Assembly (NCBI GenBank): GCA_947378425.1 | Contig: CANCJV010000001.1 | Span: 1-64,000 of the forward strand | Direction: 5' to 3' | Source of the DNA: Synechococcaceae cyanobacterium | GTDB taxonomy: Bacteria > Cyanobacteriota > Cyanobacteriia > PCC-6307 > Cyanobiaceae | Length of the DNA stretch: 64,000 nt | Shown here: piece after piece, positions 1-64,000 of the stretch | Layout of the letters: each line of letters starts with the position of its first letter | How positions within the stretch are numbered: the first letter of the stretch is position 1 | Notes under the pieces: generated by a model | The model's database searches: none | The model's input: only the letters and a program-made list of their open reading frames with translations | What the model was told of the DNA's origin: nothing | Program-made: the position numbers and the translations under genes

Positions 1-173
1 GTGCAGCCAGAAGCGCCCTGAACCGCAACGGCCCCGAGCCCTGGCGATCCGCACCCGAGCTCCAGGAGTTGCCTGGCAGAGCTCTCCTGCTTGCTGCGGC
101 CAACACGGACGCCAAGGCGCTCTGATGGGCCTCCGGCCAGGACCTGAGATCAGAACCGAGAAGCGTCAATCTC
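1..173. other. Window edge without a recognisable gene
   Basis: No open frame with recognisable protein features was found here, and no clear terminator hairpin. It lies directly downstream of the minus-strand DUF1400 hydrolase stop codon. Confidence 0.5.
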
Positions 174-1694
174 CTAGTGAGCCACCCGCACCAGGGCCAT
201 CTCCGCATCACCCCAGCCTGCGGGGGGCAGCAGGCTGGCAGCGGCCGGAGCCGGCCGCACTCCGGCTCCGGCCGCAAAGGCGCCGTTGACCCAGGCCAGC
301 AACAGGCCCCGCAGGGGGCCGCCGGCGGTCTCCTGGGGGCCCCGCAGGTTGAAATGATCGCCGCCAGCCACCAGCACCAGGTCATGGCCACCGGGGCTGG
401 AGGAGCGGAAGGGATCAATCGCCTCTGGATCCGCTGGAACCACCCAATCCTGGCTGCCGCTCACCAGCAGCACCCGGGCCTGCAAGGCCATCGACGAGCC
501 AGGAGCAAACAACAATTGCAGCGGCGGACTGACCGCCGCCACCGCCATCACCCGCGGATCAGCCAGGCCGGCGCGATCCGCCGCATCGAGAAAGCTGCAC
601 TGCAGCACCCAACTGAGGTTGCGACCAGGATCATCCAGGCTGCTGCAGCGCTGCTGGAGCAACTTCGAACTGGGCGTGGCCCCCGCCAGCTGCAGCGCCG
701 TGGTGGCACCCCAGGAATGGCCGATCACCACGACGCGATCGGCCTTGACATGGCCCAGCCCCGAGATCCGGCCGTCAGCCACGGCATCGATCACCGCCGA
801 GACATCCAGGGGACGCAGCTTCAGCTCCTCCGGGCCAGGCGGTGGAGCGCTGCCGGAGAGCATCGCCTGCTGCTGACTGTGATCACTGCCGGGATGGAAA
901 GGCAGGATCACCGTGTAGCCATGGCTGGCCAGATGCCGGGCCCAGCCCTCGAAACTGGTGGGGCCATCCCAGAGGCCATGGGAGATGACAACCAGTTGGC
1001 CATTGCCCCCCTGGGAGGGCCTGATCACCTCCATCTCCAGGGGAGCAGGGCGGTGCTTCACCACCAGGCTGGCCTTGCTCTGCTGCAGCGCCAAGGGACC
1101 GGCGGCCTCCATCCGGGGATCCACGCTCACCGCCGGCTGACTGGCAGCCAACTGCCGCGCCTCCGTTTGCTGGCGCTTGAGCCGGTTGAGACCACGCAGG
1201 GCCGGCTCGAAATCCAGGGTGGCGGTATGCCCGGGCAACGCCTGAATCAGGCCCAGAACCGTGAGCTCGCCGTTGACCTTGGCCTTCTCAAGGGCCTGAT
1301 TGAGCTGCTCGCCATCCACCCGGTTCGGCAGGCCATCGATCTTGCCCAGAATCGACGCCACCAGCAGGGCTTGCTCAAACAGGGGCGTGCCGGCCGAATT
1401 GGCCACCAGCTTCTTGACCCGCAACGGCAAAGGAGTATCGAACAGCTGCTCGAGCTGGCGACCGAGGGCGCCGTTGCTGGCCCGATCCAGCTCGGCCAGG
1501 TCACTGTTTCCCTGCCGCAGCTTTTCGCGGCTGCCGAGCTCACTCACCTTGATGATGAAGTTGGTGTCCAGCAGGGGCAAGCGCAGCTGGATTTCTTCCA
1601 GAGCGCGGGCCGGGCGGCCCCAAAGGCTCGACGCCCCGACCAAGGCCAGCAGGCCAAGGCACAAGCCCCGACGACGGTGAAGACGAGTCCGCAA
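174..1694 (-). CDS. DUF1400 alpha/beta hydrolase, exported
   Basis: A 506-residue protein of the cyanobacterial family in which an N-terminal DUF1400 region precedes an alpha/beta hydrolase resembling platelet-activating-factor acetylhydrolase or dienelactone hydrolase. The N-terminus (RRRGLCLGLLALVGASSLWG) looks like a signal peptide ending near ARA. DUF1400 covers roughly residues 30-190. The hydrolase half shows an oxyanion-type HG (VISHGLWDG), the nucleophile elbow GHSWG, an acid in DWVVPADPEA and a histidine in GGDHFN, so the triad appears complete. It is probably a periplasmic esterase or lipase; the substrate is not evident. It is divergent from the cobalt transporter operon and seems monocistronic. 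A second, stand-alone DUF1400 protein lies at 21.2 kb. The family is clear; the exact start could be a few codons downstream. Confidence 0.85.
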   Translation of the reverse strand: MRTRLHRRRGLCLGLLALVGASSLWGRPARALEEIQLRLPLLDTNFIIKVSELGSREKLRQGNSDLAELDRASNGALGRQLEQLFDTPLPLRVKKLVANSAGTPLFEQALLVASILGKIDGLPNRVDGEQLNQALEKAKVNGELTVLGLIQALPGHTATLDFEPALRGLNRLKRQQTEARQLAASQPAVSVDPRMEAAGPLALQQSKASLVVKHRPAPLEMEVIRPSQGGNGQLVVISHGLWDGPTSFEGWARHLASHGYTVILPFHPGSDHSQQQAMLSGSAPPPGPEELKLRPLDVSAVIDAVADGRISGLGHVKADRVVVIGHSWGATTALQLAGATPSSKLLQQRCSSLDDPGRNLSWVLQCSFLDAADRAGLADPRVMAVAAVSPPLQLLFAPGSSMALQARVLLVSGSQDWVVPADPEAIDPFRSSSPGGHDLVLVAGGDHFNLRGPQETAGGPLRGLLLAWVNGAFAAGAGVRPAPAAASLLPPAGWGDAEMALVRVAH

Positions 1695-1989
1695 GGTGGC
1701 AGCAGTCAGGCGTTCAACAGGCTCGCATGGACCTGGAACAACGAAAACCGTCCGGAGGCTCCTGTTGACTGCCTCTGCAGACCCGTGTCAAGGCCTGATC
1801 ACCAGGGTTGCGGGCAGCGATGACTCGTGGTCTATGAACAATTAAAAGCAGAAGGTGCGCTCAGATTTTTGGCGTAGATACTTCGAGCGAACAACAGCAC
1901 TGAAAGGCAACAAAAGCTGCTTAATCAGCGGCAGGGGCTTCATTGTTCCTATCAGCTACAGTATGATTAACGAACAACTAGAGCGCCGG
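1695..1989. other. Divergent intergenic region upstream of cbiM
   Basis: This spacer separates the DUF1400 hydrolase from cbiM and must carry both promoters. It is AT-richer than the hydrolase gene. I looked for a cobalamin riboswitch (B12-box like GCCACTG with a kissing-loop frame) and for a long inverted repeat suited to a metal-sensing repressor, and saw neither convincingly. Confidence 0.4.
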
Positions 1990-2748
1990 ATGCAGTTCAA
2001 GCCAATGAGACACTCCAGTCTCCTTGCCATGGCAGGCCTCAGCTGCCTCACCATACTTCTATCTCCGTCACCTGCCCTCGCGATGCACATCGCCGAAGGG
2101 TTTCTACCAGTTCCATGGGCAGCCTTTTGGTGGCTTGTATCGCTGCCCTTTTTGCTGGTGGGCCTTCGCTCCCTGAGCCGCATCACCAAGGAGCACCCTG
2201 AACTCAAATTGCTACTTGCCCTGGCCGGCGCCTTCACCTTTGTCGTCTCGGCCCTGAAGATTCCATCTGTCACAGGCAGCAGCTCCCACCCCACTGGCAC
2301 AGGCCTTGGGGCAATTCTGTTTGGCCCCTCGATGATGGCCGTGCTGGGGGGCATCGTGCTGCTGTTCCAGGCCCTGTTGCTGGCCCACGGGGGATTGACC
2401 ACCCTGGGCGCGAACATCGTCTCGATGGCGATCGTGGGCCCGACAGTGGCTTGGTGGACTTTCAAAATCCTGCGCTCATCGGGTTTCCCGCGCCTGGCAG
2501 TGTTTGCTGCAGCGGCCCTGGCAGATCTGGCCACCTACTTAGTGACTGCGGCCCAGCTGTCGCTGGCCTTTCCTGCGGCCAGCGGTGGTTTTACCGCCTC
2601 GTTCGTGAAGTTCGGCAGCATCTATGCAATCACCCAGGTGCCATTGGCGATCACTGAGGGCCTGCTCACCATGTTGGTGTGGAACTGGCTCCAGACTTAT
2701 GGCAAACCCGAGCTGGCCATCCTTCAATTGATCCAACAGGACAACTGA
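1990..2748 (+). CDS. cbiM: Cobalt ECF transporter S component CbiM
   Basis: CbiM is the substrate-binding membrane subunit of the CbiMNQO cobalt importer. After a cleavable-looking signal peptide ([21 protein letters not shown]) comes the family hallmark MHIAEGFLP. Cleavage after ALA would leave the Met-His N-terminus, which in characterised CbiM/NikM proteins folds back to coordinate the metal ion. A conserved histidine segment ([18 protein letters not shown]) and about six hydrophobic helices follow. The ORF track opens at a GTG at 1855, but the signal peptide places the start at ATG 1990 or 2005. It heads cbiM-cbiN-cbiQ-cbiO with 3-nt or overlapping junctions. Co2+ is the likely substrate because a CbiN partner is present; Ni2+ cannot be excluded from sequence alone. 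Confidence 0.92.
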
Positions 2749-2751
2749 GCC

Positions 2752-3072
2752 ATGAAGAACAACGCTTCCAAGACGCCCACTCGCCAATGCTGGCTGTTGA
2801 TAATAAGCGTGATCGGCCTGTGTATTTTCCCTGTGATCTTCGTGCGGAGTAAGTTCACCGGCTCAGATCAGCAGGGCACCGAAGCGATCGAAAAGATCCA
2901 GCCCAGCTACAAACCTTGGTTCAAGTCGGTGATCGTGCTGCCAAGCAAGGAGATCGAGAACCTGATGTTCAGCACCCAGGCCGCCCTAGGTGCTGGTGTG
3001 CTGGGTTTTGTGATCGGCCACTACCACGGCCGCAGCTTGGTGCAAGAGCGGAACAAACCACCAATTCCATGA
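2752..3072 (+). CDS. cbiN: Cobalt transporter auxiliary subunit CbiN
   Basis: CbiN is a small two-helix protein that helps load metal into CbiM. This 106-residue protein has an N-terminal membrane helix (CWLLIISVIGLCIFPVIF), an extracytoplasmic loop with the family signature ending in IQPSYKPWF and PSKEIENLMFSTQAALGAG, and a second helix (GVLGFVIGHYHGR). It begins 3 nt after the cbiM stop and ends in a 4-nt overlap with cbiQ, so the genes are probably translationally coupled. The presence of cbiN rather than nikN/nikL supports cobalt over nickel as the cargo. The length is normal for the family. Confidence 0.9.
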   Translation: MKNNASKTPTRQCWLLIISVIGLCIFPVIFVRSKFTGSDQQGTEAIEKIQPSYKPWFKSVIVLPSKEIENLMFSTQAALGAGVLGFVIGHYHGRSLVQERNKPPIP

Positions 3073-3869
3073 GCAATCGCATCGATACCTTGGCCCATAG
3101 CAACCGCCTGAGACTTCTGCCACCAGGCCAAAAGGCGGGCTTTGCGACCACGTTGCTGCTGCTGGCGCTGGTTTCTCCGCCGCCCGTGCAACTGCTAATC
3201 AGCCTGTGGCTGGTGGTCTGGATCGTCGGCTATGCGGGCATCCCGGCGAGCACCTACCTGCCGATGTTGCTCCTGCCCTTGGGATTTGCCGCCACCAGCC
3301 TGCCCGCCATCGTGATCAATGGCGTCGGCCACGACGCTTTTGCTGTTGTACATACTGATGCCTGGCGGGGCCTGAACCAGCCGGTGGGGGGGTGGACCCT
3401 CTACATCAGCAAGCTGGGTTTAGGCCAGGCGTTGGTGTTGCTTACCCGTTCGCTGGCAGCAACCAGCGCACTGCTCTTCCTGTTGCTCACGACGCCTTTC
3501 AACGAGCTGATTCAGGTGTTCCGCAAGCTTGCCGTTCCGCCACTACTCCTGGATTTAATGGTATTTGTCTACGGCTTCATCTTCACCCTGTGGGCTATCG
3601 TCGACGAAATCGCCATTGCCCAACACGCCCGCTCGGGTTACAGCAGTTGGCAACGGTCCCTCCGCAGCCTCGGCCTGTTGATCGGCCAGCTGCTGGAGCG
3701 CTCCATGGCCAGCTACCGCGGACTGGCCTTCGGCCTCGCGGCCAGGGGGTTCAATGATGACCTGCGGCTGGTACGGTTCGTTAAATATCATTCCTCTCCG
3801 CGCCTCCAGTCCGAGGCCATCGGTGGATGTGTATTGTTAGCGGTTCTATCGGTAGCCTGGACCCGATGA
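3069..3869 (+). CDS. cbiQ: ECF transporter transmembrane T component CbiQ
   Basis: CbiQ is the membrane coupling subunit that transmits ATP hydrolysis by CbiO to the substrate-binding CbiM/N. From the ATG at 3069 (an ATGA overlap with the cbiN stop) the protein is about 266 residues. It has several long hydrophobic helices (TTLLLLALVSPPPVQLLISLWLVVWIV, ALVLLTRSLAATSALLFLLLTT, DLMVFVYGFIFTLWAIV) and the C-terminal coupling motif LAFGLAARGFN, which matches the Ala-Arg-Gly signature of T components. The ORF-track start at 2916 runs through cbiN out of frame and is not used. A further 4-nt ATGA overlap links it to cbiO. Confidence 0.9.
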   Translation: MSNRIDTLAHSNRLRLLPPGQKAGFATTLLLLALVSPPPVQLLISLWLVVWIVGYAGIPASTYLPMLLLPLGFAATSLPAIVINGVGHDAFAVVHTDAWRGLNQPVGGWTLYISKLGLGQALVLLTRSLAATSALLFLLLTTPFNELIQVFRKLAVPPLLLDLMVFVYGFIFTLWAIVDEIAIAQHARSGYSSWQRSLRSLGLLIGQLLERSMASYRGLAFGLAARGFNDDLRLVRFVKYHSSPRLQSEAIGGCVLLAVLSVAWTR

Positions 3870-4735
3870 GCCCTGGGCCAAATCACGAGGCCGCCTTGGC
3901 AGCAGTGCCCAAGCTGATCGAGTTTGAGCAGGTGGCCTACACCTATCCAAGCGGACTTCAGAGTTCCATCAAGTCACTATCGCTAAGGATGCCAAAAGGC
4001 TCCCGCTGCGGACTGATTGGCGATAACGGCTGTGGCAAAACAACCCTCTTTCTGCTTGCCCATGGGCTGCTGCGGCCCCAAAGTGGCCGCATCCTCTGGC
4101 AGGGAAAACCATTCAGCTACTGCCGAGAGGGCCTCTCACATCTTCGGCAGCGGATCGGCCTGGTGTTCCAAAATCCGGAACATCAACTGGTGGCAACTAC
4201 GGTGGCTGAAGATCTCTCCTACGGCCTGGTCAACATGGGGCTAGGGGACGATGAAATCCGCAGTCGCATCCAGACGATCGCCAATAGCTTCAACCTGGGC
4301 AACCTGCTTGATCGTCAGGTGCATAGCCTGAGCCTCGGCCAGAAAAAGATATTGTCTTTGGCAGACGTAATGGTTCTGGAGCCCGAACTCCTGCTCATGG
4401 ACGAGCCCACTGCCTACCTCAGTCCAGGCCACTGCATTGATTTGCGCCAGCGCTTGAACCGGATCCATACAGCTGGTACATCGATCATAGTGGCCACCCA
4501 TGACCTGGAATTCCTTAACGGCTGGGCCGATTGGCTGTTTGTCATGGACCAGGGTCAGCTTGTGATGGAGGGCCAACCTGCCGACGTGTTCAGCCAGCAG
4601 CAGCAGCTCGAAGAACTGAATCTAGGAATACCGCCGACCCTTGAGCTTCTGGCCGACTGGCGACAACTAGCCAAATCACACCTGAATCTGCCGCCTGCGC
4701 AGCTGGAGATGCTGGAGCGACAGTTGAGGCCATAA
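3866..4735 (+). CDS. cbiO: Cobalt ECF transporter ATPase CbiO
   Basis: CbiO is the ABC ATPase energising cobalt import. From ATG 3866 (ATGA overlap with the cbiQ stop) the protein is 289 residues. Visible motifs are Walker A GDNGCGKTT, Q-loop VFQNPEHQLV, the signature region LSLGQKK, Walker B LLLMDEP and the switch histidine in ATHDLEF. Two positions deviate from the textbook form: LSLGQ instead of LSGGQ, and LSP rather than LDP in the D-loop. Both are probably tolerated, since the catalytic glutamate and histidine are present. It ends the operon; no hairpin terminator was seen just downstream. Confidence 0.9.
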   Translation: MSPGPNHEAALAAVPKLIEFEQVAYTYPSGLQSSIKSLSLRMPKGSRCGLIGDNGCGKTTLFLLAHGLLRPQSGRILWQGKPFSYCREGLSHLRQRIGLVFQNPEHQLVATTVAEDLSYGLVNMGLGDDEIRSRIQTIANSFNLGNLLDRQVHSLSLGQKKILSLADVMVLEPELLLMDEPTAYLSPGHCIDLRQRLNRIHTAGTSIIVATHDLEFLNGWADWLFVMDQGQLVMEGQPADVFSQQQQLEELNLGIPPTLELLADWRQLAKSHLNLPPAQLEMLERQLRP

Positions 4736-4999
4736 AAACATTGGCTGACAGGATGGCTGCCGAACCTCTTCCGTCCGAAGCCTGCCGCAAGGAAGACAAA
4801 CAAAGCAGAGACGCTCCAAAAAATCCCCCCTACAGCTCCAACAAGCTGAGGAGGAATATTGAAGAGGCCCTTGTAATCGGGCAAGGCATCGCGGGGGAGG
4901 GTCACAAGCGAAGCCAAGACAATTGTTGGAACTTCGGCTATCGCATGGTCTTCTTATTTAAGTGAAGTGAAGAGCCATTGCAAACAAGATGTTGCACCC
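4736..4999. other. Intergenic region downstream of cbiO
   Basis: No gene is supported. A minus-strand frame (about 4741-4917) would encode a hydrophobic stretch (VGAVGGIFWSVSALFVFLAAGFG) that resembles a membrane segment, but it lacks recognisable context and runs on into the antisense of cbiO. It may be a relic of a small membrane protein. Confidence 0.4.
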
Positions 5000-5308
5000 T
5001 CAATCCCTGAATACGGCGAGATGGAAAGGCCTGTCGGCAGGTTGGCCACTTGGAGCATAGGTTCTAACACGCATCTGGTGATGGTCGCTCAGCAGGCCAA
5101 CCGTGCAAATTCCAGGCTCAACATCTTCATACATCTCGCTACCGACGACGCAGGAAAAATTCGTTTTGGCCGAACCCTGAAGCTCATCCTGCCAGGAGAG
5201 AACGTAGACACCAACACCCACCTTCTCACAGCTAGAAATTCGGTATCCACGAACAATGCGACCATCTGCCGCAATTACACAGGCTAAGCGGGACTCAAAA
5301 TCAGCCAT
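5000..5308 (-). CDS. Hypothetical protein, about 102 residues
   Basis: I do not recognise a named family. The 102-residue product has well-mixed composition with alternating beta-strand-like stretches (GVGVYVLSWQ, CTVGLL, MRVRTYAPSG) and ends PADRPFHLAVF, a tail I associate loosely with short cyanobacterial hypothetical proteins. There is no signal peptide and no membrane helix. The antisense frames read poorly as protein, which favours this strand. It stands alone between the cobalt transporter and the thiocyanate hydrolase operon, on the same strand as the latter but beyond its terminator. Moderate confidence that it is a real gene; none about function. Confidence 0.5.
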   Translation of the reverse strand: MADFESRLACVIAADGRIVRGYRISSCEKVGVGVYVLSWQDELQGSAKTNFSCVVGSEMYEDVEPGICTVGLLSDHHQMRVRTYAPSGQPADRPFHLAVFRD

Positions 5309-6020
5309 TGCGATAAATGATTTTACAATATAAATTTAGGGGAAGACTCATGCAGGCGGTCAAACGTGAGGAAAACAACACTCGCTCAAAACGCGCGTCA
5401 TGCGGACACGCAGCCGATACTTAACTTAACAGTGGAGCTACTGAAGGGCACCTCAAAAAATTCCAATTCCCACCGTGGTTGAGCTCAGTAAGACTCATTT
5501 CCCAGTCTGAGCTGCCCCGATCAGGAAGTCCCGGCAAGGGCGATTTTTCGAGCCACCCTGAACCAAACCATCCCACGGGTGGATTGGCACGCCCTTGATG
5601 ACAGAGAAGCGTCGCAACGAAAAACAATCAGCCAAAGGGACCACAGGCCAGACGATTAAGCCATGGTTAAACCTGTAGAAGCCCTGCGTCCACCATCCCA
5701 AAAACTGTTTACATCAATGCAACGGGACAGGAAGGATACCAACAGGAAAGGCGGTACTGGACGCAGCGATCAGCACACCAGATTTGCCACTTCTAGCTTG
5801 GCCCGCATAGGAAACAGCATGAGATATGAATAAAGATTCGCCTTTGCTCGAGCTCAACCCCCAAGCGACAATCAGGCAACCATTACAGAAGCAAACCTCT
5901 TTATTGTCGCCCAAACCGAGAAGAAGAAGGCCTCAAAACTGGATTAAAAGCTTTTATTTGCAACCAGAACCAATGCGAATGGATGATCGACTTTTGTTTG
6001 CAATGGCAGCAATTTGAATC
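5309..6020. other. Gene-poor AT-rich intergenic region
   Basis: About 0.7 kb without a supportable gene. The ORFs of 60-70 codons on both strands look like random open frames. It contains a short element with IS5-like ends (5445-5559, listed separately). Otherwise I see nothing structured in it. Confidence 0.5.
5445..5559. repeat. MITE-like element with IS5-type inverted ends
   Basis: The left end agggcacctcaaaaaatt and the right end gatttttcgagccaccct are imperfect inverted copies of each other. Both closely resemble the terminal repeats of the IS5-type element at 10388-11507 (gggcacctcgaataat and atttttcgaggtaccc). The interior is only about 80 nt and includes a hairpin (agctcagtaagact / agtctgagct). 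This is the structure expected of a non-autonomous derivative. Confidence 0.4.
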
Positions 6021-6054
6021 AAAAAAAATGGCCTGCCATCAAGACAGCAGGCCA
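6021..6054 (-). terminator. Intrinsic terminator of the thiocyanate hydrolase operon
   Basis: On the minus strand tggcctgc and gcaggcca form a perfect 8-bp stem around a 10-nt loop, followed directly by eight T residues. It lies about 100 nt past the last gene of the operon, in the right orientation. Confidence 0.85.
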
Positions 6055-6151
6055 ATGAACTGACTTATGAAAACGAACGAGTCAGTGCTGTCTCAAGCGA
6101 ACATAGCTTATGCCAGCGCTTCGACAAGTATAGCAAAAGTGGCGCAACGCC

Positions 6152-6505
6152 TTACTCCTCTAGTCTTGAACGGACAGCTGCCAAACGATCCCGCAGCTCT
6201 TGCTTGCTGATTATACCCCTTGACAGAAGTGAGTGGGCAAGACTGACAAGCTGATTCTCGGGATAGGGAAGATTGGAGTATGTAGTTGCAGACAGCTCAT
6301 CCTCTTCATCACGCCGTTCCTTGAACGAGAGCAAGGAATTATCTGCGTCTGTGCAGGAATGATCGAGTGCGTCGCAAATTCCATCGAGACTCGTCTTCCA
6401 TGGAGGCAACGGGTTCTCGACTCCATACTTAGCCGAGACAATCGGCCAAGTATGGTTGCTCTCAGAGATCTCCTGAAGGAGATCTATTTTCGCTTCGCTG
6501 GTCAT
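6152..6505 (-). CDS. Putative thiocyanate hydrolase/nitrile hydratase maturation protein (P15K/P14K-like)
   Basis: A 117-residue protein, third gene of the operon. Co-type nitrile hydratases have a small activator (P14K/NhlE) encoded after the alpha gene, and the Thiobacillus thioparus thiocyanate hydrolase operon has P15K in the corresponding place. These chaperones insert cobalt and promote oxidation of the claw cysteines. The C-terminal part (PYPENQLVSLAHSLLSRGIISKQELRDRLAAVRSRL) has the look of the helical NHase beta-like fold of these activators: an aromatic/Pro-Glu-x-Gln start, a helix with a Leu-x-x-x-Gly turn, then an E-L-R helix. The N-terminal WPIVSAKYGVENPLPPWKTSLDGICDAL also suits the family. 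It starts 19 nt after the gamma stop. The assignment rests mainly on position and size. Confidence 0.65.
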   Translation of the reverse strand: MTSEAKIDLLQEISESNHTWPIVSAKYGVENPLPPWKTSLDGICDALDHSCTDADNSLLSFKERRDEEDELSATTYSNLPYPENQLVSLAHSLLSRGIISKQELRDRLAAVRSRLEE

Positions 6506-6524
6506 AATTCAGTGTGGTAGCCGA

Positions 6525-7235
6525 TCAAGAACCAATGGGACGGACTGCAGGCTTTGTCTTTGTTTTGACGTTCGTTGTCACACCTGGCTTCGGAAGTGCA
6601 ACTCCAATCATGCAGTCGCGCGTAACAATTTCAGCCAGCTGATCTTCAGACCACCCATCGGTACCCTCCGGACGGATTGGCATCACCATGAAGCGGTGCT
6701 TTTGATTGGAATCTTCGATACGAACTTCGACGTTATCGGGAATTTCCAAGCCAAATTCAGCGAGGACTGGACGTGGCCAGCGGACAATACGACGGCGATA
6801 GTTGGGAGAGCGATACCATTCAGGCGAATTACCCAAAAGCGGCCGCGGATAGCAAGAGCAAAGACAACAAACGATCACGTGGTGAACGGTTGGAGTGTCC
6901 TCAAGGATCTGGAGAGCGTGAAAATCACTGATTGTCCCTGATCCGGTGGGGTTCAACCAGTCCACACCAACTTGCAAAGAGGCTTTAATTGGGTCGGTCA
7001 GCGCCAGCTTTTTAAACTCCGGGTCTAACCAAGCCTTGGCAACCAGCTTGGCACCAGGAGTGGGGCCAATGTGCTCTGCAAATTCCGTATAGATTCTATG
7101 TTGTTCGGCTGTAAAAATACCTTTTTCAATACACAGTTCTCGCACTGCAATTTCTAGAACTTCAAACTCGGTGATCTCGTCGACCATCGGTTTGACAGTA
7201 CTTTCGTGGTCGTGGTCGTGATGATGTTCGGACAT
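6525..7235 (-). CDS. scnC: Thiocyanate hydrolase gamma subunit (cobalt site)
   Basis: This 236-residue protein belongs to the nitrile hydratase alpha / thiocyanate hydrolase gamma family. A His/Asp-rich N-terminus (MSEHHHDHDHE) precedes KLVAKAWLDPEFKK, the metal-site segment VIVCCLCSCYPRP (residues about 121-131), SPEWYRSPNYRRRIVRWPR, VLAEFGLEIP, and RPEGTDGWSEDQLAEIVTRDCMIGVALPKPG. These last segments match my memory of Thiobacillus ScnC more closely than true nitrile hydratases. The enzyme hydrolyses SCN- to carbonyl sulfide and ammonia, using low-spin Co(III) held by three cysteines (here C123, C126, C128), two of them oxidised after translation. The usual Thr after the first Cys is Cys here. 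It follows the fused beta-alpha gene by 42 nt. Confidence 0.82.
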   Translation of the reverse strand: MSEHHHDHDHESTVKPMVDEITEFEVLEIAVRELCIEKGIFTAEQHRIYTEFAEHIGPTPGAKLVAKAWLDPEFKKLALTDPIKASLQVGVDWLNPTGSGTISDFHALQILEDTPTVHHVIVCCLCSCYPRPLLGNSPEWYRSPNYRRRIVRWPRPVLAEFGLEIPDNVEVRIEDSNQKHRFMVMPIRPEGTDGWSEDQLAEIVTRDCMIGVALPKPGVTTNVKTKTKPAVRPIGS

Positions 7236-7277
7236 GATGTTGGTGAGGCTGGTGGAGTATACAGATAAATCGGGGGG

Positions 7278-8117
7278 TCAGGCGGCAGCTTGAAGCCAGC
7301 GCTCAGGAATCTCCGTTTGTAGGGAGTCGCTCGCGGGCCCGTGGTAGGAATCCCAGAGTTCAACTTGTTTGAATCGGACAATATAGAACCATTCAGGCTT
7401 GTCTCCTTCGCGTCCCCAGGCTTCGTCCTCGGGAGCAGGACTTTCGTAGCTGACCCTAGAAATGACCCCTTCAGCACCCCTTACGTATTCGGGAGTGCGG
7501 GTATAAAGCAGTGCGGGCAAGTCACGAACCTTCACTCGATCGCCAACCTTGAACTTGGCAGGATCGGCCTGCCCTTCATACATGCTTGGATCACCCTTAC
7601 CAAGAGAGTCGGCAACCCACTTGTTGCGCTTAACTTTCGATCCATCTCCTTCAAATTTGGGCTGAGCGTCCGGAAGCCGACCATTGAGGCTTCCAGCATA
7701 ACGCTCTTGAATCTCAACCAACCGATCGGTAAGTTCTCCCCATGTGATGTATTCCTTCTCGACAAGAGTCTTGGTTGCTGCCCACAGCCAACGAAAATAG
7801 TAGGGGAGGCCAAGGTAGGCAGATAGCCCTATTTCAACGTCGGCGATTCGACGCCTCTCCTCGGAAACCCAAACACCTCCCCAACCCAAAACTTCACAGA
7901 GTACGTAGGTCATCAACTCCCACTGTTCTTCCTGTTTTTCAAGGAAGGGTTCGGCTGGATTGAGTTGTCCGCCCTGATCTTGAGGACACTTCATGTATGC
8001 CCAAAAAACATCAGAGGAAATCATGTCCCCTGAGGTCCATTCAGGCAGTTCTGGATATGATGCTTTGAGGCGAGAAATGAGGGCTAGCTTTTTTTCCCTA
8101 TGAGACGCAGTAGTCAT
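7278..8117 (-). CDS. scnBA: Thiocyanate hydrolase beta-alpha fusion subunit
   Basis: This 279-residue protein joins two chains that are separate in T. thioparus thiocyanate hydrolase. Residues about 1-160 resemble ScnB (EEQWELMTYVLCEVLGWGGVW, SEERRR, LGLPYYFRWLWAATKTLVEKEYIT, LTDRLVEIQERYA). Residues about 180-279 resemble ScnA (FKVGDRVKVRDLPALLYTRTPEYVRGAEG, YESPAPEDEAWG, EWFYIVRF, TEIPERWLQAA), an SH3-like barrel. Nitrile hydratase beta has the same order in one chain, but its usual GIHDxGG start is absent. The ORF track starts at 8399; I use ATG 8117 because a strong promoter lies at 8149-8177, inside the longer frame, and the upstream residues look non-coding. It is the first gene of the operon. 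Confidence 0.8.
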   Translation of the reverse strand: MTTASHREKKLALISRLKASYPELPEWTSGDMISSDVFWAYMKCPQDQGGQLNPAEPFLEKQEEQWELMTYVLCEVLGWGGVWVSEERRRIADVEIGLSAYLGLPYYFRWLWAATKTLVEKEYITWGELTDRLVEIQERYAGSLNGRLPDAQPKFEGDGSKVKRNKWVADSLGKGDPSMYEGQADPAKFKVGDRVKVRDLPALLYTRTPEYVRGAEGVISRVSYESPAPEDEAWGREGDKPEWFYIVRFKQVELWDSYHGPASDSLQTEIPERWLQAAA

Positions 8118-8148
8118 TAGGAAGGCTTTGGCAATAGAACACTCTAAT

Positions 8149-8177
8149 ATTATGACCCGTGTCAAACCTTCTGTCAA
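8149..8177 (-). promoter_or_regulatory. Sigma70-type promoter of the thiocyanate hydrolase operon
   Basis: Read on the minus strand, TTGACA (8177-8172) is followed after exactly 17 nt by CATAAT (8154-8149). This predicts transcription from about 8142 and a leader of roughly 25 nt before ATG 8117. A second TTGACA lies 5 nt inside the spacer. No clear Shine-Dalgarno sequence is visible in the leader. Confidence 0.7.
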
Positions 8178-8244
8178 CGTACCCGGTCGCGGCCCGGGAC
8201 AGTTCGGGATGGCAGATCGCGAGGGCTGAATCCTTGACGGCAGC

Positions 8245-8514
8245 TTGATTTCCATTTGCATCTCAGGCAGAGACTGTTTGAGATTTGGCGCCCCTCCTGC
8301 TGGCATTTCTGAAGCGGACTGGTTGTCGTGGCCAGCCGGTGCCAGGGAACTCATCTTGACTCTGCAGGAGGAAATCGACCAGCTCCGCGCCCAACTCACC
8401 GCCTTGCCGACCGAGCTGGCCAGCCCGCGGGAGCGGATCGGCCGCAGTTCTCACAACTCTCCAGACCGTCCTCCAGCGACGGCCTTAGTGGACAGTCCCG
8501 GATATAGTAGCTAA
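8245..8514 (+). pseudogene. Truncated IS66-type transposase N-terminus
   Basis: The 89-codon frame reads GISEADWLSWPAGARELILTLQEEIDQLRAQLTALPTELASPRERIGRSSHNS, the leucine-zipper-like N-terminus of IS66-family TnpC transposases (normally ...LRERIGRSSRNSSKPPSSDGPG). Just after SSHNS the frame shifts: the PPSSDG part survives in another frame (tcctccagcgacggc). The rest of the roughly 500-residue transposase is missing and IS630 sequence follows immediately, so this is a dead fragment. Confidence 0.75.
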
Positions 8515-8546
8515 AATAAGGATCGCCTCCTGGGGGGAGTCGTTCC

Positions 8547-9006
8547 ATGGCAGTTGGCCGCCCGATGCCGCCGCTGGTTCTCAGCGACGACGAGGTTCAG
8601 CAACTCCAGAGCATCGCCAACTCAAGGTCGTTGCCCCATTCGATCGTGCAGAGGTCGCACATCGTGCTGGCTTGCGGAGCCGGTGAAACCAACACAGCCA
8701 TTGCCATGCGGATGGGTTTGACGGGCATGACCGTGGGCAAGGGGCGCAAGCGTTACCGGGACCTCGGCCTGAAGGGTTTACACGACGAACTCAGGCCAGG
8801 GCGGCCTCGCACCTATGAGAATGACAAAGTGGCCGAGGTGATCAACCGGGCCCTGCAGAGCAAGCCCGCAGACGGTAGTACGCAGTGGACAGCCCCCTCC
8901 TTGGCGGCTGCTACAGGCATCTCCAAAAGTACGGCGCACCGCTGGCTACAGACCTTCTCCCTGCAGCCCCACCGCCAGAAATCGTTCAAGCCAGAGAGAG
9001 AACCCT
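8547..9006 (+). pseudogene. Truncated IS630-family transposase
   Basis: From ATG 8547 the frame encodes the N-terminal helix-turn-helix half of an IS630 transposase: LVLSDDEVQQLQSIANSRSLPHSIVQRSHIVLACGAGETNTAIAMRMGLTGMTVGKGRKRYRDLGLKGLHDELRPGRPRTY, then SIAAATGISKSTAHRWLQ-type sequence up to LQPHRQKSFK. The family continues with a DDE catalytic domain, which is absent. After KSFKP the same frame runs into unrelated DNA polymerase-like sequence. A TA-flanked left end may sit near 8508-8520. The element cannot encode a working transposase. Confidence 0.8.
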
Positions 9007-9399
9007 GGAGGGTCTCCAGTCCCCTGGGGAGGCGGATGGCAGGCCACCGGTTCACTAAAGGGGAGCCTGGGGTCCGCTTCAGTGGCTCCGCCCCCGAGAG
9101 CCTCAAGTCCACCGCCGCTCTGGTTTTCCCCATCCAGGCCGCCGGAGCAGAACTGCTGAAGATGGGCCCTGGCTCTGCTGATGCCCCGCCTCTTGGAGGA
9201 GCTTCCCGGCGTGAGGCTCTGCCTTGTAATCCATGACGCGATCGTGCTGGAGGCTCCCGAGGCTCTGGCTCAGGCCACAGCGGATCTGCGGCTGGAGGTC
9301 ATGCATGCAGGACCCGGACTCCAGGCCCGCTACCTGAAGAACATCCTTCCCCTAGTGGCGGATGTCCGGGTGGGGCGGCGCTGGGCAGAGACCCACTGA
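9007..9399 (+). pseudogene. DNA polymerase I (family A) C-terminal fragment
   Basis: Sequence downstream of the IS630 break encodes the C-terminal end of a family A polymerase. SPLGRRMAGHRF recalls the T-x-x-GRxR segment and FPIQAAGAELLKM the NFPIQ helix. After a frameshift near 9163 come LALLMPRLLEELPG, motif C VRLCLVIHDAIVLEAPEALAQA (His-Asp catalytic pair), and the terminal VADVRVGRRWAE. The 5' two thirds are missing. Compact enzymes of this type are encoded by phages and plasmids, so this is probably a relic of such an element rather than the chromosomal polA. Confidence 0.65.
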
Positions 9400-9427
9400 G
9401 GCTCGGAGCATCCGGCTGGCGGTGTGT

Positions 9428-10141
9428 TCAGATCACGGCCTTGGTGAGTTGCAGGATGCGGGTGAAGACCGCGGCATAAAGCGCCAGGATCATGACGAGA
9501 TAACCGAGCACCAGCAGTCGGCCGACATGGTTGGTGCCGACAATCGTTGCTTTATCCCTGTTGCCTCTGTTCAGCAGTGTGTTGACGGCGGAGTGGTAGT
9601 AATCGAATTGGGTGATGCCCCTGCTGTAATCGGCATCGGAGAGCTTCACGACATGGCCGGGTTCGCTCTGGCCCACCCAGTCCAGCCGCTGGAAGACCCA
9701 GCCCCAGGTGAGCACGAAATAGGGTATGTAGAGAACGATCTGGCCAAGCAGCACGGCGGTCTCCACCTTGGAACCTTCGAAGAGCAGTCCGTTGATGGTG
9801 AGGAATTCAGCCAACAGCCGCAGCGAAAACCAGAGGCCAGCGCCATCAAAGCTCCAGCGGGGCAGCAACCTCTTCCGCCCCAGGAGCACCGCCATGGTCG
9901 CCAGCCACACCCCGAACACCACCATGGCAACGGGGTGCACCCGGTGGGCCAGCAGATAGGACCAGCCCGCCACTAGCTGTCCGGCATCGCTGCCGCCCAT
10001 GAGGTTGCCAAAGTTGCCAGCACTGCGGCGCAGCATTTCGGCATTGATGTTCTGCAGCAAGTACAACACGACCAGCACTGCCAGTTCACCGGACTGGGCG
10101 CGGCGGGCGGCGGGGGCAATCACCATGGAGGACGAGCACAA
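9428..10141 (-). CDS. Multi-pass membrane protein, ion-channel-like
   Basis: A 237-residue membrane protein with about five or six hydrophobic segments (LAVLVVLYLLQNINAEML, HRVHPVAMVVFGVWLATMAVLLG, VETAVLLGQIVLYIPYFVLTWGWVF, LLVLGYLVMILALYAAVFTRILQL). Its last third (ITQFDYYHSAVNTLLN... then a long final helix) has the layout of a pore helix, re-entrant loop and inner helix as in two-helix potassium channel domains, but no TVGYGD-like filter is present. It shares this layout with the protein at 16671-17420. It could be a channel relative or another small-molecule membrane protein. Start may be the second Met at 10126. It lies between decayed transposase remnants. Confidence 0.6.
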   Translation of the reverse strand: MCSSSMVIAPAARRAQSGELAVLVVLYLLQNINAEMLRRSAGNFGNLMGGSDAGQLVAGWSYLLAHRVHPVAMVVFGVWLATMAVLLGRKRLLPRWSFDGAGLWFSLRLLAEFLTINGLLFEGSKVETAVLLGQIVLYIPYFVLTWGWVFQRLDWVGQSEPGHVVKLSDADYSRGITQFDYYHSAVNTLLNRGNRDKATIVGTNHVGRLLVLGYLVMILALYAAVFTRILQLTKAVI

Positions 10142-10387
10142 CAGAAAACCTGGATGAATCCAGGGCTGGGACCGACTTTATCGGGCTTGTCGGGATCCGG
10201 GGATGTCCGCGGGCCCGGAACAGGGCTGACTGCGAGTGAATGTGCCTGCGGCCGCTAACCGCACTGGCGAGGCCACCAGCGCAAACGCTCGGGGATCAAA
10301 AGGTCATGAGGTCACCTCTCACGAAGACAAAAACGATGTACGACTAGTCCATTTTAAAAACTTAGAAGACGAATAGCACTTACTATT
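10142..10387. other. Intergenic region between membrane protein and IS remnant
   Basis: No gene supported. It presumably holds the promoter for the minus-strand membrane protein; no motif stands out. Confidence 0.4.
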
Positions 10388-11507
10388 GGGCACCTCGAAT
10401 AATCATCACTTTTCAGAAGCTTTGCGGACATGAAAATGCAGCCAAGGAGGCGGCTACGCAGGAAAATCTTCCACCCATGGTCATGCAGCCAAAGACATTC
10501 TCAACACAAGCTCTGATTGACGACTTGACACGATTCAATTCCTTGACTGCGTCGCTTAGCGGATGATTGCGAGCGCCTTTTTCGTGGATCAGGCTTTCGA
10601 AGTCACCGAGGCTCAGAAGATCATCAAAGCATTCACCAGAACTCGCTGAGTCTGCCCGGACATAGTCATGCTCGTTTTCTGGATCCAGCAGTAGTGGAAG
10701 CATCTGGCTGTCGTGGATATTAGCAGGAGTGACAACCTATCGGCGAATGAATCCATAGTCGACATTGATGCAGATGCTGTTCTTATAACCGTATTAACTG
10801 ATGCCGTTCCTTTTTGTCCAGCCAGCATCTAAATTCTTTTTCTGCAAGCGATCTGGGTTTTCACCCCAGCCCTCCGGCAGCCTTCCGGCTTTGATTTCCT
10901 TGTTTTCCTCGCGGGTATTGCGTTGCTATGGCTAAGCAGAAGCCTGCGGCAAGGGTACAGGAACGAGAGTCGCGTCAATGATCTGACCACCACGGGCTAG
11001 GAGACCCTAGGAGCGCAGCTATGCCTCAAACATCTCAAAGAGTAACTCGATAACTCCCGCCTTGCGCAGTCGCTCCCTGAAGAATGCGACTGTAGTGGCA
11101 TCTGGAATGTTGTTCATCACGCCAAGCCCGACAAATTCCTCGAAGGAGCCTCTGTCATTCACCTGGAATTCAAGCTCGTCAACCGCAAGCGGAAGGCTAC
11201 GCCTACGCTGAGGTTGAAAAGCTGCTGGAGAACGAGCATCTTGGAAAAGATCAGCGGATCAATCCTCTTGCGCCCTGCATTGCTCTTGCGCACGTGCTCA
11301 TAGCCCTTGTCAAGCAGTGGGCGGAATCATTCCCATGGGATTAAATCAGCCAGGCACTTGAGAGCCGCTTTTTTATCTTGGAGCTTTGTGACTCTTTTCT
11401 GTTCGTCCCAGAAGCCTCTCTGACCCACTGTTGGCATGAAAATTGCTCAACCAATTAAATCCAGATCATGCCGCAATCAACTGCCTTGATGATTTTTCGA
11501 GGTACCC
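10388..11507 (-). mobile_element. Decayed IS5-type insertion sequence, about 1.1 kb
   Basis: Imperfect terminal inverted repeats bound the element: gggcacctcgaataatcatca at the left, and at the right the reverse complement of gggtacctcgaaaaatcatca (19 of 21 positions match). The interior encodes a broken minus-strand transposase. A clear target-site duplication could not be assigned. Confidence 0.75.
10413..11437 (-). pseudogene. IS5-family transposase, multiply frameshifted
   Basis: Reading the minus strand from ATG 11437 gives MPTVGQRGFWDEQKRVTKLQDKKAALKCLADLIPW, then a stop, then (in phase) FRPLLDKGYEHVRKSNAGRKRIDPLIFSKMLVLQQLFNLS, typical of IS5/IS1182-like DDE transposases. The middle is scattered over several frames. 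The C-terminal part appears as a VRADSASSGECFDD-like catalytic segment and LIHEKGARNHPLSDAVKELNRVKSSIRACVENVFGCM, including the VRARVEHVFG-type motif. At least one stop codon and several frameshifts make it non-functional. Confidence 0.8.
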
Positions 11508-11631
11508 TTAATTGCCTAAATGTCGATTTTCCAGAGTCTTGTTAGGATTTGGCTTCCTGACTACTCAAGCCAGATTTACCAATGATTACACTTGATCACC
11601 CAGGGGAAAGTCCTCTGATTCCAGGTCTGCC

Positions 11632-14676
<3,045 letters not shown>

Positions 14677-14803
14677 CCAGCATCTTCGTGAACATCGAAT
14701 CTTACGGGGGACAGGCAGTCGCCAGTCGACAGGACGGCCAGGGGCAGAAGCAGCAACATGGAGGCCGTGATCGCTCTGCCGCCCCGCTCCCCCCGACACC
14801 CCC

Positions 14804-16666
14804 ATGGGAATCCCTTCCGATCTCTGCCGACGCGATCCCCTGGCGGTGCCGTTCGACACGCTGGTGGCCAGCGGGCCCGATGGGCTGGAGCAGAACCTGT
14901 CGGCGCCGGGCTGCGCAGCAGGCCCTCCCCGGCTCCAGGCGGAGCCATGGAACGCCGCTGCCCGGACGCCTGGTGAGCTTCGCCGCCCGGACGCCTCGGC
15001 CGACCTCCAGGACCCGGGCCTGGCCCCAAGCCCGATCCGGCAGGCCCCGGCGGCGCTGCCGCCTCTCCCTCCACAGCCGAGGTCGGCGGGCTCAGCGCTC
15101 ACGGGCACCGCGATTGCAGGGGTAGCCGTCGGTGTCTGGAGGGCCCTGGATCCCATCGCCGGTAGCAGCACCACCCCGCTGCGCCGCCTGTGGCTCTATG
15201 ACCCCAGCGGCAGCGGCGCCACCAGCACGGCCGCCCTGGCAGCCCTGGACACCGTGGTGGTGACCCATGGCTGGCGGGGCAGCGGCGTCAGCACGGCACC
15301 GGGCGATCCGACGGGCTTCGGAGCCTCCTTCACGGCCATGGCCAGCGCGATCGCCAATCCAGGCAAGGTGCAGGTGCTGTTTCTTGACTGGGGCCCGGAA
15401 TCGATCGACCCCACCCCTTCGGGCCTGGCTCCCTACGGCGCCGCCGGCCGGGTGAAGGCCGTGGCGAACTGGGCCAGCCAACAGCTGCAACCCCTGGCCA
15501 GCACCGGCAAACTTCTGACCCTGTCGGGCCACAGCCTCGGCGCCTACGTCAGCGCCCAGACGGCGCTCGCCCTTGGATCCGCCACCAATCTGCGACTGGT
15601 GGCCCTGGACCCGGCAGCCGCGGGGCTGAACGGGGCCTACGACCTCGAGAGCACCAACAAGATCGCCGATCCGGTACCGAAGCTCAGCGCCACGGTGGCC
15701 GCAGGCGCCTCCCTGGCTTTTGTAGTTGCCGATGTCAATCTCACCATCGGCATCGCGGGGGACAACGCCGAGGCCGGCACCGCCGGCCAATCCTTCGTGG
15801 TGAAGGGCTTCGCCAGCACCACCTCAGCGGGCGATGCCCATGGGGCGATCCCATCTCTCTATGCCGACCTGGGCCGCTATCTGAGCCCCAACAGCAGCGT
15901 GACGGACGGGATTCTCGCCAGCTTCCTGGCCAACCGCTATAGCGACAGCGGCAGCACCAGCGGCACCTTGCGCCATGAAGGCGTCGCCAACCTTCGCAGC
16001 AACAGCCTGGGACTGATCGCTTCGCTGGATGGCTTCAGCGCCGGCGGCGGGACCCAGAAAGTCAGCTTCGTCGAAGCCGGCATCGCCGATCCGGCCGGTT
16101 CCAGCACCAGCCAGGACACCATCGTGTCCCTGCGGGATGTCGCCCTCAGCAGCAGCGCCAACATCGAGAAGGTTGTCCTGGGTGGTCGCAGCGGCCTCAT
16201 GGCCACAGGCAATGGACTCGCCCAGACCCTGATCGGCAACGAGGCCAGCAATCGCCTCGAAGGCGGCGGAGCCGTGGATCTCCTGACCGGCGGCGATGGG
16301 ATGGACACCTTTGCCTACAGCACACTTCTGGACGGCTTGATCGGCGGCACCAGCCTGGCCCCGGTCTTTGAGCGCATCAGCGATTTCGACCTGCTCAACG
16401 ACCGCATCGACGCCCCCGGCACCAGCCCGCGGGCGGTGGTGGGGCTGGGCTCCCTGGGGGCGACGCTCAGTACCAGCGCGATCAACACCCTGCTGAGCAG
16501 CACCAATTTCGTAGCCTCCGGAGCAGCCTGGTTCAGCTACGGCAACCGCACCTTCCTGGCGATCAACGATGCGATCGCCGGCTTCAATCCAGCCCAAGAC
16601 GCCGTTGTGGAGCTGACGGGAGCCATCCCCAATGGCCAGAGTCTCAGCAATCTGATGATCGCTTAA
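14804..16666 (+). CDS. Predicted type I-secreted lipase-like protein with RTX-type C-terminus
   Basis: A 620-residue protein. Residues about 130-290 resemble the pancreatic-lipase branch of alpha/beta hydrolases: VVVTHGWRGSG, VLFLDWG, and the nucleophile elbow LSGHSLGAYVSAQTAL followed by LVALDPAAAGL. There is no N-terminal signal peptide. The C-terminal 200 residues contain hemolysin-type calcium-binding remnants (LIGNEASNRLEGGGAVDLLTGGDGMDTFAYS), ISDFDLLNDRIDAPG, and a closing module (FVASGAAWFSYGNRTFLAINDAIAGFNPAQDAVVELTG) of the kind that directs export through type I systems. An extracellular esterase or phospholipase is likely. No ABC exporter or membrane-fusion gene is nearby. The first 80 residues are low in recognisable content, so the true start may be downstream. 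Confidence 0.75.
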   Translation: MGIPSDLCRRDPLAVPFDTLVASGPDGLEQNLSAPGCAAGPPRLQAEPWNAAARTPGELRRPDASADLQDPGLAPSPIRQAPAALPPLPPQPRSAGSALTGTAIAGVAVGVWRALDPIAGSSTTPLRRLWLYDPSGSGATSTAALAALDTVVVTHGWRGSGVSTAPGDPTGFGASFTAMASAIANPGKVQVLFLDWGPESIDPTPSGLAPYGAAGRVKAVANWASQQLQPLASTGKLLTLSGHSLGAYVSAQTALALGSATNLRLVALDPAAAGLNGAYDLESTNKIADPVPKLSATVAAGASLAFVVADVNLTIGIAGDNAEAGTAGQSFVVKGFASTTSAGDAHGAIPSLYADLGRYLSPNSSVTDGILASFLANRYSDSGSTSGTLRHEGVANLRSNSLGLIASLDGFSAGGGTQKVSFVEAGIADPAGSSTSQDTIVSLRDVALSSSANIEKVVLGGRSGLMATGNGLAQTLIGNEASNRLEGGGAVDLLTGGDGMDTFAYSTLLDGLIGGTSLAPVFERISDFDLLNDRIDAPGTSPRAVVGLGSLGATLSTSAINTLLSSTNFVASGAAWFSYGNRTFLAINDAIAGFNPAQDAVVELTGAIPNGQSLSNLMIA

Positions 16667-16670
16667 AGCC

Positions 16671-17420
16671 TTAATTCAAGGTATTAATGGCACGCGCGAC
16701 AATAATAATAAACACCAAAATCATGAATAATGTATGGATAATTTGAAGTGTCTTCAGTCGATTACCGATCAACATATGACCCTCAGGAGATCCAAAGCAA
16801 TTGCTAGAAAGTATTGTAAAATAAAGGTAATCAATAGGACTAGGCAGCCAATTGTCACTCTTCAAAATCCGACTCTCAGTTTGCTCTTCTGGAAACATGA
16901 TTCCCTGGGGAATAAAATTTAAAGTTTGACGATAAATAAAATTATTTTTAAGCGGATAATCCAAGTACCAATACCAAAACACGAAAACAAGATTAATGGC
17001 TATATAAAGTTCCAAAGACTCAGCGAGAAGCTCATAGGAGTCTATGTGCAACCGATAGATTGTAATATTGACAGAGATGATATTGGTGACCAACTGCAGC
17101 GACGCCATCAGGCCAATCATGCGCATCAAACCTCTGCGGATCGGCCGATGGCGGCGCAGATTCGGTAACCATTGAAAGAGCATGAGATATAAAAATATCA
17201 ACAAAAAAGCTGCATAAAATACCTGCAAAAAATCTCGTATAGAATTCAATGGAATATCGTGCTTGTACTTCTGTGTTAAATAATAATAAACAATCTGCAG
17301 CCTCAACAATAAATCGATCAGCACCGAACCCGCCAGGGCCAGCAAGTAGGGGCGGCCAATCGATGGGGCCACCGATTCATGGCTTGACTGCGACACCGAT
17401 CTAAGCCACCCGTTTGCCAA
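16671..17420 (-). CDS. AT-rich membrane protein resembling a two-helix potassium channel
   Basis: About 249 residues with several membrane helices and a C-terminal unit SPIDYLYFTILSSNCFGSPEGHMLIGNRLKTLQIIHTLFMILVFIIIVARAINTLN. This matches the cyanobacterial 'potassium channel family' pattern DYLYF-x-tataFsptd-x-x-x-PL-x-x-AK-x-L-x-x-x-QS...ARAI. The filter position (NCFGSPE) lacks TVGYG, as is usual for that group, so ion selectivity is unknown. The gene is far AT-richer than everything around it. The frame opens with TTG 17420, overlapping the 3' end of recN by 20 nt; a GTG 24 nt downstream is an alternative start. It converges with the lipase-like gene, leaving only 4 nt between. Confidence 0.7.
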   Translation of the reverse strand: MANGWLRSVSQSSHESVAPSIGRPYLLALAGSVLIDLLLRLQIVYYYLTQKYKHDIPLNSIRDFLQVFYAAFLLIFLYLMLFQWLPNLRRHRPIRRGLMRMIGLMASLQLVTNIISVNITIYRLHIDSYELLAESLELYIAINLVFVFWYWYLDYPLKNNFIYRQTLNFIPQGIMFPEEQTESRILKSDNWLPSPIDYLYFTILSSNCFGSPEGHMLIGNRLKTLQIIHTLFMILVFIIIVARAINTLN

Positions 17421-19086
17421 GCAGGCTGGCGGCGTAACTGTGGGCCTCGCCGGAATCGCCCCCCGCCAGCTCCATCAGCTCCGCCTGGCGCTCGCCAGTG
17501 TCCCGCAGCCGGGACACTCGGGTCTGGGTGCTGCCCGCTTCCACCGCCTTGCTGACCCGGAAGTGATGATCAGCGGCTGCCGCCACCAGGGGCTGGTGGG
17601 TGACACAGAAGACCTGACGCTGCTGGGCCAGGCGCTGCAACAGCTCGGCCATGGCGCCACTGACCCGGCCGCTGACGCCACTGTCGATCTCATCGAACAA
17701 CAGCGTCACGTGGGGATCGGCGGCGGCCAGACAAGTTTTCAGGGCCAGCAGAAAACGGCTCATCTCGCCACCGGAGGCCACCTCCGCCAGCGGAGCCAGG
17801 GGCTGGCCGGGATTGGCGCTGAAACGGAACTGCACCGCGTCAGCCCCCTCCTCCCCCGGCTCCGCCACTTCGATCGCCACGGCGAAGCGCACATTGGCCA
17901 GCCCCATCGGCCGCAAGGCCGCCATCAGCCGGGTTTCCAGCTCCACCGCCGCGACCCGGCGAGCCTGGCTGAGGGCCTTGGCCCGCCGATCCCGCTGCTG
18001 GACGGCCAGCTGCTCACGCTGCTGCAGAGCCGCCAGGGACCCCTCGGCTGAGCCAGGAGCCAGGCTGTGGCGCAACTGATCCCGTCGAGCCATCAACGCC
18101 GCCAGATCCTGGCCATGGCGCCGCTCCAGCGCCCTGAGCAGGGCCAGGCGCTCCTGCAGCTCCGCCAGTCGCTCGGGATCACTCTCCAGGCAGGCGCCAT
18201 AGCGATCCAGCTCCCGGGCCAGATCCTGCAGAGCCACCAGGCCATCGGTGCAGCGCTCCCTGAGCGCCGCCACGCTGGCATCGAGATGCTCCATCTGCAG
18301 CAGTTCCTGCTCGCAGGCGGCCAGGTGATCGAGGGCTGACGGGGCCGATTCCGCCCCCTCCACCAGCCGACCCAACAGGGTCATCACCCCCTCCTGCAGG
18401 CGCACCCCATGGGCGAGGCGATCCTGCTCGATCTGCAGCTGCTGAGACTCCAGAGGATCGTCCAGGCCAGCCGCCTCGAGATCCTCCAGCAGCTGCTCCT
18501 GCTGCTGACGCTCCCGCTGCAGCCGATCGTGATCGGCCAGGGCCGCTGCCAGTTCCGCCGCCAGGGAGCGCCACTGCCGGTACGCCGTGCGGACCGCCTC
18601 CAGCAGGGGCAGCTGCTCCTCGCCGGCAAAGCGATCGAGCCAGCGCCGCTGCTGGCCGGAACGGGCCAATTGCTGGGTCTGGCCCTGAACCGTGAGATCG
18701 AGCAGCAGGGGGCGCAGATCCAGCACCTGGGCCCGGCTGACGGCGATGCCATTGAGCCGGTGGCGACTGCTGAGCCGTTCGTCCTGGAGCCGCCAGTCCC
18801 GACTCAGCAGCAGATCGTCCTCCACCTCCAGCTCCTGGCTCTCCAGCCAGGCACGCACGGGCGGCGAAAGCTGAAAGCAGGCTTCAATCCGACCCCGCTC
18901 GCAACCGCTGCGCAGCAACCGGGCCCCCTGGGCCCCCTGGGCTCCGCCCAGCAGGGCGTCGAGAGCATCCAGCAGAATCGATTTACCCGCCCCGGTTTCG
19001 CCGGTCAGCACCGTGAAACCCGCCTCGAACGTCAACTCAAGGCGTTCGATCAGGGCGATGTTCTCCAGGCTCAGGGCCGTGAGCAC
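17401..19086 (-). CDS. recN: DNA repair protein RecN
   Basis: RecN is an SMC-like ATPase that acts early in double-strand break repair and recombination. The 561-residue protein opens with MLTALSLENIALIERLELTFEAGFTVLTGETGAGKS (Walker A), has a long central coiled-coil region rich in Gln/Glu/Leu/Arg, and closes with LAEVASGGEMSRFLLALKTCLA (signature) and VTLLFDEIDSGVSGRVSGAMAELL (Walker B and D-loop), then FCVTHQPLVAAAADHHFRV. The length is normal. It is divergently arranged with the ABC1 kinase gene, about 120 nt apart. Its last 20 nt overlap the start of the AT-rich channel-like gene. Confidence 0.95.
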   Translation of the reverse strand: MLTALSLENIALIERLELTFEAGFTVLTGETGAGKSILLDALDALLGGAQGAQGARLLRSGCERGRIEACFQLSPPVRAWLESQELEVEDDLLLSRDWRLQDERLSSRHRLNGIAVSRAQVLDLRPLLLDLTVQGQTQQLARSGQQRRWLDRFAGEEQLPLLEAVRTAYRQWRSLAAELAAALADHDRLQRERQQQEQLLEDLEAAGLDDPLESQQLQIEQDRLAHGVRLQEGVMTLLGRLVEGAESAPSALDHLAACEQELLQMEHLDASVAALRERCTDGLVALQDLARELDRYGACLESDPERLAELQERLALLRALERRHGQDLAALMARRDQLRHSLAPGSAEGSLAALQQREQLAVQQRDRRAKALSQARRVAAVELETRLMAALRPMGLANVRFAVAIEVAEPGEEGADAVQFRFSANPGQPLAPLAEVASGGEMSRFLLALKTCLAAADPHVTLLFDEIDSGVSGRVSGAMAELLQRLAQQRQVFCVTHQPLVAAAADHHFRVSKAVEAGSTQTRVSRLRDTGERQAELMELAGGDSGEAHSYAASLLGKRVA

Positions 19087-19204
19087 GCCAGCCTCCGCAG
19101 CGCTGTCGGTATGTGGCCCGACCGTAGCGGCTTCAGCTTTCGTTTAGAAGGGGTCACAATCCAATTGACGCCGTCCGCCCCGTGTGGCATGGCACCCCAT
19201 CGCC

Positions 19205-21196
19205 ATGGTCAGCTCGCCCCCAGCCATCGAGAGCAACCAGAAGCCGCTGGAACCCCCTCAGGGCAAGGCCAGCGGCTCTGCCCAACACACCGCCGTCACG
19301 CCAGGGGATCTGGGGGATTTCATTGAAGCGGCCGGGCTGCTGAGCTACGACCCCGATGCCATCACCCGCATCTACGCCGGCCATCCCCAGCGGCTGATCC
19401 GGCGGCTCTGGCAGACCCTGGTGCCGATCGGCCTCTACCTGCTGGGCGTGGGTTTCGACTGGATCAGCGGCGCCCTCAACATCAAGGACCGCGCCCGCGC
19501 CCGCGCCCGCGAATGCGCCGAGCTGCTGGCCCAGCTGGGACCTGCCTTCATCAAGGCCGGCCAGGCCCTCTCCACCCGGCCCGACATCGTGCCGCCCCTC
19601 CTGCTGGAGGAACTGGCCCAGCTCCAGGACCAGCTGCCCGGCTTCGACAGCGCCCTGGCGATGGCCTGCATCGAAGAAGACCTGGGGGCTTCGGTGGACG
19701 AGATCTTCAGCGAGCTCGACCGCGAACCGATCTCGGCCGCCTCCCTGGGACAGGTGCATCGCGGCAGCCTGCACAACGGCGAGCGGGTGGCAGTGAAGGT
19801 GCAACGCCCGGGCCTGAGGGAGCAGATCACGCTCGATCTGTACATCGTGCGCAACATCGCCGCCTGGATGAACAGCAATGTCGGCTTGATCCGCAGTGAC
19901 CTCGTAGCGCTGATCGACGAACTCGGCAAGCGGGTATTCGAGGAGATGGACTATCTCAATGAGGCCGCCAACGCCGAGAGATTTGCCGCTCTGCATCGCC
20001 ACAATCACCGCATTGCCGTGCCGCGCATCTTCCACCAGGCCACCAGCCGGCGGGTGCTGACGATGGAGTGGATCGACGGCGTCAAACTCACCAACCTCGA
20101 AGCCGTGCGCGCCATCGGCGTCGATCCGGATGACATGGTGCAGGTGGGCGTCAACTGCAGCCTGCAGCAGTTACTGGAGCACGGCTTCTTCCACGCCGAT
20201 CCCCATCCCGGCAACCTCCTGGCCCTGGCCGATGGCCGGCTTGCCTACCTCGATTTCGGCATGATGAGCGAAGTCACCCGTGAATCGCGCACCGGCCTGA
20301 TTCAGGCGGTGGTGCATCTGGTGAATCGCAACTTCGGTGCCCTGTCCAAGGATTTCGTCGCCCTCGGCTTTCTGGGGGAAGAGGTGGATCTGGAGCCGAT
20401 TGTTCCCGCCTTCGAGAACGTCTTTGGCCAGGCCCTAGAGATGGGCGTCAGCCGCATGGATTTCAAGGCTGTCACCGACGACCTCTCGGGGGTGATGTAT
20501 CGCTTCCCCTTCCGGGTGCCTCCCTACTACGCCCTGATCATTCGCTCCTTGGTCACCCTGGAGGGGATTGCCCTTAGCGTCGATCCTGCCTTCAAGATTC
20601 TCGGCGCCGCCTATCCCTATTTCGCCCGCCGGCTGATGGAGGATCCCGATCCCTCCCTGCGCCGCAGCCTGCGAGAGATGCTGTTCGACGGTGACGAATT
20701 CCGTTGGCAGCGCCTCGAAAACCTGATCAGCAGCGCCTCGCTGCAGGCCGAACTGGACATCGAAGGCTTGCTCGATCAGGTGCTCGACTTCCTGTTCTCT
20801 GCCAACGGCGGCCTGCTGCGCCAGCAATTGGTGGATGCGGCGGTGGACCAGATGGACAACCTGGCCTGGAGCACCACCCTGCGGCTGGGCCGGCGCCTGC
20901 CCCGCTCCCTGCAACCGCCAGGTCTGCGCCAGCCCAGCCTCCAGGCCTACGGCAGCAGCGGCCCTTTGCTCGACCTTGAACCGCTGCGGCAACTGGTGGC
21001 GATTCTCAAGGATCTGCCGGGATTCGAGCCGAAACTGCTGTTGCGCCGTCTGCCCCGGGTGTTGGGTGAACCGGACCTGCGGCGCATGGGTCTGGATCTG
21101 GCCCGGGGCTTGGCGGAGCGGGGCGTGGTGCGCCTGCTGCGGGATGTGCTGGTGACCCCTGATGTGCGGAAGACCGTCGAACTCGCCCCGAGCTGA
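19205..21196 (+). CDS. ABC1/UbiB-family atypical kinase
   Basis: Members of this family are atypical protein kinase-like ATPases acting in isoprenoid-quinone metabolism and, in phototrophs, in plastoquinone and membrane homeostasis. The protein carries the KxGQ-type motif FIKAGQALSTRPDIVP, the alanine-rich nucleotide loop AASLGQVHRG, lysine VAVKVQRPG, catalytic FFHADPHPGNLL and metal-binding LDFGMM. About 660 residues, normal for cyanobacterial paralogues, with a C-terminal region of unknown function. The ORF track starts at GTG 19184; ATG 19205 (MVSSPPAIES) is an equally good or better start. Substrate specificity cannot be read from the sequence. Confidence 0.9.
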   Translation: MVSSPPAIESNQKPLEPPQGKASGSAQHTAVTPGDLGDFIEAAGLLSYDPDAITRIYAGHPQRLIRRLWQTLVPIGLYLLGVGFDWISGALNIKDRARARARECAELLAQLGPAFIKAGQALSTRPDIVPPLLLEELAQLQDQLPGFDSALAMACIEEDLGASVDEIFSELDREPISAASLGQVHRGSLHNGERVAVKVQRPGLREQITLDLYIVRNIAAWMNSNVGLIRSDLVALIDELGKRVFEEMDYLNEAANAERFAALHRHNHRIAVPRIFHQATSRRVLTMEWIDGVKLTNLEAVRAIGVDPDDMVQVGVNCSLQQLLEHGFFHADPHPGNLLALADGRLAYLDFGMMSEVTRESRTGLIQAVVHLVNRNFGALSKDFVALGFLGEEVDLEPIVPAFENVFGQALEMGVSRMDFKAVTDDLSGVMYRFPFRVPPYYALIIRSLVTLEGIALSVDPAFKILGAAYPYFARRLMEDPDPSLRRSLREMLFDGDEFRWQRLENLISSASLQAELDIEGLLDQVLDFLFSANGGLLRQQLVDAAVDQMDNLAWSTTLRLGRRLPRSLQPPGLRQPSLQAYGSSGPLLDLEPLRQLVAILKDLPGFEPKLLLRRLPRVLGEPDLRRMGLDLARGLAERGVVRLLRDVLVTPDVRKTVELAPS

Positions 21197-21246
21197 CGGC
21201 CGTTGGAACCAGGAGGCCGCCTTAGATTCGGAGTTCTCTTGTCCCG

Positions 21247-21837
21247 GTGATCAACTTGCGCAAACGGCAACGGCTCCTGGCAGCACTGCTCGGCCTTGGC
21301 CTGTGCTGCGCAACTCCCGCGGCGATGGCGGCTCAGAACGTGGTCTTCGTCAGCGGCGCCTTCCGGCGCTCCATCTCCGTCGCCGATCTCGAACATCTGG
21401 CTGTCACCGGAGAAGCCAGGGGCCTGCTGGCCGACGTGCTGAAACTGAGCCATCAGCAACCGGAGGCGGTCGCCAAGCTGCTCAACCAGTCGGTGAACCT
21501 GCCGGTGGTTCTGGTCAGCCGTCTGCTCAACACCCGCATCGGCGAAGCTCTGCTGAATCGGCTAGCTCAGATCATCTTTCCGCTCAATGCCTCCAACGTC
21601 GGCCTGCCCGCCCTGCGCTCAGCGGTGATCCTGGGCATTGCCGACAGCAAGAACGGTCTGTCGGCCATCTCCTTCCTGCAGGCCTATCCCACCCAGGAAA
21701 TCGCGGTCAGCCTGCCGGCCCTGATGGGTCTGATGAACAAGGCGAGCTCGATCACGGATCTGGTGCGCTTCTTCTCCGACTCACCCCTCGATGGGCTGCG
21801 CGGCGACAAGAGCACCAGCAGCAGCACAACCCCCTGA
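21247..21837 (+). CDS. Stand-alone DUF1400 protein, exported
   Basis: A 196-residue protein with a clear signal peptide (RQRLLAALLGLGLCCATPAAMAA). The remainder matches the DUF1400 region found in front of cyanobacterial alpha/beta hydrolases (FVSGAFRRSISVADLEHLAVTGEARGLLADVLKL, NLPVVLVSRLLNTRIGEALLNRLAQIIFP). No GxSxG motif or hydrolase fold follows, so it is DUF1400 alone with a short Ser/Thr tail. It begins with GTG about 50 nt after the ABC1 kinase stop and may be co-transcribed with it. The role of the isolated domain is unknown; it is not a truncated copy of the gene at 0.2-1.7 kb, whose DUF1400 part differs strongly. Confidence 0.75.
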   Translation: MINLRKRQRLLAALLGLGLCCATPAAMAAQNVVFVSGAFRRSISVADLEHLAVTGEARGLLADVLKLSHQQPEAVAKLLNQSVNLPVVLVSRLLNTRIGEALLNRLAQIIFPLNASNVGLPALRSAVILGIADSKNGLSAISFLQAYPTQEIAVSLPALMGLMNKASSITDLVRFFSDSPLDGLRGDKSTSSSTTP

Positions 21838-21968
21838 CCCGACCACCGCTCTGACAGACGGGGGCAGGACAGGTTGAGCGAGAAGTGGCGACGTAGATTC
21901 GCCACAGCGCCGCCATCTCCCCCGTGCCCCTGCTTCGAGCTCTGCAGCGCCTGGGCCACAGGCCCACG

Positions 21969-23027
21969 ATGCAGGACTGGCCGGGCTTGATCGAGGCCTA
22001 CCGCTCCTGGCTGCCGGTGTCGTCCGCCACGCCGGTGATCACCCTGCACGAAGGGGCCACGCCGTTGATCCCGGCGCCGGTGATCGCCGAACGCATCGGC
22101 CGCGGCGTCAAGGTGTTCCTGAAATACGACGGACTCAACCCCACCGGCTCCTTCAAGGACCGGGGCATGACGATGGCGATCAGCAAGGCGCGCGAAGCCG
22201 GCTCGGAAGCCGTGATCTGCGCCAGCACCGGCAACACCTCCGCGGCCGCCGCCGCCTACGCCCGCCGCGGTGGCATGCGGGCCTTTGTGCTGATCCCGGA
22301 TGGCTACGTGGCCCAGGGCAAGCTGGCCCAGGCCCTCCTCTACGGCGCCGAAGTGCTGGCGGTTCAGGGCAACTTCGATCGGGCCCTGGCGATCGTGCGC
22401 GATGTGGCCGATCGCTATCCGGTCACCCTCGTCAACTCCGTCAATCCCTATCGGCTGCAGGGCCAGAAAACCGCCGCCTTCGAAGTGGTGGACGCCCTCG
22501 GCGAAGCCCCCGACTGGCTGTGCATCCCCGTCGGCAATGCCGGCAACATCAGCGCCTACTGGATGGGCTTCCAGGAGTACCAGGCCGCGGGCCACTGCCG
22601 CCGGCTGCCGCGGATGATGGGTTTCCAGGCGGCCGGATCGGCGCCGCTGGTCCTGGGTCACACGGTGGAGCAGCCCGACACGATCGCCACGGCGATCCGG
22701 ATCGGCAACCCGGTCAACCGGGAGAAAGCCCTCAAGGTCGAAGCTGAAAGCAAGGGGGGCTTCATGGCGGTCACCGATGCCGAAATCATCGACGCCTACA
22801 AGCTGCTGGGCAGCGGCGAAGGCGTGTTCTGCGAGCCGGCCAGCGCCGCCTCGGTGGCCGGCCTGCTCAAGCGGCACCAGGAGGTGCCGGCCGGAGCCAC
22901 GGTCGTCTGTGTGCTCACGGGGAACGGTCTCAAGGATCCGACCACCGCGATCGAAAACAACGATTCCAAATTCCATACCGGTCTGGCCCCTGAAACCGAT
23001 GTGGTGGCCAAGGTGATGGGCTTCTGA
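21969..23027 (+). CDS. thrC: Threonine synthase
   Basis: ThrC converts O-phosphohomoserine to threonine with pyridoxal phosphate. From ATG 21969 (MQDWPGLIEAYRSWLPVS, the usual cyanobacterial start) the protein has 352 residues. The PLP lysine lies in NPTGSFKDRGMTMAISKA, the phosphate-cup sequence is SVGNAGNISAY-like (IPVGNAGNISAYWMGF), and a glycine-rich CVLTGNGLKDP sits near the end. The ORF-track start (GTG 21924) adds 15 residues without support. Its last 14 codons are duplicated immediately downstream in a tandem repeat. Confidence 0.93.
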   Translation: MQDWPGLIEAYRSWLPVSSATPVITLHEGATPLIPAPVIAERIGRGVKVFLKYDGLNPTGSFKDRGMTMAISKAREAGSEAVICASTGNTSAAAAAYARRGGMRAFVLIPDGYVAQGKLAQALLYGAEVLAVQGNFDRALAIVRDVADRYPVTLVNSVNPYRLQGQKTAAFEVVDALGEAPDWLCIPVGNAGNISAYWMGFQEYQAAGHCRRLPRMMGFQAAGSAPLVLGHTVEQPDTIATAIRIGNPVNREKALKVEAESKGGFMAVTDAEIIDAYKLLGSGEGVFCEPASAASVAGLLKRHQEVPAGATVVCVLTGNGLKDPTTAIENNDSKFHTGLAPETDVVAKVMGF

Positions 23028-23298
23028 GCCAGCCGGCGAGCACACCCTGGAGCAAGCAGCTGTAGCGGCTCAAGAACGCTGCCTGCCATCAGGGCTTTCC
23101 AGGGAGTGACCGCTGAACGGAGCTGTCCTGTGCCCCACTGGTATGGCCCCTGAAACCGATGCGACAGCCAAGGTGATGGGCTTCTGAGCCAGCCGGCGAG
23201 CACATCCCCGGAGCGAGCTGCCGTAGCGGTTGAAGAACGCTGCCTGCCGTCGGGGCTTTCCAGGGAGTGACCGCTGAGCGGAGCTGTCCTGTCCCACC
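22984..23298. repeat. Tandem duplication of the thrC 3' end and trailer
   Basis: Two copies of a roughly 160-nt unit lie head to tail: about 22984-23143 and 23144-23298. Each begins tggcccctgaaaccgatg, contains the thrC C-terminal codons (APETD..AKVMGF and stop), and ends agctgtcctgt. The second copy differs at scattered positions and opens with an in-frame ATG, encoding a 14-residue peptide identical in form to the ThrC tail. Confidence 0.9.
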
Positions 23299-23867
23299 CC
23301 TGGGAGGTGACTTGCGGCGGGGTTGCGCCCGTGCCTTGGGCCTCGATGGCACCACCTGTCAGGGGAGCGCCGGCGGCGTGGCGAAGGCGTGAGCTGAATC
23401 GACCCTGAGAGCTGCGGGGACGGCGCGATTTCCGCTGATTACGACCCCGACGGAGCCGCTCGTGGCGCGACGGCAGCCACCGACCAGCCGGCAAAGCGTC
23501 TGAGGGAGGTCTGGGGAATTCAGGCCCTCAACGCTGGTAAAACAACCGGAGAGTTTCACCCCCCAGAACAGACCTCTTTTCCCCATTCAGGGGAAACAGT
23601 GGAAAAGCGGTTTCGGCCCCTTGGGTTCATCGACGATTTCCCCAGCCCTGTCTTGATCATTGCCAGCTAGCGCAAGGCTTTTGGGCTGTTCTTACCGTTT
23701 TCCACCGCCTCTACTACGGCTGAAGATTTCTTTTTTTTTAAAAATCAATCCTTCTTGAGCAGAAGAACAGGACCAGCGGATGGGCTCGGGATGTTGCGCT
23801 TTTGACCGGCCTGTGAAACCGTGGGCCCGCCCATGACATCGCCCCGGGCAGGCCAGGACCCCCACCC
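23299..23867. other. Gene-free spacer upstream of dnaN, candidate replication origin
   Basis: No protein gene is supported. DnaA-box-like sequences cluster here: TTTTCCCCA (23577-23585), the reverse of TTTTCCACT (23598-23606), ATTTCCCCA (23635-23643) and TTTTCCACC (23698-23706). The cyanobacterial box I recall is TTTTCCACA. They are followed by an AT-rich stretch (tttcttttttttaaaaatc, about 23728-23747) that could be a duplex-unwinding element. Location directly before dnaN, together with thrC on the other side, fits the expected origin region of picocyanobacteria. This is inference without skew data. Confidence 0.5.
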
Positions 23868-25031
23868 ATGAAGCTGGTCTGCTCCCAGACCGAACTCAAT
23901 GCCAGCCTTCAGTTGGTGAGTCGGGCGGTGGCTTCACGGCCGACCCATCCGGTCCTGGCCAACGTGCTGCTCACCGCCGATGCGGCCACCGGCCGGCTGA
24001 GCCTCACCGGGTTTGATCTCAACCTCGGCATTCAGACCAGCTTTGCGGCCGCCGTCGAAAGCAGTGGTGCGATCACGCTGCCCGCACGCCTGTTCGGCGA
24101 GATCATCAGCCGCCTCTCCTCGGACAGCCCGATCACCCTGAACTGCGCCGAGGGCGAAGACCTGGTGGAGCTCACCAGCCTCTCGGGCAGCTATCAGATG
24201 CGGGGCATGCCCGCCGACGACTTCCCCGATCTGCCCCTGGTTCAGAGCGGCACCCCGATCCGCATCGATGCCGAAGCGCTGGTCAAGGGACTGCGCGCCA
24301 CTCTGTTCGCCAGCAGTGGCGATGAGGCCAAGCAGGTGCTCACCGGCGTCCATCTGCGCCTCGATGACGACGGACTGGAGTGCGCCGCCACCGATGGCCA
24401 TCGCTTGGCGGTGCTGCGGCTGGCCAACATCACCGAGCCAGCCGCTGCGGCCTCCACGGAGCTGGTGGAAGGGGAGCCCTTCGCCGTCACGGTTCCGGCC
24501 CGATCCCTGCGGGAATTGGAAAAGTTGCTCAGCGGCCGTTCCAGCCAGGAGCCGCTCAGCCTGTTCTGTGATCGCGGCCAGGTGGTGGTGCTCTGGGCCG
24601 ATCAGGTGCTGACCAGCCGCATCCTCGACAGCACGTACCCCAACTACCGCCAGCTGATCCCGGAGTCGTTCAATCGCCGCATCGTCCTCGATCGCCGCGG
24701 CTTCGTCTCTGCCCTGGAGCGGGTGGCGGTGCTGGCCGATCAGCACAACAACGTCATCAAGCTCAGCAGTGATCCCGCGGCCGGCAAGGTGATGATCCGT
24801 GCCGATGCCCAGGATGTGGGCAGTGGCGCCGAATCGCTGGCGGCCGAGATCAGCGGCGAGGAGATCGACATCGCCTTCAACGTCCGCTACCTGCTCGACG
24901 GCATCAAGGCGATGGCCTCCGATCAGGTGGTGTTGCAGTGCAATGCCCCCACCACCCCGGCGGTGCTGGCGCCGGTGGGCGAGGAGAATCCATTCACCTA
25001 TCTGGTCATGCCGATCCAGATCCGCAGCTGA
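23868..25031 (+). CDS. dnaN: DNA polymerase III beta subunit (sliding clamp)
   Basis: DnaN forms the ring that tethers the replicative polymerase to DNA and recruits many repair partners. The 387-residue protein begins MKLVCSQTELNASLQLVSRAVASRPTHPVLANVLL and ends TYLVMPIQIRS, matching the M-P-x-R-type closing motif of the family (VMPIQ-R). Three repeated clamp domains can be followed, at about residues 1-120, 130-250 and 255-387. The length is standard. Start ATG 23868 follows the putative origin. From memory, this gene is numbered first in many picocyanobacterial genomes. Confidence 0.96.
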   Translation: MKLVCSQTELNASLQLVSRAVASRPTHPVLANVLLTADAATGRLSLTGFDLNLGIQTSFAAAVESSGAITLPARLFGEIISRLSSDSPITLNCAEGEDLVELTSLSGSYQMRGMPADDFPDLPLVQSGTPIRIDAEALVKGLRATLFASSGDEAKQVLTGVHLRLDDDGLECAATDGHRLAVLRLANITEPAAAASTELVEGEPFAVTVPARSLRELEKLLSGRSSQEPLSLFCDRGQVVVLWADQVLTSRILDSTYPNYRQLIPESFNRRIVLDRRGFVSALERVAVLADQHNNVIKLSSDPAAGKVMIRADAQDVGSGAESLAAEISGEEIDIAFNVRYLLDGIKAMASDQVVLQCNAPTTPAVLAPVGEENPFTYLVMPIQIRS

Positions 25032-25035
25032 GCCG

Positions 25036-26073
25036 GTGTCCCTTCCCGAGCAGCTGCTGCTGAGCGATCTGCTGCGCCGGAAGGTTCGCTGCGATCAGGG
25101 CCTGGACCATGGCGGCGGTGTCAGCGGCTGGATGCATCCCCCCGTGCATCGACTGCTGGGCTGGGTGAGCCGTCCCTCCGCCCTCTCCCGCAAGCGGCTG
25201 GTCTGGCGGCTGGATCAACTGCGGGGCCTGGGGGAGCTCGAAGCCTTCGTCCAGGGTCCCGGCGCTGAGACCGAGCCGGCCATCCTCGAGCGCCTGCCGA
25301 CCCTGATCGGCGCCGCCCTGATCGGCGCGGACGGGGAATCCCTCGGCATGGTCAGTGACGCGGCGGTCGAGTTGGTCAGTGGCCGCATCCGTCACTATCT
25401 GGTCTCGCGCAGTGATCCGCGCCTGCCGGGCAGCAGCCGCTGGCGGTTGAGTCCCGAGCGCATCGTCGATCAACAGCCCGGCCGGGTGGTCACGGCGCTG
25501 CAGGGTCTCGATGATCTGCCTCTGGCTCGTGCCAGCGTGCGTCAGGAGTTCCTGCGGCGCTCGCGCCGCTGGCGCGAGCAGATGGGGGAGGAGACAGGGC
25601 GCCTGAGGGATCGTTTTCATCAGGCGAGCGGCCGCCTTGAGGAGCGCCTGGAGGGCTGGCTGGAGGAACCCCCCTGGGATGGGCTGGAGCCCCCTCTGGG
25701 GCGGCAGTCAGGCGACTGGGATGACGAGGGCGGTGACGATGTCAGGGAGTCTTCAGGGCGGCGGCCACGGTCCGGGGCGCAGGAATCGGAAGCCCTGGAA
25801 TCCGATCCCCTCGAAGACTGGTCCCCGGAGGAGTTGTTCCCGGACGATCGTCGGCAGCCGGAGGCTGAAGCGGCGCAGGCCTGGCAGGACCGGCAGGCGG
25901 CTGAGGAACCCTGGCCGGATGAACGTCTCAGCCGGGAAATTTCGGAGTCGGACGAGCCGGACTGGCGTCGCGAGGAGCGTCCGGCGCCGCCGGGACCGCT
26001 GCGGCCCAGGCGCTCCGACCCCCGTCAGGATCGCTTTCGCGGCCGGGATTCCGACGACGATCCCTGGATCTGA
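25036..26073 (+). CDS. PRC-barrel-like protein with long disordered charged tail
   Basis: About 345 residues from GTG 25036, only 4 nt after the dnaN stop; the ORF-track start inside dnaN is not plausible. Residues about 75-180 have PRC-barrel features ([66 protein letters not shown]), a small beta-barrel seen in photosynthetic reaction-centre H subunits and ribosome maturation factors. After about residue 180 the protein becomes strongly Arg/Glu/Asp/Pro/Trp-rich and probably disordered, ending DDDPWI. A conserved hypothetical occupies this dnaN-purL position in related genomes, as I recall. Its function is unknown. Confidence 0.8.
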
Positions 26074-26101
26074 TACTGGGGGCCTGCTGCAGCGGCGTGC
26101 A

Positions 26102-28495
26102 TTGGTCTCCTCCTCCCCTCCCTCCTTCTCGGTCCCCGAGGCCCTGCGCAAGGAAGGTCTCAGCCCGAGCGACTACGAGGAGATCGTGCGCCGGCTGGGC
26201 CGGGCTCCCAATCGGGCCGAACTGGGCATGTTCGGGGTGATGTGGTCGGAGCACTGTTGCTACCGCAACTCCAGGCCCCTGCTGAGCCAGTTCCCGACCA
26301 CCGGCCCCCGCATCCTGGTGGGCCCGGGCGAGAACGCCGGCGTGGTCGATCTGGGCGAGGGCCAGCGGCTGGCCTTCAAGATCGAGAGCCACAACCATCC
26401 TTCCGCCGTCGAGCCCTTCCAGGGGGCCGCCACCGGCGTCGGCGGCATCCTGCGCGACATCTTCACGATGGGGGCCCGGCCGATCGCTCTGCTCAATGCC
26501 CTGCGCTTTGGGCCGCTCGAGGACGAGCGCAACGTCGGCCTGATGGAGGGGGTGGTGGCCGGCATCGCCCACTACGGCAACTGCGTCGGCGTGCCCACCG
26601 TCGGCGGTGAGGTGGCCTTTGATCCCAGCTACGGCGGCAATCCCCTCGTCAATGCCATGGCCCTGGGGCTGATGGAGACCGACGACATCGTCTGCTCCGG
26701 AGCCCGGGGCGTCGGCAATCCGGTGGTCTATGTCGGCAGCACCACCGGCCGTGACGGCATGGGCGGCGCCAGTTTCGCGTCAGCCGAGCTCACCCAGGCC
26801 TCCATCGACGATCGGCCCGCCGTGCAGGTGGGAGATCCTTTCCTGGAGAAGGGGCTGATCGAAGCCTGTCTGGAGGCCTTCCAGAGTGGCGATGTGCTGG
26901 CGGCCCAGGACATGGGCGCCGCCGGCCTCACCTGCAGCTGCGCCGAGATGGCCGCCAAGGGCGGTCTGGGCATCGAGCTGGATCTCGATCGGGTGCCGGC
27001 CCGCGAGAGCGGCATGACCCCCTATGAGTTCCTGTTGAGCGAATCCCAGGAGCGGATGCTGTTCGTGGTGCAGGCCGGCCGTGAAGAGGTGCTGATGGCC
27101 CGCTTCCGCCGCTGGGGCCTGCAGGCGGCCGTGGTCGGCCGGGTGCTGGCGGAGAACGTGGTGCGGGTGCTGCAGCACGGCGAGGTGGCGGCGGAGGTGC
27201 CCGCTAATGCCCTGGCCGATGACACGCCGATCAACCACCACGAGCTGCTGGCCGAGCCGCCGGAGGCGATCCAGCGCCACTGGCTCTGGCGCGAAAGTTC
27301 CCTGCCGATGGCCACGGTCGACGGCATTGCCCTGGGCGACGGTCGCCTGCCCTGGAGTGATGTGCTGCTGCGGCTGCTCGATGACCCCACGATCGCCAGC
27401 AAGCGCTGGGTGTATCGCCAGTACGACCACCAGGTGCAGGTCAACACGGTGCTGCCCCCCGGCGGCGCCGATGCGGCGGTGGTGCGCCTGCGGCCCCAGC
27501 AGGGGGCCGGCTCGCTCGAGGCCTGTGGGCGCGGGGTGGCCGCTGTGGTCGATTGCCCCAACCGCTGGGTGGTCCTCGACCCGGAGCGGGGCGGCATGGC
27601 GGCGGTGGCCGAAGCGGCCCGCAATCTCAGCTGTGTCGGCGCCGAACCGCTGGCCGTCACCGACAACCTCAATTTCCCGTCCCCCGATACCGCCAGCGGC
27701 TACTGGCAACTGGCCCTGGCCTGCCGGGGCCTGTCCACCGCCTGCGCCGCTCTCGACACGCCGGTCACCGGCGGCAACGTCTCCCTCTACAACGAAACGC
27801 GTCGGCCCGACGGCAGCATGCAGCCGATCCACCCGACACCGGTGGTGGGCATGGTGGGGCTGGTCCATGACCTGACCCATGTCACCGGCCTGGCCTGGCG
27901 CCAGAGCGGCGATGCCATCTGGTTGCTGGGGGTGCCCCTGGAGGCCGGCGAGGCTGCTGGACAGACGCCCGATCCGCGCCTGTCCCTGGCGGGCAGCAGT
28001 TATCTGGAGGTGATCCATGGCCTGCTCACCGGTCGCCCACCGGAGGTGGATCTGGACCTGGAGCGCACCGTGCAGGCCTTTCTGCGTCGGGCGATCGCGG
28101 CTGGCCTGGTGGTTTCGGCCCATGACCTCAGCGACGGCGGCCTGGTGGTGGCGGCGGCGGAGGCGAGCATCGCCTCCGGCCTCGGCGCCCACCTGGAGAT
28201 CCCCGCTAGTGGTGCCCGGCTCGATCGTCTCCTGTTCGCCGAAGGCGGCGCCCGGCTGCTGGTGACGGTGCATCCGGCCCAGACCGGGGCCTGGCAGGAG
28301 GCCCTCGATGCCGCTGCGGACTCCGGCGCCGCGATTCCGGCCCAGTGCCTGGGGGTGGTGGAGTCCGGCCGGCAATTCACGCTCGTGCAGGCTGGCGTGC
28401 CGCTGCTGGATCTGCCCGTGGGCGATCTGCAGCGGGCCTTTGAGCAGGCCATTCCCCGGCGCCTGGGCCAGGCGGCTCCGCCACCGGATCACTGA
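26102..28495 (+). CDS. purL: Phosphoribosylformylglycinamidine synthase, large subunit
   Basis: PurL converts FGAR to FGAM in step four of purine synthesis; the small form works with PurQ and PurS. Family motifs include YRNSRPLL, the ATP/substrate loop [69 protein letters not shown] and [19 protein letters not shown]. The ORF track starts at 25637 inside the preceding gene in another frame; similarity starts about residue 15 of the present call. TTG 26102 ([19 protein letters not shown]) is the best available start, giving 797 residues. An unusual TTG start is therefore inferred. It is followed by purF after 29 nt, forming a purine pair. Confidence 0.94.
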
Positions 28496-28524
28496 TGGAA
28501 GTCCATGCGGCAGGATGAGTGTCG

Positions 28525-30081
28525 ATGACGGTGATGCACCCTGTGCCCTTCGACGAGCCTGAGCCCGTCCGCTTCCCAGCCGGTGTCTCCGTCGAAGGGT
28601 TCACACTTGCCCAAGCTGGCGAGGCGTCGCTGAGCGAGCGGCCCGACAAGCCCGAGGAAGCCTGCGGCGTGTTTGCCGTGATGGCAGCCGGACAGGCCGT
28701 GGCCAACCTCACCTATTTCGGGCTCTATGCCCTTCAGCATCGCGGCCAGGAATCGGCCGGCATTGCTGTGTTTCAGGGCGATCAGGTGCGTCTGCACAAG
28801 GACATGGGCCTGGTTAGCCAGGTGTTCGATCAGGAGGTGCTCGAACGCATGCCCGGCGAGCTGGCGATCGGCCATAACCGCTACTCCACCACCGGCAGCA
28901 GCAAGGCCTGCAATGCCCAGCCTGTGGTCCTGATGACCCGGATCGGCCCCTTTGCCCTGGCCCACAACGGCAACCTGGTCAATGCGGCCGAACTGCGGCT
29001 GGCACTCGACCATCTCTCCGGTGAGTTCACCTCCACCACCGACTCGGAAATGATCGCCTTCGCGCTGCAGCAGGCGGTCGACGGCGGTCAGGGCTGGAGC
29101 GACGCGATCCGCCATGCCGCTTCCCTGTGCCGCGGTGCATTCAGCCTGCTGATCGGGACGCCGGAGGGTCTGTTCGCCCTGCGGGATGGCCATGGTGTGC
29201 GTCCGCTGGTCTTCGGCCATCTGGGGGAACCCAGCCAGGCCCAGTGGGTGGCGAGCAGTGAAAGCTGCGGGCTCGACATCATCGGCGCCCATTTCGATGA
29301 CGACGTCAAACCCGGTGAACTGATTCATTTCCATCAGGGCGATCCCACACCGGAGCGGATTCAGTGGTGTGAGGAGCCGCCCAAGCTCTGTGTGTTTGAG
29401 ATGATCTATTTCGCCCGCCCCGACAGCCGCTTTTTCGGCGAATCTCTTTACAGCTATCGCGTTCGTATCGGAGAAGTTCTGGCCAAGGAAAACCCTGTGG
29501 CCGCCGACATTGTGATCGGTGTTCCGGATTCTGGCATTCCTGCTGCCATTGGTTATTCCCAGGCAAGTGGCATTCCGTTCGCCGATGGTCTGATCAAGAA
29601 TCGCTATGTCGGTCGCACCTTCATTCAGCCCACCCAGGCGATGCGGGAGGCCGGTATCCGGGTGAAGCTCAATCCCCTGCCCGATGTCCTTGCCGGTAAG
29701 CGGGTGGTGGTCATCGACGATTCGATCGTGCGCGGCACCACCAGTCGCAAGTTGGTGCAGGCGTTGCGCGATGCCGGTGCCACCGAGGTTCACATGCGGA
29801 TCAGTTCACCGCCGGTGACCCATCCCTGTTTTTACGGAATCGACACCGACACCCAGGATCATCTGATCGCGGCTCGGCTCACCCTGGATGAGATTGAACA
29901 GCATCTCGGGGTGGACTCGCTGGCCTATCTCACCAAGCAGGGCATGGTGCAAGCCGCCCAGACCAACGCCGGTGAATTCTGTACGGCCTGCTTTGATGGC
30001 AACTATCCGATTGATCTCGATCCTTCGGTGCGGGCCAGCAAGCTGATGCTGGAACCCGCCGGTATCGCTGCGACCCTCTGA
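28525..30081 (+). CDS. purF: Amidophosphoribosyltransferase
   Basis: PurF makes phosphoribosylamine from PRPP and glutamine, the first committed step of purine synthesis. An N-terminal propeptide of about 47 residues precedes the nucleophilic cysteine (EEACGVFAV), so autocleavage is expected. The glutaminase domain shows GLYALQHRGQESAGIAV and HNGNLVNA; the phosphoribosyltransferase part has the PRPP motif VVVIDDSIVRGTTSRKLVQ. Cysteines near the C-terminus (FCTACFDGNYP) are consistent with the Fe-S cluster of Bacillus-type enzymes. About 518 residues. GTG 28519, six nt upstream, is an alternative start in the same frame. Confidence 0.95.
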   Translation: MTVMHPVPFDEPEPVRFPAGVSVEGFTLAQAGEASLSERPDKPEEACGVFAVMAAGQAVANLTYFGLYALQHRGQESAGIAVFQGDQVRLHKDMGLVSQVFDQEVLERMPGELAIGHNRYSTTGSSKACNAQPVVLMTRIGPFALAHNGNLVNAAELRLALDHLSGEFTSTTDSEMIAFALQQAVDGGQGWSDAIRHAASLCRGAFSLLIGTPEGLFALRDGHGVRPLVFGHLGEPSQAQWVASSESCGLDIIGAHFDDDVKPGELIHFHQGDPTPERIQWCEEPPKLCVFEMIYFARPDSRFFGESLYSYRVRIGEVLAKENPVAADIVIGVPDSGIPAAIGYSQASGIPFADGLIKNRYVGRTFIQPTQAMREAGIRVKLNPLPDVLAGKRVVVIDDSIVRGTTSRKLVQALRDAGATEVHMRISSPPVTHPCFYGIDTDTQDHLIAARLTLDEIEQHLGVDSLAYLTKQGMVQAAQTNAGEFCTACFDGNYPIDLDPSVRASKLMLEPAGIAATL

Positions 30082-30135
30082 AACGTTGCTGCCGTTGTGT
30101 GTTGATCGTGTTCTGCCGTTGACTGCCGGCGCCTG

Positions 30136-31224
30136 ATGCGGATCGCTTTTCTCGATTCCTGGTTGCAGGATTCCGCCCATGGCAGTGGAACTGCTGTAGC
30201 GATCGGTGGGCTGGCCCGCAGCCTGATCGAACGGGGTCATCAGGTGGAACGTCTGGCGCCGTTGGGGCGCTGGCCCCGGAATCTGCTGCTGCGCCGTCTT
30301 TGGTTCAATCTCACCCTGCCGCGCCGCCTGGCCGGTGGCCGCTACGACCTGGTCGTTGGTTTTGATATCGACGGTGTTCGTGTTTCCGGCCGTCCTGGAG
30401 CGGCCTACGCCTGCTCGATCAAGGGGGTGCTGGCGGAAGAAGCCCGCTGTGAGCGCGGCTGGCCGCGACTGATGCTGGGCTTGCTCTCCCGCCTGGAGCG
30501 CCTCAATGCCCGCCGCGCCCCCCTGGTGCTCTCCACCAGTCGCTATTGCTGTGAGCGCATTCAGGCCCATTACGGCATTGCGGCGGAACGGCTGGCCCTG
30601 GTGCCGGAGGGTCTGGATCTCAGCCTCTGGAGTCCCGGCACTGATCCGGCCGCGCTGGCGCAGCTCGAGGCCGCCCGTGATCCCTTCACCGTTCTCTGCG
30701 TGGCGCGTCAGTACCCCCGCAAGCGGGTGAGGGATCTCATCGCCGCCTTTCCTCTGGTGCTCGCCCAGCTGCCGGAGGCTCGGCTGGTGGTGATCGGGGA
30801 TGGGCCAGAGCATGGCGCCCTTCGCCAGCAGGTGGCCGATCTGGGGATCAGTTCAGCGGTGCAGTTGCTCGGCGCCCTGGCTTCGGATCAGGAGGTGCGG
30901 GCCTGGTACCGGCGCGCTTCAATCTTCTGCCTGCCTTCGATTCAGGAGGGGTTCGGCATCGTCTTTCTGGAGGCCATGGCCAGTGGCCTGCCGGTGGTGA
31001 GCACCACGGCCACGGCGATCCCCGAGGTGGTCCCCCAGGGCCAGGCGGGGCTGCTGGTGCCGCCGCGGGATCCGCCGGCCCTGGCCGCAGCCATCCTCAC
31101 CTTGCTGGGCGATACCGCGTTGCAGCAGCGCTGCCGGCTGTTCGGCCGGCAACATGCAGGCCTCTACAGCTGGGATCGGGTGGCGGCGATGTTTCTGGCG
31201 GCGGTGGAGCAGCTTGGATCGTGA
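30136..31224 (+). CDS. Glycosyltransferase family 4 (GT-B)
   Basis: A 362-residue GT-B fold glycosyltransferase. The N-terminal domain begins MRIAFLDSWLQDSAHGSGTAVAIGGLARSLIERGHQVERL, the usual donor-side glycine-rich start. The C-terminal domain shows VLCVARQYPRKRVRDLIAAF and VVIGDGPE, and the nucleotide-sugar signature PSIQEGFGIVFLEAMASGLPVVSTTATAIPEVV with the E-x7-E pair. It probably adds a sugar to a surface polysaccharide or lipid, but donor and acceptor cannot be told. It stands alone between purF and the convergent topoisomerase gene, so context does not help. In some relatives this position is empty, and it may be an insertion in the core block. Confidence 0.85.
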   Translation: MRIAFLDSWLQDSAHGSGTAVAIGGLARSLIERGHQVERLAPLGRWPRNLLLRRLWFNLTLPRRLAGGRYDLVVGFDIDGVRVSGRPGAAYACSIKGVLAEEARCERGWPRLMLGLLSRLERLNARRAPLVLSTSRYCCERIQAHYGIAAERLALVPEGLDLSLWSPGTDPAALAQLEAARDPFTVLCVARQYPRKRVRDLIAAFPLVLAQLPEARLVVIGDGPEHGALRQQVADLGISSAVQLLGALASDQEVRAWYRRASIFCLPSIQEGFGIVFLEAMASGLPVVSTTATAIPEVVPQGQAGLLVPPRDPPALAAAILTLLGDTALQQRCRLFGRQHAGLYSWDRVAAMFLAAVEQLGS

Positions 31225-31269
31225 GCAGGCCGCGGCTACGGCCGCTGCCGCTGTGACGATCCGGACGGC

Positions 31270-33750
31270 TCAGCTCTGGATGAGCGGTACCAACTGCTGG
31301 ATGAGGTCGCCTTTCTGCAGAGCCAGGAGCTGGCCGGTGCCGCTGCAGTCCTGAGCTTCCAGGCCATCGGAGCGCAGCCGCAGGCTGCGGCCATCGGCGT
31401 TGGCCAGGCGCACGCCCACCACGCCGCCCCGGTCTTCGCGCAGGTCCACCAGCCCATCGCCCCGCTCCAGGAAGCGCAGGCCGATCTGGCCGAGATCTCC
31501 CCGCTCCGAGGCCCGCAGGCTGTCCACGCTCAGCCGTTTGATCTGGCCCTGGCGGCTGGCCAGAAGCACCGTGCCATCGGACTGAACCGCGGCCGCCCCC
31601 ACCACCGTTTCGCCCGGCAGCAGTCGCAGCAGTACCGGCCCCTGGGCTGTGCGGCCCATCAGCGGCAGATTGGCCTCATTCACCGCCAACCGCAGCAGCC
31701 GGCCCGTGCTGCTGGCCACCACCAGCTCCTGTTTGTCGCGGCAGGCCACCACCCGCTGAAGTTCCACCCCTTCCTTGAGTTTGAGCACGGTGGCGGCACG
31801 GCCGGAGAGTTCCTGGAAGTCCTCCAGTGGCAGGCGCTTGAAGCGGCCATCGCTGCTGAGCAGGCCAAGGCTGGTGTGGCTGCCGTCGCTGGGCAGGGGC
31901 AGCACCTGGATCAGGCGGGCCTCGCTGAGGCTTTCCGGCAGGAATTTCTCCAGGCCGCCGGGTTGCTGAGCGGCGAATTCCCAGCGCAGCAACGCCACCC
32001 GACCATCGGCGCTGAAGGCCAGCAGCGCCGGCTGGGAACTGATCGGCAGGATCAGCTGGGCCGGGGCCGGCTGCTCGGCCAGCTCGGCCGGTTCATCGAG
32101 ATGCAGCCGGCCCAGCATCTGCGGCGTCACGATCTTGACGGCGCCGTCGGCCTGGATCAACAGGCGGCTCTCGGGGGGCAGGGCCTCAAAGGCCTGCTGG
32201 CGCTGCAGTTCGGCGTTGGGCCGGACGGCCGCAGCCCGCTGGGCCACCAGCAGATCGCCGCCTTCCACCAGGCGGGTGCGGCGCGGGGTGTTGTAGCGCT
32301 TCTTCAGCTGCCTGAGCTCGGCCACCAGCGTGTCCAGCAGCGTGTCGCGATCGTCGAGCAGATGGCGCAAGCGGGTGCGCTCGAGCCTGAGCTCCTCGGC
32401 CTCCTTGCGCAGGCTCTCCTGTTCGAGACCGGTGAGCCGCCGCAGCGGCATCGCCAGGACAGCGTCGGCCTGGCGCTCGCTCAGATCCAGGTGCACCTGC
32501 AGGCTGGCCTTGGCGGCGGCCGCATCGCTGGCCGCGGTGATCATCGCGATCACCTCGGCCAGGGCATTGAGGGCCTTGGTCAGGCCTTCGACCACCTCCA
32601 GTCGGTCTTCGCAGCGTCGCAGCGCGTGGCTGGTGCGCCGGATCATGGTCAGTTCCCGGTACTCCAGGAATTCCTGCAGCATGCGCCGCAGGCTCAGCTG
32701 CACCGGCTGGCCATGGACCAGGGCCAGCAGAATCGCCCCGAAGTTGCTCTGCAGGGCGGTGCGGCGCTGCAGTTCGGCCAGCACGGTTTCGGCATTGGCA
32801 TCGCGGCGCACCTCGACGACGACGCGCATGCCCTCACGATCACTCTCGTCGCGGATGTCGGCGATGCCGCCGATCTTGCCGTCGTTCACCTGTTCCGCCA
32901 GCTTTTCGATCCAGCCCGCCTTGCTGAGCTGGTAGGGGAGCTCGGTGATCACCACGGCCCCGCGGCGATGGCGGCCCTTGCCGGGTTGCACTTCCTCGAT
33001 GTGGGCGACGCCCCGCATCGGGATGCTGCCCCGACCGCTCAGGTAGGTGTCCCGCACGCCGGCGCCGATCAGCACTTCACCGCCAGTGGGGAAATCGGGG
33101 CCGGGCACCAGCTCCAGCAGTTTCTCGTCGCTGAGGTCGGGCTTGCGGATCAGGGCGATCAGGGCATCCACCACTTCGCCCAGGTTGTGCGGCGGAATGC
33201 TGGTGGCCATGCCCACGGCGATGCCGGTGCAGCCGTTCAGCAACAGGAAGGGCAGCTGGGCCGGCAGCACCGTGGGCTCCTGTTGGGAGCCATCGAAGTT
33301 CGAGGCGAAATCGACCGTGTCGTTGCCGATCTCAGCCAGCATCCCCTCGTGGGAGATCGGCGCCAGGCGGGTTTCGGTGTACCGCATCGCCGCCGGCGGA
33401 TCGTCATCGACGGAGCCGAAGTTGCCGTGGCCATCCAGCAGGGGATGGCGGCTGGCGAAGGTCTGCACCAGCCGCACCAGGGCGTCGTAGACCGCCTGGT
33501 CGCCGTGGGGGTGGTACTTGCCGAGCACATCGCCCACCACCCGGGCGCACTTGCGGTAAGGGCGGTCGGGGGTGAGCCCGAGCTCGTGCATCGCGAACAG
33601 GATGCGCCGCTGCACCGGCTTGAGGCCATCGCGCACATCCGGCAGGGCCCGTCCCACGATCACGCTCATGGCGTATTCGAGGTACGAGCGCTGCATCTCC
33701 TGGTGGAGGGCGATCGGCTCGATGCGTGCTTCTGGGCGCTCCTCGGCCAT
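31270..33750 (-). CDS. gyrA: DNA gyrase/topoisomerase IV subunit A
   Basis: Type IIA topoisomerase A subunit, 826 residues. It has [49 protein letters not shown], and the catalytic tyrosine in [13 protein letters not shown], then the coiled-coil arm and a C-terminal beta-pinwheel. The GyrA box (QRRGGKG) that distinguishes gyrase is not recognisable in the pinwheel, where [13 protein letters not shown] stands at about the right place. It may therefore be a topoisomerase IV-like paralogue, a known ambiguity for the gene at this position in picocyanobacteria. It is transcribed convergently to the glycosyltransferase and belongs to the dnaN-linked block. Confidence 0.88.
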
Positions 33751-33827
33751 CCGGTGCTGGGGTCTGGGGGCTGGAGACGGGGCTCAGCCTACAGATCATG
33801 ATCCGAGCCCACCAGGGAGCTGGTGAT

Positions 33828-34727
33828 TCAGGGGCTCTCGTCGTCCTTGTTCTGGCCGGTGGCGTTGGCTGAAGCCCGCTCGACGCTGGCCTTGAGCTCC
33901 GGCAGGGCCAGCAGGCGTGCGGTGGCGGCCCGCAGCTTCACGCCCCAGAGCTGTTCTTTTTGGTACGTCTCGTGGACGTAGTTGGGGTCGGTGTTGAGGG
34001 CATTTTCCGCCAGTTGCAAGGCTTCGCTGCGGTTCTGAGGGTTGCTTCCGTACAGCACCGTGGCCAGGGCCAGGGAGGTTTCGGCCGCATCCGGCTTGAT
34101 CTTGAGCACCTTCCGCCAGCGCTCGATCGCCTCCCTGGGGCGATCGAGTTCGAACAGCACCAGCCCCTGGTTGTTGACGGCCTCCCAGAAATCGCCACGC
34201 AGACCTGAGGCCTTTTCAAAGGCGGTCAGGGCGTCTGCGGGGCGACCCAGCAGCAGATTGGCGTTGCCGAGGTCGAAGTAGGCGCCCGAGTTGCGGCTGT
34301 CGAGCTGCAGACCATGGCGCAGCAGTTCGAGGGCATCGCCGGGTTTGCCGTTGCGCAGAGCCAGGGAGCCCTCCGCGAACCAGATGCCCGCATTGGTGGG
34401 ATCGAGGCGTTTGGCTCGTTCCAGGGCCACCAACGCCTTGCTGGAGTTGTTGCTGCGCAGTTGGGCCTCCGCCAGAAGCACCCAGCTGCGCGGATCGTCG
34501 GGGAGCAGCCGCACCGAGAGTTCGGCCAGGCGGGCTGCGTCTTCGGCCTGGCCGAGGCGCAGCAGGCGGGCTGCCGCCTGGGCAATGCCGAGGCCGGCGC
34601 CCTCCAGCTCCTTCGTCTGGGGGAGGTAGACGTAGGGCACCAGAGCCAGGGCTGGAGGAATCCCGCCCCACAACAACAGACCGGCTATCGGCAGGGAGCT
34701 GAGGAACTGCCACCGGCGCTGGCCCAT
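33828..34727 (-). CDS. Tetratricopeptide repeat protein, exported or membrane-anchored
   Basis: From ATG 34727 the protein has 299 residues. An N-terminal hydrophobic segment (WQFLSSLPIAGLLLWGGIPPALA) acts as signal or anchor. About six TPR-like helical hairpins follow, with the small/large residue pattern (PRSWVLLAEAQLRSNNSSKALVALERAKRLDP; AGIWFAEGSLALRNGKPGDALELLRHGLQLD; SGAYFDLGNANLLLGRPADALTAFEKASGL). A charged tail ends NKDDESP. TPR proteins of this kind scaffold complexes; related proteins at this position in picocyanobacteria have no firm role. The ORF-track start at 34865 is upstream of the signal sequence and less likely. It lies just downstream of queG, same strand. Confidence 0.85.
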   Translation of the reverse strand: MGQRRWQFLSSLPIAGLLLWGGIPPALALVPYVYLPQTKELEGAGLGIAQAAARLLRLGQAEDAARLAELSVRLLPDDPRSWVLLAEAQLRSNNSSKALVALERAKRLDPTNAGIWFAEGSLALRNGKPGDALELLRHGLQLDSRNSGAYFDLGNANLLLGRPADALTAFEKASGLRGDFWEAVNNQGLVLFELDRPREAIERWRKVLKIKPDAAETSLALATVLYGSNPQNRSEALQLAENALNTDPNYVHETYQKEQLWGVKLRAATARLLALPELKASVERASANATGQNKDDESP

Positions 34728-34752
34728 GGGATCACAAGGAATTCGACCCAGC

Positions 34753-35736
34753 CTAGGGACCGGGGAGGGTTTCACCCCGATTCGACATCGGGCTGGCGGC
34801 GGCGATATTGCGGCGCCACATCCAGGGCTTGATGCGCCGCAGGGCCGAGGCTCGCAGCCGTTCATCCCACTCCTGATCGCTCCAGCCGAGGGCCTCCTGG
34901 CCCTGCAGATTCAGCAGCCAGGGGCGCGGTTGCAGGTCGGGGTCCTCGGAGCTCTGCAGGGCGTCGCCATTCCAGGGACAGACCTCCTGACAGATGTCAC
35001 AACCGGCCACCCAACCCTGCAGATTCCCGGCCAGCTCCGCCGGCAGGCTGGGATCGCGATTTTCGATCGTGTGGAAGGCGATGCAGCGCCTGGCGTCGAC
35101 GACGAAGGGTTCACGGATCGCCGCGGTTGGACAGGCGTCGATGCAGCGGCTGCAGCGGCCGCACAGGCTGTCGCCGGCCTGATCAGCCGGCAGCTCCAGG
35201 CTGGTGAGCAGGTGGCCGAGCAGCAGCCAGGAGCCCCGCTGGCGGTGAATCAGGTTGCCGTGTTTGCCGATCCAGCCCAGGCCTGCCTCCTCGGCCCAGG
35301 CCTTATCCAGCAGCGGCGCACTGTCGACGCAGGCCCGCCAGCTGGTGCCCGGCGCCTCGGCTTCCAGCCAGCGGCCCAGCTGGCGCAGGCGGCGCTCGAT
35401 CACGCGGTGATAATCCCGGCCCCAGCCGTAGCGCGCCACCTTGAGGCTGCCCGCCTGGGGCGATTGGCGTACGTAATAGGACAGACCCACGGCCACCAGA
35501 CTGCGCACGCCGGGCAGCAGCAGCTCGATCTGGCGGCGACGCGGATCCTCCATCCAGGCCATCGAGCCGTGGTGGCCCGCCGCCAGCCAGCGCTCCAGGG
35601 CGGCCGTGCGCAGCCGCAGGCGATCACTGCCGGCCGCTGAGGCGATGCCGACCGGGTCGAAACCCAGGCGTCGGGCCTCCTGCTTGAGGGCCGTGGCCAG
35701 CTCACTGCCGGCTGGGCTGGGCTGGGGATGGTTCAT
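34753..35736 (-). CDS. queG: Epoxyqueuosine reductase QueG
   Basis: QueG carries out the last step of queuosine biosynthesis on tRNA, reducing epoxyqueuosine with a cobalamin cofactor and two [4Fe-4S] clusters. The 327-residue protein starts with ALKQEARRLGFDPVGIASA, has the ARYGWGRDYHRVIERRL segment, and the two cluster motifs LCGRCSRCIDACPTAAI and CDICQEVCPWN. It continues RPWLLNLQGQEALGWSDQEWDERLRASALRRIKPWMWRRN, the family's C-terminal consensus. It depends on cobalamin, a cobalt cofactor. The gene starts about 40 nt from the divergent HpsJ-like gene and precedes the TPR gene by 25 nt. Confidence 0.95.
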   Translation of the reverse strand: MNHPQPSPAGSELATALKQEARRLGFDPVGIASAAGSDRLRLRTAALERWLAAGHHGSMAWMEDPRRRQIELLLPGVRSLVAVGLSYYVRQSPQAGSLKVARYGWGRDYHRVIERRLRQLGRWLEAEAPGTSWRACVDSAPLLDKAWAEEAGLGWIGKHGNLIHRQRGSWLLLGHLLTSLELPADQAGDSLCGRCSRCIDACPTAAIREPFVVDARRCIAFHTIENRDPSLPAELAGNLQGWVAGCDICQEVCPWNGDALQSSEDPDLQPRPWLLNLQGQEALGWSDQEWDERLRASALRRIKPWMWRRNIAAASPMSNRGETLPGP

Positions 35737-35775
35737 CGCCGGTCGGTAGAGTCGAAATCCGCTGGTTCTGATCGT

Positions 35776-36426
35776 GTGACTGCCACCTCATCTAGCCGTT
35801 TCAGCCCTCTCTTGCGCTGGATGGGTATCACCCTGGTGGTGCTTCTGCTGCTGCAGATGCTGGCGGTGCTCAATCTCTGGGACTGGGGCCAGGAGCCCTT
35901 TCGCCAGCTGGTGGTGGAACGGTTGATCAATCAGTCCCCCATGGCCCTGGTGGGTCTGGTGCTGATGTATCTGTCGTCCCGCCTCGAAGATGAAGCCGAG
36001 ACCCGTACGCCGGTGCTGTGGAGCGTCTGCATCATCAGCGGTCTGCTGGCCGTGTTCCTGACCGCCTCCCTGCCGGTGGCCTTCGGCGGTGACCAGATCA
36101 TGCAGCAGCAGTCCGATGAACAGCTGGCGGCCAAGAAGGGTCAGCTGGCGATGGCCCGTCAGCAAAGCCAGGATCCCGCCCTGGTGCAGCAACTGATCAA
36201 GCAGGCCGAGGCCTCCGGCCAGGTGCCGGCCAATGCCAGTGAGGCCCAGAAAACCCAGTCGGCCAGGGCCTTCATCGATCGCCAGCTCGATCAGATGGAA
36301 GCCCAGTACAAGCAGGCTGAGCAGAGCAGCAAGGTCACCCTCAGTCAGCGGCGCTTCGCCGGCTCCGGCGGTGCCGTGGTGTTGATCATCGCCTTCACCA
36401 TCCTCTGCCTCGGCAGTGTCCTCTGA
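35776..36426 (+). CDS. HpsJ-like membrane protein
   Basis: From GTG 35776 (MTATSSSRFSPLLRWMG) this is a 216-residue protein with three or four membrane helices near the N-terminus (WMGITLVVLLLLQMLAVLNLW, MALVGLVLMYL, LWSVCIISGLLAVFLTASLP), a Gln/Ala/Lys-rich soluble coiled segment (AAKKGQLAMARQQ...FIDRQLDQMEAQYKQAEQ), and a final helix (AVVLIIAFTILCLGSVL). This layout is that of cyanobacterial HpsJ proteins, named for hormogonium polysaccharide genes. The function in unicellular species is unclear. The track start at 35728 overlaps queG. A second relative lies at 62261-63076. Confidence 0.75.
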   Translation: MTATSSSRFSPLLRWMGITLVVLLLLQMLAVLNLWDWGQEPFRQLVVERLINQSPMALVGLVLMYLSSRLEDEAETRTPVLWSVCIISGLLAVFLTASLPVAFGGDQIMQQQSDEQLAAKKGQLAMARQQSQDPALVQQLIKQAEASGQVPANASEAQKTQSARAFIDRQLDQMEAQYKQAEQSSKVTLSQRRFAGSGGAVVLIIAFTILCLGSVL

Positions 36427-36507
36427 ACATTCCTTCGCGGCGGCTCCGGCGCTCCACCGGCTGGTTAGCGTCGGGCTGTTCGATCCGAACTCCCCCCAAC
36501 CACCTTG

Positions 36508-37239
36508 GTGCCCTCCAGCCCCCGAACCGATCAGCCGCTGGCCGACCGTCTCCAGCAGGATCTCAAGAACGATCTGATCGCCGGACTGCTGGTGGTGATC
36601 CCGCTGGCCACCACGATCTGGCTGGCCACCACGGTGAGCCGCTTTGTGCTTGCCTTCCTCACCTCAATTCCGAAACAGTTCAATCCGTTCAATACCCTCA
36701 ATCCCCTGCTTCAGGACCTGATCAACCTCGGCGTTGGTCTGTTGGTGCCTCTGCTGGGGATTCTGTTGATCGGCCTGATGGCGCGCAACATCGTCGGCCG
36801 CTGGCTGCTGGAGTTCGGAGAGGGCACGCTGTTGCGGATTCCCCTGGCTGGGTCGGTCTACAAGACCCTCAAACAACTGCTGGAAACCTTCCTGCAGGGC
36901 AGTGGCGGCAACCGCTTCCGGCGGGTGGTGCTGGTGGAGTACCCCCGCGAGGGGCTCTACGCCGTCGGTTTTGTCACCGGCACCATCGGCACCGCCGTCC
37001 AGGCTGATTTCCAGGAATCGATGTTGAGCGTGTTCATCCCCACAGCCCCCAACCCCACCACGGGTTGGTATGCGGTGGTGCCGGAGCGCCTCGTCAAGGA
37101 CATCGATCTCAGCGTCGAAGACGCCTTTCGCACGATCATTTCGGCTGGCATCGTCAGCCCCGATGAGCGCGAGCCCAACACGTCCAATCGCAGTTTTTCC
37201 AGCTTGCTGGAGAAGTTGCGCGCACCCCAGCTTTCCTGA
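36508..37239 (+). CDS. DUF502 membrane protein
   Basis: About 243 residues from GTG 36508. Two N-terminal membrane helices (NDLIAGLLVVIPLATTIWLATTVSRFVLAFL and LLQDLINLGVGLLVPLLGILLIGLMARNIVG) are followed by the DUF502 hallmark RIPLAGSVYKTLKQLLETF and VVLVEYPREGLYAVGFVTG, then IPTAPNPTTGWY. Proteins of this family are widespread in bacteria and plants and poorly characterised. It precedes nusB with a 1-nt stop/start overlap and is part of the core picocyanobacterial block. TTG 36505 is an alternative start one codon upstream. Confidence 0.88.
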   Translation: MPSSPRTDQPLADRLQQDLKNDLIAGLLVVIPLATTIWLATTVSRFVLAFLTSIPKQFNPFNTLNPLLQDLINLGVGLLVPLLGILLIGLMARNIVGRWLLEFGEGTLLRIPLAGSVYKTLKQLLETFLQGSGGNRFRRVVLVEYPREGLYAVGFVTGTIGTAVQADFQESMLSVFIPTAPNPTTGWYAVVPERLVKDIDLSVEDAFRTIISAGIVSPDEREPNTSNRSFSSLLEKLRAPQLS

Positions 37240-37883
37240 TGCAGAGCCGAACTCTTGCCCGCGAACTGGCCCTGCTGATGCTCGGCCAGGTCAACGATCG
37301 AGGCCCAGCGGCCACCAGCGCCGGCACGGCCGCCCTGAGCGATGGATCCCTGGAGGGGCTGCTGCATCAGGCCCTCACCAGCCTCAGCCAGCATGTGCGC
37401 GATGCCCTCGATCGCTCGGCGGAGGATCTGCAGCAGGCCCAGCAGGAATTGCTGGACAGCGAACTGCAGGAGGAGGGACCGGCCCGGTTGCCGCGGGTGC
37501 GCCAGCATCTTCAGGAGGGCCTCAATCACGCCGAACAGGCGCTCAATCGCCTTTCCGCCAGCCTCGAGCTGCCCCGCCTGCTGTTGCTGGCCGATCAGGA
37601 GGAGGTGCGCAGCGGCGCCATTGCCCGGGCCCGGGCGGTGCTGCGCGATCGCGAGCGGATCGATGAACGGCTGGATCGGGTGATGGAGGGCTGGCGCCTG
37701 ACCCGTCTGCCCCGCATCGATCGCGACATCCTGCGACTGGCGGCGGTGGATCTGGAGAGTTTTGCCACCCCGCCGGCGGTCGCCTGCAATGAGGCCGTCG
37801 AGCTGGCCCATCGCTACAGCGACGAGCAGGGCCGTCGCATGATCAATGGCGTCCTGCGACGCTTCACCTCGGCAACGGTGTAG
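37239..37883 (+). CDS. nusB: Transcription antitermination protein NusB
   Basis: NusB binds boxA RNA with S10 to keep RNA polymerase processive on rRNA operons. The 214-residue protein starts SRTLARELALLMLGQV and ends with the conserved block DRVMEGWRLTRLPRIDRDILRLAAVDLE...VACNEAVELAHRYSDEQGRRMINGVLRRF. Between them is an insertion of roughly 80 residues rich in Gln, Glu and Leu, which makes it longer than the E. coli protein (139 residues) and is typical of cyanobacterial forms. Its ATG overlaps the DUF502 stop by 1 nt and ftsY follows after 6 nt, giving a tight three-gene unit. Confidence 0.92.
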   Translation: MQSRTLARELALLMLGQVNDRGPAATSAGTAALSDGSLEGLLHQALTSLSQHVRDALDRSAEDLQQAQQELLDSELQEEGPARLPRVRQHLQEGLNHAEQALNRLSASLELPRLLLLADQEEVRSGAIARARAVLRDRERIDERLDRVMEGWRLTRLPRIDRDILRLAAVDLESFATPPAVACNEAVELAHRYSDEQGRRMINGVLRRFTSATV

Positions 37884-37889
37884 CCCGCG

Positions 37890-40259
37890 ATGGTGTTCGA
37901 CTGGTTCAAGCGCGCAACGGTCTCCCAGAGCCCAGACGCTGCCTCGCCCGAGCTTTCTCCTGAGCCGCCACCAACCGGCGAGGCGGCTTCGGTGCCAGCT
38001 CCTGAAGGCACCTCTCCCTCGGATGGCTCGGAGCCTTCCCTGCTCCCCGGGTCTGGCTCTGAACCGGCCGGCACTGACTGGAGCGCCACGCCACAACCCG
38101 GTTCCGGATCAGCTGGCACTGCAGCAGCCACGGCTGTTGCAGTGCCAATGGCTGTTGCCGAGCCCACGGCTGTTGCCGAAATCAACACAACCGCATCGGC
38201 TGGCCTGGTCTCCGCTCAACCGACAGCACCGTCCGCCAGCGCTGGCACCACCAACGTCGCGGCCGAGCCCCCGGCCGTCGGTGCCGTCGATCAGCAGGCT
38301 CTCGACTGGGCCCGCCAGGCCTACGCCCGCCTCAAGGCCCAGCAGGAGGCGGCTCGCACGGCGTCAGTCCCTCAGCCGATCCCGAGCCCTCCGCCCAGCA
38401 GTCCGGCGGCCGGCGAAATCCTGCCGGCGAGTTTTTCCCCGGCAGGGGCCGAGTCCTCAGCTGTCACGGAGTCCTCGGCTGCTGCCGAGCCAACGGCTGT
38501 TCCTGAGTCCAGAGCTGTTATTGAGCCCACGGCTCTCGCGGAGCCAACGGCTGCTGCCGATCTGCCGCCGCCAGCCCAGCTGACGGCTCCAGCCCCTGTC
38601 TCCGCCGACGCCTCAACGCCCGAGCCGATGGCCCCGGTTGCGGCTGAGCCCCTGGCTGCTGCCGGCTTCGCTTCAGCAGCCGACTCGCCAGCGATGGCGT
38701 CTTTCAGCGCCGTCGCCGAGCCGACGGCTGTTGCAGAACCAACAGCGGCTATAGAGCCCGCGGCCGTTGTCGAAGTTCCGGCCGTGGCGGATGCACCAGC
38801 GATGGCCGAGCCAACGCCTGGAGCTGAATCAGCTTCCCCAGCCGAAGGTCCGGTTGGGGGCGAGCCCGCTGCACCGTTGCAGGAGTCAGCGGTTGTTACG
38901 GCTGTGTCCCCGCTGCCGGCTGTCGCCGTCGATCCCTGGGCTTCGGCGGCGGTGCAGTCCCCGGCGGCTGGGCAGGAACCAGAGAGGCTTCCGGCCGATC
39001 ATCCGGTTCCCGCTCCAGGCACGATCGCTACGGCCGCCGTCGACCCGGGCTTATCTGCGCCGACGCCGGAGGCCGCCTTGGCTCCGCAGGGACCTGTCGC
39101 CCGAGGCCTGTCACTGCTGGAGCAGGCGGCTGCCGAGCGGCAGCAGCGGCAGCAGCAGCTGACGGCGGCGGCCCCGGTTTCGGAGCGTGAGCCCCAGCCC
39201 CTGGCCGCACCGGCTCCCCGGGCTCTGCCCGAGAGCGAGCCCCAGCTGGGTGCCTTCGACGACACCTTCACCTGGTCAGCGGAGGTGCTGGCGGCTCAGG
39301 GCCGCCAGGTTGAGGACATGTCGCTTGAGGAGATCGACTGGCTCGGCCGGCTGCGCCGCGGCCTGGAGAAGACCCGGCGGGGCTTTGTCACCCAGCTGCT
39401 CGAGAACCTCGGCGACGATCCCCTCACCCCGGAGGTGATCGATGACCTCGAAACGACCCTGTTGCGGGCCGATGTCGGCGTGCAGGCCACCGATCAGGTG
39501 CTCGAGGCCCTGCGCCGCCGCCTGAACGAGGAGGTGGTCGATCCGGCCGAGGGATTGCGGTTTCTCAAGGAGCAGCTGCGTGGTCTGCTGGAGGCGCCGA
39601 TCGCGGCCAGCGCTGCGCCGCTGCTGGCTCCCCAGAAGGATCGCCTCAATGTCTGGCTGCTGGTGGGGGTCAACGGCGTCGGCAAGACCACGACCCTCGG
39701 CAAGCTCGCCAATCTCGCCGTGCGCAGTGGCTACAGCTGCCTGATCGCCGCCGCCGACACCTTCCGGGCCGCGGCCGTGGAGCAGGTGAGGATCTGGGGG
39801 GAGCGCAGTGGCGTCGCCGTGATCTCCAATCCCAGTGCCAATGCCGATCCGGCGGCCGTCGTCTACGACGCCATCGGGGCGGCCCGGGCCAAGGGCACCG
39901 AGCTGGTGCTGGTGGATACGGCCGGTCGCCTGCAGACCAAGCACAACCTGATGGAGGAGCTCACCAAGGTGCGCCGCATCATCGACAAGCTGGCTCCTGA
40001 GGCCGTCGTGGAGTCGCTGCTGGTGCTCGATGCCAGCCAGGGCCAGAACGGCCTGCGCCAGGCCATGGCTTTCGCCAGCGCCGCCGGCCTCACCGGCGTG
40101 GTGATCACCAAGCTCGATGGCAGTGCCCGCGGTGGCGTGGCCCTGGCGGTGGCCTCCGAGGCCAGGCTGCCGATCCGCTTCATCGGTGCCGGCGAAGGCA
40201 TCCGCGATCTGCGCCCCTTCAACAGCTTCGAGTTCGTCGAAGCCTTGCTGGCCAGCTAG
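37890..40259 (+). CDS. ftsY: Signal recognition particle receptor FtsY with long acidic Ala/Pro-rich N-terminus
   Basis: FtsY docks SRP-ribosome complexes at the membrane. The 789-residue protein has a normal C-terminal NG domain from about residue 475: RRGLEKTRRGFVTQL (N domain), GVNGVGKTTTLGKLANLAV (P-loop), AADTFRAAAVEQ, LVDTAGRLQTKHNLMEEL and TKLDGSARGGVAL. It ends RPFNSFEFVEALL. It begins MVFDWFKRA, a usual FtsY start. Between lies a low-complexity region of over 400 residues with recurring AEPTAV/AEPTAA units and much Pro/Ser/Glu. This is far longer than the acidic A domain of E. coli. It is probably disordered and variable in length between strains. Confidence 0.95.
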   Translation: MVFDWFKRATVSQSPDAASPELSPEPPPTGEAASVPAPEGTSPSDGSEPSLLPGSGSEPAGTDWSATPQPGSGSAGTAAATAVAVPMAVAEPTAVAEINTTASAGLVSAQPTAPSASAGTTNVAAEPPAVGAVDQQALDWARQAYARLKAQQEAARTASVPQPIPSPPPSSPAAGEILPASFSPAGAESSAVTESSAAAEPTAVPESRAVIEPTALAEPTAAADLPPPAQLTAPAPVSADASTPEPMAPVAAEPLAAAGFASAADSPAMASFSAVAEPTAVAEPTAAIEPAAVVEVPAVADAPAMAEPTPGAESASPAEGPVGGEPAAPLQESAVVTAVSPLPAVAVDPWASAAVQSPAAGQEPERLPADHPVPAPGTIATAAVDPGLSAPTPEAALAPQGPVARGLSLLEQAAAERQQRQQQLTAAAPVSEREPQPLAAPAPRALPESEPQLGAFDDTFTWSAEVLAAQGRQVEDMSLEEIDWLGRLRRGLEKTRRGFVTQLLENLGDDPLTPEVIDDLETTLLRADVGVQATDQVLEALRRRLNEEVVDPAEGLRFLKEQLRGLLEAPIAASAAPLLAPQKDRLNVWLLVGVNGVGKTTTLGKLANLAVRSGYSCLIAAADTFRAAAVEQVRIWGERSGVAVISNPSANADPAAVVYDAIGAARAKGTELVLVDTAGRLQTKHNLMEELTKVRRIIDKLAPEAVVESLLVLDASQGQNGLRQAMAFASAAGLTGVVITKLDGSARGGVALAVASEARLPIRFIGAGEGIRDLRPFNSFEFVEALLAS

Positions 40260-40469
40260 CGGGCTGTTGTATCGGGCTCACCCATCTGCCCGGCGCGGCT
40301 GCAGGCCCTGATCGAGGCCGGGGCTGCTGCACTCTCGCCGCGGATCGCCAGTCACCCAGCGCCGATCGGCGGGGTCACCGCAACGGCCCGGGATCGCAAC
40401 CTGCTGTCCCCTCGGGAGGGCAGCCCCCATCGGTGGCTGCTCCTGGCGTCTTTCGCCGGTGTTGACGAC

Positions 40470-42245
40470 TTGGGCCTGCAACGGCCCGCTGGCGGGCGGG
40501 ACCTTTCGCTTTCGTGCTGCTGGCGATGCTGGTGCTCAGGTCCCTGGTTCGGCAGGTTTTCAGTGACGCCCAGCCCGACGAATCCCGGGAACACTGCTAC
40601 CTTTCGGATCCCTCGCGGCCGCTCCTTGGGCAGCCAGCCGCCCCGCCGCCCCCCGGGCCCCATCGCCGCTGCGGCCGCCCCGGGCCCGGCCTCCGGACCT
40701 GCCGTCCCCGGACCGGCTGTGGCTCACCCCTTGCCAGTTGCGCTCGAGCCCCCGCCCCCGGCCGGATCGCCGTCGTTGGCCGATGTCGCCGCTTCGATCA
40801 ATCCGGCTGCCGACGACGTCCTGCCCCGGGCCGGCGTTGCGCCCGCCCCGGAACCCCCGCCCGGTGCATCCCCCCCCGGCCCGTCCGCCCCGTCCCAGCC
40901 CCTGTCGGTGGGGACGTCCCTGCGGCAGTTGCTCGACAGCCTCAATCGCGAGCAGCGCCGCAACCAGGAGCTGTTGGCCTCGCTGGCCTTCGCCCTGCGC
41001 AGTTTCACCAATCTCAAGCGCTTCCTCGAGCTGGTGCCCCTGGTCTCCTCACGACTGGTGGAGGCCGAAGGCAGTGTGCTGGTGGTGTTTCACCCGGATG
41101 GACGCCTTTGGCGCGACCATCTGCAGGCCACCCCGGGCGAGCGCTCCGCCGAGCTGTTGCGGCGGCTGCTCGCCCTTCCCGACAGCCAGTTGCAGGCCCA
41201 GTCGGGCGATGAAGCGGTGGCGGCCCTGCTCGACCCGCTGATCCGCCGGTTGCTGGGTCACTCCGAGCTGGTCGCCACCTCCGTGGTGGCGCGCAGCTGC
41301 CAGCGTGGCCGCCTTTACGTGTTCAGCGGCCGGCGCGGCTACAGCTGGAGCGATGTCCATCGCCGCCATCTGCAGCTGGTGGCCGACCTCACTGGTGTGG
41401 CTCTGGAAAACGAGCTGCTGCAGCAGGACATGCGGCGCCATGAACGGCTCGATCGCCAGCTCAGCATCGGTGCCGAGATCCAGGCCCAGCTGCTGCCGGA
41501 TCACTGCCCGGTGATTGCGGGGGTGGAGCTGGCGGCCCGTTGCCGGCCGGCCTATCAGGTGGGCGGCGACTACTACGACTTCATCCCGGTGCGGCCCGAT
41601 CTGATCGGCCGCCGCCGCGAGCAGGGTCAGTGGGCGGTGGTGATGGGGGACGTGATGGGCAAAGGGGTGCCCGCCGGCCTGCTGATGACCCTGCTGCGGG
41701 GCATGTTGCGGGCCGAGGTGCTCAGCGGATTACCCCCCGATCGCATCCTTCACGATCTCAATCGCCTGGCCCAGGAGGATCTGGCCCATTCGCACCGTTT
41801 CGTCACTCTGTTCTATTCCGATTACAACCCCATCAGCCGCCGGCTGCGCTATGCCAATGCCGCCCACAATCCGCCGCTGATCTGGCGTCGCCACCAGGGT
41901 CGCGTGGATCGGCTCGATGCGCCGGGGCTGCTGATCGGTCTGCAGAGCGAAGCGGAGTATGGCTGGGGTGAGGTGGTGCTCGAGCCCGGCGATGTGCTGC
42001 TCTATTACACCGATGGCGTCACCGAGGCCTCCGGATTCAGCGGTGAGCGCTTTGACGAGGAGCGGCTGGTGCGTGCGTTTCATGCCGCCTGTGGCGCCGG
42101 CCTCAGCGCCCAGGAGCTGCTGGATCAGCTGTTCGGCCGTCTGGATCGCTTCGTCGGTTCCGATCACCAACTTGAGGACGATGCCTCGATGGTGGTGCTG
42201 AAGGTGCGCGAGGACGTGCTGCTGCCGACGCTTCCCGGTTTCTGA
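40470..42245 (+). CDS. PP2C-type phosphatase (SpoIIE/RsbU family) with GAF-like sensor
   Basis: Up to 591 residues. The first about 150 are Pro/Ala-rich and may not all be translated; GTG 40563 ([13 protein letters not shown]) is one alternative to the track start TTG 40470. A coiled stretch ([58 protein letters not shown]) leads into a GAF-like domain. The SpoIIE/RsbU phosphatase domain follows ([90 protein letters not shown]). Such proteins dephosphorylate anti-sigma-factor antagonists or act in partner switching. The target is not evident here. It is conserved between ftsY and argH. Confidence 0.88.
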
Positions 42246-42283
42246 GGCCGGCTGCCAAGCTGGCATGTTCAGACCAGCCCGCG

Positions 42284-43756
42284 ATGGCCGCCGAATCGAC
42301 GCCCTCTTCCGCTTCAGGTTCCGGTGTGACGGGCGGTGCGGCCGGGGGCTGGAGCGACCGCTTCGAGCAGGGCCTGCATCCGGCGATCGAGCGGTTCAAT
42401 GCCTCGATCGGCTTCGACATCACTCTGCTGCAGGAGGATCTCGATGGCTCGGTGGCCCATGCCCGCATGCTCGGCCGCTGCGGTGTGATCGCCGAGCAGG
42501 AGGCCGATCGGCTGATCGAGGGTCTTGAGGCGATCCGCCGTGAGGCCGCGGCCGGCCAGTTCCAGCCCACGATCGAGGCGGAGGATGTGCATTTTGCCGT
42601 CGAGCGGCGCCTGATCGAGTTGCTTGGGCCCGTGGGCAAGAAGCTGCACACCGGCCGCAGTCGCAATGATCAGGTCGGCACCGATCTGCGGCTGTGGTTG
42701 CGGCGTCGCATCGATGACATTGAGAAGGCCCTGCTGCGTTTCGAGCGGGCCCTGCTCGCCCAGGCCGAAGCCCACGCCGACACCCTGATCCCCGGCTACA
42801 CCCATCTGCAGCGGGCCCAGCCGATCTGCCTGGCGCATCACCTGCTGGCCTACATCGAAATGGCCGAACGGGACCGCTCCCGTCTGGCCGATGTGCGCCG
42901 CCGGGTCGACATCTGCCCGCTCGGGGCGGCGGCCCTGGCCGGCACGCCGGTGCCGATCGATCGTCGCCAGACGGCCGAAGCGCTCGGCTTCGCCAGCCTC
43001 TATGCCAACTCCCTCGACGCCGTCAGCGATCGGGATTTTGCGGTGGAGTTCATGGCCGCGGCCAGCCTGGTGCTGGTCCATCTCAGTCGCCTCAGTGAGG
43101 AGGTGATTCTCTGGGCCAGCGAGGAGTTCGCCTTCGTCTCGCTCACCGATCGCTGCGCGACCGGCAGCAGCCTGATGCCCCAGAAGAAGAACCCCGATGT
43201 GCCGGAGCTGGTGCGCGGCAAGAGCGGCCGCGTTTTCGGCCATCTGATGGGCCTGCTGACGATGATCAAGGGTCTGCCCCTGGCTTACAACAAGGATTTC
43301 CAGGAGGACAAGGAGGCCCTGTTCGACGGCGTGCGCACCTGTCTGGACTGTCTGGAGGCGATGGCGATCCTGTTTGAGGAGGGCCTGGTGTTCCGGCCCG
43401 AGCGCCTGGAGCGGGCGGTGGAGTCCGATTTCTCCAATGCCACCGATGTGGCCGATTACCTGGTGGCTCGGGATGTGCCGTTCCGCGAGGCCTATCAGCT
43501 GGTCGGTGGCCTGGTGAAGAGCTGCCTCAAGGAGGGGATCCTGCTCAAGGATCTGCCCCTGACGCGCTGGCAGCAGCTCCATCCGGCCTTCGAGGCCGAC
43601 ATCCATGGCGCCATCGCTCCCCGTCAGGTGGTCCGGGCCCGCCGCAGCGAGGGCGGCACCGGCTTCGAGCAGGTGAGGCAGCAGTTGGCTCTGGCCCGCC
43701 TGCGGCTGGGCGAAGGATCGTCAGCGACTTCGGAACAATGTGGCCAGGCGGTTTAA
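42284..43756 (+). CDS. argH: Argininosuccinate lyase
   Basis: ArgH cleaves argininosuccinate to arginine and fumarate, the final step of arginine synthesis. The 490-residue protein carries [40 protein letters not shown], the catalytic [20 protein letters not shown] segment and the fumarase-superfamily signature [24 protein letters not shown] with catalytic serine. The C-terminal domain is complete. The first about 20 residues (Ala/Ser/Gly-rich) are a variable leader, so the true start might lie slightly downstream. It follows the phosphatase gene by 38 nt and precedes the RRM gene. Confidence 0.95.
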
Positions 43757-43835
43757 CCTTTCGGGGTGTGTGACGTTTCGGCGTCACTCGGGCCCCTCAC
43801 GGTTCCAGCCCATTCCCGGTCATCAGGTCAGTTCA

Positions 43836-44405
43836 GTGAGTATTTTCGTCGGTAATCTGCCCTTCCGCGCCGAGCAGGAAGACATTCTCGAGCTCTTCGC
43901 CCCCTTTGGCGAGGTGGCGAACTGCTCCCTTCCCCTGGAGCGGGACACCGGTCGCAAGCGGGGCTTCGCCTTCGTCGAGATGGCGGATCCAGAGCTGGAG
44001 ACCAAGGCCATCGATGCCCTGCAGGGGGTTGAGTTGATGGGTCGCGCCCTGCGCATCAACAAGGCCGAACCCCGCAGCAGCGGCGGTGGAGGCGGCGGCG
44101 GGGGTGGTGCCGGTCGTCGCACTGGCGGCTACGGCGGCGGTGGTTATGGCGCCGGAGGCGGCGGTGGCTACGGTGGCAGTGGTGGTGGTGGCGGCTACGG
44201 CGGTGGAGCTGGCGGCGGCGGCTATGCCGGTGCCGGAGGCGGAGGCGGTGAGCGCGGCTCCGGAGCCCGAGGCTGGGAAGATCGCAGCTACGGCGGCGGC
44301 GATCGCGGTGGCGACAGCTTCGATGCCGGCCGGGCCCGCCGTCGCCGCAGCAGTGGTGGTGGCGATTTCGGCGGCGGTGGTGATTACCCCGGCGCCGAGG
44401 GCTGA
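43836..44405 (+). CDS. Glycine-rich RRM RNA-binding protein
   Basis: Cyanobacterial Rbp-type protein. From GTG 43836 it reads SIFVGNLPFRAEQEDILELFAPFGEVANCSLPLERDTGRKRGFAFVEMADPE, with RNP2 (IFVGNL) and RNP1 (KRGFAFVEM) motifs, then a long glycine/tyrosine-rich tail interspersed with Arg and ending GGDYPGAEG. Total about 189 residues. Such proteins are often cold-inducible and bind mRNA. The ORF-track start at 43740 lies inside argH and gives an unlikely leader; the family normally starts directly at the RNP2 strand, preceded here by an aggtcag sequence that may serve as ribosome binding site. Confidence 0.9.
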   Translation: MSIFVGNLPFRAEQEDILELFAPFGEVANCSLPLERDTGRKRGFAFVEMADPELETKAIDALQGVELMGRALRINKAEPRSSGGGGGGGGGAGRRTGGYGGGGYGAGGGGGYGGSGGGGGYGGGAGGGGYAGAGGGGGERGSGARGWEDRSYGGGDRGGDSFDAGRARRRRSSGGGDFGGGGDYPGAEG

Positions 44406-44453
44406 ACCGCCGGCTTGCGGTTGCGGGGCTCGGCGCTGTTCTGCGCCCGCTGG

Positions 44454-44471
44454 GCTGAGCCTCGGCTCAGC
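44454..44471 (+). terminator. Hairpin downstream of the RRM gene
   Basis: A 7-bp stem GCTGAGC/GCTCAGC with a CTCG tetraloop lies 50 nt after the RRM gene stop. No T-run follows, so intrinsic termination is uncertain. Confidence 0.4.
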
Positions 44472-44515
44472 TGTGCGCAAATGCAGCACTTTTCCCGCAT
44501 GCGAGGTAATCATTC

Positions 44516-44539
44516 ACCTCGGACAAGCTTGTCCGAGGT
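44516..44539. promoter_or_regulatory. Perfect 24-bp palindrome between convergent genes
   Basis: ACCTCGGACAAGCTTGTCCGAGGT is perfectly self-complementary. Part of it can also pair with an upstream cgaggt (44502-44508), giving two competing structures. It lies between the convergent RRM and dusA genes, so a bidirectional terminator or a protein-binding operator is possible. Confidence 0.5.
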
Positions 44540-44678
44540 CCGGAATCGTTTTGGTTCCAGCCATGAACCAGCCAGAAGCGATGGATGGTGCGGCTGGTTT
44601 GAAGTGCCCTGATCCAGGGCCCAAGATGGCTTGATCGCCCTGTGCCCCCCCCGGTGGGGTGGTTCGGGGCGAGGCTTC

Positions 44679-45701
44679 TCAGTGCCCCCGTTCCTCCAGC
44701 TGTCGGGCTGCCGTCTCCAGCACCTCCACGCCGGCGTCGGCTGCGGCGGCCGCCCGGGTCAGGGCACCACGCCAATGGCGGGCACCGTTGACGCCTTCCA
44801 CCACATGCACCAGATGGCGGGCGATCGGCCAGAGCCGTCCGCCGGAGCCGCACCAGCGCTCCGTGTGGGGCACCAGGCCCCGCACCACGCTGGAGGCCCG
44901 CACCGCGCTGGCGGGCGCTGCCGCGAAGAGGTCGCCATCCACCGCTGCCCAGCGCAGCGGGTGGTGGTAGGCCGCCCGACCCACCATCACCCCATCGAGC
45001 TGCTCCAGGTGCTGCCGGCACTGATTCAGCTCCTCGAGGCCGCCGTTGAGTTCGATCGTCAGGCCTGGGCGGTCCCGTTTGAGCTGGTGCACCAGATCCC
45101 AGCGCAGCGGCGGCACGGTGCGGTTCTGCTTCGGATCCAGGCCCTGCAGCCAGGCCTTGCGGGCATGGACGGCGAAACGCCGGGCGCCGGAGCGGGCCAC
45201 GGTGTCCACAAAGCCCAGCAGCTCCTCGTAGGAGTCCTGGTTGTCGATGCCGATGCGGTGCTTCACCGTCACCGGCAGGGGAGAGGCTGCAGCCATGGCT
45301 TCGACGCAACGGGCCACCTGGTCGGGAACCGCCATCAGGCAGGCGCCGAAGCGGCCCTGCTGCACCTTTTCACTGGGGCAGCCGACGTTGAGATTCACTT
45401 CGTCATAGCCCCAGTCGGCGGCGAGCCGGGTGGCCTGGGCCAGCAGGGCTGGATCGTCGCCGCCCAGTTGCAGCGCCAGGGGCCGTTCGATCGGCTCGAA
45501 GCCCAGCAGCCGTTCCAGCCGCTGCTGGCGCTCCCCCATGCGGCTGGTGCCGTCGTCCTGGGCGATGTGATGCAGGGCCCGGGCCACCACCATCTCGGTG
45601 TACAGCAGGCAATGGCGGCTGATCTGGCGCATCAGCACCCGGAAGTGCCGATCGGTGCAGTCCAGCATGGGCGCCACACTGAAGCGATAGTTCTGCTGCA
45701 T
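44679..45701 (-). CDS. dusA: tRNA-dihydrouridine synthase A
   Basis: DusA reduces uridine to dihydrouridine in the tRNA D-loop with FMN and NADPH. From ATG 45701 (MQQNYRFSVAPMLDCTDRHFRVLMRQIS) the protein has 340 residues. It shows LALQLGGDDPALLAQA, the family signature YDEVNLNVGCPSEKVQQGRFGACLM with the catalytic cysteine, TVKHRIGIDN, FAVHARKAWLQGLDPKQNRTVPPLRWDLVH and IELNGG, all typical of the DusA subfamily. The ORF track extends upstream to 46025 over the divergent gene and is not used; Met codons at 45722 are an alternative. The start lies only 6 nt from the divergent oxidoreductase start. Confidence 0.93.
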   Translation of the reverse strand: MQQNYRFSVAPMLDCTDRHFRVLMRQISRHCLLYTEMVVARALHHIAQDDGTSRMGERQQRLERLLGFEPIERPLALQLGGDDPALLAQATRLAADWGYDEVNLNVGCPSEKVQQGRFGACLMAVPDQVARCVEAMAAASPLPVTVKHRIGIDNQDSYEELLGFVDTVARSGARRFAVHARKAWLQGLDPKQNRTVPPLRWDLVHQLKRDRPGLTIELNGGLEELNQCRQHLEQLDGVMVGRAAYHHPLRWAAVDGDLFAAAPASAVRASSVVRGLVPHTERWCGSGGRLWPIARHLVHVVEGVNGARHWRGALTRAAAAADAGVEVLETAARQLEERGH

Positions 45702-45707
45702 CGCCCC

Positions 45708-46973
45708 ATGCTGCCTAGCCATGTGTCCCTGGTGGTTGCCGGTGGGGGGCCAGCGGGATTCATGGCGGCGATCACGGCGGCGGAGGTCACGATCGCCGCG
45801 GGAGGCACCCCGGCGATCGCCGTGCTCGAGGCCACCCCGGAGCCCCTGCACAAGGTGCTGATCAGCGGTGGCGGCCGCTGCAACGTCACCCATGCCTGCT
45901 GGGATCCCCTGGCCCTGGTGGGCCATTACCCCCGGGGTGGTCGGGCCTTGCGGGGCCCCTTCTCCCGTTTCGCCACGGCCGAGACGGTGGCCTGGTTTGA
46001 GCAACGCGGGCTGGAGCTGGTGCAAGAAGCCGATGGCCGCCTGTTTCCGCGCAGTCAGCGCTCCGCCTCGGTGGTGGACACCCTGCGCCGGGAAGCGGCC
46101 CGGCTGGGGGTGATGCTGCGCACCAGTGAAGCGCTGCAGGCGGCGGAACCGCTGCCGGACGGCGGCTTTCAGCTGCGCCTTCGCTCAGGGGCAGCGCTGC
46201 GGGCCGATCGGCTGCTGCTGGCCACCGGCAGCCATCCCAGTGGCCATCGCCTGGCGGCCGGCCTGGGCCACACGGTGGTGCCGCCGGTCCCTTCCCTGTT
46301 CACCCTGCGCCTGGCGGACCATCCCTTGGCCGATCTGGCGGGGGTGGTGATGGATCCGGCCGGGCTGGAGCTGATCCTGGCCGGGGCCGCGTCGCGGCGC
46401 CATCGGCAGAGCGGGCCCCTGTTGATCACCCATTGGGGCCTGAGTGGGCCCACCGTGTTGCGGCTGACGGCCTTTGCGGCCAGGGATCTCAAGCAGGTCG
46501 GCTATCGGGGCGAGCTGCGGGTCGACTGGAGCGGTGGTCGCAGCCAGCTGGAGCTGCAGGAGCTGTTTTCCGAGCTGCGCCGCGACCAGGCCCGCAAGCA
46601 ACTCAGCAATGCCCGCCCCTGGCCCGAGCTCAGCCGCCGGCTCTGGCTGCATCTGCTTGATCGGCTGGCTGTCGATGGGGAGCAGCGCTGGGCCGATCTC
46701 GGCCGCCGCCCCCAGGAGGCCCTGATCGAGGCCCTGCGGGCCAGCCGCTACCAGGTGTCCGGCCGGGGTCCCTTCGGCGAGGAGTTCGTGACGGCCGGTG
46801 GAGTGGCCCTCGGCGAGGTGAATCTGGCGACGATGGAGAGTCGCCGCCAGGCCGGCTTGTATCTGGCTGGCGAGATTCTCGATGTCGATGGGGTGACGGG
46901 CGGCTTCAATTTCCAGCACTGCTGGAGTTCCGGTTGGTTGGCGGGTCAGGCGATCGCCGCCGCCGGCCCGTGA
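45708..46973 (+). CDS. HI0933/YhiN-family FAD-dependent oxidoreductase
   Basis: A 421-residue flavoprotein of the BaiN/HI0933 family. It begins MLPSHVSLVVAGGGPAGFMAAITAAE (Rossmann GGGPAG), has KVLISGGGRCNVTH, the family-defining segment, then LLLATGSHPSGH, LLITHWGLSGPTVLRLTAFAA and the closing FAD motif GLYLAGEILDVDGVTGGFNFQHCWSSGWLAGQA. The physiological substrate is unknown for most members; the family is often annotated as 'NAD(P)/FAD-dependent oxidoreductase'. The ORF-track start (44631) runs through the antisense of dusA and is wrong. It is divergent from dusA and convergent with pilC. Confidence 0.92.
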   Translation: MLPSHVSLVVAGGGPAGFMAAITAAEVTIAAGGTPAIAVLEATPEPLHKVLISGGGRCNVTHACWDPLALVGHYPRGGRALRGPFSRFATAETVAWFEQRGLELVQEADGRLFPRSQRSASVVDTLRREAARLGVMLRTSEALQAAEPLPDGGFQLRLRSGAALRADRLLLATGSHPSGHRLAAGLGHTVVPPVPSLFTLRLADHPLADLAGVVMDPAGLELILAGAASRRHRQSGPLLITHWGLSGPTVLRLTAFAARDLKQVGYRGELRVDWSGGRSQLELQELFSELRRDQARKQLSNARPWPELSRRLWLHLLDRLAVDGEQRWADLGRRPQEALIEALRASRYQVSGRGPFGEEFVTAGGVALGEVNLATMESRRQAGLYLAGEILDVDGVTGGFNFQHCWSSGWLAGQAIAAAGP

Positions 46974-46989
46974 GGCAATGGCAGCGATC

Positions 46990-48219
46990 TCAGCGAATGT
47001 GCTCGAACACGGAGAACATCGGCAGGTACATGGCCAGCAGGACCGAGCCCACAATGATCCCGACCAGCACAATCATCGCCGGCTCCAGCATGGAGGTCAT
47101 GGCTTTGACGGTGGCTGCAACTTCATCTTCATAGAAATCGGCGACTTTCGAGAGCATGGCATCCATCTCGCCGGTCTCTTCACCGATGGCCATCATGCTG
47201 ATCGCCATGTCTGGAAATACTTTTGTTACCTGCAGGGCCGCGCTCAGAGGGATGCCCTCGCTCACATCATTGCGCGAGGAGCTGATCGCATCCCCGATCA
47301 GGGTGTTGGAGGTGATGTCGCGCACGATTTCCAGGGACATCAGGATGGGTACACCGGCCTTGGAGAGACAGCTGAGTGTGCGGCAGAACTGGGCGGTGGC
47401 CGTTTTCTGGATCAGGTCGCCGAACAGGGGAATCCTGAGTGAAAGGGCATCCACTGAGCGCCGGCCCGTGGGGGTGGCGTAGTAGCGGGAGAACATGAAG
47501 GAGCCGAAGCCGATACCCCCCAGCAGGAAGAAGGAGAAGGAAGAACGCAGTAATTTGCTCAGATCGAGCATCATCTGCGTGAACAGCGGCAGCTTGGCCC
47601 CCAGTTGATCAAAGATCGTCGCGAAGGTGGGAATCAGAAAGATCGTCATGCCCAGAAAGACTGCGATCGCGATCACCAGCACGGTGATCGGATAACCCAT
47701 GGCTCCTCTGATCTGGTTCTGCAGCTTGGCGTTGTCCTCCAGCAGGATGGCCAATCGCTTCAGGGTTTCATCGAGCACGCCACCGGCTTCGCCGGCTTCC
47801 ACCAGGGCGATCGTGAGGTTGTCGAACACCTGGGGCCAGCGACGCATCGCATTGCCCAGGCTTTCCCCCTGATTCACCTCCCGCGTCATGCTGGTGAGCG
47901 CTTTGCGGAACAGGGTGGAGCGCTGCTGGGTGCGCATCAGGTCAAGGCTGCGCAGAATCGGCACCCCCGCATCCACCAAGGCCGAAAGTTTGCTGGCGAA
48001 CAGGGCCTTTTCGCGGATGCTGATGCCGCCCTCCATCAGGTTGCGAATATCGAAACCCTCATCCCCCACGCCTGCTGATGTCTCCTTGCGCACCATGGTG
48101 TTGGCGAGAATGCCGCGTCGCCGCAATTCCCTTCTGGCGCTGGCCGGACTGTCCGCCTGAATCGTGAGTTCGCGTTTCCGGCCGGAGTTGGTGGTGTAGG
48201 TGACAAAAAACGCTGTCAT
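46990..48219 (-). CDS. pilC: Type IV pilus inner-membrane platform protein PilC
   Basis: PilC (GspF family) is the membrane platform on which PilB and PilT act during pilus assembly and retraction. The 409-residue protein has two GspF cytoplasmic repeats (FASKLSALVDAGVPILRSLDLM; FCRTLSCLSKAGVPILMSLEIV), each followed by membrane helices (YPITVLVIAIAVFLGMTIFLIPTF; MLEPAMIVLVGIIVGSVLLAMYLPMF). The N-terminal TTNSGRKRELTIQADSPASARRELRRRGI segment is typical. It starts 3 nt after the pilT stop and is the last gene of pilB-pilT-pilC. Confidence 0.94.
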   Translation of the reverse strand: MTAFFVTYTTNSGRKRELTIQADSPASARRELRRRGILANTMVRKETSAGVGDEGFDIRNLMEGGISIREKALFASKLSALVDAGVPILRSLDLMRTQQRSTLFRKALTSMTREVNQGESLGNAMRRWPQVFDNLTIALVEAGEAGGVLDETLKRLAILLEDNAKLQNQIRGAMGYPITVLVIAIAVFLGMTIFLIPTFATIFDQLGAKLPLFTQMMLDLSKLLRSSFSFFLLGGIGFGSFMFSRYYATPTGRRSVDALSLRIPLFGDLIQKTATAQFCRTLSCLSKAGVPILMSLEIVRDITSNTLIGDAISSSRNDVSEGIPLSAALQVTKVFPDMAISMMAIGEETGEMDAMLSKVADFYEDEVAATVKAMTSMLEPAMIVLVGIIVGSVLLAMYLPMFSVFEHIR

Positions 48220-48222
48220 CGA

Positions 48223-49302
48223 TCAGACCTGGTCCAGCAGGCGGGCCAATTCATCGGGTCTGGTGGTTTTTTCCATGGCTTCCCCGCGGGTGACCTTGCC
48301 GGCCTTGATCAGGTTGGCCAGGGAGCGCTCCAGGGTCTGCATGCCATGGTTGGCGCCGGTCTGGATCTGGGAGTAGATCTGGGCTGTTTTGCCTTCCCTG
48401 ATCAGGTTGGCGATCGCCGGGGTGTTGATCAGGATTTCCTGCGCCATGACTCGACCGAAGGCGCCGGTGCTGGGGTGGTTGCTCTTGCAGAGTGTCTGCG
48501 AGAACACGGCCAGCAGGCTTGAACTCAGCTGTACGCGGATCTGGGTCTGCTGGCCGCCGGGGAAAACGTCCACCATGCGGTCGACGGTCTGGGAGGCGGA
48601 ACTGGTGTGCAGGGTGCCGAACACCAGGTGACCGGTTTCGGCGGCGGTGATTGCCAGCTGAATGGTTTCCAGGTCACGCATTTCCCCCACCAGGATCACA
48701 TCCGGGTCTTCGCGCAGAGCGGCTCGCAGGGCATTGGCGAAACTGCGGGTGTCCTCGCTGACCTCCCGCTGGTGGATAAGGCTCTTGTCGTTGCGATAGG
48801 TGAATTCGATCGGATCTTCGATGGTGAGAATATGTTCCGAGCGGCTGTGGTTGATGTGATCGAGCAGGGCCGCCAGCGTGGTGGTTTTACCTGAACCCGT
48901 GGGCCCGGTGACTAACACGAGACCTTTGGGTTTGCGACTGATTTCTTCGACGATCGGCGGCATCCCCAGCTTGTCGATCGGTGGAATCGAGTTGCCAAGA
49001 GCTCTCAGGCAGGCCGCATAAGTGCCCCGTTGCCGATAGACATTCACCCGGAAGCGGGCGACGTCCTTGAGGCCATAGGAACAGTCCAGATCCCAGTTCT
49101 GTTCCAGGATTTTGCGCTGGGAGTTGTTGAGAAGCGAGAAGATCAGTCGGTTACATTGATCTTCGCTGAGTCGCATGTCTTGAATCATTGGCCTCAGCTG
49201 GCCATTGAAGCGTCCATAGGGTGGTTGGCCGCAGGCAAGATGCAGGTCACTGCCTCCGCCATTGACGAGTTCGACCATCAGGTCTTCAATCTGAAGGTCC
49301 AC
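48223..49302 (-). CDS. pilT: Twitching motility ATPase PilT
   Basis: PilT powers pilus retraction. The 359-residue protein has an N-terminal PAS-like region (SDLHLACGQPPYGRFNGQL), Walker A GPTGSGKTTTLAALL, Asp box LTIEDPIEF, Walker B DPDVILVGEMRDLETI and the His box GHLVFGTLHTSSA, then the retraction-type AIRNLIREGK-like AIANLIREGKTAQIYSQIQTGANHGMQTLERSLANL (the AIRNLIRE motif reads AIANLIRE). It starts with GTG 49302, preceded by acggggga. It sits between pilB and pilC; together with the oxidoreductase boundary this forms a compact motility or DNA-uptake operon. Confidence 0.94.
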   Translation of the reverse strand: MDLQIEDLMVELVNGGGSDLHLACGQPPYGRFNGQLRPMIQDMRLSEDQCNRLIFSLLNNSQRKILEQNWDLDCSYGLKDVARFRVNVYRQRGTYAACLRALGNSIPPIDKLGMPPIVEEISRKPKGLVLVTGPTGSGKTTTLAALLDHINHSRSEHILTIEDPIEFTYRNDKSLIHQREVSEDTRSFANALRAALREDPDVILVGEMRDLETIQLAITAAETGHLVFGTLHTSSASQTVDRMVDVFPGGQQTQIRVQLSSSLLAVFSQTLCKSNHPSTGAFGRVMAQEILINTPAIANLIREGKTAQIYSQIQTGANHGMQTLERSLANLIKAGKVTRGEAMEKTTRPDELARLLDQV

Positions 49303-49373
49303 TGGATTGTCCCCCGTCAGCTCTGATCGTGCATGGTTTTCACTCTAGCCAGGCCCAGCGGTCATTATCCTGA

Positions 49374-50831
49374 TCAGCGGCGTACACGCAGGCAGTAGGG
49401 GCATTCCAGCCATTCGTCCAGCAGGCCGGCTCCGCAGCCCTTGCAGGTGAGGGTGGTCAGGGCCCGGGCCCGCCGTTCCGATTCCAGGCCCGTGTCGGTG
49501 AGCAGCATCCGCTCCACTTCCTCGAGGGTGGTCAGGCCCTGGCGCACCAGATCGAGGCCGTAGCCGAGCAGGGTTTTCATCCCCCCCTCCAGGGCCAGGC
49601 GGCGCAGGTCCTCGGTGTTCGATCGCTTGGCCACGGCCGATGAGAGCGATTCGTTCATGCGCAGGATTTCAAACACACCCACCCGTCCGGCGTAGCCGCG
49701 GCCCTGGCAATGGGGACACGCCGGTTCATGGCTGTTGTGGGCGGTTCGGGTCTTGAAGAAGCTGATGCTGGTTTCGTCGGTGGCCACCAGGCCGAAGCGC
49801 GCCAGTTCCTCGTTGTCGGGGTGATAGGGAATGCGGCAATGGCTGCAGAGCCGCCGCAGCAGTCGCTGCGAGATCACCCCCAGCAGCGAGGCGCTGACCA
49901 GAAAGGGTTCCACCCCCATCTCATCGAGGCGGGCGAAGGCGCTGGCGGCGTCGTTGCAGTGCAGGGTGGTGAGCACCAGGTGGCCGGTCAGGGCCGCCTC
50001 GATGGCGGTGCGGGCGGTTTCCAGGTCGCGGGTCTCACCCACCAGCAGCACATCAGGATCCTGTCGCATGAAGGCGCGCAGGGCGGTGCTGAAATCGAAG
50101 CCTTTCTCGCGGTTCACCTGGGTCTGGGTGATGCCCTTGAGGGTGTATTCGATCGGATCCTCCACGGTGGAGATGTTGATCGAGGGATCGTTGCGCTCCG
50201 ATAACAGGGCGTAGAGCGTGGTGGATTTACCCGATCCGGTGGGGCCCGTCACCAGGATCATGCCGAAGGGTTTGGAGCCGATTTCCCGCAGGGTTTCACG
50301 GGAGAGGGGATCGGTGATCAGGTTGTCCAGCCCGAGCTGGGTGGCGCCGCTGTCGAGCAGCCTGAGCACCACCTTCTCGCCATGGCGGCTGGGCAGGGTG
50401 CTGACGCGGAAGTCCATGGTGCGGCCGCGGAAATTGCGGCGGATCCGGCCGTCCTGGGGCATGCGCCGTTCGGCGATGTCCAGGTCGGCCATGATCTTGA
50501 GGCGGGAGGTCACCGCCGGTGTCAGGGTCTTCGGCAGGGTTTCGATATTGCGCAACACACCGTCCTGACGGAAGCGGATCAGCAGACCATCCTCCTGGGG
50601 CTCCACATGGATGTCGCTGGCGGAGCAGGTGAGGGCCTCGACCAGGATCCGATCGACCAGGCTCATCACCGGGGAGAGCCCGGCGGCCTTGCTGCTGGCC
50701 TCGAGATCCTCGGATCCCAGATCGTTCTCGGACTGGGACGGGGTCGATGGACCCAGGTCCAGATCGCCGAACAGCGAGGCCTTGCCTGGGGCCTGGGTCT
50801 TGATCCCCTGGGTGGCGGTGTCTGGATTCAT
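49374..50831 (-). CDS. pilB: Type IV pilus assembly ATPase PilB (short form)
   Basis: PilB/GspE powers pilus extension. The 485-residue protein has SASDIHVEPQEDGLLIRFRQDG, Walker A VTGPTGSGKSTTLYALL, Asp box STVEDPIEY, Walker B VLLVGETRDLETA, His box GHLVLTTLHCNDA, and the tetracysteine zinc motif RRLCSHCRIPY...CPHCQGRGYAGRVGVFE. The usual N-terminal MshEN domains (about 150-200 residues) are missing; only a 50-residue Ser/Glu/Gly-rich leader precedes the catalytic core. The C-terminus adds a second Cys pair (CKGCGAGLLDEWLECPYC), likely a small zinc ribbon, which I do not recall as general in the family. It is the first gene of pilBTC. Confidence 0.92.
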   Translation of the reverse strand: MNPDTATQGIKTQAPGKASLFGDLDLGPSTPSQSENDLGSEDLEASSKAAGLSPVMSLVDRILVEALTCSASDIHVEPQEDGLLIRFRQDGVLRNIETLPKTLTPAVTSRLKIMADLDIAERRMPQDGRIRRNFRGRTMDFRVSTLPSRHGEKVVLRLLDSGATQLGLDNLITDPLSRETLREIGSKPFGMILVTGPTGSGKSTTLYALLSERNDPSINISTVEDPIEYTLKGITQTQVNREKGFDFSTALRAFMRQDPDVLLVGETRDLETARTAIEAALTGHLVLTTLHCNDAASAFARLDEMGVEPFLVSASLLGVISQRLLRRLCSHCRIPYHPDNEELARFGLVATDETSISFFKTRTAHNSHEPACPHCQGRGYAGRVGVFEILRMNESLSSAVAKRSNTEDLRRLALEGGMKTLLGYGLDLVRQGLTTLEEVERMLLTDTGLESERRARALTTLTCKGCGAGLLDEWLECPYCLRVRR

Positions 50832-51180
50832 GGTCGCTGCCGGAGTCGGGAGCTGGAATCGGGTTGCGGGATGGCCAGGTGCCGTTGCGGAGTGGGCTGA
50901 GCGCCTCAGGGCTTGGGCTCCGTGCTGCTCCCGGGGCTGGGACGGCGAGCTGAGAGGCAGGCCGGGATGGCGGAGCGGAAGCGCCGCTCAGGTTGCCGGC
51001 TGTCACCGGCGGCGATGAAGGCCGGGTGCAGAGGCCCAGCGAGTGAGGTTGGAATCAGCAGATACAAGGATTTTGGCTAGAAAAACCTAAATGTGGTGAG
51101 ACTCGTCACCAAGACCCCCGGCGCTCTGGTCTGAGGTGCGGGCTTCCGCCGCTTGTGGGAGGAGGGGCCGGCGCTTCAAC
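50832..51180. other. Divergent pilB-grpE intergenic region
   Basis: About 350 nt holding promoters for both directions. A small inverted repeat TGGTGA-gactcg-TCACCA is at 51094-51111. It is not a CIRCE element (TTAGCACTC-N9-GAGTGCTAA), which I looked for because of grpE. A gagaaaaacctaaatg-like AT-rich stretch just before it might hold a -10 region. Nothing else is evident. Confidence 0.45.
51094..51111 (+). promoter_or_regulatory. Inverted repeat upstream of grpE
   Basis: TGGTGA gactcg TCACCA, a 6-bp perfect inverted repeat about 70 nt before the grpE start. It could be an operator; the evidence is only its symmetry and position. Confidence 0.3.
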
Positions 51181-51924
51181 ATGGCTTCATTCGAAACTGG
51201 TGCGACCGGTATGAGCGGCGACAACCCCCAGGGCAGCGACACCACCTTTGAAGGTGACGATCCCATCAACGGCGGCAGCGTGCCTGGGCCTGAGGCGCTT
51301 GAGGCTTCCGCAGCTGAAGGCGGCCTTCCGGCTGCTGCTGCGGAAGCTTCGGCACCTGCTCCGGAGGCTCAGAACAGTGCCTCCCTCAGCGATGGCGATC
51401 GTCTCCAGCTGCTGGAAGCCAAGTTGGCCGTCCTGGAGAGTGAAAATGAGTCGCTGCGGGGCCAGTGCATGCGGATTGCCGCCGACTTCGACAACTTCCG
51501 CAAGCGCCAGAGCCGTGACCAGGACGACCTTCGCCTGCAGATCACCTGCTCCACCCTGGGGGAGATCCTGCCGGTGGTGGACAACTTCGAGCGAGCTCGG
51601 CAGCAGCTCAAGCCCCAGCACGAGGAGGCCCAGACTCTGCATGGCAGCTACCAGGGTCTGTACCGCCAGTTGGTGGACGTGTTCAAGCAGCTCGGCGTCT
51701 CGCCGATGCGGGTGGAGGGTGAACCCTTTGATCCCAATCTCCACGAGGCGGTGCTGCGGGAGCCCAGCCAGGAGCACTCGGAAGATGTGGTGATCGAAGA
51801 GCTGCAGCGCGGCTACCACCTCAATGGTCGGGTGTTGCGCCATGCCTTGGTGAAGGTTTCGATGGGCCCCGGCAGCTCCGGTGGCGAGGCGACCGTCGGT
51901 TCCAGCGAGGAGCAGGGCGGCTGA
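51181..51924 (+). CDS. grpE: Nucleotide exchange factor GrpE
   Basis: GrpE promotes ADP release from DnaK and acts as its thermosensor. From ATG 51181 the protein is 247 residues. An acidic, Ala/Ser-rich N-terminal 80 residues precede a coiled coil ([42 protein letters not shown]) and the GrpE signature region [18 protein letters not shown]...[66 protein letters not shown] 51211 is an alternative start. Its stop overlaps the dnaJ start by 1 nt (TGATG), so the two chaperone genes are translationally coupled. Confidence 0.94.
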
Positions 51925-53054
51925 TGGCCGACTACTACGAGCTGCTGGGCGTCGCCAGAACGGTCGACGCCGATAACCTCAAGCGGGCCTATCGCCGTCT
52001 GGCGCGCCAATACCACCCCGACATCAACAAAGAGGCCGGGGCCGAGGACAAGTTCAAGGAGATCGGTCGCGCCTACGAGGTGCTCAGCGATCCCCAGACC
52101 CGGGCCCGCTACGACCAGTTCGGTGAAGCCGGCCTGGGCGGCGGTGGCGGCATGCCGGATGTGGGCGACATGGGCGGTTTCGCCGATCTGTTCGAGACGT
52201 TCTTCAGTGGCTTCGGCGGGGGTGCCGCCGCTGGTGGTCAACAGCGGCGGCGCGGTGGGCCGCGCCAGGGCGACGATCTGCGCCTCGATCTCAGCATCGA
52301 CTTCCGCGAGGCGGTCTTCGGGGTGGAAAAGGAGGTGCAGCTGCGCCATCTGGAAACCTGCGGCACCTGCAAGGGATCGGGGGCCAAGGAGGGCAGTGGC
52401 CCCACCACCTGCGGCACCTGCAGTGGTGCCGGCCAGGTGCGGCGCGCCACCCGCACGCCGTTCGGCAGCTTCACCCAGGTCGCTCCCTGCCCCACCTGCG
52501 AGGGCAGTGGCCAGGTGATCGCCGATCCCTGCAGCAGCTGCAGTGGTGCCGGCCTGCAACAGGTGTCCAAGACCCTGCGCATCAACATTCCTGCCGGGGT
52601 GGATTCCGGCTCCCGGCTGCGGGTGGCCTCGGAAGGCAACGCTGGCCAGCGCGGCGGCCCTGCGGGCGATCTCTACGTCTTCCTCAGCGTCAGGTCCCAT
52701 CCGACCCTGCGGCGCGATGGCACCACGATCCTTTCCGAGATTCCCCTGAGCTATCTCCAGGCGATCCTCGGCGACACCATCGAGGTGGAAACCGTGGATG
52801 GTCCCGAGCCGTTGGAGATTCCCGCCGGCACCCAGCCCGGCACCGTGCTCACCCTCAAGAACAAGGGGGTGCCCAGGCTGGGCAATCCGGTGGCCCGCGG
52901 CAACCACCAGTTCACCATCAAGGTGCAGCTGCCCACCCGCCTCAGTGGTGATGAGCGGCAGCTGCTGGAGCAGCTGGCCGGTCATCACAGCAGCAAGGGC
53001 CAGCGACCTCACCACAAGAGCGGCCTGTTCGGCGGCCTGTTCGGCAAGGGATGA
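51924..53054 (+). CDS. dnaJ: Chaperone DnaJ
   Basis: A type I DnaJ of 376 residues. The J domain has [54 protein letters not shown] with the HPD tripeptide. A Gly-rich linker with [12 protein letters not shown] follows, then four zinc-finger repeats ([32 protein letters not shown]), slightly diverged from CxxCxGxG but complete. The C-terminal client-binding domains end [14 protein letters not shown]. It cooperates with DnaK and the upstream GrpE. The stop overlaps the next start by 4 nt (ATGA). Confidence 0.95.
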
Positions 53055-53317
53055 GCGAGTCCTCCGTGCAGCGCCTCGATCTGCGCGGCACCCCCTGTCC
53101 GCTCAACTTCATCCGCAGTCGCCTGGCCCTGGAAAAACTGGCCCCGGGCGAACGGCTGGAGATTCTGCTGGATCGGGGGGAACCCGAGCAGATGGTCAGT
53201 GAGGGGCTGCGCCAGGAGGGTCATGGGGTACAGCTGCACCCCATGGAGCCCCAGGGGGTGCAGCTGCTGGTCTGCCGCGACAGCGGCCAGGGCCCGGATG
53301 GCGGGCCACCCGCTTGA
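53051..53317 (+). CDS. TusA-family sulfur carrier-like protein
   Basis: An 88-residue protein with the TusA/SirA/YedF signature [41 protein letters not shown]. The CPxP position reads CPLN, with the sulfur-carrying cysteine present. Small carriers of this family pass persulfide sulfur to tRNA modification or other sulfur transfer reactions. The gene is embedded between dnaJ and rsgA with 4-nt overlaps on both sides, an arrangement shared by picocyanobacteria as I remember it. No partner sulfurtransferase genes are near, so the pathway is open. Confidence 0.88.
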
Positions 53318-54465
53318 GCATCGAGGCGGCCGCGGCTGCCCAGGCGGCACTGCAGCGGCCCGGCCAGGTGATGGCCCTGGAGGCCAATTTCTGCCGGGTG
53401 GTCCTCGATCAACCGGGCCCCGACGGCACCAGTCAGCTGCTCTGCACCCGCCGCACCCGGTTGGGCAAGAGCGGCCAGCGCATCTGCGTCGGTGATCGGG
53501 TGCGGGTCAATGGCATCGACTGGCTGGCTCGCTGTGGCGCCGTGGCGGCGTTGGAACCCCGGGAGCGGCTGCTGGAGCGGCCCGCTGTCGCCAATGTCGC
53601 CCGGGTGGTGGTGGTGGTGGCCCTGGCCGAGCCCGCCATCGACCCGCTGCAGCTCAGCCGTTTCCTGCTCACCGCCGAGGCCACCGGCTGTGCGGTTCAG
53701 CTGGTGTTCAGCAAGGCCGACCTGGTGGGTGAGGCCGAGGTGCGGCGCTGGTGCGAGCGGGTGGCGGCCTGGGGCTATCGGGCCCTGGCGATCTCCAGCC
53801 AGGCCGGGGCTGGGGATCTCATCGCCTTGCGCCAGACCCTGAGTTTGCCGGGCATCTCGGTCCTGTGCGGTCCTTCCGGGGTGGGCAAGAGCAGCCTGCT
53901 CAATGCCCTGGCGCCGGATCTGGGCCTGCGAGTGGGCTCCGTTTCCGGCCGCCTGCGGCGCGGGCGCCACACCACCCGCCATGTGGAGCTGTTCCCCCTG
54001 GCGCCGCTGCTGGCCGGCGCCGAACCGGCTCTGGTGGCCGATTCGCCGGGTTTCAATCGGCCCGATCTGCCCCCGGATCCGGCCCTGTTGGCCGGGCTGT
54101 TTCCGGAACTGAGATCCCAGCTGGAGCAGGGGGGCTGTCGCTACAGCAACTGCCGTCACCTGGGCGAAGCCGGCTGCCGGGTGGGGGTCGCCTGGGATCG
54201 TCACGGGGTCTATCGCCAGTGCCTGGCCGAGGTCGAGGCCCAGTGGGAGGCCCGATCCGGCCGCGGCAAGGAGTCCGGCCTCAGGCAGCGGGGCGATCGG
54301 CTCGAGCCTCTGCTGGATCCCTCGCTGCGGCGGCGCTCCCGCCGCCACAGTCGCCAGGAGGATCTCGATGAGGCCCGGCGGGATCAGGAGCCCTGTTCAG
54401 ACCAGCTCCACGGCCGGTCAGGCGGCCCGCCCAGCGAGGGGGAGCCTAGAGACGGGGATGGCTGA
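53314..54465 (+). CDS. rsgA: Ribosome small-subunit GTPase RsgA
   Basis: RsgA is a circularly permuted GTPase that helps late 30S maturation. The protein has an OB-fold region (VCVGDRVRV-like ICVGDRVRVNGIDW), the G4 motif FSKADLV, then G1 GPSGVGKSSLLNAL, G2 HTTRHVEL and G3 DSPGFN in permuted order, and the zinc-binding GGCRYSNCRHLGEAGCRV. Length 383 with a charged C-terminal tail. It starts with TTG 53314, overlapping the preceding stop (TTGA), so translation is probably coupled. The unusual start is supported by the overlap and by the absence of a better ATG before the OB fold. Confidence 0.93.
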   Translation: MSIEAAAAAQAALQRPGQVMALEANFCRVVLDQPGPDGTSQLLCTRRTRLGKSGQRICVGDRVRVNGIDWLARCGAVAALEPRERLLERPAVANVARVVVVVALAEPAIDPLQLSRFLLTAEATGCAVQLVFSKADLVGEAEVRRWCERVAAWGYRALAISSQAGAGDLIALRQTLSLPGISVLCGPSGVGKSSLLNALAPDLGLRVGSVSGRLRRGRHTTRHVELFPLAPLLAGAEPALVADSPGFNRPDLPPDPALLAGLFPELRSQLEQGGCRYSNCRHLGEAGCRVGVAWDRHGVYRQCLAEVEAQWEARSGRGKESGLRQRGDRLEPLLDPSLRRRSRRHSRQEDLDEARRDQEPCSDQLHGRSGGPPSEGEPRDGDG

Positions 54466-54528
54466 GGCGAGCTGAGGCGGGGTGGATGCAGGGCCGCTGG
54501 GCGGCCCCCCGCCTTCGGCACCTGGCGC

Positions 54529-54870
54529 TCAGCCCCCCAGGCCGGGCAGGTTGAGATCAAGGCCGCCGGTGAGCTCCTCCATCCGCTCCCGCATGGTGCC
54601 GGTGGAGAGTTCGTAGGCGCTGCGCAGGGCCTCGAGGATGGCGGTTTCGGCGGCCTCGCTGCTGCCGCTCAGCAGTTCGGGGGCCACCTCGACCCGCAGC
54701 GGCTGTTGATTGCCGGAGAGCCAGATGCTGACCAGGCCGTTGCTGCTCTTGCCCTCCAGCTCCATGGCATCGAGCTGCTCCTGGAGCTTCTGGGCGTCCT
54801 GCTGGATCTGCTGGGCCTTGCGGAAGGCTTCCGTCAGCTGACCGAAGTTGGGGAGACCGAAGCCAGCCAT
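54529..54870 (-). CDS. YbaB/EbfC nucleoid-associated protein
   Basis: A 113-residue DNA-binding protein of the YbaB/EbfC family. It reads [59 protein letters not shown], with the long first helix and the central beta-strands that form the dimeric tweezer. The C-terminus [12 protein letters not shown] is typical of picocyanobacterial versions. It probably shapes chromosome structure or regulates transcription. It lies 27 nt downstream of murB on the same strand and may be read from the mur operon. Confidence 0.92.
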
Positions 54871-54897
54871 GCCGCTGTCGTGGAGTGCTGGCGCAGG

Positions 54898-55830
54898 CTA
54901 GGGCCCCAGCCGCTGAGTATCGACCCCTTCAAATCCGAGGCGCTTGACTTCGGTGTGCAGCTCAATGCCGTGTTCGCCGCGGACCCGCTCCTGCACCAGC
55001 GTGATCAGGGCGTCGATGTCCCGGGCCCGGGCTTGGCCGGTGTTGACGATGAAGTTGGCGTGCAGCGTTGACACCTGGGCGCCACCGACACTCACTCCCT
55101 TGAGTCCGAGGGCTTCGATCAACTGGCCGGCCTTGCGCGGTTCTGGGTTGCGGAACACACTGCCGCAACTGGGTTGCTGATAGGGCTGGCTGCTGGTGCG
55201 GCTCTGCAGATTGGCGCTGGTGCGGGCGGTGATCTCGGCCGGGTCGTGGCCGGCGGCCAGTCGGAAGCGGGCCGAGAGCACCAGCAGCGGTTCCGCCTGC
55301 AGCCGGCTGTGCCGATAGGCGAAGTCCAGCTGCCGCGCCTCCAGGGTGAAGGGCTGATCGGGCCGGGCCGGATCGAGCACCCGCACCGAGTGCAGCCAGT
55401 CCGCCGTGCATCCCCCCTGGGCGCCGGCATTCATCACCACGGCGCCCCCGACGGTGCCGGGAATGCCCACGGCCCACTCGAGGCCGTGCAGGCCGACCCT
55501 GGCCACCTTGCGGGCCAGGGTCGGGATCGGTTCACCCGCTTCCGCCTCCACCCAGCCCTCGTGGTGATCGCTGTGACTGCCCTGCAGGCGTCGGTTGCAC
55601 AGGGTGAGGCCGGCCAGGCCGCTGTCGGCGATCAGCAGGTTGGAGCCGGCGCCGATGCAGCGGAAGGGAAGCCCGGCGCTGACGGCCCAGGCGGCGAGCT
55701 GGATCAGTTCCGCCTGGCTGCCGGGTTCGGCGAACCAGGCCGCCGGCCCTCCCACTTTCCAGGTGGTGAAGGCCTGCAGGGCGACGTTCTGCCGCACCCC
55801 GGCGGGGTGACCGGTGCCTTGGGACGCCAT
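54898..55830 (-). CDS. murB: UDP-N-acetylenolpyruvoylglucosamine reductase
   Basis: MurB reduces UDP-GlcNAc-enolpyruvate to UDP-MurNAc using FAD and NADPH. The 310-residue protein contains [16 protein letters not shown], the FAD loop [45 protein letters not shown], and the catalytic-serine region [15 protein letters not shown], then [27 protein letters not shown]. It lacks the third domain of E. coli MurB and so is a type II enzyme. Its ATG directly abuts the murC stop; the pair is translated from one message. Confidence 0.94.
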
Positions 55831-57255
55831 TCAGGCCGCCTGGGCCATCGGCCGGTCTTCCAGGCCTCCCAGGCGCTCCCAGAGGCCGTTGACGTCGCCG
55901 GCTCCCATCGCCAGCACCAGATCGCCGGGACGGCTGCTGGCGGCGATCTGGTGGGCCAGATGGTCGAGGGTCTGGGCTTCCAGCACCTCCAGATGGGGGG
56001 CCAGCGTGCGCACGGCCTGGGCCAGGGCGGCACTGGAGACGCCCGCGATCGGGGTTTCACCGGCGCTGTAGAGGGGGGCGATCAGCACCAGATCGGCCTG
56101 GGTGAGGGCGGCGGCAAAGCCTTGCAGGAACTGGGCGGTGCGGGTGTAGCGATGGGGCTGGAACACGGCCACCAGGCGCTTGGGCGGCCGGGGCAGGGGG
56201 CTGCGGCCGCTGCTCACCATCAGGCGCGCCATGCTCAGGGTGGCGGCCACTTCGCTGGGGTGGTGCGCGTAGTCGTCAACGACGATCCGTTCCTGCCAGA
56301 GGCCGCGGCAGTCGAAGCGGCGACCGGGGGGGCGCAGCTGGGAGATGGCCTGCTGCAGGTCGGCGAAGGGCACGCCTTCCAGGCGGCAGGCGGCAATCGC
56401 CGCCAGGGCGTTGCTGAGGTTGTGGCGTCCGGGCAGGGGCAGGCTGAGGCTGCCCAGCCGGATGCCGTCTTCGTAGTAGTCGGCGAGGGTGCCATCGCCG
56501 CGCTCTTCCTGGGCGATGGCGGCGAAGTTCACCCCTTCGGCGGCCTCGGTGGACCACCAGCTGTCGGCCTTGAAGTGCTCCCGCAGCACCGGGCAGTCCC
56601 GGTTGGCCAGCAGCCGGCCGGAGCCACCCGCGAAGCGCTGCAGGGTGTGGATCAGGGCGTCCAGGTCGGGATAGTGATCGGTGTGATCGAGCTCGATGTT
56701 GGTGAGCACCCCCAGCTGGGCCCTGAACTTCACCAGGGAGCCGTCCGATTCATCGGCTTCGGCCACCAGCAGCGGACCCTCGCCATGGCGGCCATTGCTG
56801 GCGAAGGCCGGCACGATGCCGCCGATCACGGCGGTGGGGTCCTGGTCGGTGGCCTCCAGCAGGGTGGCGATCAGGGTGCTGGTGGTGGTCTTGCCATGGC
56901 TGCCGGCCACGGCGATCGAGGGCTGGGCGTTGATCAGGGCCGCCAGCACGTCGGAGCGGTGCACCACCGCCAGGCCGAGGCGCCGGGCTTCGATCAGCTC
57001 GCCGTTGCTGTCGGGAACGGCGGAGCTGATCACCACCAGCGGGCTGGCGCCGCTGCCGTGGACCGCCTGGATCGTCGCGGCCGTCTGCTCATGGAACACG
57101 CGCACGCCCTTGAGTTTCAGGGCATCCACCACCGCGGCGCGGCGGGGGTCCGATCCGCTGACGCTGAAGCCCCGGGCCGCCAGGATCCCAGCCAGGGCAG
57201 ACATGCCGATGCCGCCGACGCCGATGAAATGGACCGGTTGGAGGCGATCGAGCAT
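55831..57255 (-). CDS. murC: UDP-N-acetylmuramate--L-alanine ligase
   Basis: MurC adds the first amino acid of the peptidoglycan stem. From ATG 57255 it starts [36 protein letters not shown], with the Rossmann glycine motif, then the ATP loop [45 protein letters not shown], and [20 protein letters not shown]. About 474 residues. The ORF track starts at 58518, antisense to gap, and cannot be right; ATG 57309 ([10 protein letters not shown]) is an alternative adding 18 residues. It is divergent from gap and heads murC-murB. Confidence 0.94.
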
Positions 57256-57390
57256 CGGGGCTGTTGGGGGCGACTCCTGATCCGCTGAAAATAGGGCTGG
57301 ACAGGCCATCGGTGCTTTACGAGATGCTTCGCTTTGCTGTCCGGCCGCCTTGGCACCAGGCCCAGCGGCAGGCCTGGGCAGGGATTTCTG

Positions 57391-57396
57391 TATGAT
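57391..57396 (+). promoter_or_regulatory. Candidate -10 box of gap
   Basis: TATGAT lies 45 nt before the gap start codon in the murC-gap spacer. No good -35 hexamer is at the right spacing, so an activator or a longer leader is possible. Confidence 0.35.
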
Positions 57397-57441
57397 CTGC
57401 GGCCGAATCACCCTTGCTAGCGGATTTCGCCGCTTGATGCC

Positions 57442-58464
57442 ATGACCTTGAAAGTTGCGATTAATGGATTCGGACGGATCGGTCGCAATTTCATGCGTTG
57501 CTGGCTGAGCCGCGGCGCCAACACCGGCATCGAGGTGGTGGGTCTCAACGACACCTCCGATCCGCGCACCAACGCCCACCTGCTTCAGTACGACACGATG
57601 CTGGGCCACATCCGCGATGCGGAGGTGAGCCACACCGAGGACACGATCGTCGTCAACGGCAAGCACATCAAGTGCTTTTCCGATCGCAACCCCCTCAACC
57701 TGCCCTGGAAGGAGTGGGGCGTTGACCTGGTGATCGAGGCCACCGGCGTCTTCATCGATCAGAAAGGTGCCGGCAAGCACATCGAGGCCGGTGCCCGCAA
57801 GGTGCTGATCACGGCCCCCGGCAAGGGCGAGGGCGTGGGCACCTTCGTGGTCGGTGTCAACGCTGACGAATACCGCCACGAAGACTTCGACATCATCAGC
57901 AACGCCAGTTGCACCACCAACTGCATGGCGCCGCTGGTGAAAGTGCTCGATCAATCCCTTGGGATCGTCAAGGGCATGATGACCACCACCCACAGCTACA
58001 CGGGTGACCAGCGCATCCTCGATGCCTCCCACCGCGACCTGCGTCGCGCCCGCGCCGCCGCCGTCAACATCGTGCCCACCTCCACCGGCGCCGCCACCGC
58101 CGTGGCCCTGGTGTATCCGCCGATGAAGGGCAAGCTCAACGGCATCGCCCTGCGGGTGCCCACCCCCAACGTGTCGGTGGTGGACATGGTGCTCGAGGTG
58201 AGCCGCAACACCACCCGCGAGGAGGTGAACAGCATCTTCAAGGCCGCGTCCGAGAACGGCATGAAGGGCATCATCAAGTACTGCGATCTGCCCCTGGTCT
58301 CCACCGACCACGCCGGCACCGATGAGTCCACGATTGTCGATGCCGATCTCACCCTGGTGCTGGACGGCAACATGGTGAAGGTGATCTCCTGGTACGACAA
58401 CGAGTGGGGCTACAGCCAGCGCGTCGTCGATCTGGCCGAGGTGGTGGCGAAGAACTGGAAGTGA
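57442..58464 (+). CDS. gap2: Glyceraldehyde-3-phosphate dehydrogenase (Gap2 type)
   Basis: This 340-residue enzyme interconverts 1,3-bisphosphoglycerate and glyceraldehyde-3-phosphate. It starts [21 protein letters not shown] and has the catalytic [12 protein letters not shown], the substrate loop [36 protein letters not shown] and the closing [13 protein letters not shown]. The coenzyme region [24 protein letters not shown], with Thr-Ser in place of the NAD-selective Asp neighbourhood, is that of the Calvin-cycle, NADP-accepting plastid-like Gap2. This is strong support for a cyanobacterial origin. Two hairpins, the second a textbook terminator, follow. Confidence 0.95.
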
Positions 58465-58480
58465 CCTCGGTGGTGTCTGA

Positions 58481-58500
58481 GCCCCGGCTTTTGCTGGGGC
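58481..58500 (+). terminator. Hairpin after gap
   Basis: gccccggc and gctggggc form an 8-bp stem (one G-T pair) around a TTTT loop, 16 nt past the gap stop. No T-run follows directly; it may stabilise the 3' end or slow polymerase before the next terminator. Confidence 0.5.
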
Positions 58501-58537
58501 CCCAGCCCCATTCATCACAGTTCATCAATTGCGCAGG

Positions 58538-58560
58538 GCCGCCATCAGGCGGCTTTTTTT
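58538..58560 (+). terminator. Rho-independent terminator downstream of gap
   Basis: A 6-bp GC stem gccgcc/ggcggc with an ATCA loop is followed by seven T residues: a textbook intrinsic terminator. It also marks the right-hand end of the conserved core block. Confidence 0.9.
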
Positions 58561-58673
58561 ATGGAGACCAGCGCGGATCAAGGGAAAGCTGCAGGAGCCT
58601 TTGAACCAGGGGACGAGGCAACGGGCCACTGGGAATGGGGGGGATGCAGTGGTCCTCCGGCAGCAGTGCTCTT

Positions 58674-58800
58674 TCACGAGTCTCCATCGCTGCCCAAGCC
58701 GGCTGTGCCGCATCCGCAGGAGTCCAAGACCCTCACCGCCAGCAGATCCGGATGGCACCCCGCCGTTGTTCGGCGGATCAGCGCCCGGCCCGCTCCAGCA
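58674..58800 (-). pseudogene. Decayed nucleotidyltransferase (MNT-like) fragment
   Basis: The minus-strand frame reads LIRRTTAGCHPDLLAVRVLDSCGCGTAGLGSDGDS and then a stop. It resembles the MNT core (...LLAVRVFGS-C-ARG-x-GSDLDL) with several catalytic residues lost: GS became DS and the second Asp region is GSDGDS. It lies directly behind the HEPN remnant, the order expected for a HEPN-MNT pair. Confidence 0.5.
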
Positions 58801-58802
58801 CC

Positions 58803-59168
58803 TCAGCGGCGGCTGGTCAGCGCAGCATGGATCCACTCGGTGATGGCTCTGGCATGGAGGAGGACCTGCTTGCTCTGCAGCCTGCTGTAGTGCTCACCCG
58901 GTGCGCCCCCAGGCCTGCTGCCCCAGGGCCAGATTCAGCCCCTTGAGCGCCTGCTTCCCAGCCTGATGGGCGCGGCGAAACAGACCCATTCATGGCGAGC
59001 GGCCTGCATTGACTGCTCCGCCTGCTCCAGATCTCGCAGGGTCTGGTCCACCCGATCCACCGAATCAACCGTCCGTCGCGAGTGCGCCGGATTCCGGAAA
59101 TCCACGGGTGGGATGGGAAGAGTGGCCCGTTCCCTCCCTTCCGTCCATCCAATCCAGGAGCAGCTCAA
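58803..59168 (-). pseudogene. Decayed HEPN-domain protein
   Basis: Pieces of a HEPN protein occur in different frames of the minus strand: VDQTLRDLEQAEQSMQAARHEWVCFAA (helix with the family's EQA...HEWxCFxA), then, after a frameshift, HQAGKQALKGLNLALGQQAWGRTG, then the C-terminal VLLHARAITEWIHAAL. The middle of the domain is deleted. HEPN proteins usually pair with nucleotidyltransferases as toxin-antitoxin modules; the partner remnant follows immediately. Confidence 0.65.
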
Positions 59169-59654
59169 CGCATCCAGCCCGCCCAGATCTCCCGCAGCTC
59201 GAGCCCCAACGCCGGAAACAGCGGCGCCCGGTCCAGCCGGCAGTGAGCTTCGATGCGGCTGGGGTCTTCGGACTGGGGTTTCACACCTCCACCGCCCGCG
59301 GCTCGAGGATCAGCAGCCAGCCCAGGCGGGCGTCATTGGCCCGTAGGCGGCCATTTTGCGGCGCACGGCCGTGAGCCCGCGGGGCCCCTCGTCGCCTGGA
59401 CTCACAGCTCCATTGCCAGGGCCTGCCACCGCGTCAGGTCCGCCAGCGCGGCAGCTGAAGCAGCAATGCGAGGGCGCTGTTGCGGGCAGCCGTGTCGCCA
59501 CCGCTGGGTTCATGCTGATCAGGGAGCCGTCGGTGGCCAGCTCTAGGACGGCGTCCGGGTTGGCGGCGCAGAGCTCGGCGAACTGGTCGGGCGTCAGTCG
59601 CAGGCTGCCGGTGAATGTCTCCGGCAGGGTGAGGGTGCAGGGCAAGGCGAGCAT
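59165..59654 (-). pseudogene. Decayed Uma2-family (DUF820) endonuclease-like gene
   Basis: The minus strand starts MLALPCTLTLPETFTGSLRLTPDQFAELCAANPDAVLELATDGSLISMNP, the typical N-terminus of cyanobacterial Uma2 restriction-endonuclease-fold proteins. The catalytic middle is deleted. Later family pieces occur in other frames: RRKMAAY, ANDARLGWLLILEPRAVEV then a stop, and KPQSEDPSRIEAHCRLDRAPLFPALGLELREIWAGW. Several frameshifts and a large deletion make it non-functional. It overlaps the start of the HEPN remnant. Confidence 0.7.
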
Positions 59655-59716
59655 CGGCCCGGCGGCGGGGCTGGATTCAGGTCAGGGAGGGTCGGCGGAG
59701 CCTGATTTCAGCTGGT

Positions 59717-60676
59717 GTGCCTGACACCGTTGCCTCTGCCGGCCTCGTTGGCGGCGTCATCCCGGCCAGTCCTGTCCCGGTCCGTCAGTTCGCTCATAAT
59801 CAGCTGGACTTTGGCTCAGGTGTTGCCGTGATTCCTCCCCAGAAGCAGATGACCGGGATGCTGGGACACCCGGTGGCGGAGAACCCGATCGACCTGATGT
59901 TCGATGCGGTGTATGCCCATTACGGCCTCAATTGGCAGTTCTGGAAAAGTGATGTGGCCTCGACCGAGTTGTTGCGGCCGGCTATCAAGGGTCTGGCGCC
60001 GCTGGGGTATCGCGGCGTGGGTATCACGGTGCCCTACAAGGTGGATGTGATCCCTTTGCTCGATGAAGTCGACGCCGATGTCAAGGCGATCGGCGCGGCG
60101 AACTATCTCACGATCGAAGCGGGTCGGCTGATTGGCCATAACAACGATGGCAAGGGTGTGGTCAAGGCGATCCAGAAACAGCGCAGCCTTAAAGGCGAGC
60201 ATGTGGTGATGCTCGGGGCCGGTGGCGCCGGTCGGGCGATGGCGGTGGAAATCGCCTGGGCTGGGGCGGCCCAGCTCACCTTGGTCACCCGCCGCGAGGA
60301 GCAGGGCCGCGAGGTGGCCGAACGGATCATGGCTGTCAGTGGCGTGCCGGCCCGGTGGCAGGCCTGGAACTCACCGGTGCAGGTGCCCGCCGGCACCACC
60401 GTGTTGATGAATGCCACCCACCTCGGCTGCGCCCCGGAGCTGGAAGTCGTGACGATCGACTGGAGCACGGTGGCACCCGGCTGCCTGGCAGTGGATGTGA
60501 TCACCAATCCGCGGCTCACGCCGTTTCTGCAGCTGGCCCGCGAGCACGGCTGCGGCGTGGTCGATGGCGTCGAGATGCTGGTGCAACTGGCGATGCAGCT
60601 GTTCACCCTCTGGACCGGCATCGTGCCGGAGGAAGACGTGTTCCAGAAGGCGGTGGCGCAGGCGTTGGGGGAGTAA
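59717..60676 (+). CDS. Shikimate dehydrogenase-family protein, atypical
   Basis: A 319-residue member of the shikimate/quinate dehydrogenase superfamily. The N-terminal substrate domain has GMLGHPVAENPIDLMFDAVYAHYGLNWQFWKSDV and GYRGVGITVPYKVDVIPLLDEVD with the catalytic lysine, then IGAANYLTIEAGRLIGHNNDGKGVVKAI with the catalytic Asp. The NADP domain starts VVMLGAGGAGRAMAVEIA and has TRRE, favouring NADP. The two serines of the usual hSxSPxxHN substrate motif are replaced (HPVAENPID), so shikimate may not be the natural substrate. The first about 40 residues are not family-like; GTG 59717 is the ORF limit and a start near 59800-59850 is possible. Confidence 0.8.
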   Translation: MPDTVASAGLVGGVIPASPVPVRQFAHNQLDFGSGVAVIPPQKQMTGMLGHPVAENPIDLMFDAVYAHYGLNWQFWKSDVASTELLRPAIKGLAPLGYRGVGITVPYKVDVIPLLDEVDADVKAIGAANYLTIEAGRLIGHNNDGKGVVKAIQKQRSLKGEHVVMLGAGGAGRAMAVEIAWAGAAQLTLVTRREEQGREVAERIMAVSGVPARWQAWNSPVQVPAGTTVLMNATHLGCAPELEVVTIDWSTVAPGCLAVDVITNPRLTPFLQLAREHGCGVVDGVEMLVQLAMQLFTLWTGIVPEEDVFQKAVAQALGE

Positions 60677-60750
60677 GGGGGCTGGCGCCTGACCCTGCCT
60701 GTTCCAGTGCGGTTGAACCCGGTTCAGACTGCTCCCATCGCCCCACCGCC

Positions 60751-61179
60751 ATGCCGCCTGACATCCGCTGGCAGCAGCGCTTTGCCAACTTCTGCCAGGC
60801 CCTGGATCAGCTGGAGACTTTCTTCCAGCCCCCCGCGCTCAACGAGCGGGAACGTCAGGGCCTGATCAAGGCGTTTGAGTACTGTTTCGAGTTGGGCTGG
60901 AACAGTCTGCGCGACCTGCTGCTGGCGGAGGGCAACGCCGGTCTGATCGGCTCGCGCGACACCTTGCGGCTGGCTTTCCGTGTGGGCCTGATCCGTGACG
61001 GCGAGGGCTGGCTGGCCATGGTGCAGGACCGCAACCTCACCAGTCACACCTACAACCGCAGCACCGCCGAGCAGGTGAGCCAGCAGGTTGGGGATCGTTA
61101 TCTGCCCTGTTTCCGGGAGCTGCGCCTGGTGCTGAGCGAGCGCGTTCAGGCCACCGCCGCTGAGGAACTGGATGGCTGA
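60751..61179 (+). CDS. HI0074-type nucleotidyltransferase substrate-binding (HEPN-like) protein
   Basis: From ATG 60751 this is a 142-residue all-helical protein: RWQQRFANFCQALDQLETFF, then LIKAFEYCFELGWNSLRDLLLAEG, GSRDTLRLAFRVGLIRDGEGWLAMVQDRNLTSHTYN and a final helix. It matches the HI0074 'nucleotidyltransferase substrate binding protein' family, distant relatives of HEPN toxins. It overlaps the following MNT gene by 8 nt, the usual two-gene arrangement. The pair is probably a toxin-antitoxin-like module in which the MNT partner modifies or neutralises this protein. The ORF-track start (60355) runs through the previous gene out of frame. Confidence 0.88.
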   Translation: MPPDIRWQQRFANFCQALDQLETFFQPPALNERERQGLIKAFEYCFELGWNSLRDLLLAEGNAGLIGSRDTLRLAFRVGLIRDGEGWLAMVQDRNLTSHTYNRSTAEQVSQQVGDRYLPCFRELRLVLSERVQATAAEELDG

Positions 61180-61498
61180 GCATCCCGCCGCCATCGCCGC
61201 GATCCCTGGATTGCCGCCGGAGGTCTCGGCCCGCCTGCTGGCCCTGCTCAACGCCGAGCCCGCCGTGCACGAGGTGTGGCTCTACGGCTCCCGGGCCATG
61301 GGCCGCCATCGCCCCGGCTCCGACATCGATCTGACCCTGGTGGCGCCGGACCTTCGCCACAACGATCGCCTGCGGCTGATGGGCGCCCTCGATGACCTGC
61401 TGCTCCCCTGGAGCATCGACCTCTCGTTGCATCACGAGTTGCCCGAACCCCTGCGCCAGCACGTGGCCCGCGTGGGGCGGAGGCTGGCGCCTGGCTGA
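61172..61498 (+). CDS. Minimal nucleotidyltransferase (HI0073/MNT family)
   Basis: A 108-residue nucleotidyltransferase with the core VHEVWLYGSRAMGRHRPGSDIDLTLV, containing the GSRAxG signature and both catalytic aspartates of DIDL, and a third acidic residue near SIDLSLH. It partners with the upstream HI0074-type protein through an 8-nt gene overlap. In characterised HEPN-MNT systems the MNT protein can AMPylate the HEPN toxin; this is known for other families and is only suggested here. Unlike the decayed pair at 58.7-59.2 kb, all key residues are intact. Confidence 0.9.
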   Translation: MAEHPAAIAAIPGLPPEVSARLLALLNAEPAVHEVWLYGSRAMGRHRPGSDIDLTLVAPDLRHNDRLRLMGALDDLLLPWSIDLSLHHELPEPLRQHVARVGRRLAPG

Positions 61499-61550
61499 GC
61501 GGCGCCGGCATGACGCTTGTTGCCAGATGCCGACTTGATTGGGCGAATGC

Positions 61551-61580
61551 TTGACAATCCCCCCCCCCCCTCAATAAAAA
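61551..61580 (+). promoter_or_regulatory. Candidate promoter with a 12-nt poly-C spacer
   Basis: TTGACA (61551-61556) is separated from an AT-rich -10-like TAAAAA (61575-61580) by 18 nt, of which 12 are an uninterrupted C run (61559-61570). The start codon of the PEP-CTERM-like gene lies 23 nt further on, preceded by ggaaaag. Slippage of the run would change the spacer length. Confidence 0.5.
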
Positions 61581-61602
61581 TAGTTTTAAGTTCGGAAAAG
61601 TT

Positions 61603-62268
61603 ATGAAATTTTATAAATTTATTACTCATTATTTCGGCATTGTTGGAGCATCGATAGTCGTAGCTTCGCTTCCCGCTCAGGCAGCGGTCATCACATATAC
61701 CGATCGCGATGCTTTTCTTGCCGCTTTGTCCAGTTCTTCCACTGACAACTATGATGACTTGACGACAGGCTTGCAAGGTTCGCCGTTTTCGAGAACGATC
61801 CCTGGCTACACTTACAATGCTGTGGCAAGTCAAGGTCTGTTCGCCCAGCCCACGGGCGGATCCCAGGTTCTGTCTACCAATAATCTTGAACCCTTGACGT
61901 TAAATTTTGCGGCTGGAGCCCCTACTGCCGTAGGTGGATATTTCTTTAATTCCGATATCAATTTCAATATTCTCAACCGCGTCATCACGGTCACGGCCAA
62001 TCCCGGTGCATCCGCCCAATCAGTCTTGACCGGCTCAGCCACCAATTTCTTTGGTTGGCTTGATGACAGCGGCACGTCCTTCACCTCGCTGTTGATCGTG
62101 CCTGGCGCAGGAAATCCAGCCGCCTACGCAACTGTGGATGATCTGGTGCTCGGCAAGGCTGCGCCGGCATCGGTGCCTGCCCCCCTGCCGCTGATGGGTG
62201 CAGCCACCGCTTTTGGCTTTAGTCGTCGCCTGCGTTCCCGCATCGCCGCCTCCCGCCCTCGTGGTTGA
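61603..62268 (+). CDS. Exported protein with PEP-CTERM-like sorting tail
   Basis: A 221-residue secreted protein. The signal peptide (FGIVGASIVVASLPAQAA) is followed by a body with beta-rich, Thr/Asn/Ser-rich sequence (ITYTDRDAFLAALSS...DNYDDL, GGYFFNSDINFNILNRVITVTA), as in many PEP-CTERM proteins. The C-terminus VPAPLPLMGAATAFGFSRRLRSRIAAS has the tripartite sorting form seen in cyanobacteria: VPAP motif, short hydrophobic helix, Arg-rich end. An exosortase-type enzyme would process it and attach or release it at the surface. The first third is AT-rich compared with neighbours. It overlaps the next gene by 8 nt. Confidence 0.8.
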   Translation: MKFYKFITHYFGIVGASIVVASLPAQAAVITYTDRDAFLAALSSSSTDNYDDLTTGLQGSPFSRTIPGYTYNAVASQGLFAQPTGGSQVLSTNNLEPLTLNFAAGAPTAVGGYFFNSDINFNILNRVITVTANPGASAQSVLTGSATNFFGWLDDSGTSFTSLLIVPGAGNPAAYATVDDLVLGKAAPASVPAPLPLMGAATAFGFSRRLRSRIAASRPRG

Positions 62269-63076
62269 GAAGGAGCGCCTTGCTCTGGCGCTGTTGCTGG
62301 CTGTCGCTGCCCGTGCCCTGGTCTTCGTCTTTGTTGTCGCGGTCGCCGTCCGTTTGTTTCCGGTTCAGGCGCTCGATCCCGCCTGGCAGATGAATGTCTG
62401 CTCGGTCCTGCTCAATCAGGCGGCGCTGCCCTTGCTGGCCCTGGTGCTGCTGCACGCCGCCTCGGCTCTGCATCCCGCCGACGGTCGCCTGGCTTCTGCG
62501 CGCAATCGTTGGCGCGGCCTGGCGGTGGCAGCAACCCTGGGCTTTCTGCTGCTACTACCCCTGCAGGGGTTCGCCACCTGGCGTGGCCTAAGCCAGGCCA
62601 TTCAGCAGGATTCTGCCCGCCGTGCCGATGCGGAGCGGCGTTCAGGGGCGATGCTGCAGGCCATCCAGGCGGCTTCCAGTGTCGACGACCTGCAGGCCCG
62701 CATGCAGCGCCTGCGAGGTCCCACGCTCACCCCCGCCGATCGCGCCCTGCCGCTTCCCCAGCTGCGGCGCCAGCTGGAGGCCAATCTTCTGGCCGCCCGA
62801 CGTCAGCTGCTGGATCGCGTCTCAGGCCCCGCGCCCAACCAGGTGTGGATGATCCTGAGTGATGGCGTGCGCCTCGCTGTCTCCTCCCTGGCCTTCGCCC
62901 TCGCCTTCGCGGCCGGCGGCCAGCGCCGGCCCAGTCCTGAGCCGCTGCTGTTGGAATGGTCGGAGACTTTCGGGCGTTGGAAACGCTTACTCCCCCTGAA
63001 GCTGGGCCGTCGCCAGAAGCACTCCACAAACGATCCGCGCCGTTATCTCAGGGAGATTGAATCCAGAGATCCCTGA
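62261..63076 (+). CDS. HpsJ-like membrane protein, partner of the PEP-CTERM-like gene
   Basis: From GTG 62261, overlapping the previous stop, this is a 271-residue protein with membrane helices LALALLLAVAARALVFVFVVAVAVRLF, AALPLLALVLLHAASAL and LAVAATLGFLLLLPLQGFATWRG, then a charged coiled segment (AIQQDSARRADAERRSGAMLQAIQAASSVDDLQARMQRLR) and a final helix (LAVSSLAFALAFAAGG). This is the HpsJ layout also seen at 35776-36426. I recall HpsJ-like proteins being linked to cyanobacterial exosortase systems, which would fit the neighbour, but no exosortase gene is in the window. The track start at 62198 is inside the upstream gene. Confidence 0.72.
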   Translation: MVEKERLALALLLAVAARALVFVFVVAVAVRLFPVQALDPAWQMNVCSVLLNQAALPLLALVLLHAASALHPADGRLASARNRWRGLAVAATLGFLLLLPLQGFATWRGLSQAIQQDSARRADAERRSGAMLQAIQAASSVDDLQARMQRLRGPTLTPADRALPLPQLRRQLEANLLAARRQLLDRVSGPAPNQVWMILSDGVRLAVSSLAFALAFAAGGQRRPSPEPLLLEWSETFGRWKRLLPLKLGRRQKHSTNDPRRYLREIESRDP

Positions 63077-63680
63077 TGCTCCTGGCAGGCGGGGCCGTAC
63101 CGTGCCGAAGCTGCTGCTGGGCGAGGGCAGCGCGAGCGGCTGCCAGGCGGTGAGCCAGGAGGCCTTCGAGGCGGCCCGCCAACGGCTCGCGGGTTTCAGG
63201 TGCAACCGTCGCTGTTGCGGCGCACCTTGCTGGATGGCGGCTTCGTGGAGCTGCCGATCGAGGCCGCCCATGTGCTGACCGTGGCCCAGTTGCCGCCGCT
63301 GCATGGCTGCGGCGAATGGTGCCGTCGAAGGTCGCCAGTGGCAGACCGTGGGCCAGGGCGGTGGCCACGATCAGGCGATCGGCTGGGTCGCCGTGGAAAT
63401 CGGCGGGCAGGGAGTTCAGTCGGATCACCACCTCGCAGTCGAGAGGCAGCACCGTGATCACGTCCGCGGCCGCTGCTTGGCGCAACCAGTGTTCGAAGGG
63501 CCGATCCAGCTGCAGGCGCCCCTTCGCCTGCAGCATCTGCGCTTCCCACAGGCTGATCGCCGCCAGCCGCAGCTGGCGGGCCTGGGCTGCCTGATCGATG
63601 GCCCGCCGTTGCCCGGTTGTCAGTTGGGGTGCACCGAGCAGCCACCACAGCCAGAGGTGGGTGTCGAGCAGAACGTTCAC
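63048..63680 (-). CDS. PIN-domain toxin (VapC-like) with aberrant C-terminus
   Basis: Starting at GTG 63680 (overlapping the antitoxin stop as GTGA), residues 1 to about 125 form a PIN-domain ribonuclease: MNVLLDTHLWLWWLLG, ISLWEAQML, PADFHGDPADRLIVATALAHGLPLATFDGTIRRS, with the catalytic acidic residues present. Family members end a few residues later, but here the frame continues for about 75 Arg/Ala-rich residues that are antisense to another PIN fragment and to the end of the HpsJ-like gene. The natural 3' end seems to have been lost by recombination near 63300. The toxin may still fold, or the tail may inactivate it. Confidence 0.75.
   Translation of the reverse strand: MNVLLDTHLWLWWLLGAPQLTTGQRRAIDQAAQARQLRLAAISLWEAQMLQAKGRLQLDRPFEHWLRQAAAADVITVLPLDCEVVIRLNSLPADFHGDPADRLIVATALAHGLPLATFDGTIRRSHAAAATGPRSAHGRPRSAAPRSRHPARCAATATVAPETREPLAGRLEGLLAHRLAAARAALAQQQLRHGTAPPARSIRDLWIQSP
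63200..63303 (+). pseudogene. Internal fragment of a second PIN-domain toxin
   Basis: The plus strand encodes LLRRTLLDGGFVELPIEAAHVLTVAQLPPLH, the stretch that in VapC-type toxins directly precedes the HxDPFDRLL catalytic motif. It stops at the junction with the minus-strand PIN gene, and no N-terminal or C-terminal parts are present. It is a fragment joined tail to tail with the other toxin gene. Confidence 0.6.
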
Positions 63681-63936
63681 TGCAGGGCTTCAAAATCGCC
63701 CGCCTGCAGCACCGATTCCTCCGAGGATGCGAGTAAGGAGCCGGTGCCCCGCAGCTGTTCCCAGGGTCTGGCGTCTTGTCCGGCGGGTCCCGGGGCTGGC
63801 GACAGACGGGCCACGGCCTTGCCGCGACGGCGGATGGTGATCGGCTCGCCACCGGCCTCGATCTGCCGGATCAGCTCCAGGCATTGGGCGCGGAAGGCCG
63901 TGACCGAAATGTCCGTTTTTTGACTTTAGTGACCAT
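63677..63936 (-). pseudogene. Phd/VapB-type antitoxin with homopolymer frameshift
   Basis: The minus-strand frame ISVTAFRAQCLELIRQIEAGGEPITIRRRGKAVARLSPAP...PWEQLRGTGSLLASSEESVLQAGDFEALQ is a complete Phd/YefM-like antitoxin. It has no start codon in phase. An ATG at 63936 (MVTKVKK) lies in another frame and would join it if the A6 run after GTC had seven A residues (KVKKTDISVTAF). A one-base deletion in the run, or a sequencing error, explains this. The stop overlaps the toxin start, as usual for type II toxin-antitoxin operons. Confidence 0.75.
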
Positions 63937-64000
63937 TTTCAAGGAGTCGGCTTTCGGGGATGCGTTCTCCCTGGTCTTTGGGCAGCCCGCCCCGCCCGCC

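Follow-up and report, generated by a model that had tools for sequence, protein, structure and literature searches.

In a Synechococcaceae cyanobacterium, a complete cobalt importer operon (cbiMNQO) that lacks the cobalamin riboswitch of its closest relatives faces an operon for a cobalt-type thiocyanate hydrolase (SCNase), and the reading that we favour, with reasonable though limited confidence, is that this convergent importer supplies cobalt to the SCNase while B12 synthesis is served by two HupE importers encoded elsewhere in the genome. We favour it because the riboswitch is absent, because two HupE importers are present and because unrelated importers lie beside SCNase genes in other bacteria. 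Cells keep cobalt scarce and couple its import to B12; to our knowledge, how a non-corrin cobalt enzyme is supplied without upsetting this B12-linked control has been little studied. The stretch analysed (the window) is 64,000 nucleotides long and all coordinates refer to it.

The cbiMNQO importer

The importer is encoded by four genes (2005-4735, + strand) that are adjacent and overlap or almost do so:

2005-2748, + strand: cbiM, S (substrate-specific) component of the cobalt ECF importer; PF01891, 186 bits
2752-3072, + strand: cbiN, small auxiliary membrane subunit; PF02553, 72 bits, and NF002780
3069-3869, + strand: cbiQ, T component; PF02361, and TIGR02454 at 143 bits (cut-off 112)
3866-4735, + strand: cbiO, ATPase; PF00005; its start overlaps the cbiQ stop

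All four match their families and CbiN is present, so that the first-pass annotation was right to describe a full set; its start for the importer, 1990, is an in-frame ATG, but cbiM is called from 2005. In a profile search CbiM scored 283 bits against TIGR00123 (cut-off 184), and its mature N terminus, MHIAEGFLP, is preceded by a signal-like ALA. The top matches of CbiO were ECF-type ATPase models and the cbiO model TIGR01166, with scores under their cut-offs. CbiM is present as a single copy in the genome, and a genome search found no NicO.

CbiN is typical of cobalt rather than nickel systems, and on sequence grounds the importer is predicted to be specific for cobalt. The window CbiM groups with a CbiN-bearing clade (60-85% CbiM identity; 85% to congener G002 and 84% to congener G011) whose members are mostly led by cobalamin riboswitches, whereas NikM-like homologues form a separate group that is about 30-35% identical and without CbiN. 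Although CbiMNQO systems are also able to carry Ni2+ (PMC7689651), these groupings make it most improbable that the importer carries nickel instead of cobalt.

The thiocyanate hydrolase operon

The facing genes and their candidate signals are as follows:

8149-8177, - strand: promoter-like TTGACA-17-CATAAT of the hydrolase operon; consensus match only
8117-7278, - strand: fused beta-alpha subunit of SCNase, N part resembling 2dd4_B and C part 2dd4_A
7235-6525, - strand: SCNase gamma subunit; TIGR03887 at 376 bits (cut-off 291), and 2dd4_C with E 6e-108
6505-6152, - strand: P15K-type activator, the proposed cobalt chaperone of the hydrolase; weak NHase_beta_N match, following gamma as in related loci
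6029-6054, - strand: terminator-like hairpin past the activator gene, 11 pairs and 8 T; consensus match only
5308-5000, - strand: orf5000, a 102-amino-acid protein conserved in SCNase clusters of other bacteria

The ScnB-type and ScnA-type subunits are fused in a single protein of 279 amino acids, unlike the separate ScnB and ScnA of Thiobacillus thioparus, and there are therefore two SCNase structural genes here and not three. The same fusion was found in all actinobacterial loci and on two alphaproteobacterial plasmids, and is thus a known architecture of the family. The gamma subunit scored 211 bits against the nitrile hydratase model TIGR01323, under its cut-off of 250. Its cobalt-site motif, VCCLCSCYPRP, carries an extra Cys within VCCLCSC and has the claw C-x-L-C-S-C followed by YPRP, with arginine, and not the YPWP of nitrile hydratases; in the alignment CYPRP was present in all SCNase rows and CYPWP in the nitrile hydratases (L003, L004 and L005). 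P15K homologues were found 3' of gamma in related loci, and unannotated ones in L190 and L191. By analogy with T. thioparus, the operon product is predicted to have SCNase activity (SCN- to COS and NH3). An SCNase above the family cut-off was found in one of 386 sampled cyanobacteria, the window genome alone.

The stops of cbiO and the activator gene are indeed 1.4 kb apart, as given earlier, and the two operons are convergent (2005-4735, + strand; 8117-6152, - strand). However, orf5000 had been missed. It is 81% identical to an ORF immediately 5' of beta in Mycobacterium szulgai (L090) and 56-57% identical to homologues within the SCNase clusters carried on Roseomonas and Azospirillum plasmids; it matched no Pfam family, even at E 1. 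Since orf5000 belongs to SCNase clusters elsewhere, the gap between importer and SCNase cluster falls to 265 bp.

Cobalamin riboswitches and the other cobalt importers

1733-2004, + strand: cbiM leader without a cobalamin riboswitch

By comparison with riboswitch-led congeners, homology in this region starts only at cbiM codon 4 (2015), and no match to a cobalamin riboswitch was found in positions 1-9500 of the window at E values up to 5. Such a riboswitch is usual, if not strictly defining, upstream of cyanobacterial CbiMNQO. It lies directly upstream of five of the six other same-clade cyanobacterial operons (G002, G011, G087, G118 and G111); the sixth, in G100, is also without a riboswitch, yet there is no SCNase there. 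The genome's only two cobalamin riboswitches lie elsewhere, each directly 5' of a HupE gene. Among congeners HupE was found at 28 of 29 sampled riboswitch loci, and is therefore the usual B12-linked importer of the genus.

The mechanism that we propose would join these elements. The hydrolase operon would provide a cobalt-type SCNase with its own cobalt-loading chaperone, P15K, and the facing cbiMNQO an ATP-driven Co2+ importer. In the closest relatives the cobalamin riboswitch would shut off the importer when B12 is sufficient; as it is absent from the window operon, import should continue under replete B12. Unrepressed Co2+ import would suit an enzyme that binds bare cobalt, and B12 synthesis would still be supplied by the two riboswitch-controlled HupE importers. 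We infer that cbiMNQO expression is constitutive or thiocyanate-linked, and imported cobalt would presumably be handed to P15K and gamma; no shared promoter or shared regulator of the two convergent operons was found. The importer is thus predicted to be probably not, or not only, for cobalamin.

A variable island and the origin of the two gene sets

1733-11636, no strand: variable island between a DLH alpha/beta-hydrolase gene (174-1694) and uvrA (from 11632)
8547-9236, + strand: transposase-like helix-turn-helix fragment within the island; HTH_32, HTH_23 and HTH_29
10413-10703, - strand: DDE transposase fragment within the island; weak DDE_Tnp_1 and DDE_Tnp_4 matches

DLH and uvrA are separated by 51 bp in G032, and by longer intervals in G021 and G016 (about 1.0 kb each), G028 (2.3 kb) and G007 (4.0 kb); since one relative has so short a junction and others carry different DNA there, 1733-11636 forms a variable island. 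CbiM was found in three of 42 congeners and, in the two besides the window genome, lies away from DLH and uvrA. In none of the five congeners whose two flanks could both be read does this junction contain cbiMNQO, and the arrangement that would have told against the first-pass idea, namely the importer at the same locus in relatives without the hydrolase, was not seen in them. Contamination was ruled out, since the two flanks, on this same contig, share 83-96% identity with congener DNA and the cbi genes likewise resemble those of congeners; the window starts at a contig end and there may be a local misassembly.

It had also been suggested that the region moves as a metal-plus-enzyme module. 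The island does hold both gene sets along with transposase fragments, but GC3 is 0.66-0.75 in the cbi genes and 0.49-0.53 in the hydrolase cluster; the nearest relatives of CbiM are congeners and those of gamma Actinobacteria, with which it groups in the tree; no convincing direct or terminal repeats were found at the island ends; and the pairing was in no other genome examined, with no CbiM, CbiN or CbiQ in 80 SCNase loci with flanks of up to 10 kb. Acquisition of the whole region as one mobile unit is therefore very unlikely. The cbiMNQO operon and the hydrolase cluster probably entered the island separately, and it is more likely that they met in an insertion hotspot than that they travelled together.

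Such a meeting could be mere coincidence: the DLH-uvrA interval would have taken up each set, and the importer would simply add to a general cobalt supply, mostly for B12. The variable length and content of the interval among relatives, the differing base composition of the two sets and the riboswitch-led, SCNase-free cbiMNQO operons of G002 and G011 are all consistent with this. By our estimate, a 3.63 Mb genome with four candidate Co/Ni importer loci would have one of them no farther than 5 kb from a randomly chosen point in ~1% of cases; the shared variable island makes coincidence somewhat likelier. Against it stand the loss of the riboswitch at the window operon, the two HupE importers by which B12 is already served, and the fact that other cobalt importers have become linked to SCNase clusters independently and more than once, and we regard it as rather unlikely.

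Cobalt importers beside SCNase clusters elsewhere

This linkage takes several forms: a NiCoT with a fused P15K-like domain in the Mycolicibacterium cluster L012, suggesting that importer and chaperone are physically linked; CbtBA or HupE between scnC and the orf5000 homologue on the Roseomonas and Azospirillum plasmids respectively; and CbtA/CbtB in gammaproteobacterial clusters (L086-L089). The slot that holds HupE or CbtBA in the plasmids corresponds to the gap between P15K and orf5000 in the window. A dead importer was sought in this gap (5309-6151) and rejected, with no remnant of HupE, CbtA, CbtB or NiCoT (best E 0.03, chance level).

Within the sequence scanned, no importer was detected near 73 of 74 actinobacterial-type SCNase clusters, the type closest to the window enzyme, and SCNase can therefore be supplied without a neighbouring importer. 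These clusters, the convergence of the window operons and the riboswitch-less G100 operon all weigh against the favoured reading. Supply of the hydrolase by the importer, as first proposed, nevertheless gains from the two HupE loci, the lost riboswitch and the importers of other SCNase clusters, even though joint mobility is not supported. More tentatively, and with somewhat more doubt than belief, exchange of cobalt importers might be a recurrent step in the evolution of SCNase clusters, with a slot near P15K filled by HupE, CbtAB, a NiCoT-P15K fusion or, here, a derepressed CbiMNQO; import and chaperone would then form a dedicated non-corrin cobalt route apart from that of B12.

Comparison with known systems

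In Rhodococcus rhodochrous J1, nhlF adjoins the genes for a cobalt nitrile hydratase. The window resembles that locus in having a cobalt importer next to a cobalt enzyme from this superfamily, and in the gene order beta, alpha, activator. The J1 system, however, pairs a NiCoT secondary permease with nitrile hydratase, and the window an ATP-driven ECF importer with a convergent SCNase.

In T. thioparus and Thioalkalivibrio thiocyanodenitrificans, according to the part of the published account drawn on here, SCNase genes likewise adjoin cobalt uptake systems, different in each (PMC5328954). These sulfur-oxidising hosts have separate scnA and scnB, followed by a NitT/TauT ABC importer, and that part of the account does not describe a CbiMNQO with a lost riboswitch (PMC5328954). 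Cobalt uptake beside SCNase is thus already published for thiobacilli; the window holds a variant of this arrangement in which regulation is rewired.

With the riboswitch-led cbiMNQO operons (G002, G011, G087, G111 and G118; PMC4284471) the window shares orthologous CbiM and CbiN, and differs from them in being without the riboswitch and beside an SCNase; the close relatives that keep the riboswitch offer a natural control. In Synechocystis and marine cyanobacteria cobalt import by HupE, a secondary permease unlike the window's ECF importer, is tied to B12 by a riboswitch (PMC4284471), and this arrangement occurs twice in the window genome, elsewhere than cbiMNQO. One genome therefore holds both solutions, HupE under riboswitch control and a riboswitch-less cbiMNQO beside a cobalt enzyme.

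Genomic context of the cobalt importer and thiocyanate hydrolase genes

The window is the left end (positions 1–64,000) of a 159,625-bp contig, its start being the contig end, from a 3.63-Mb genome that contains photosystem reaction-centre genes and the B12 synthesis gene cobB, and whose relatives behave as cyanobacteria. The genes and sites considered here are:

2005–4735, + strand: cbiM, cbiN, cbiQ and cbiO
5308–5000, − strand: orf5000 (102 aa), conserved in thiocyanate hydrolase (SCNase) clusters of Mycobacterium szulgai, Roseomonas and Azospirillum
6054–6029, − strand: strong terminator-like hairpin (consensus match only)
6505–6152, − strand: P15K-like activator
7235–6525, − strand: SCNase gamma
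8117–7278, − strand: fused beta-alpha SCNase subunit
8177–8149, − strand: promoter-like site of the hydrolase operon (consensus match only)

The promoter-like and terminator-like sites, as consensus matches only, bracket a three-gene hydrolase operon. orf5000 matched no Pfam family; it has 81% identity to an M. szulgai ORF directly upstream of beta and 56–57% identity to hypothetical proteins in the SCNase clusters of Roseomonas and Azospirillum plasmids. It is a hydrolase-cluster gene, and the hydrolase and cbi gene sets are therefore 265 bp apart.

The flanks of this region, an alpha/beta-hydrolase gene (DLH) and uvrA, are separated by 51 bp in congener G032; in other relatives different sequence lies between them, measuring about 1.0, 1.0, 2.3 and 4.0 kb. 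Given this variation in spacing and content, 1733–11636 is a variable island. Judged from the window and the compared loci L162 and L164–L167, the genus has a hypervariable site of insertion here: the DLH–uvrA interval measures between 51 bp and about 10 kb, and its content differs from relative to relative.

The first-pass annotation had proposed that the importer may serve this enzyme rather than (only) cobalamin synthesis, and hence that the region may move as a metal-plus-enzyme module; cbiMNQO at the same locus in many hydrolase-less relatives would have contradicted this. No such relative was found; in congeners G002 and G011 cbiMNQO sits elsewhere, adjoining a second, divergent CbiM-like gene. 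This second gene (possibly NikM) and the cbiMNQO set with its riboswitch are about 2.5 kb apart; in G002 the match to the second gene is split in two, and that copy may be disrupted. The single module itself fared less well: GC3 is 0.66–0.75 for the cbi genes and 0.49–0.53 for the hydrolase cluster including orf5000 (flanking DLH gene, 0.80), and because the two sets differ in this composition their separate arrival is more likely.

Identity of the hydrolase

In profile searches gamma passed the TIGR03887 cut-off of 291 with 376 bits and reached 211 bits against the nitrile hydratase model, under its cut-off of 250. Its best PDB match was 2dd4_C, T. thioparus SCNase gamma (E 6e-108); the 279-aa fused beta-alpha protein resembles 2dd4_B (ScnB) in its N-terminal part and 2dd4_A (ScnA) in its C-terminal part. 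The cobalt claw motif of gamma is VCCLCSCYPRP (about 6850–6885, − strand), with CYPRP in all SCNase rows as against CYPWP in the cyanobacterial nitrile hydratases (L003–L005), and a tree placed gamma within the actinobacterial SCNase clade. The second claw residue, an extra cysteine adjoining the cobalt ligands, is Cys in the window alone and in none of the gamma ORFs from 80 related loci (57 Ala, 23 Thr, 1 Gly).

Cobalt importers at other SCNase loci

CbiM, CbiN and CbiQ were absent from the sequence examined around all 80 SCNase loci from genomes. This survey used tblastn with a few queries plus one motif, and several loci were short, so distant importers may be missed. Other importers were detected. 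CbtA/CbtB homologues occur in gammaproteobacterial L086–L089 and a CbtB homologue in L071. On the Roseomonas plasmid (L190) CbtB-CbtA lies between scnC and the orf5000 homologue, directly preceded 5' by a frameshifted HupE stub of about 50 codons (13100–13248), which suggests that importer replacement happens in place; the same slot on the Azospirillum plasmid (L191) holds an intact HupE, and a cobalt importer has apparently been swapped in the Roseomonas cluster. HupE-type importers also lie close downstream of cyanobacterial nitrile hydratase genes (L003 and L005, in G083 and G081). In the Mycolicibacterium locus L012 a 465-aa ORF (11104–12501) begins 22 bp after P15K and combines a NicO domain (residues 57–344) with a C-terminal P15K-like domain, a predicted NiCoT cobalt permease and enzyme chaperone in one polypeptide. 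Thus, with CbiMNQO, four unrelated importer families adjoin this enzyme family. The survey found no importer in 73 of 74 actinobacterial clusters, so the linkage is not obligatory.

Following P15K, the gammaproteobacterial clusters L085–L089 also encode an ABC importer, made up of an ATPase, a Tat-like binding protein and a permease, whose substrate may be thiocyanate. Mycobacterial-type SCNase genes also turn up on contigs of MAGs assigned to Bifidobacterium breve and Methylocystaceae (L032, L042, L071), probably through mis-binning or mislabelling.

Control of the importer

Other candidate cobalt importers exist in the genome. Exactly two cobalamin riboswitches are present, each directly 5' of a HupE/UreJ gene; a third HupE/UreJ gene had no riboswitch match and the genome has no NicO. 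Within the genus the riboswitch is present in 41/42 genomes, with HupE beside it at 28 of the 29 congener loci sampled, and CbiM in just three of the 42.

In a cyanobacterial CbiM tree the window protein groups with CbiN-bearing copies of six genomes, five of which (G002, G011, G087, G118 and G111) have a cobalamin riboswitch immediately 5' of the importer, G100 being without one. Homology of the window to G002 and G011 begins at cbiM codon 4. Since the window importer gave no cobalamin riboswitch match, even at E up to 5, though five of the six clade copies are led by one, it is predicted from sequence to be uncoupled from the usual B12 feedback.

Relation to known systems

NiCoT near cobalt nitrile hydratase (PMC7689651) and riboswitch-linked cyanobacterial HupE and CbiMNQO (PMC4284471) are already known. 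In the searchable literature, outside which most subscription papers lie, we found no report of CbiMNQO beside SCNase, riboswitch loss in an SCNase-linked setting or a NiCoT-P15K fusion. SCNases in Cyanobacteria are stated to be present in PMC10098168, although without the gene context treated here. According to PMC5328954, differing cobalt uptake systems adjoin the scn genes of T. thioparus and Tv. thiocyanodenitrificans; cobalt uptake genes beside SCNase are thus a known arrangement, which the pairing in the window varies anew.
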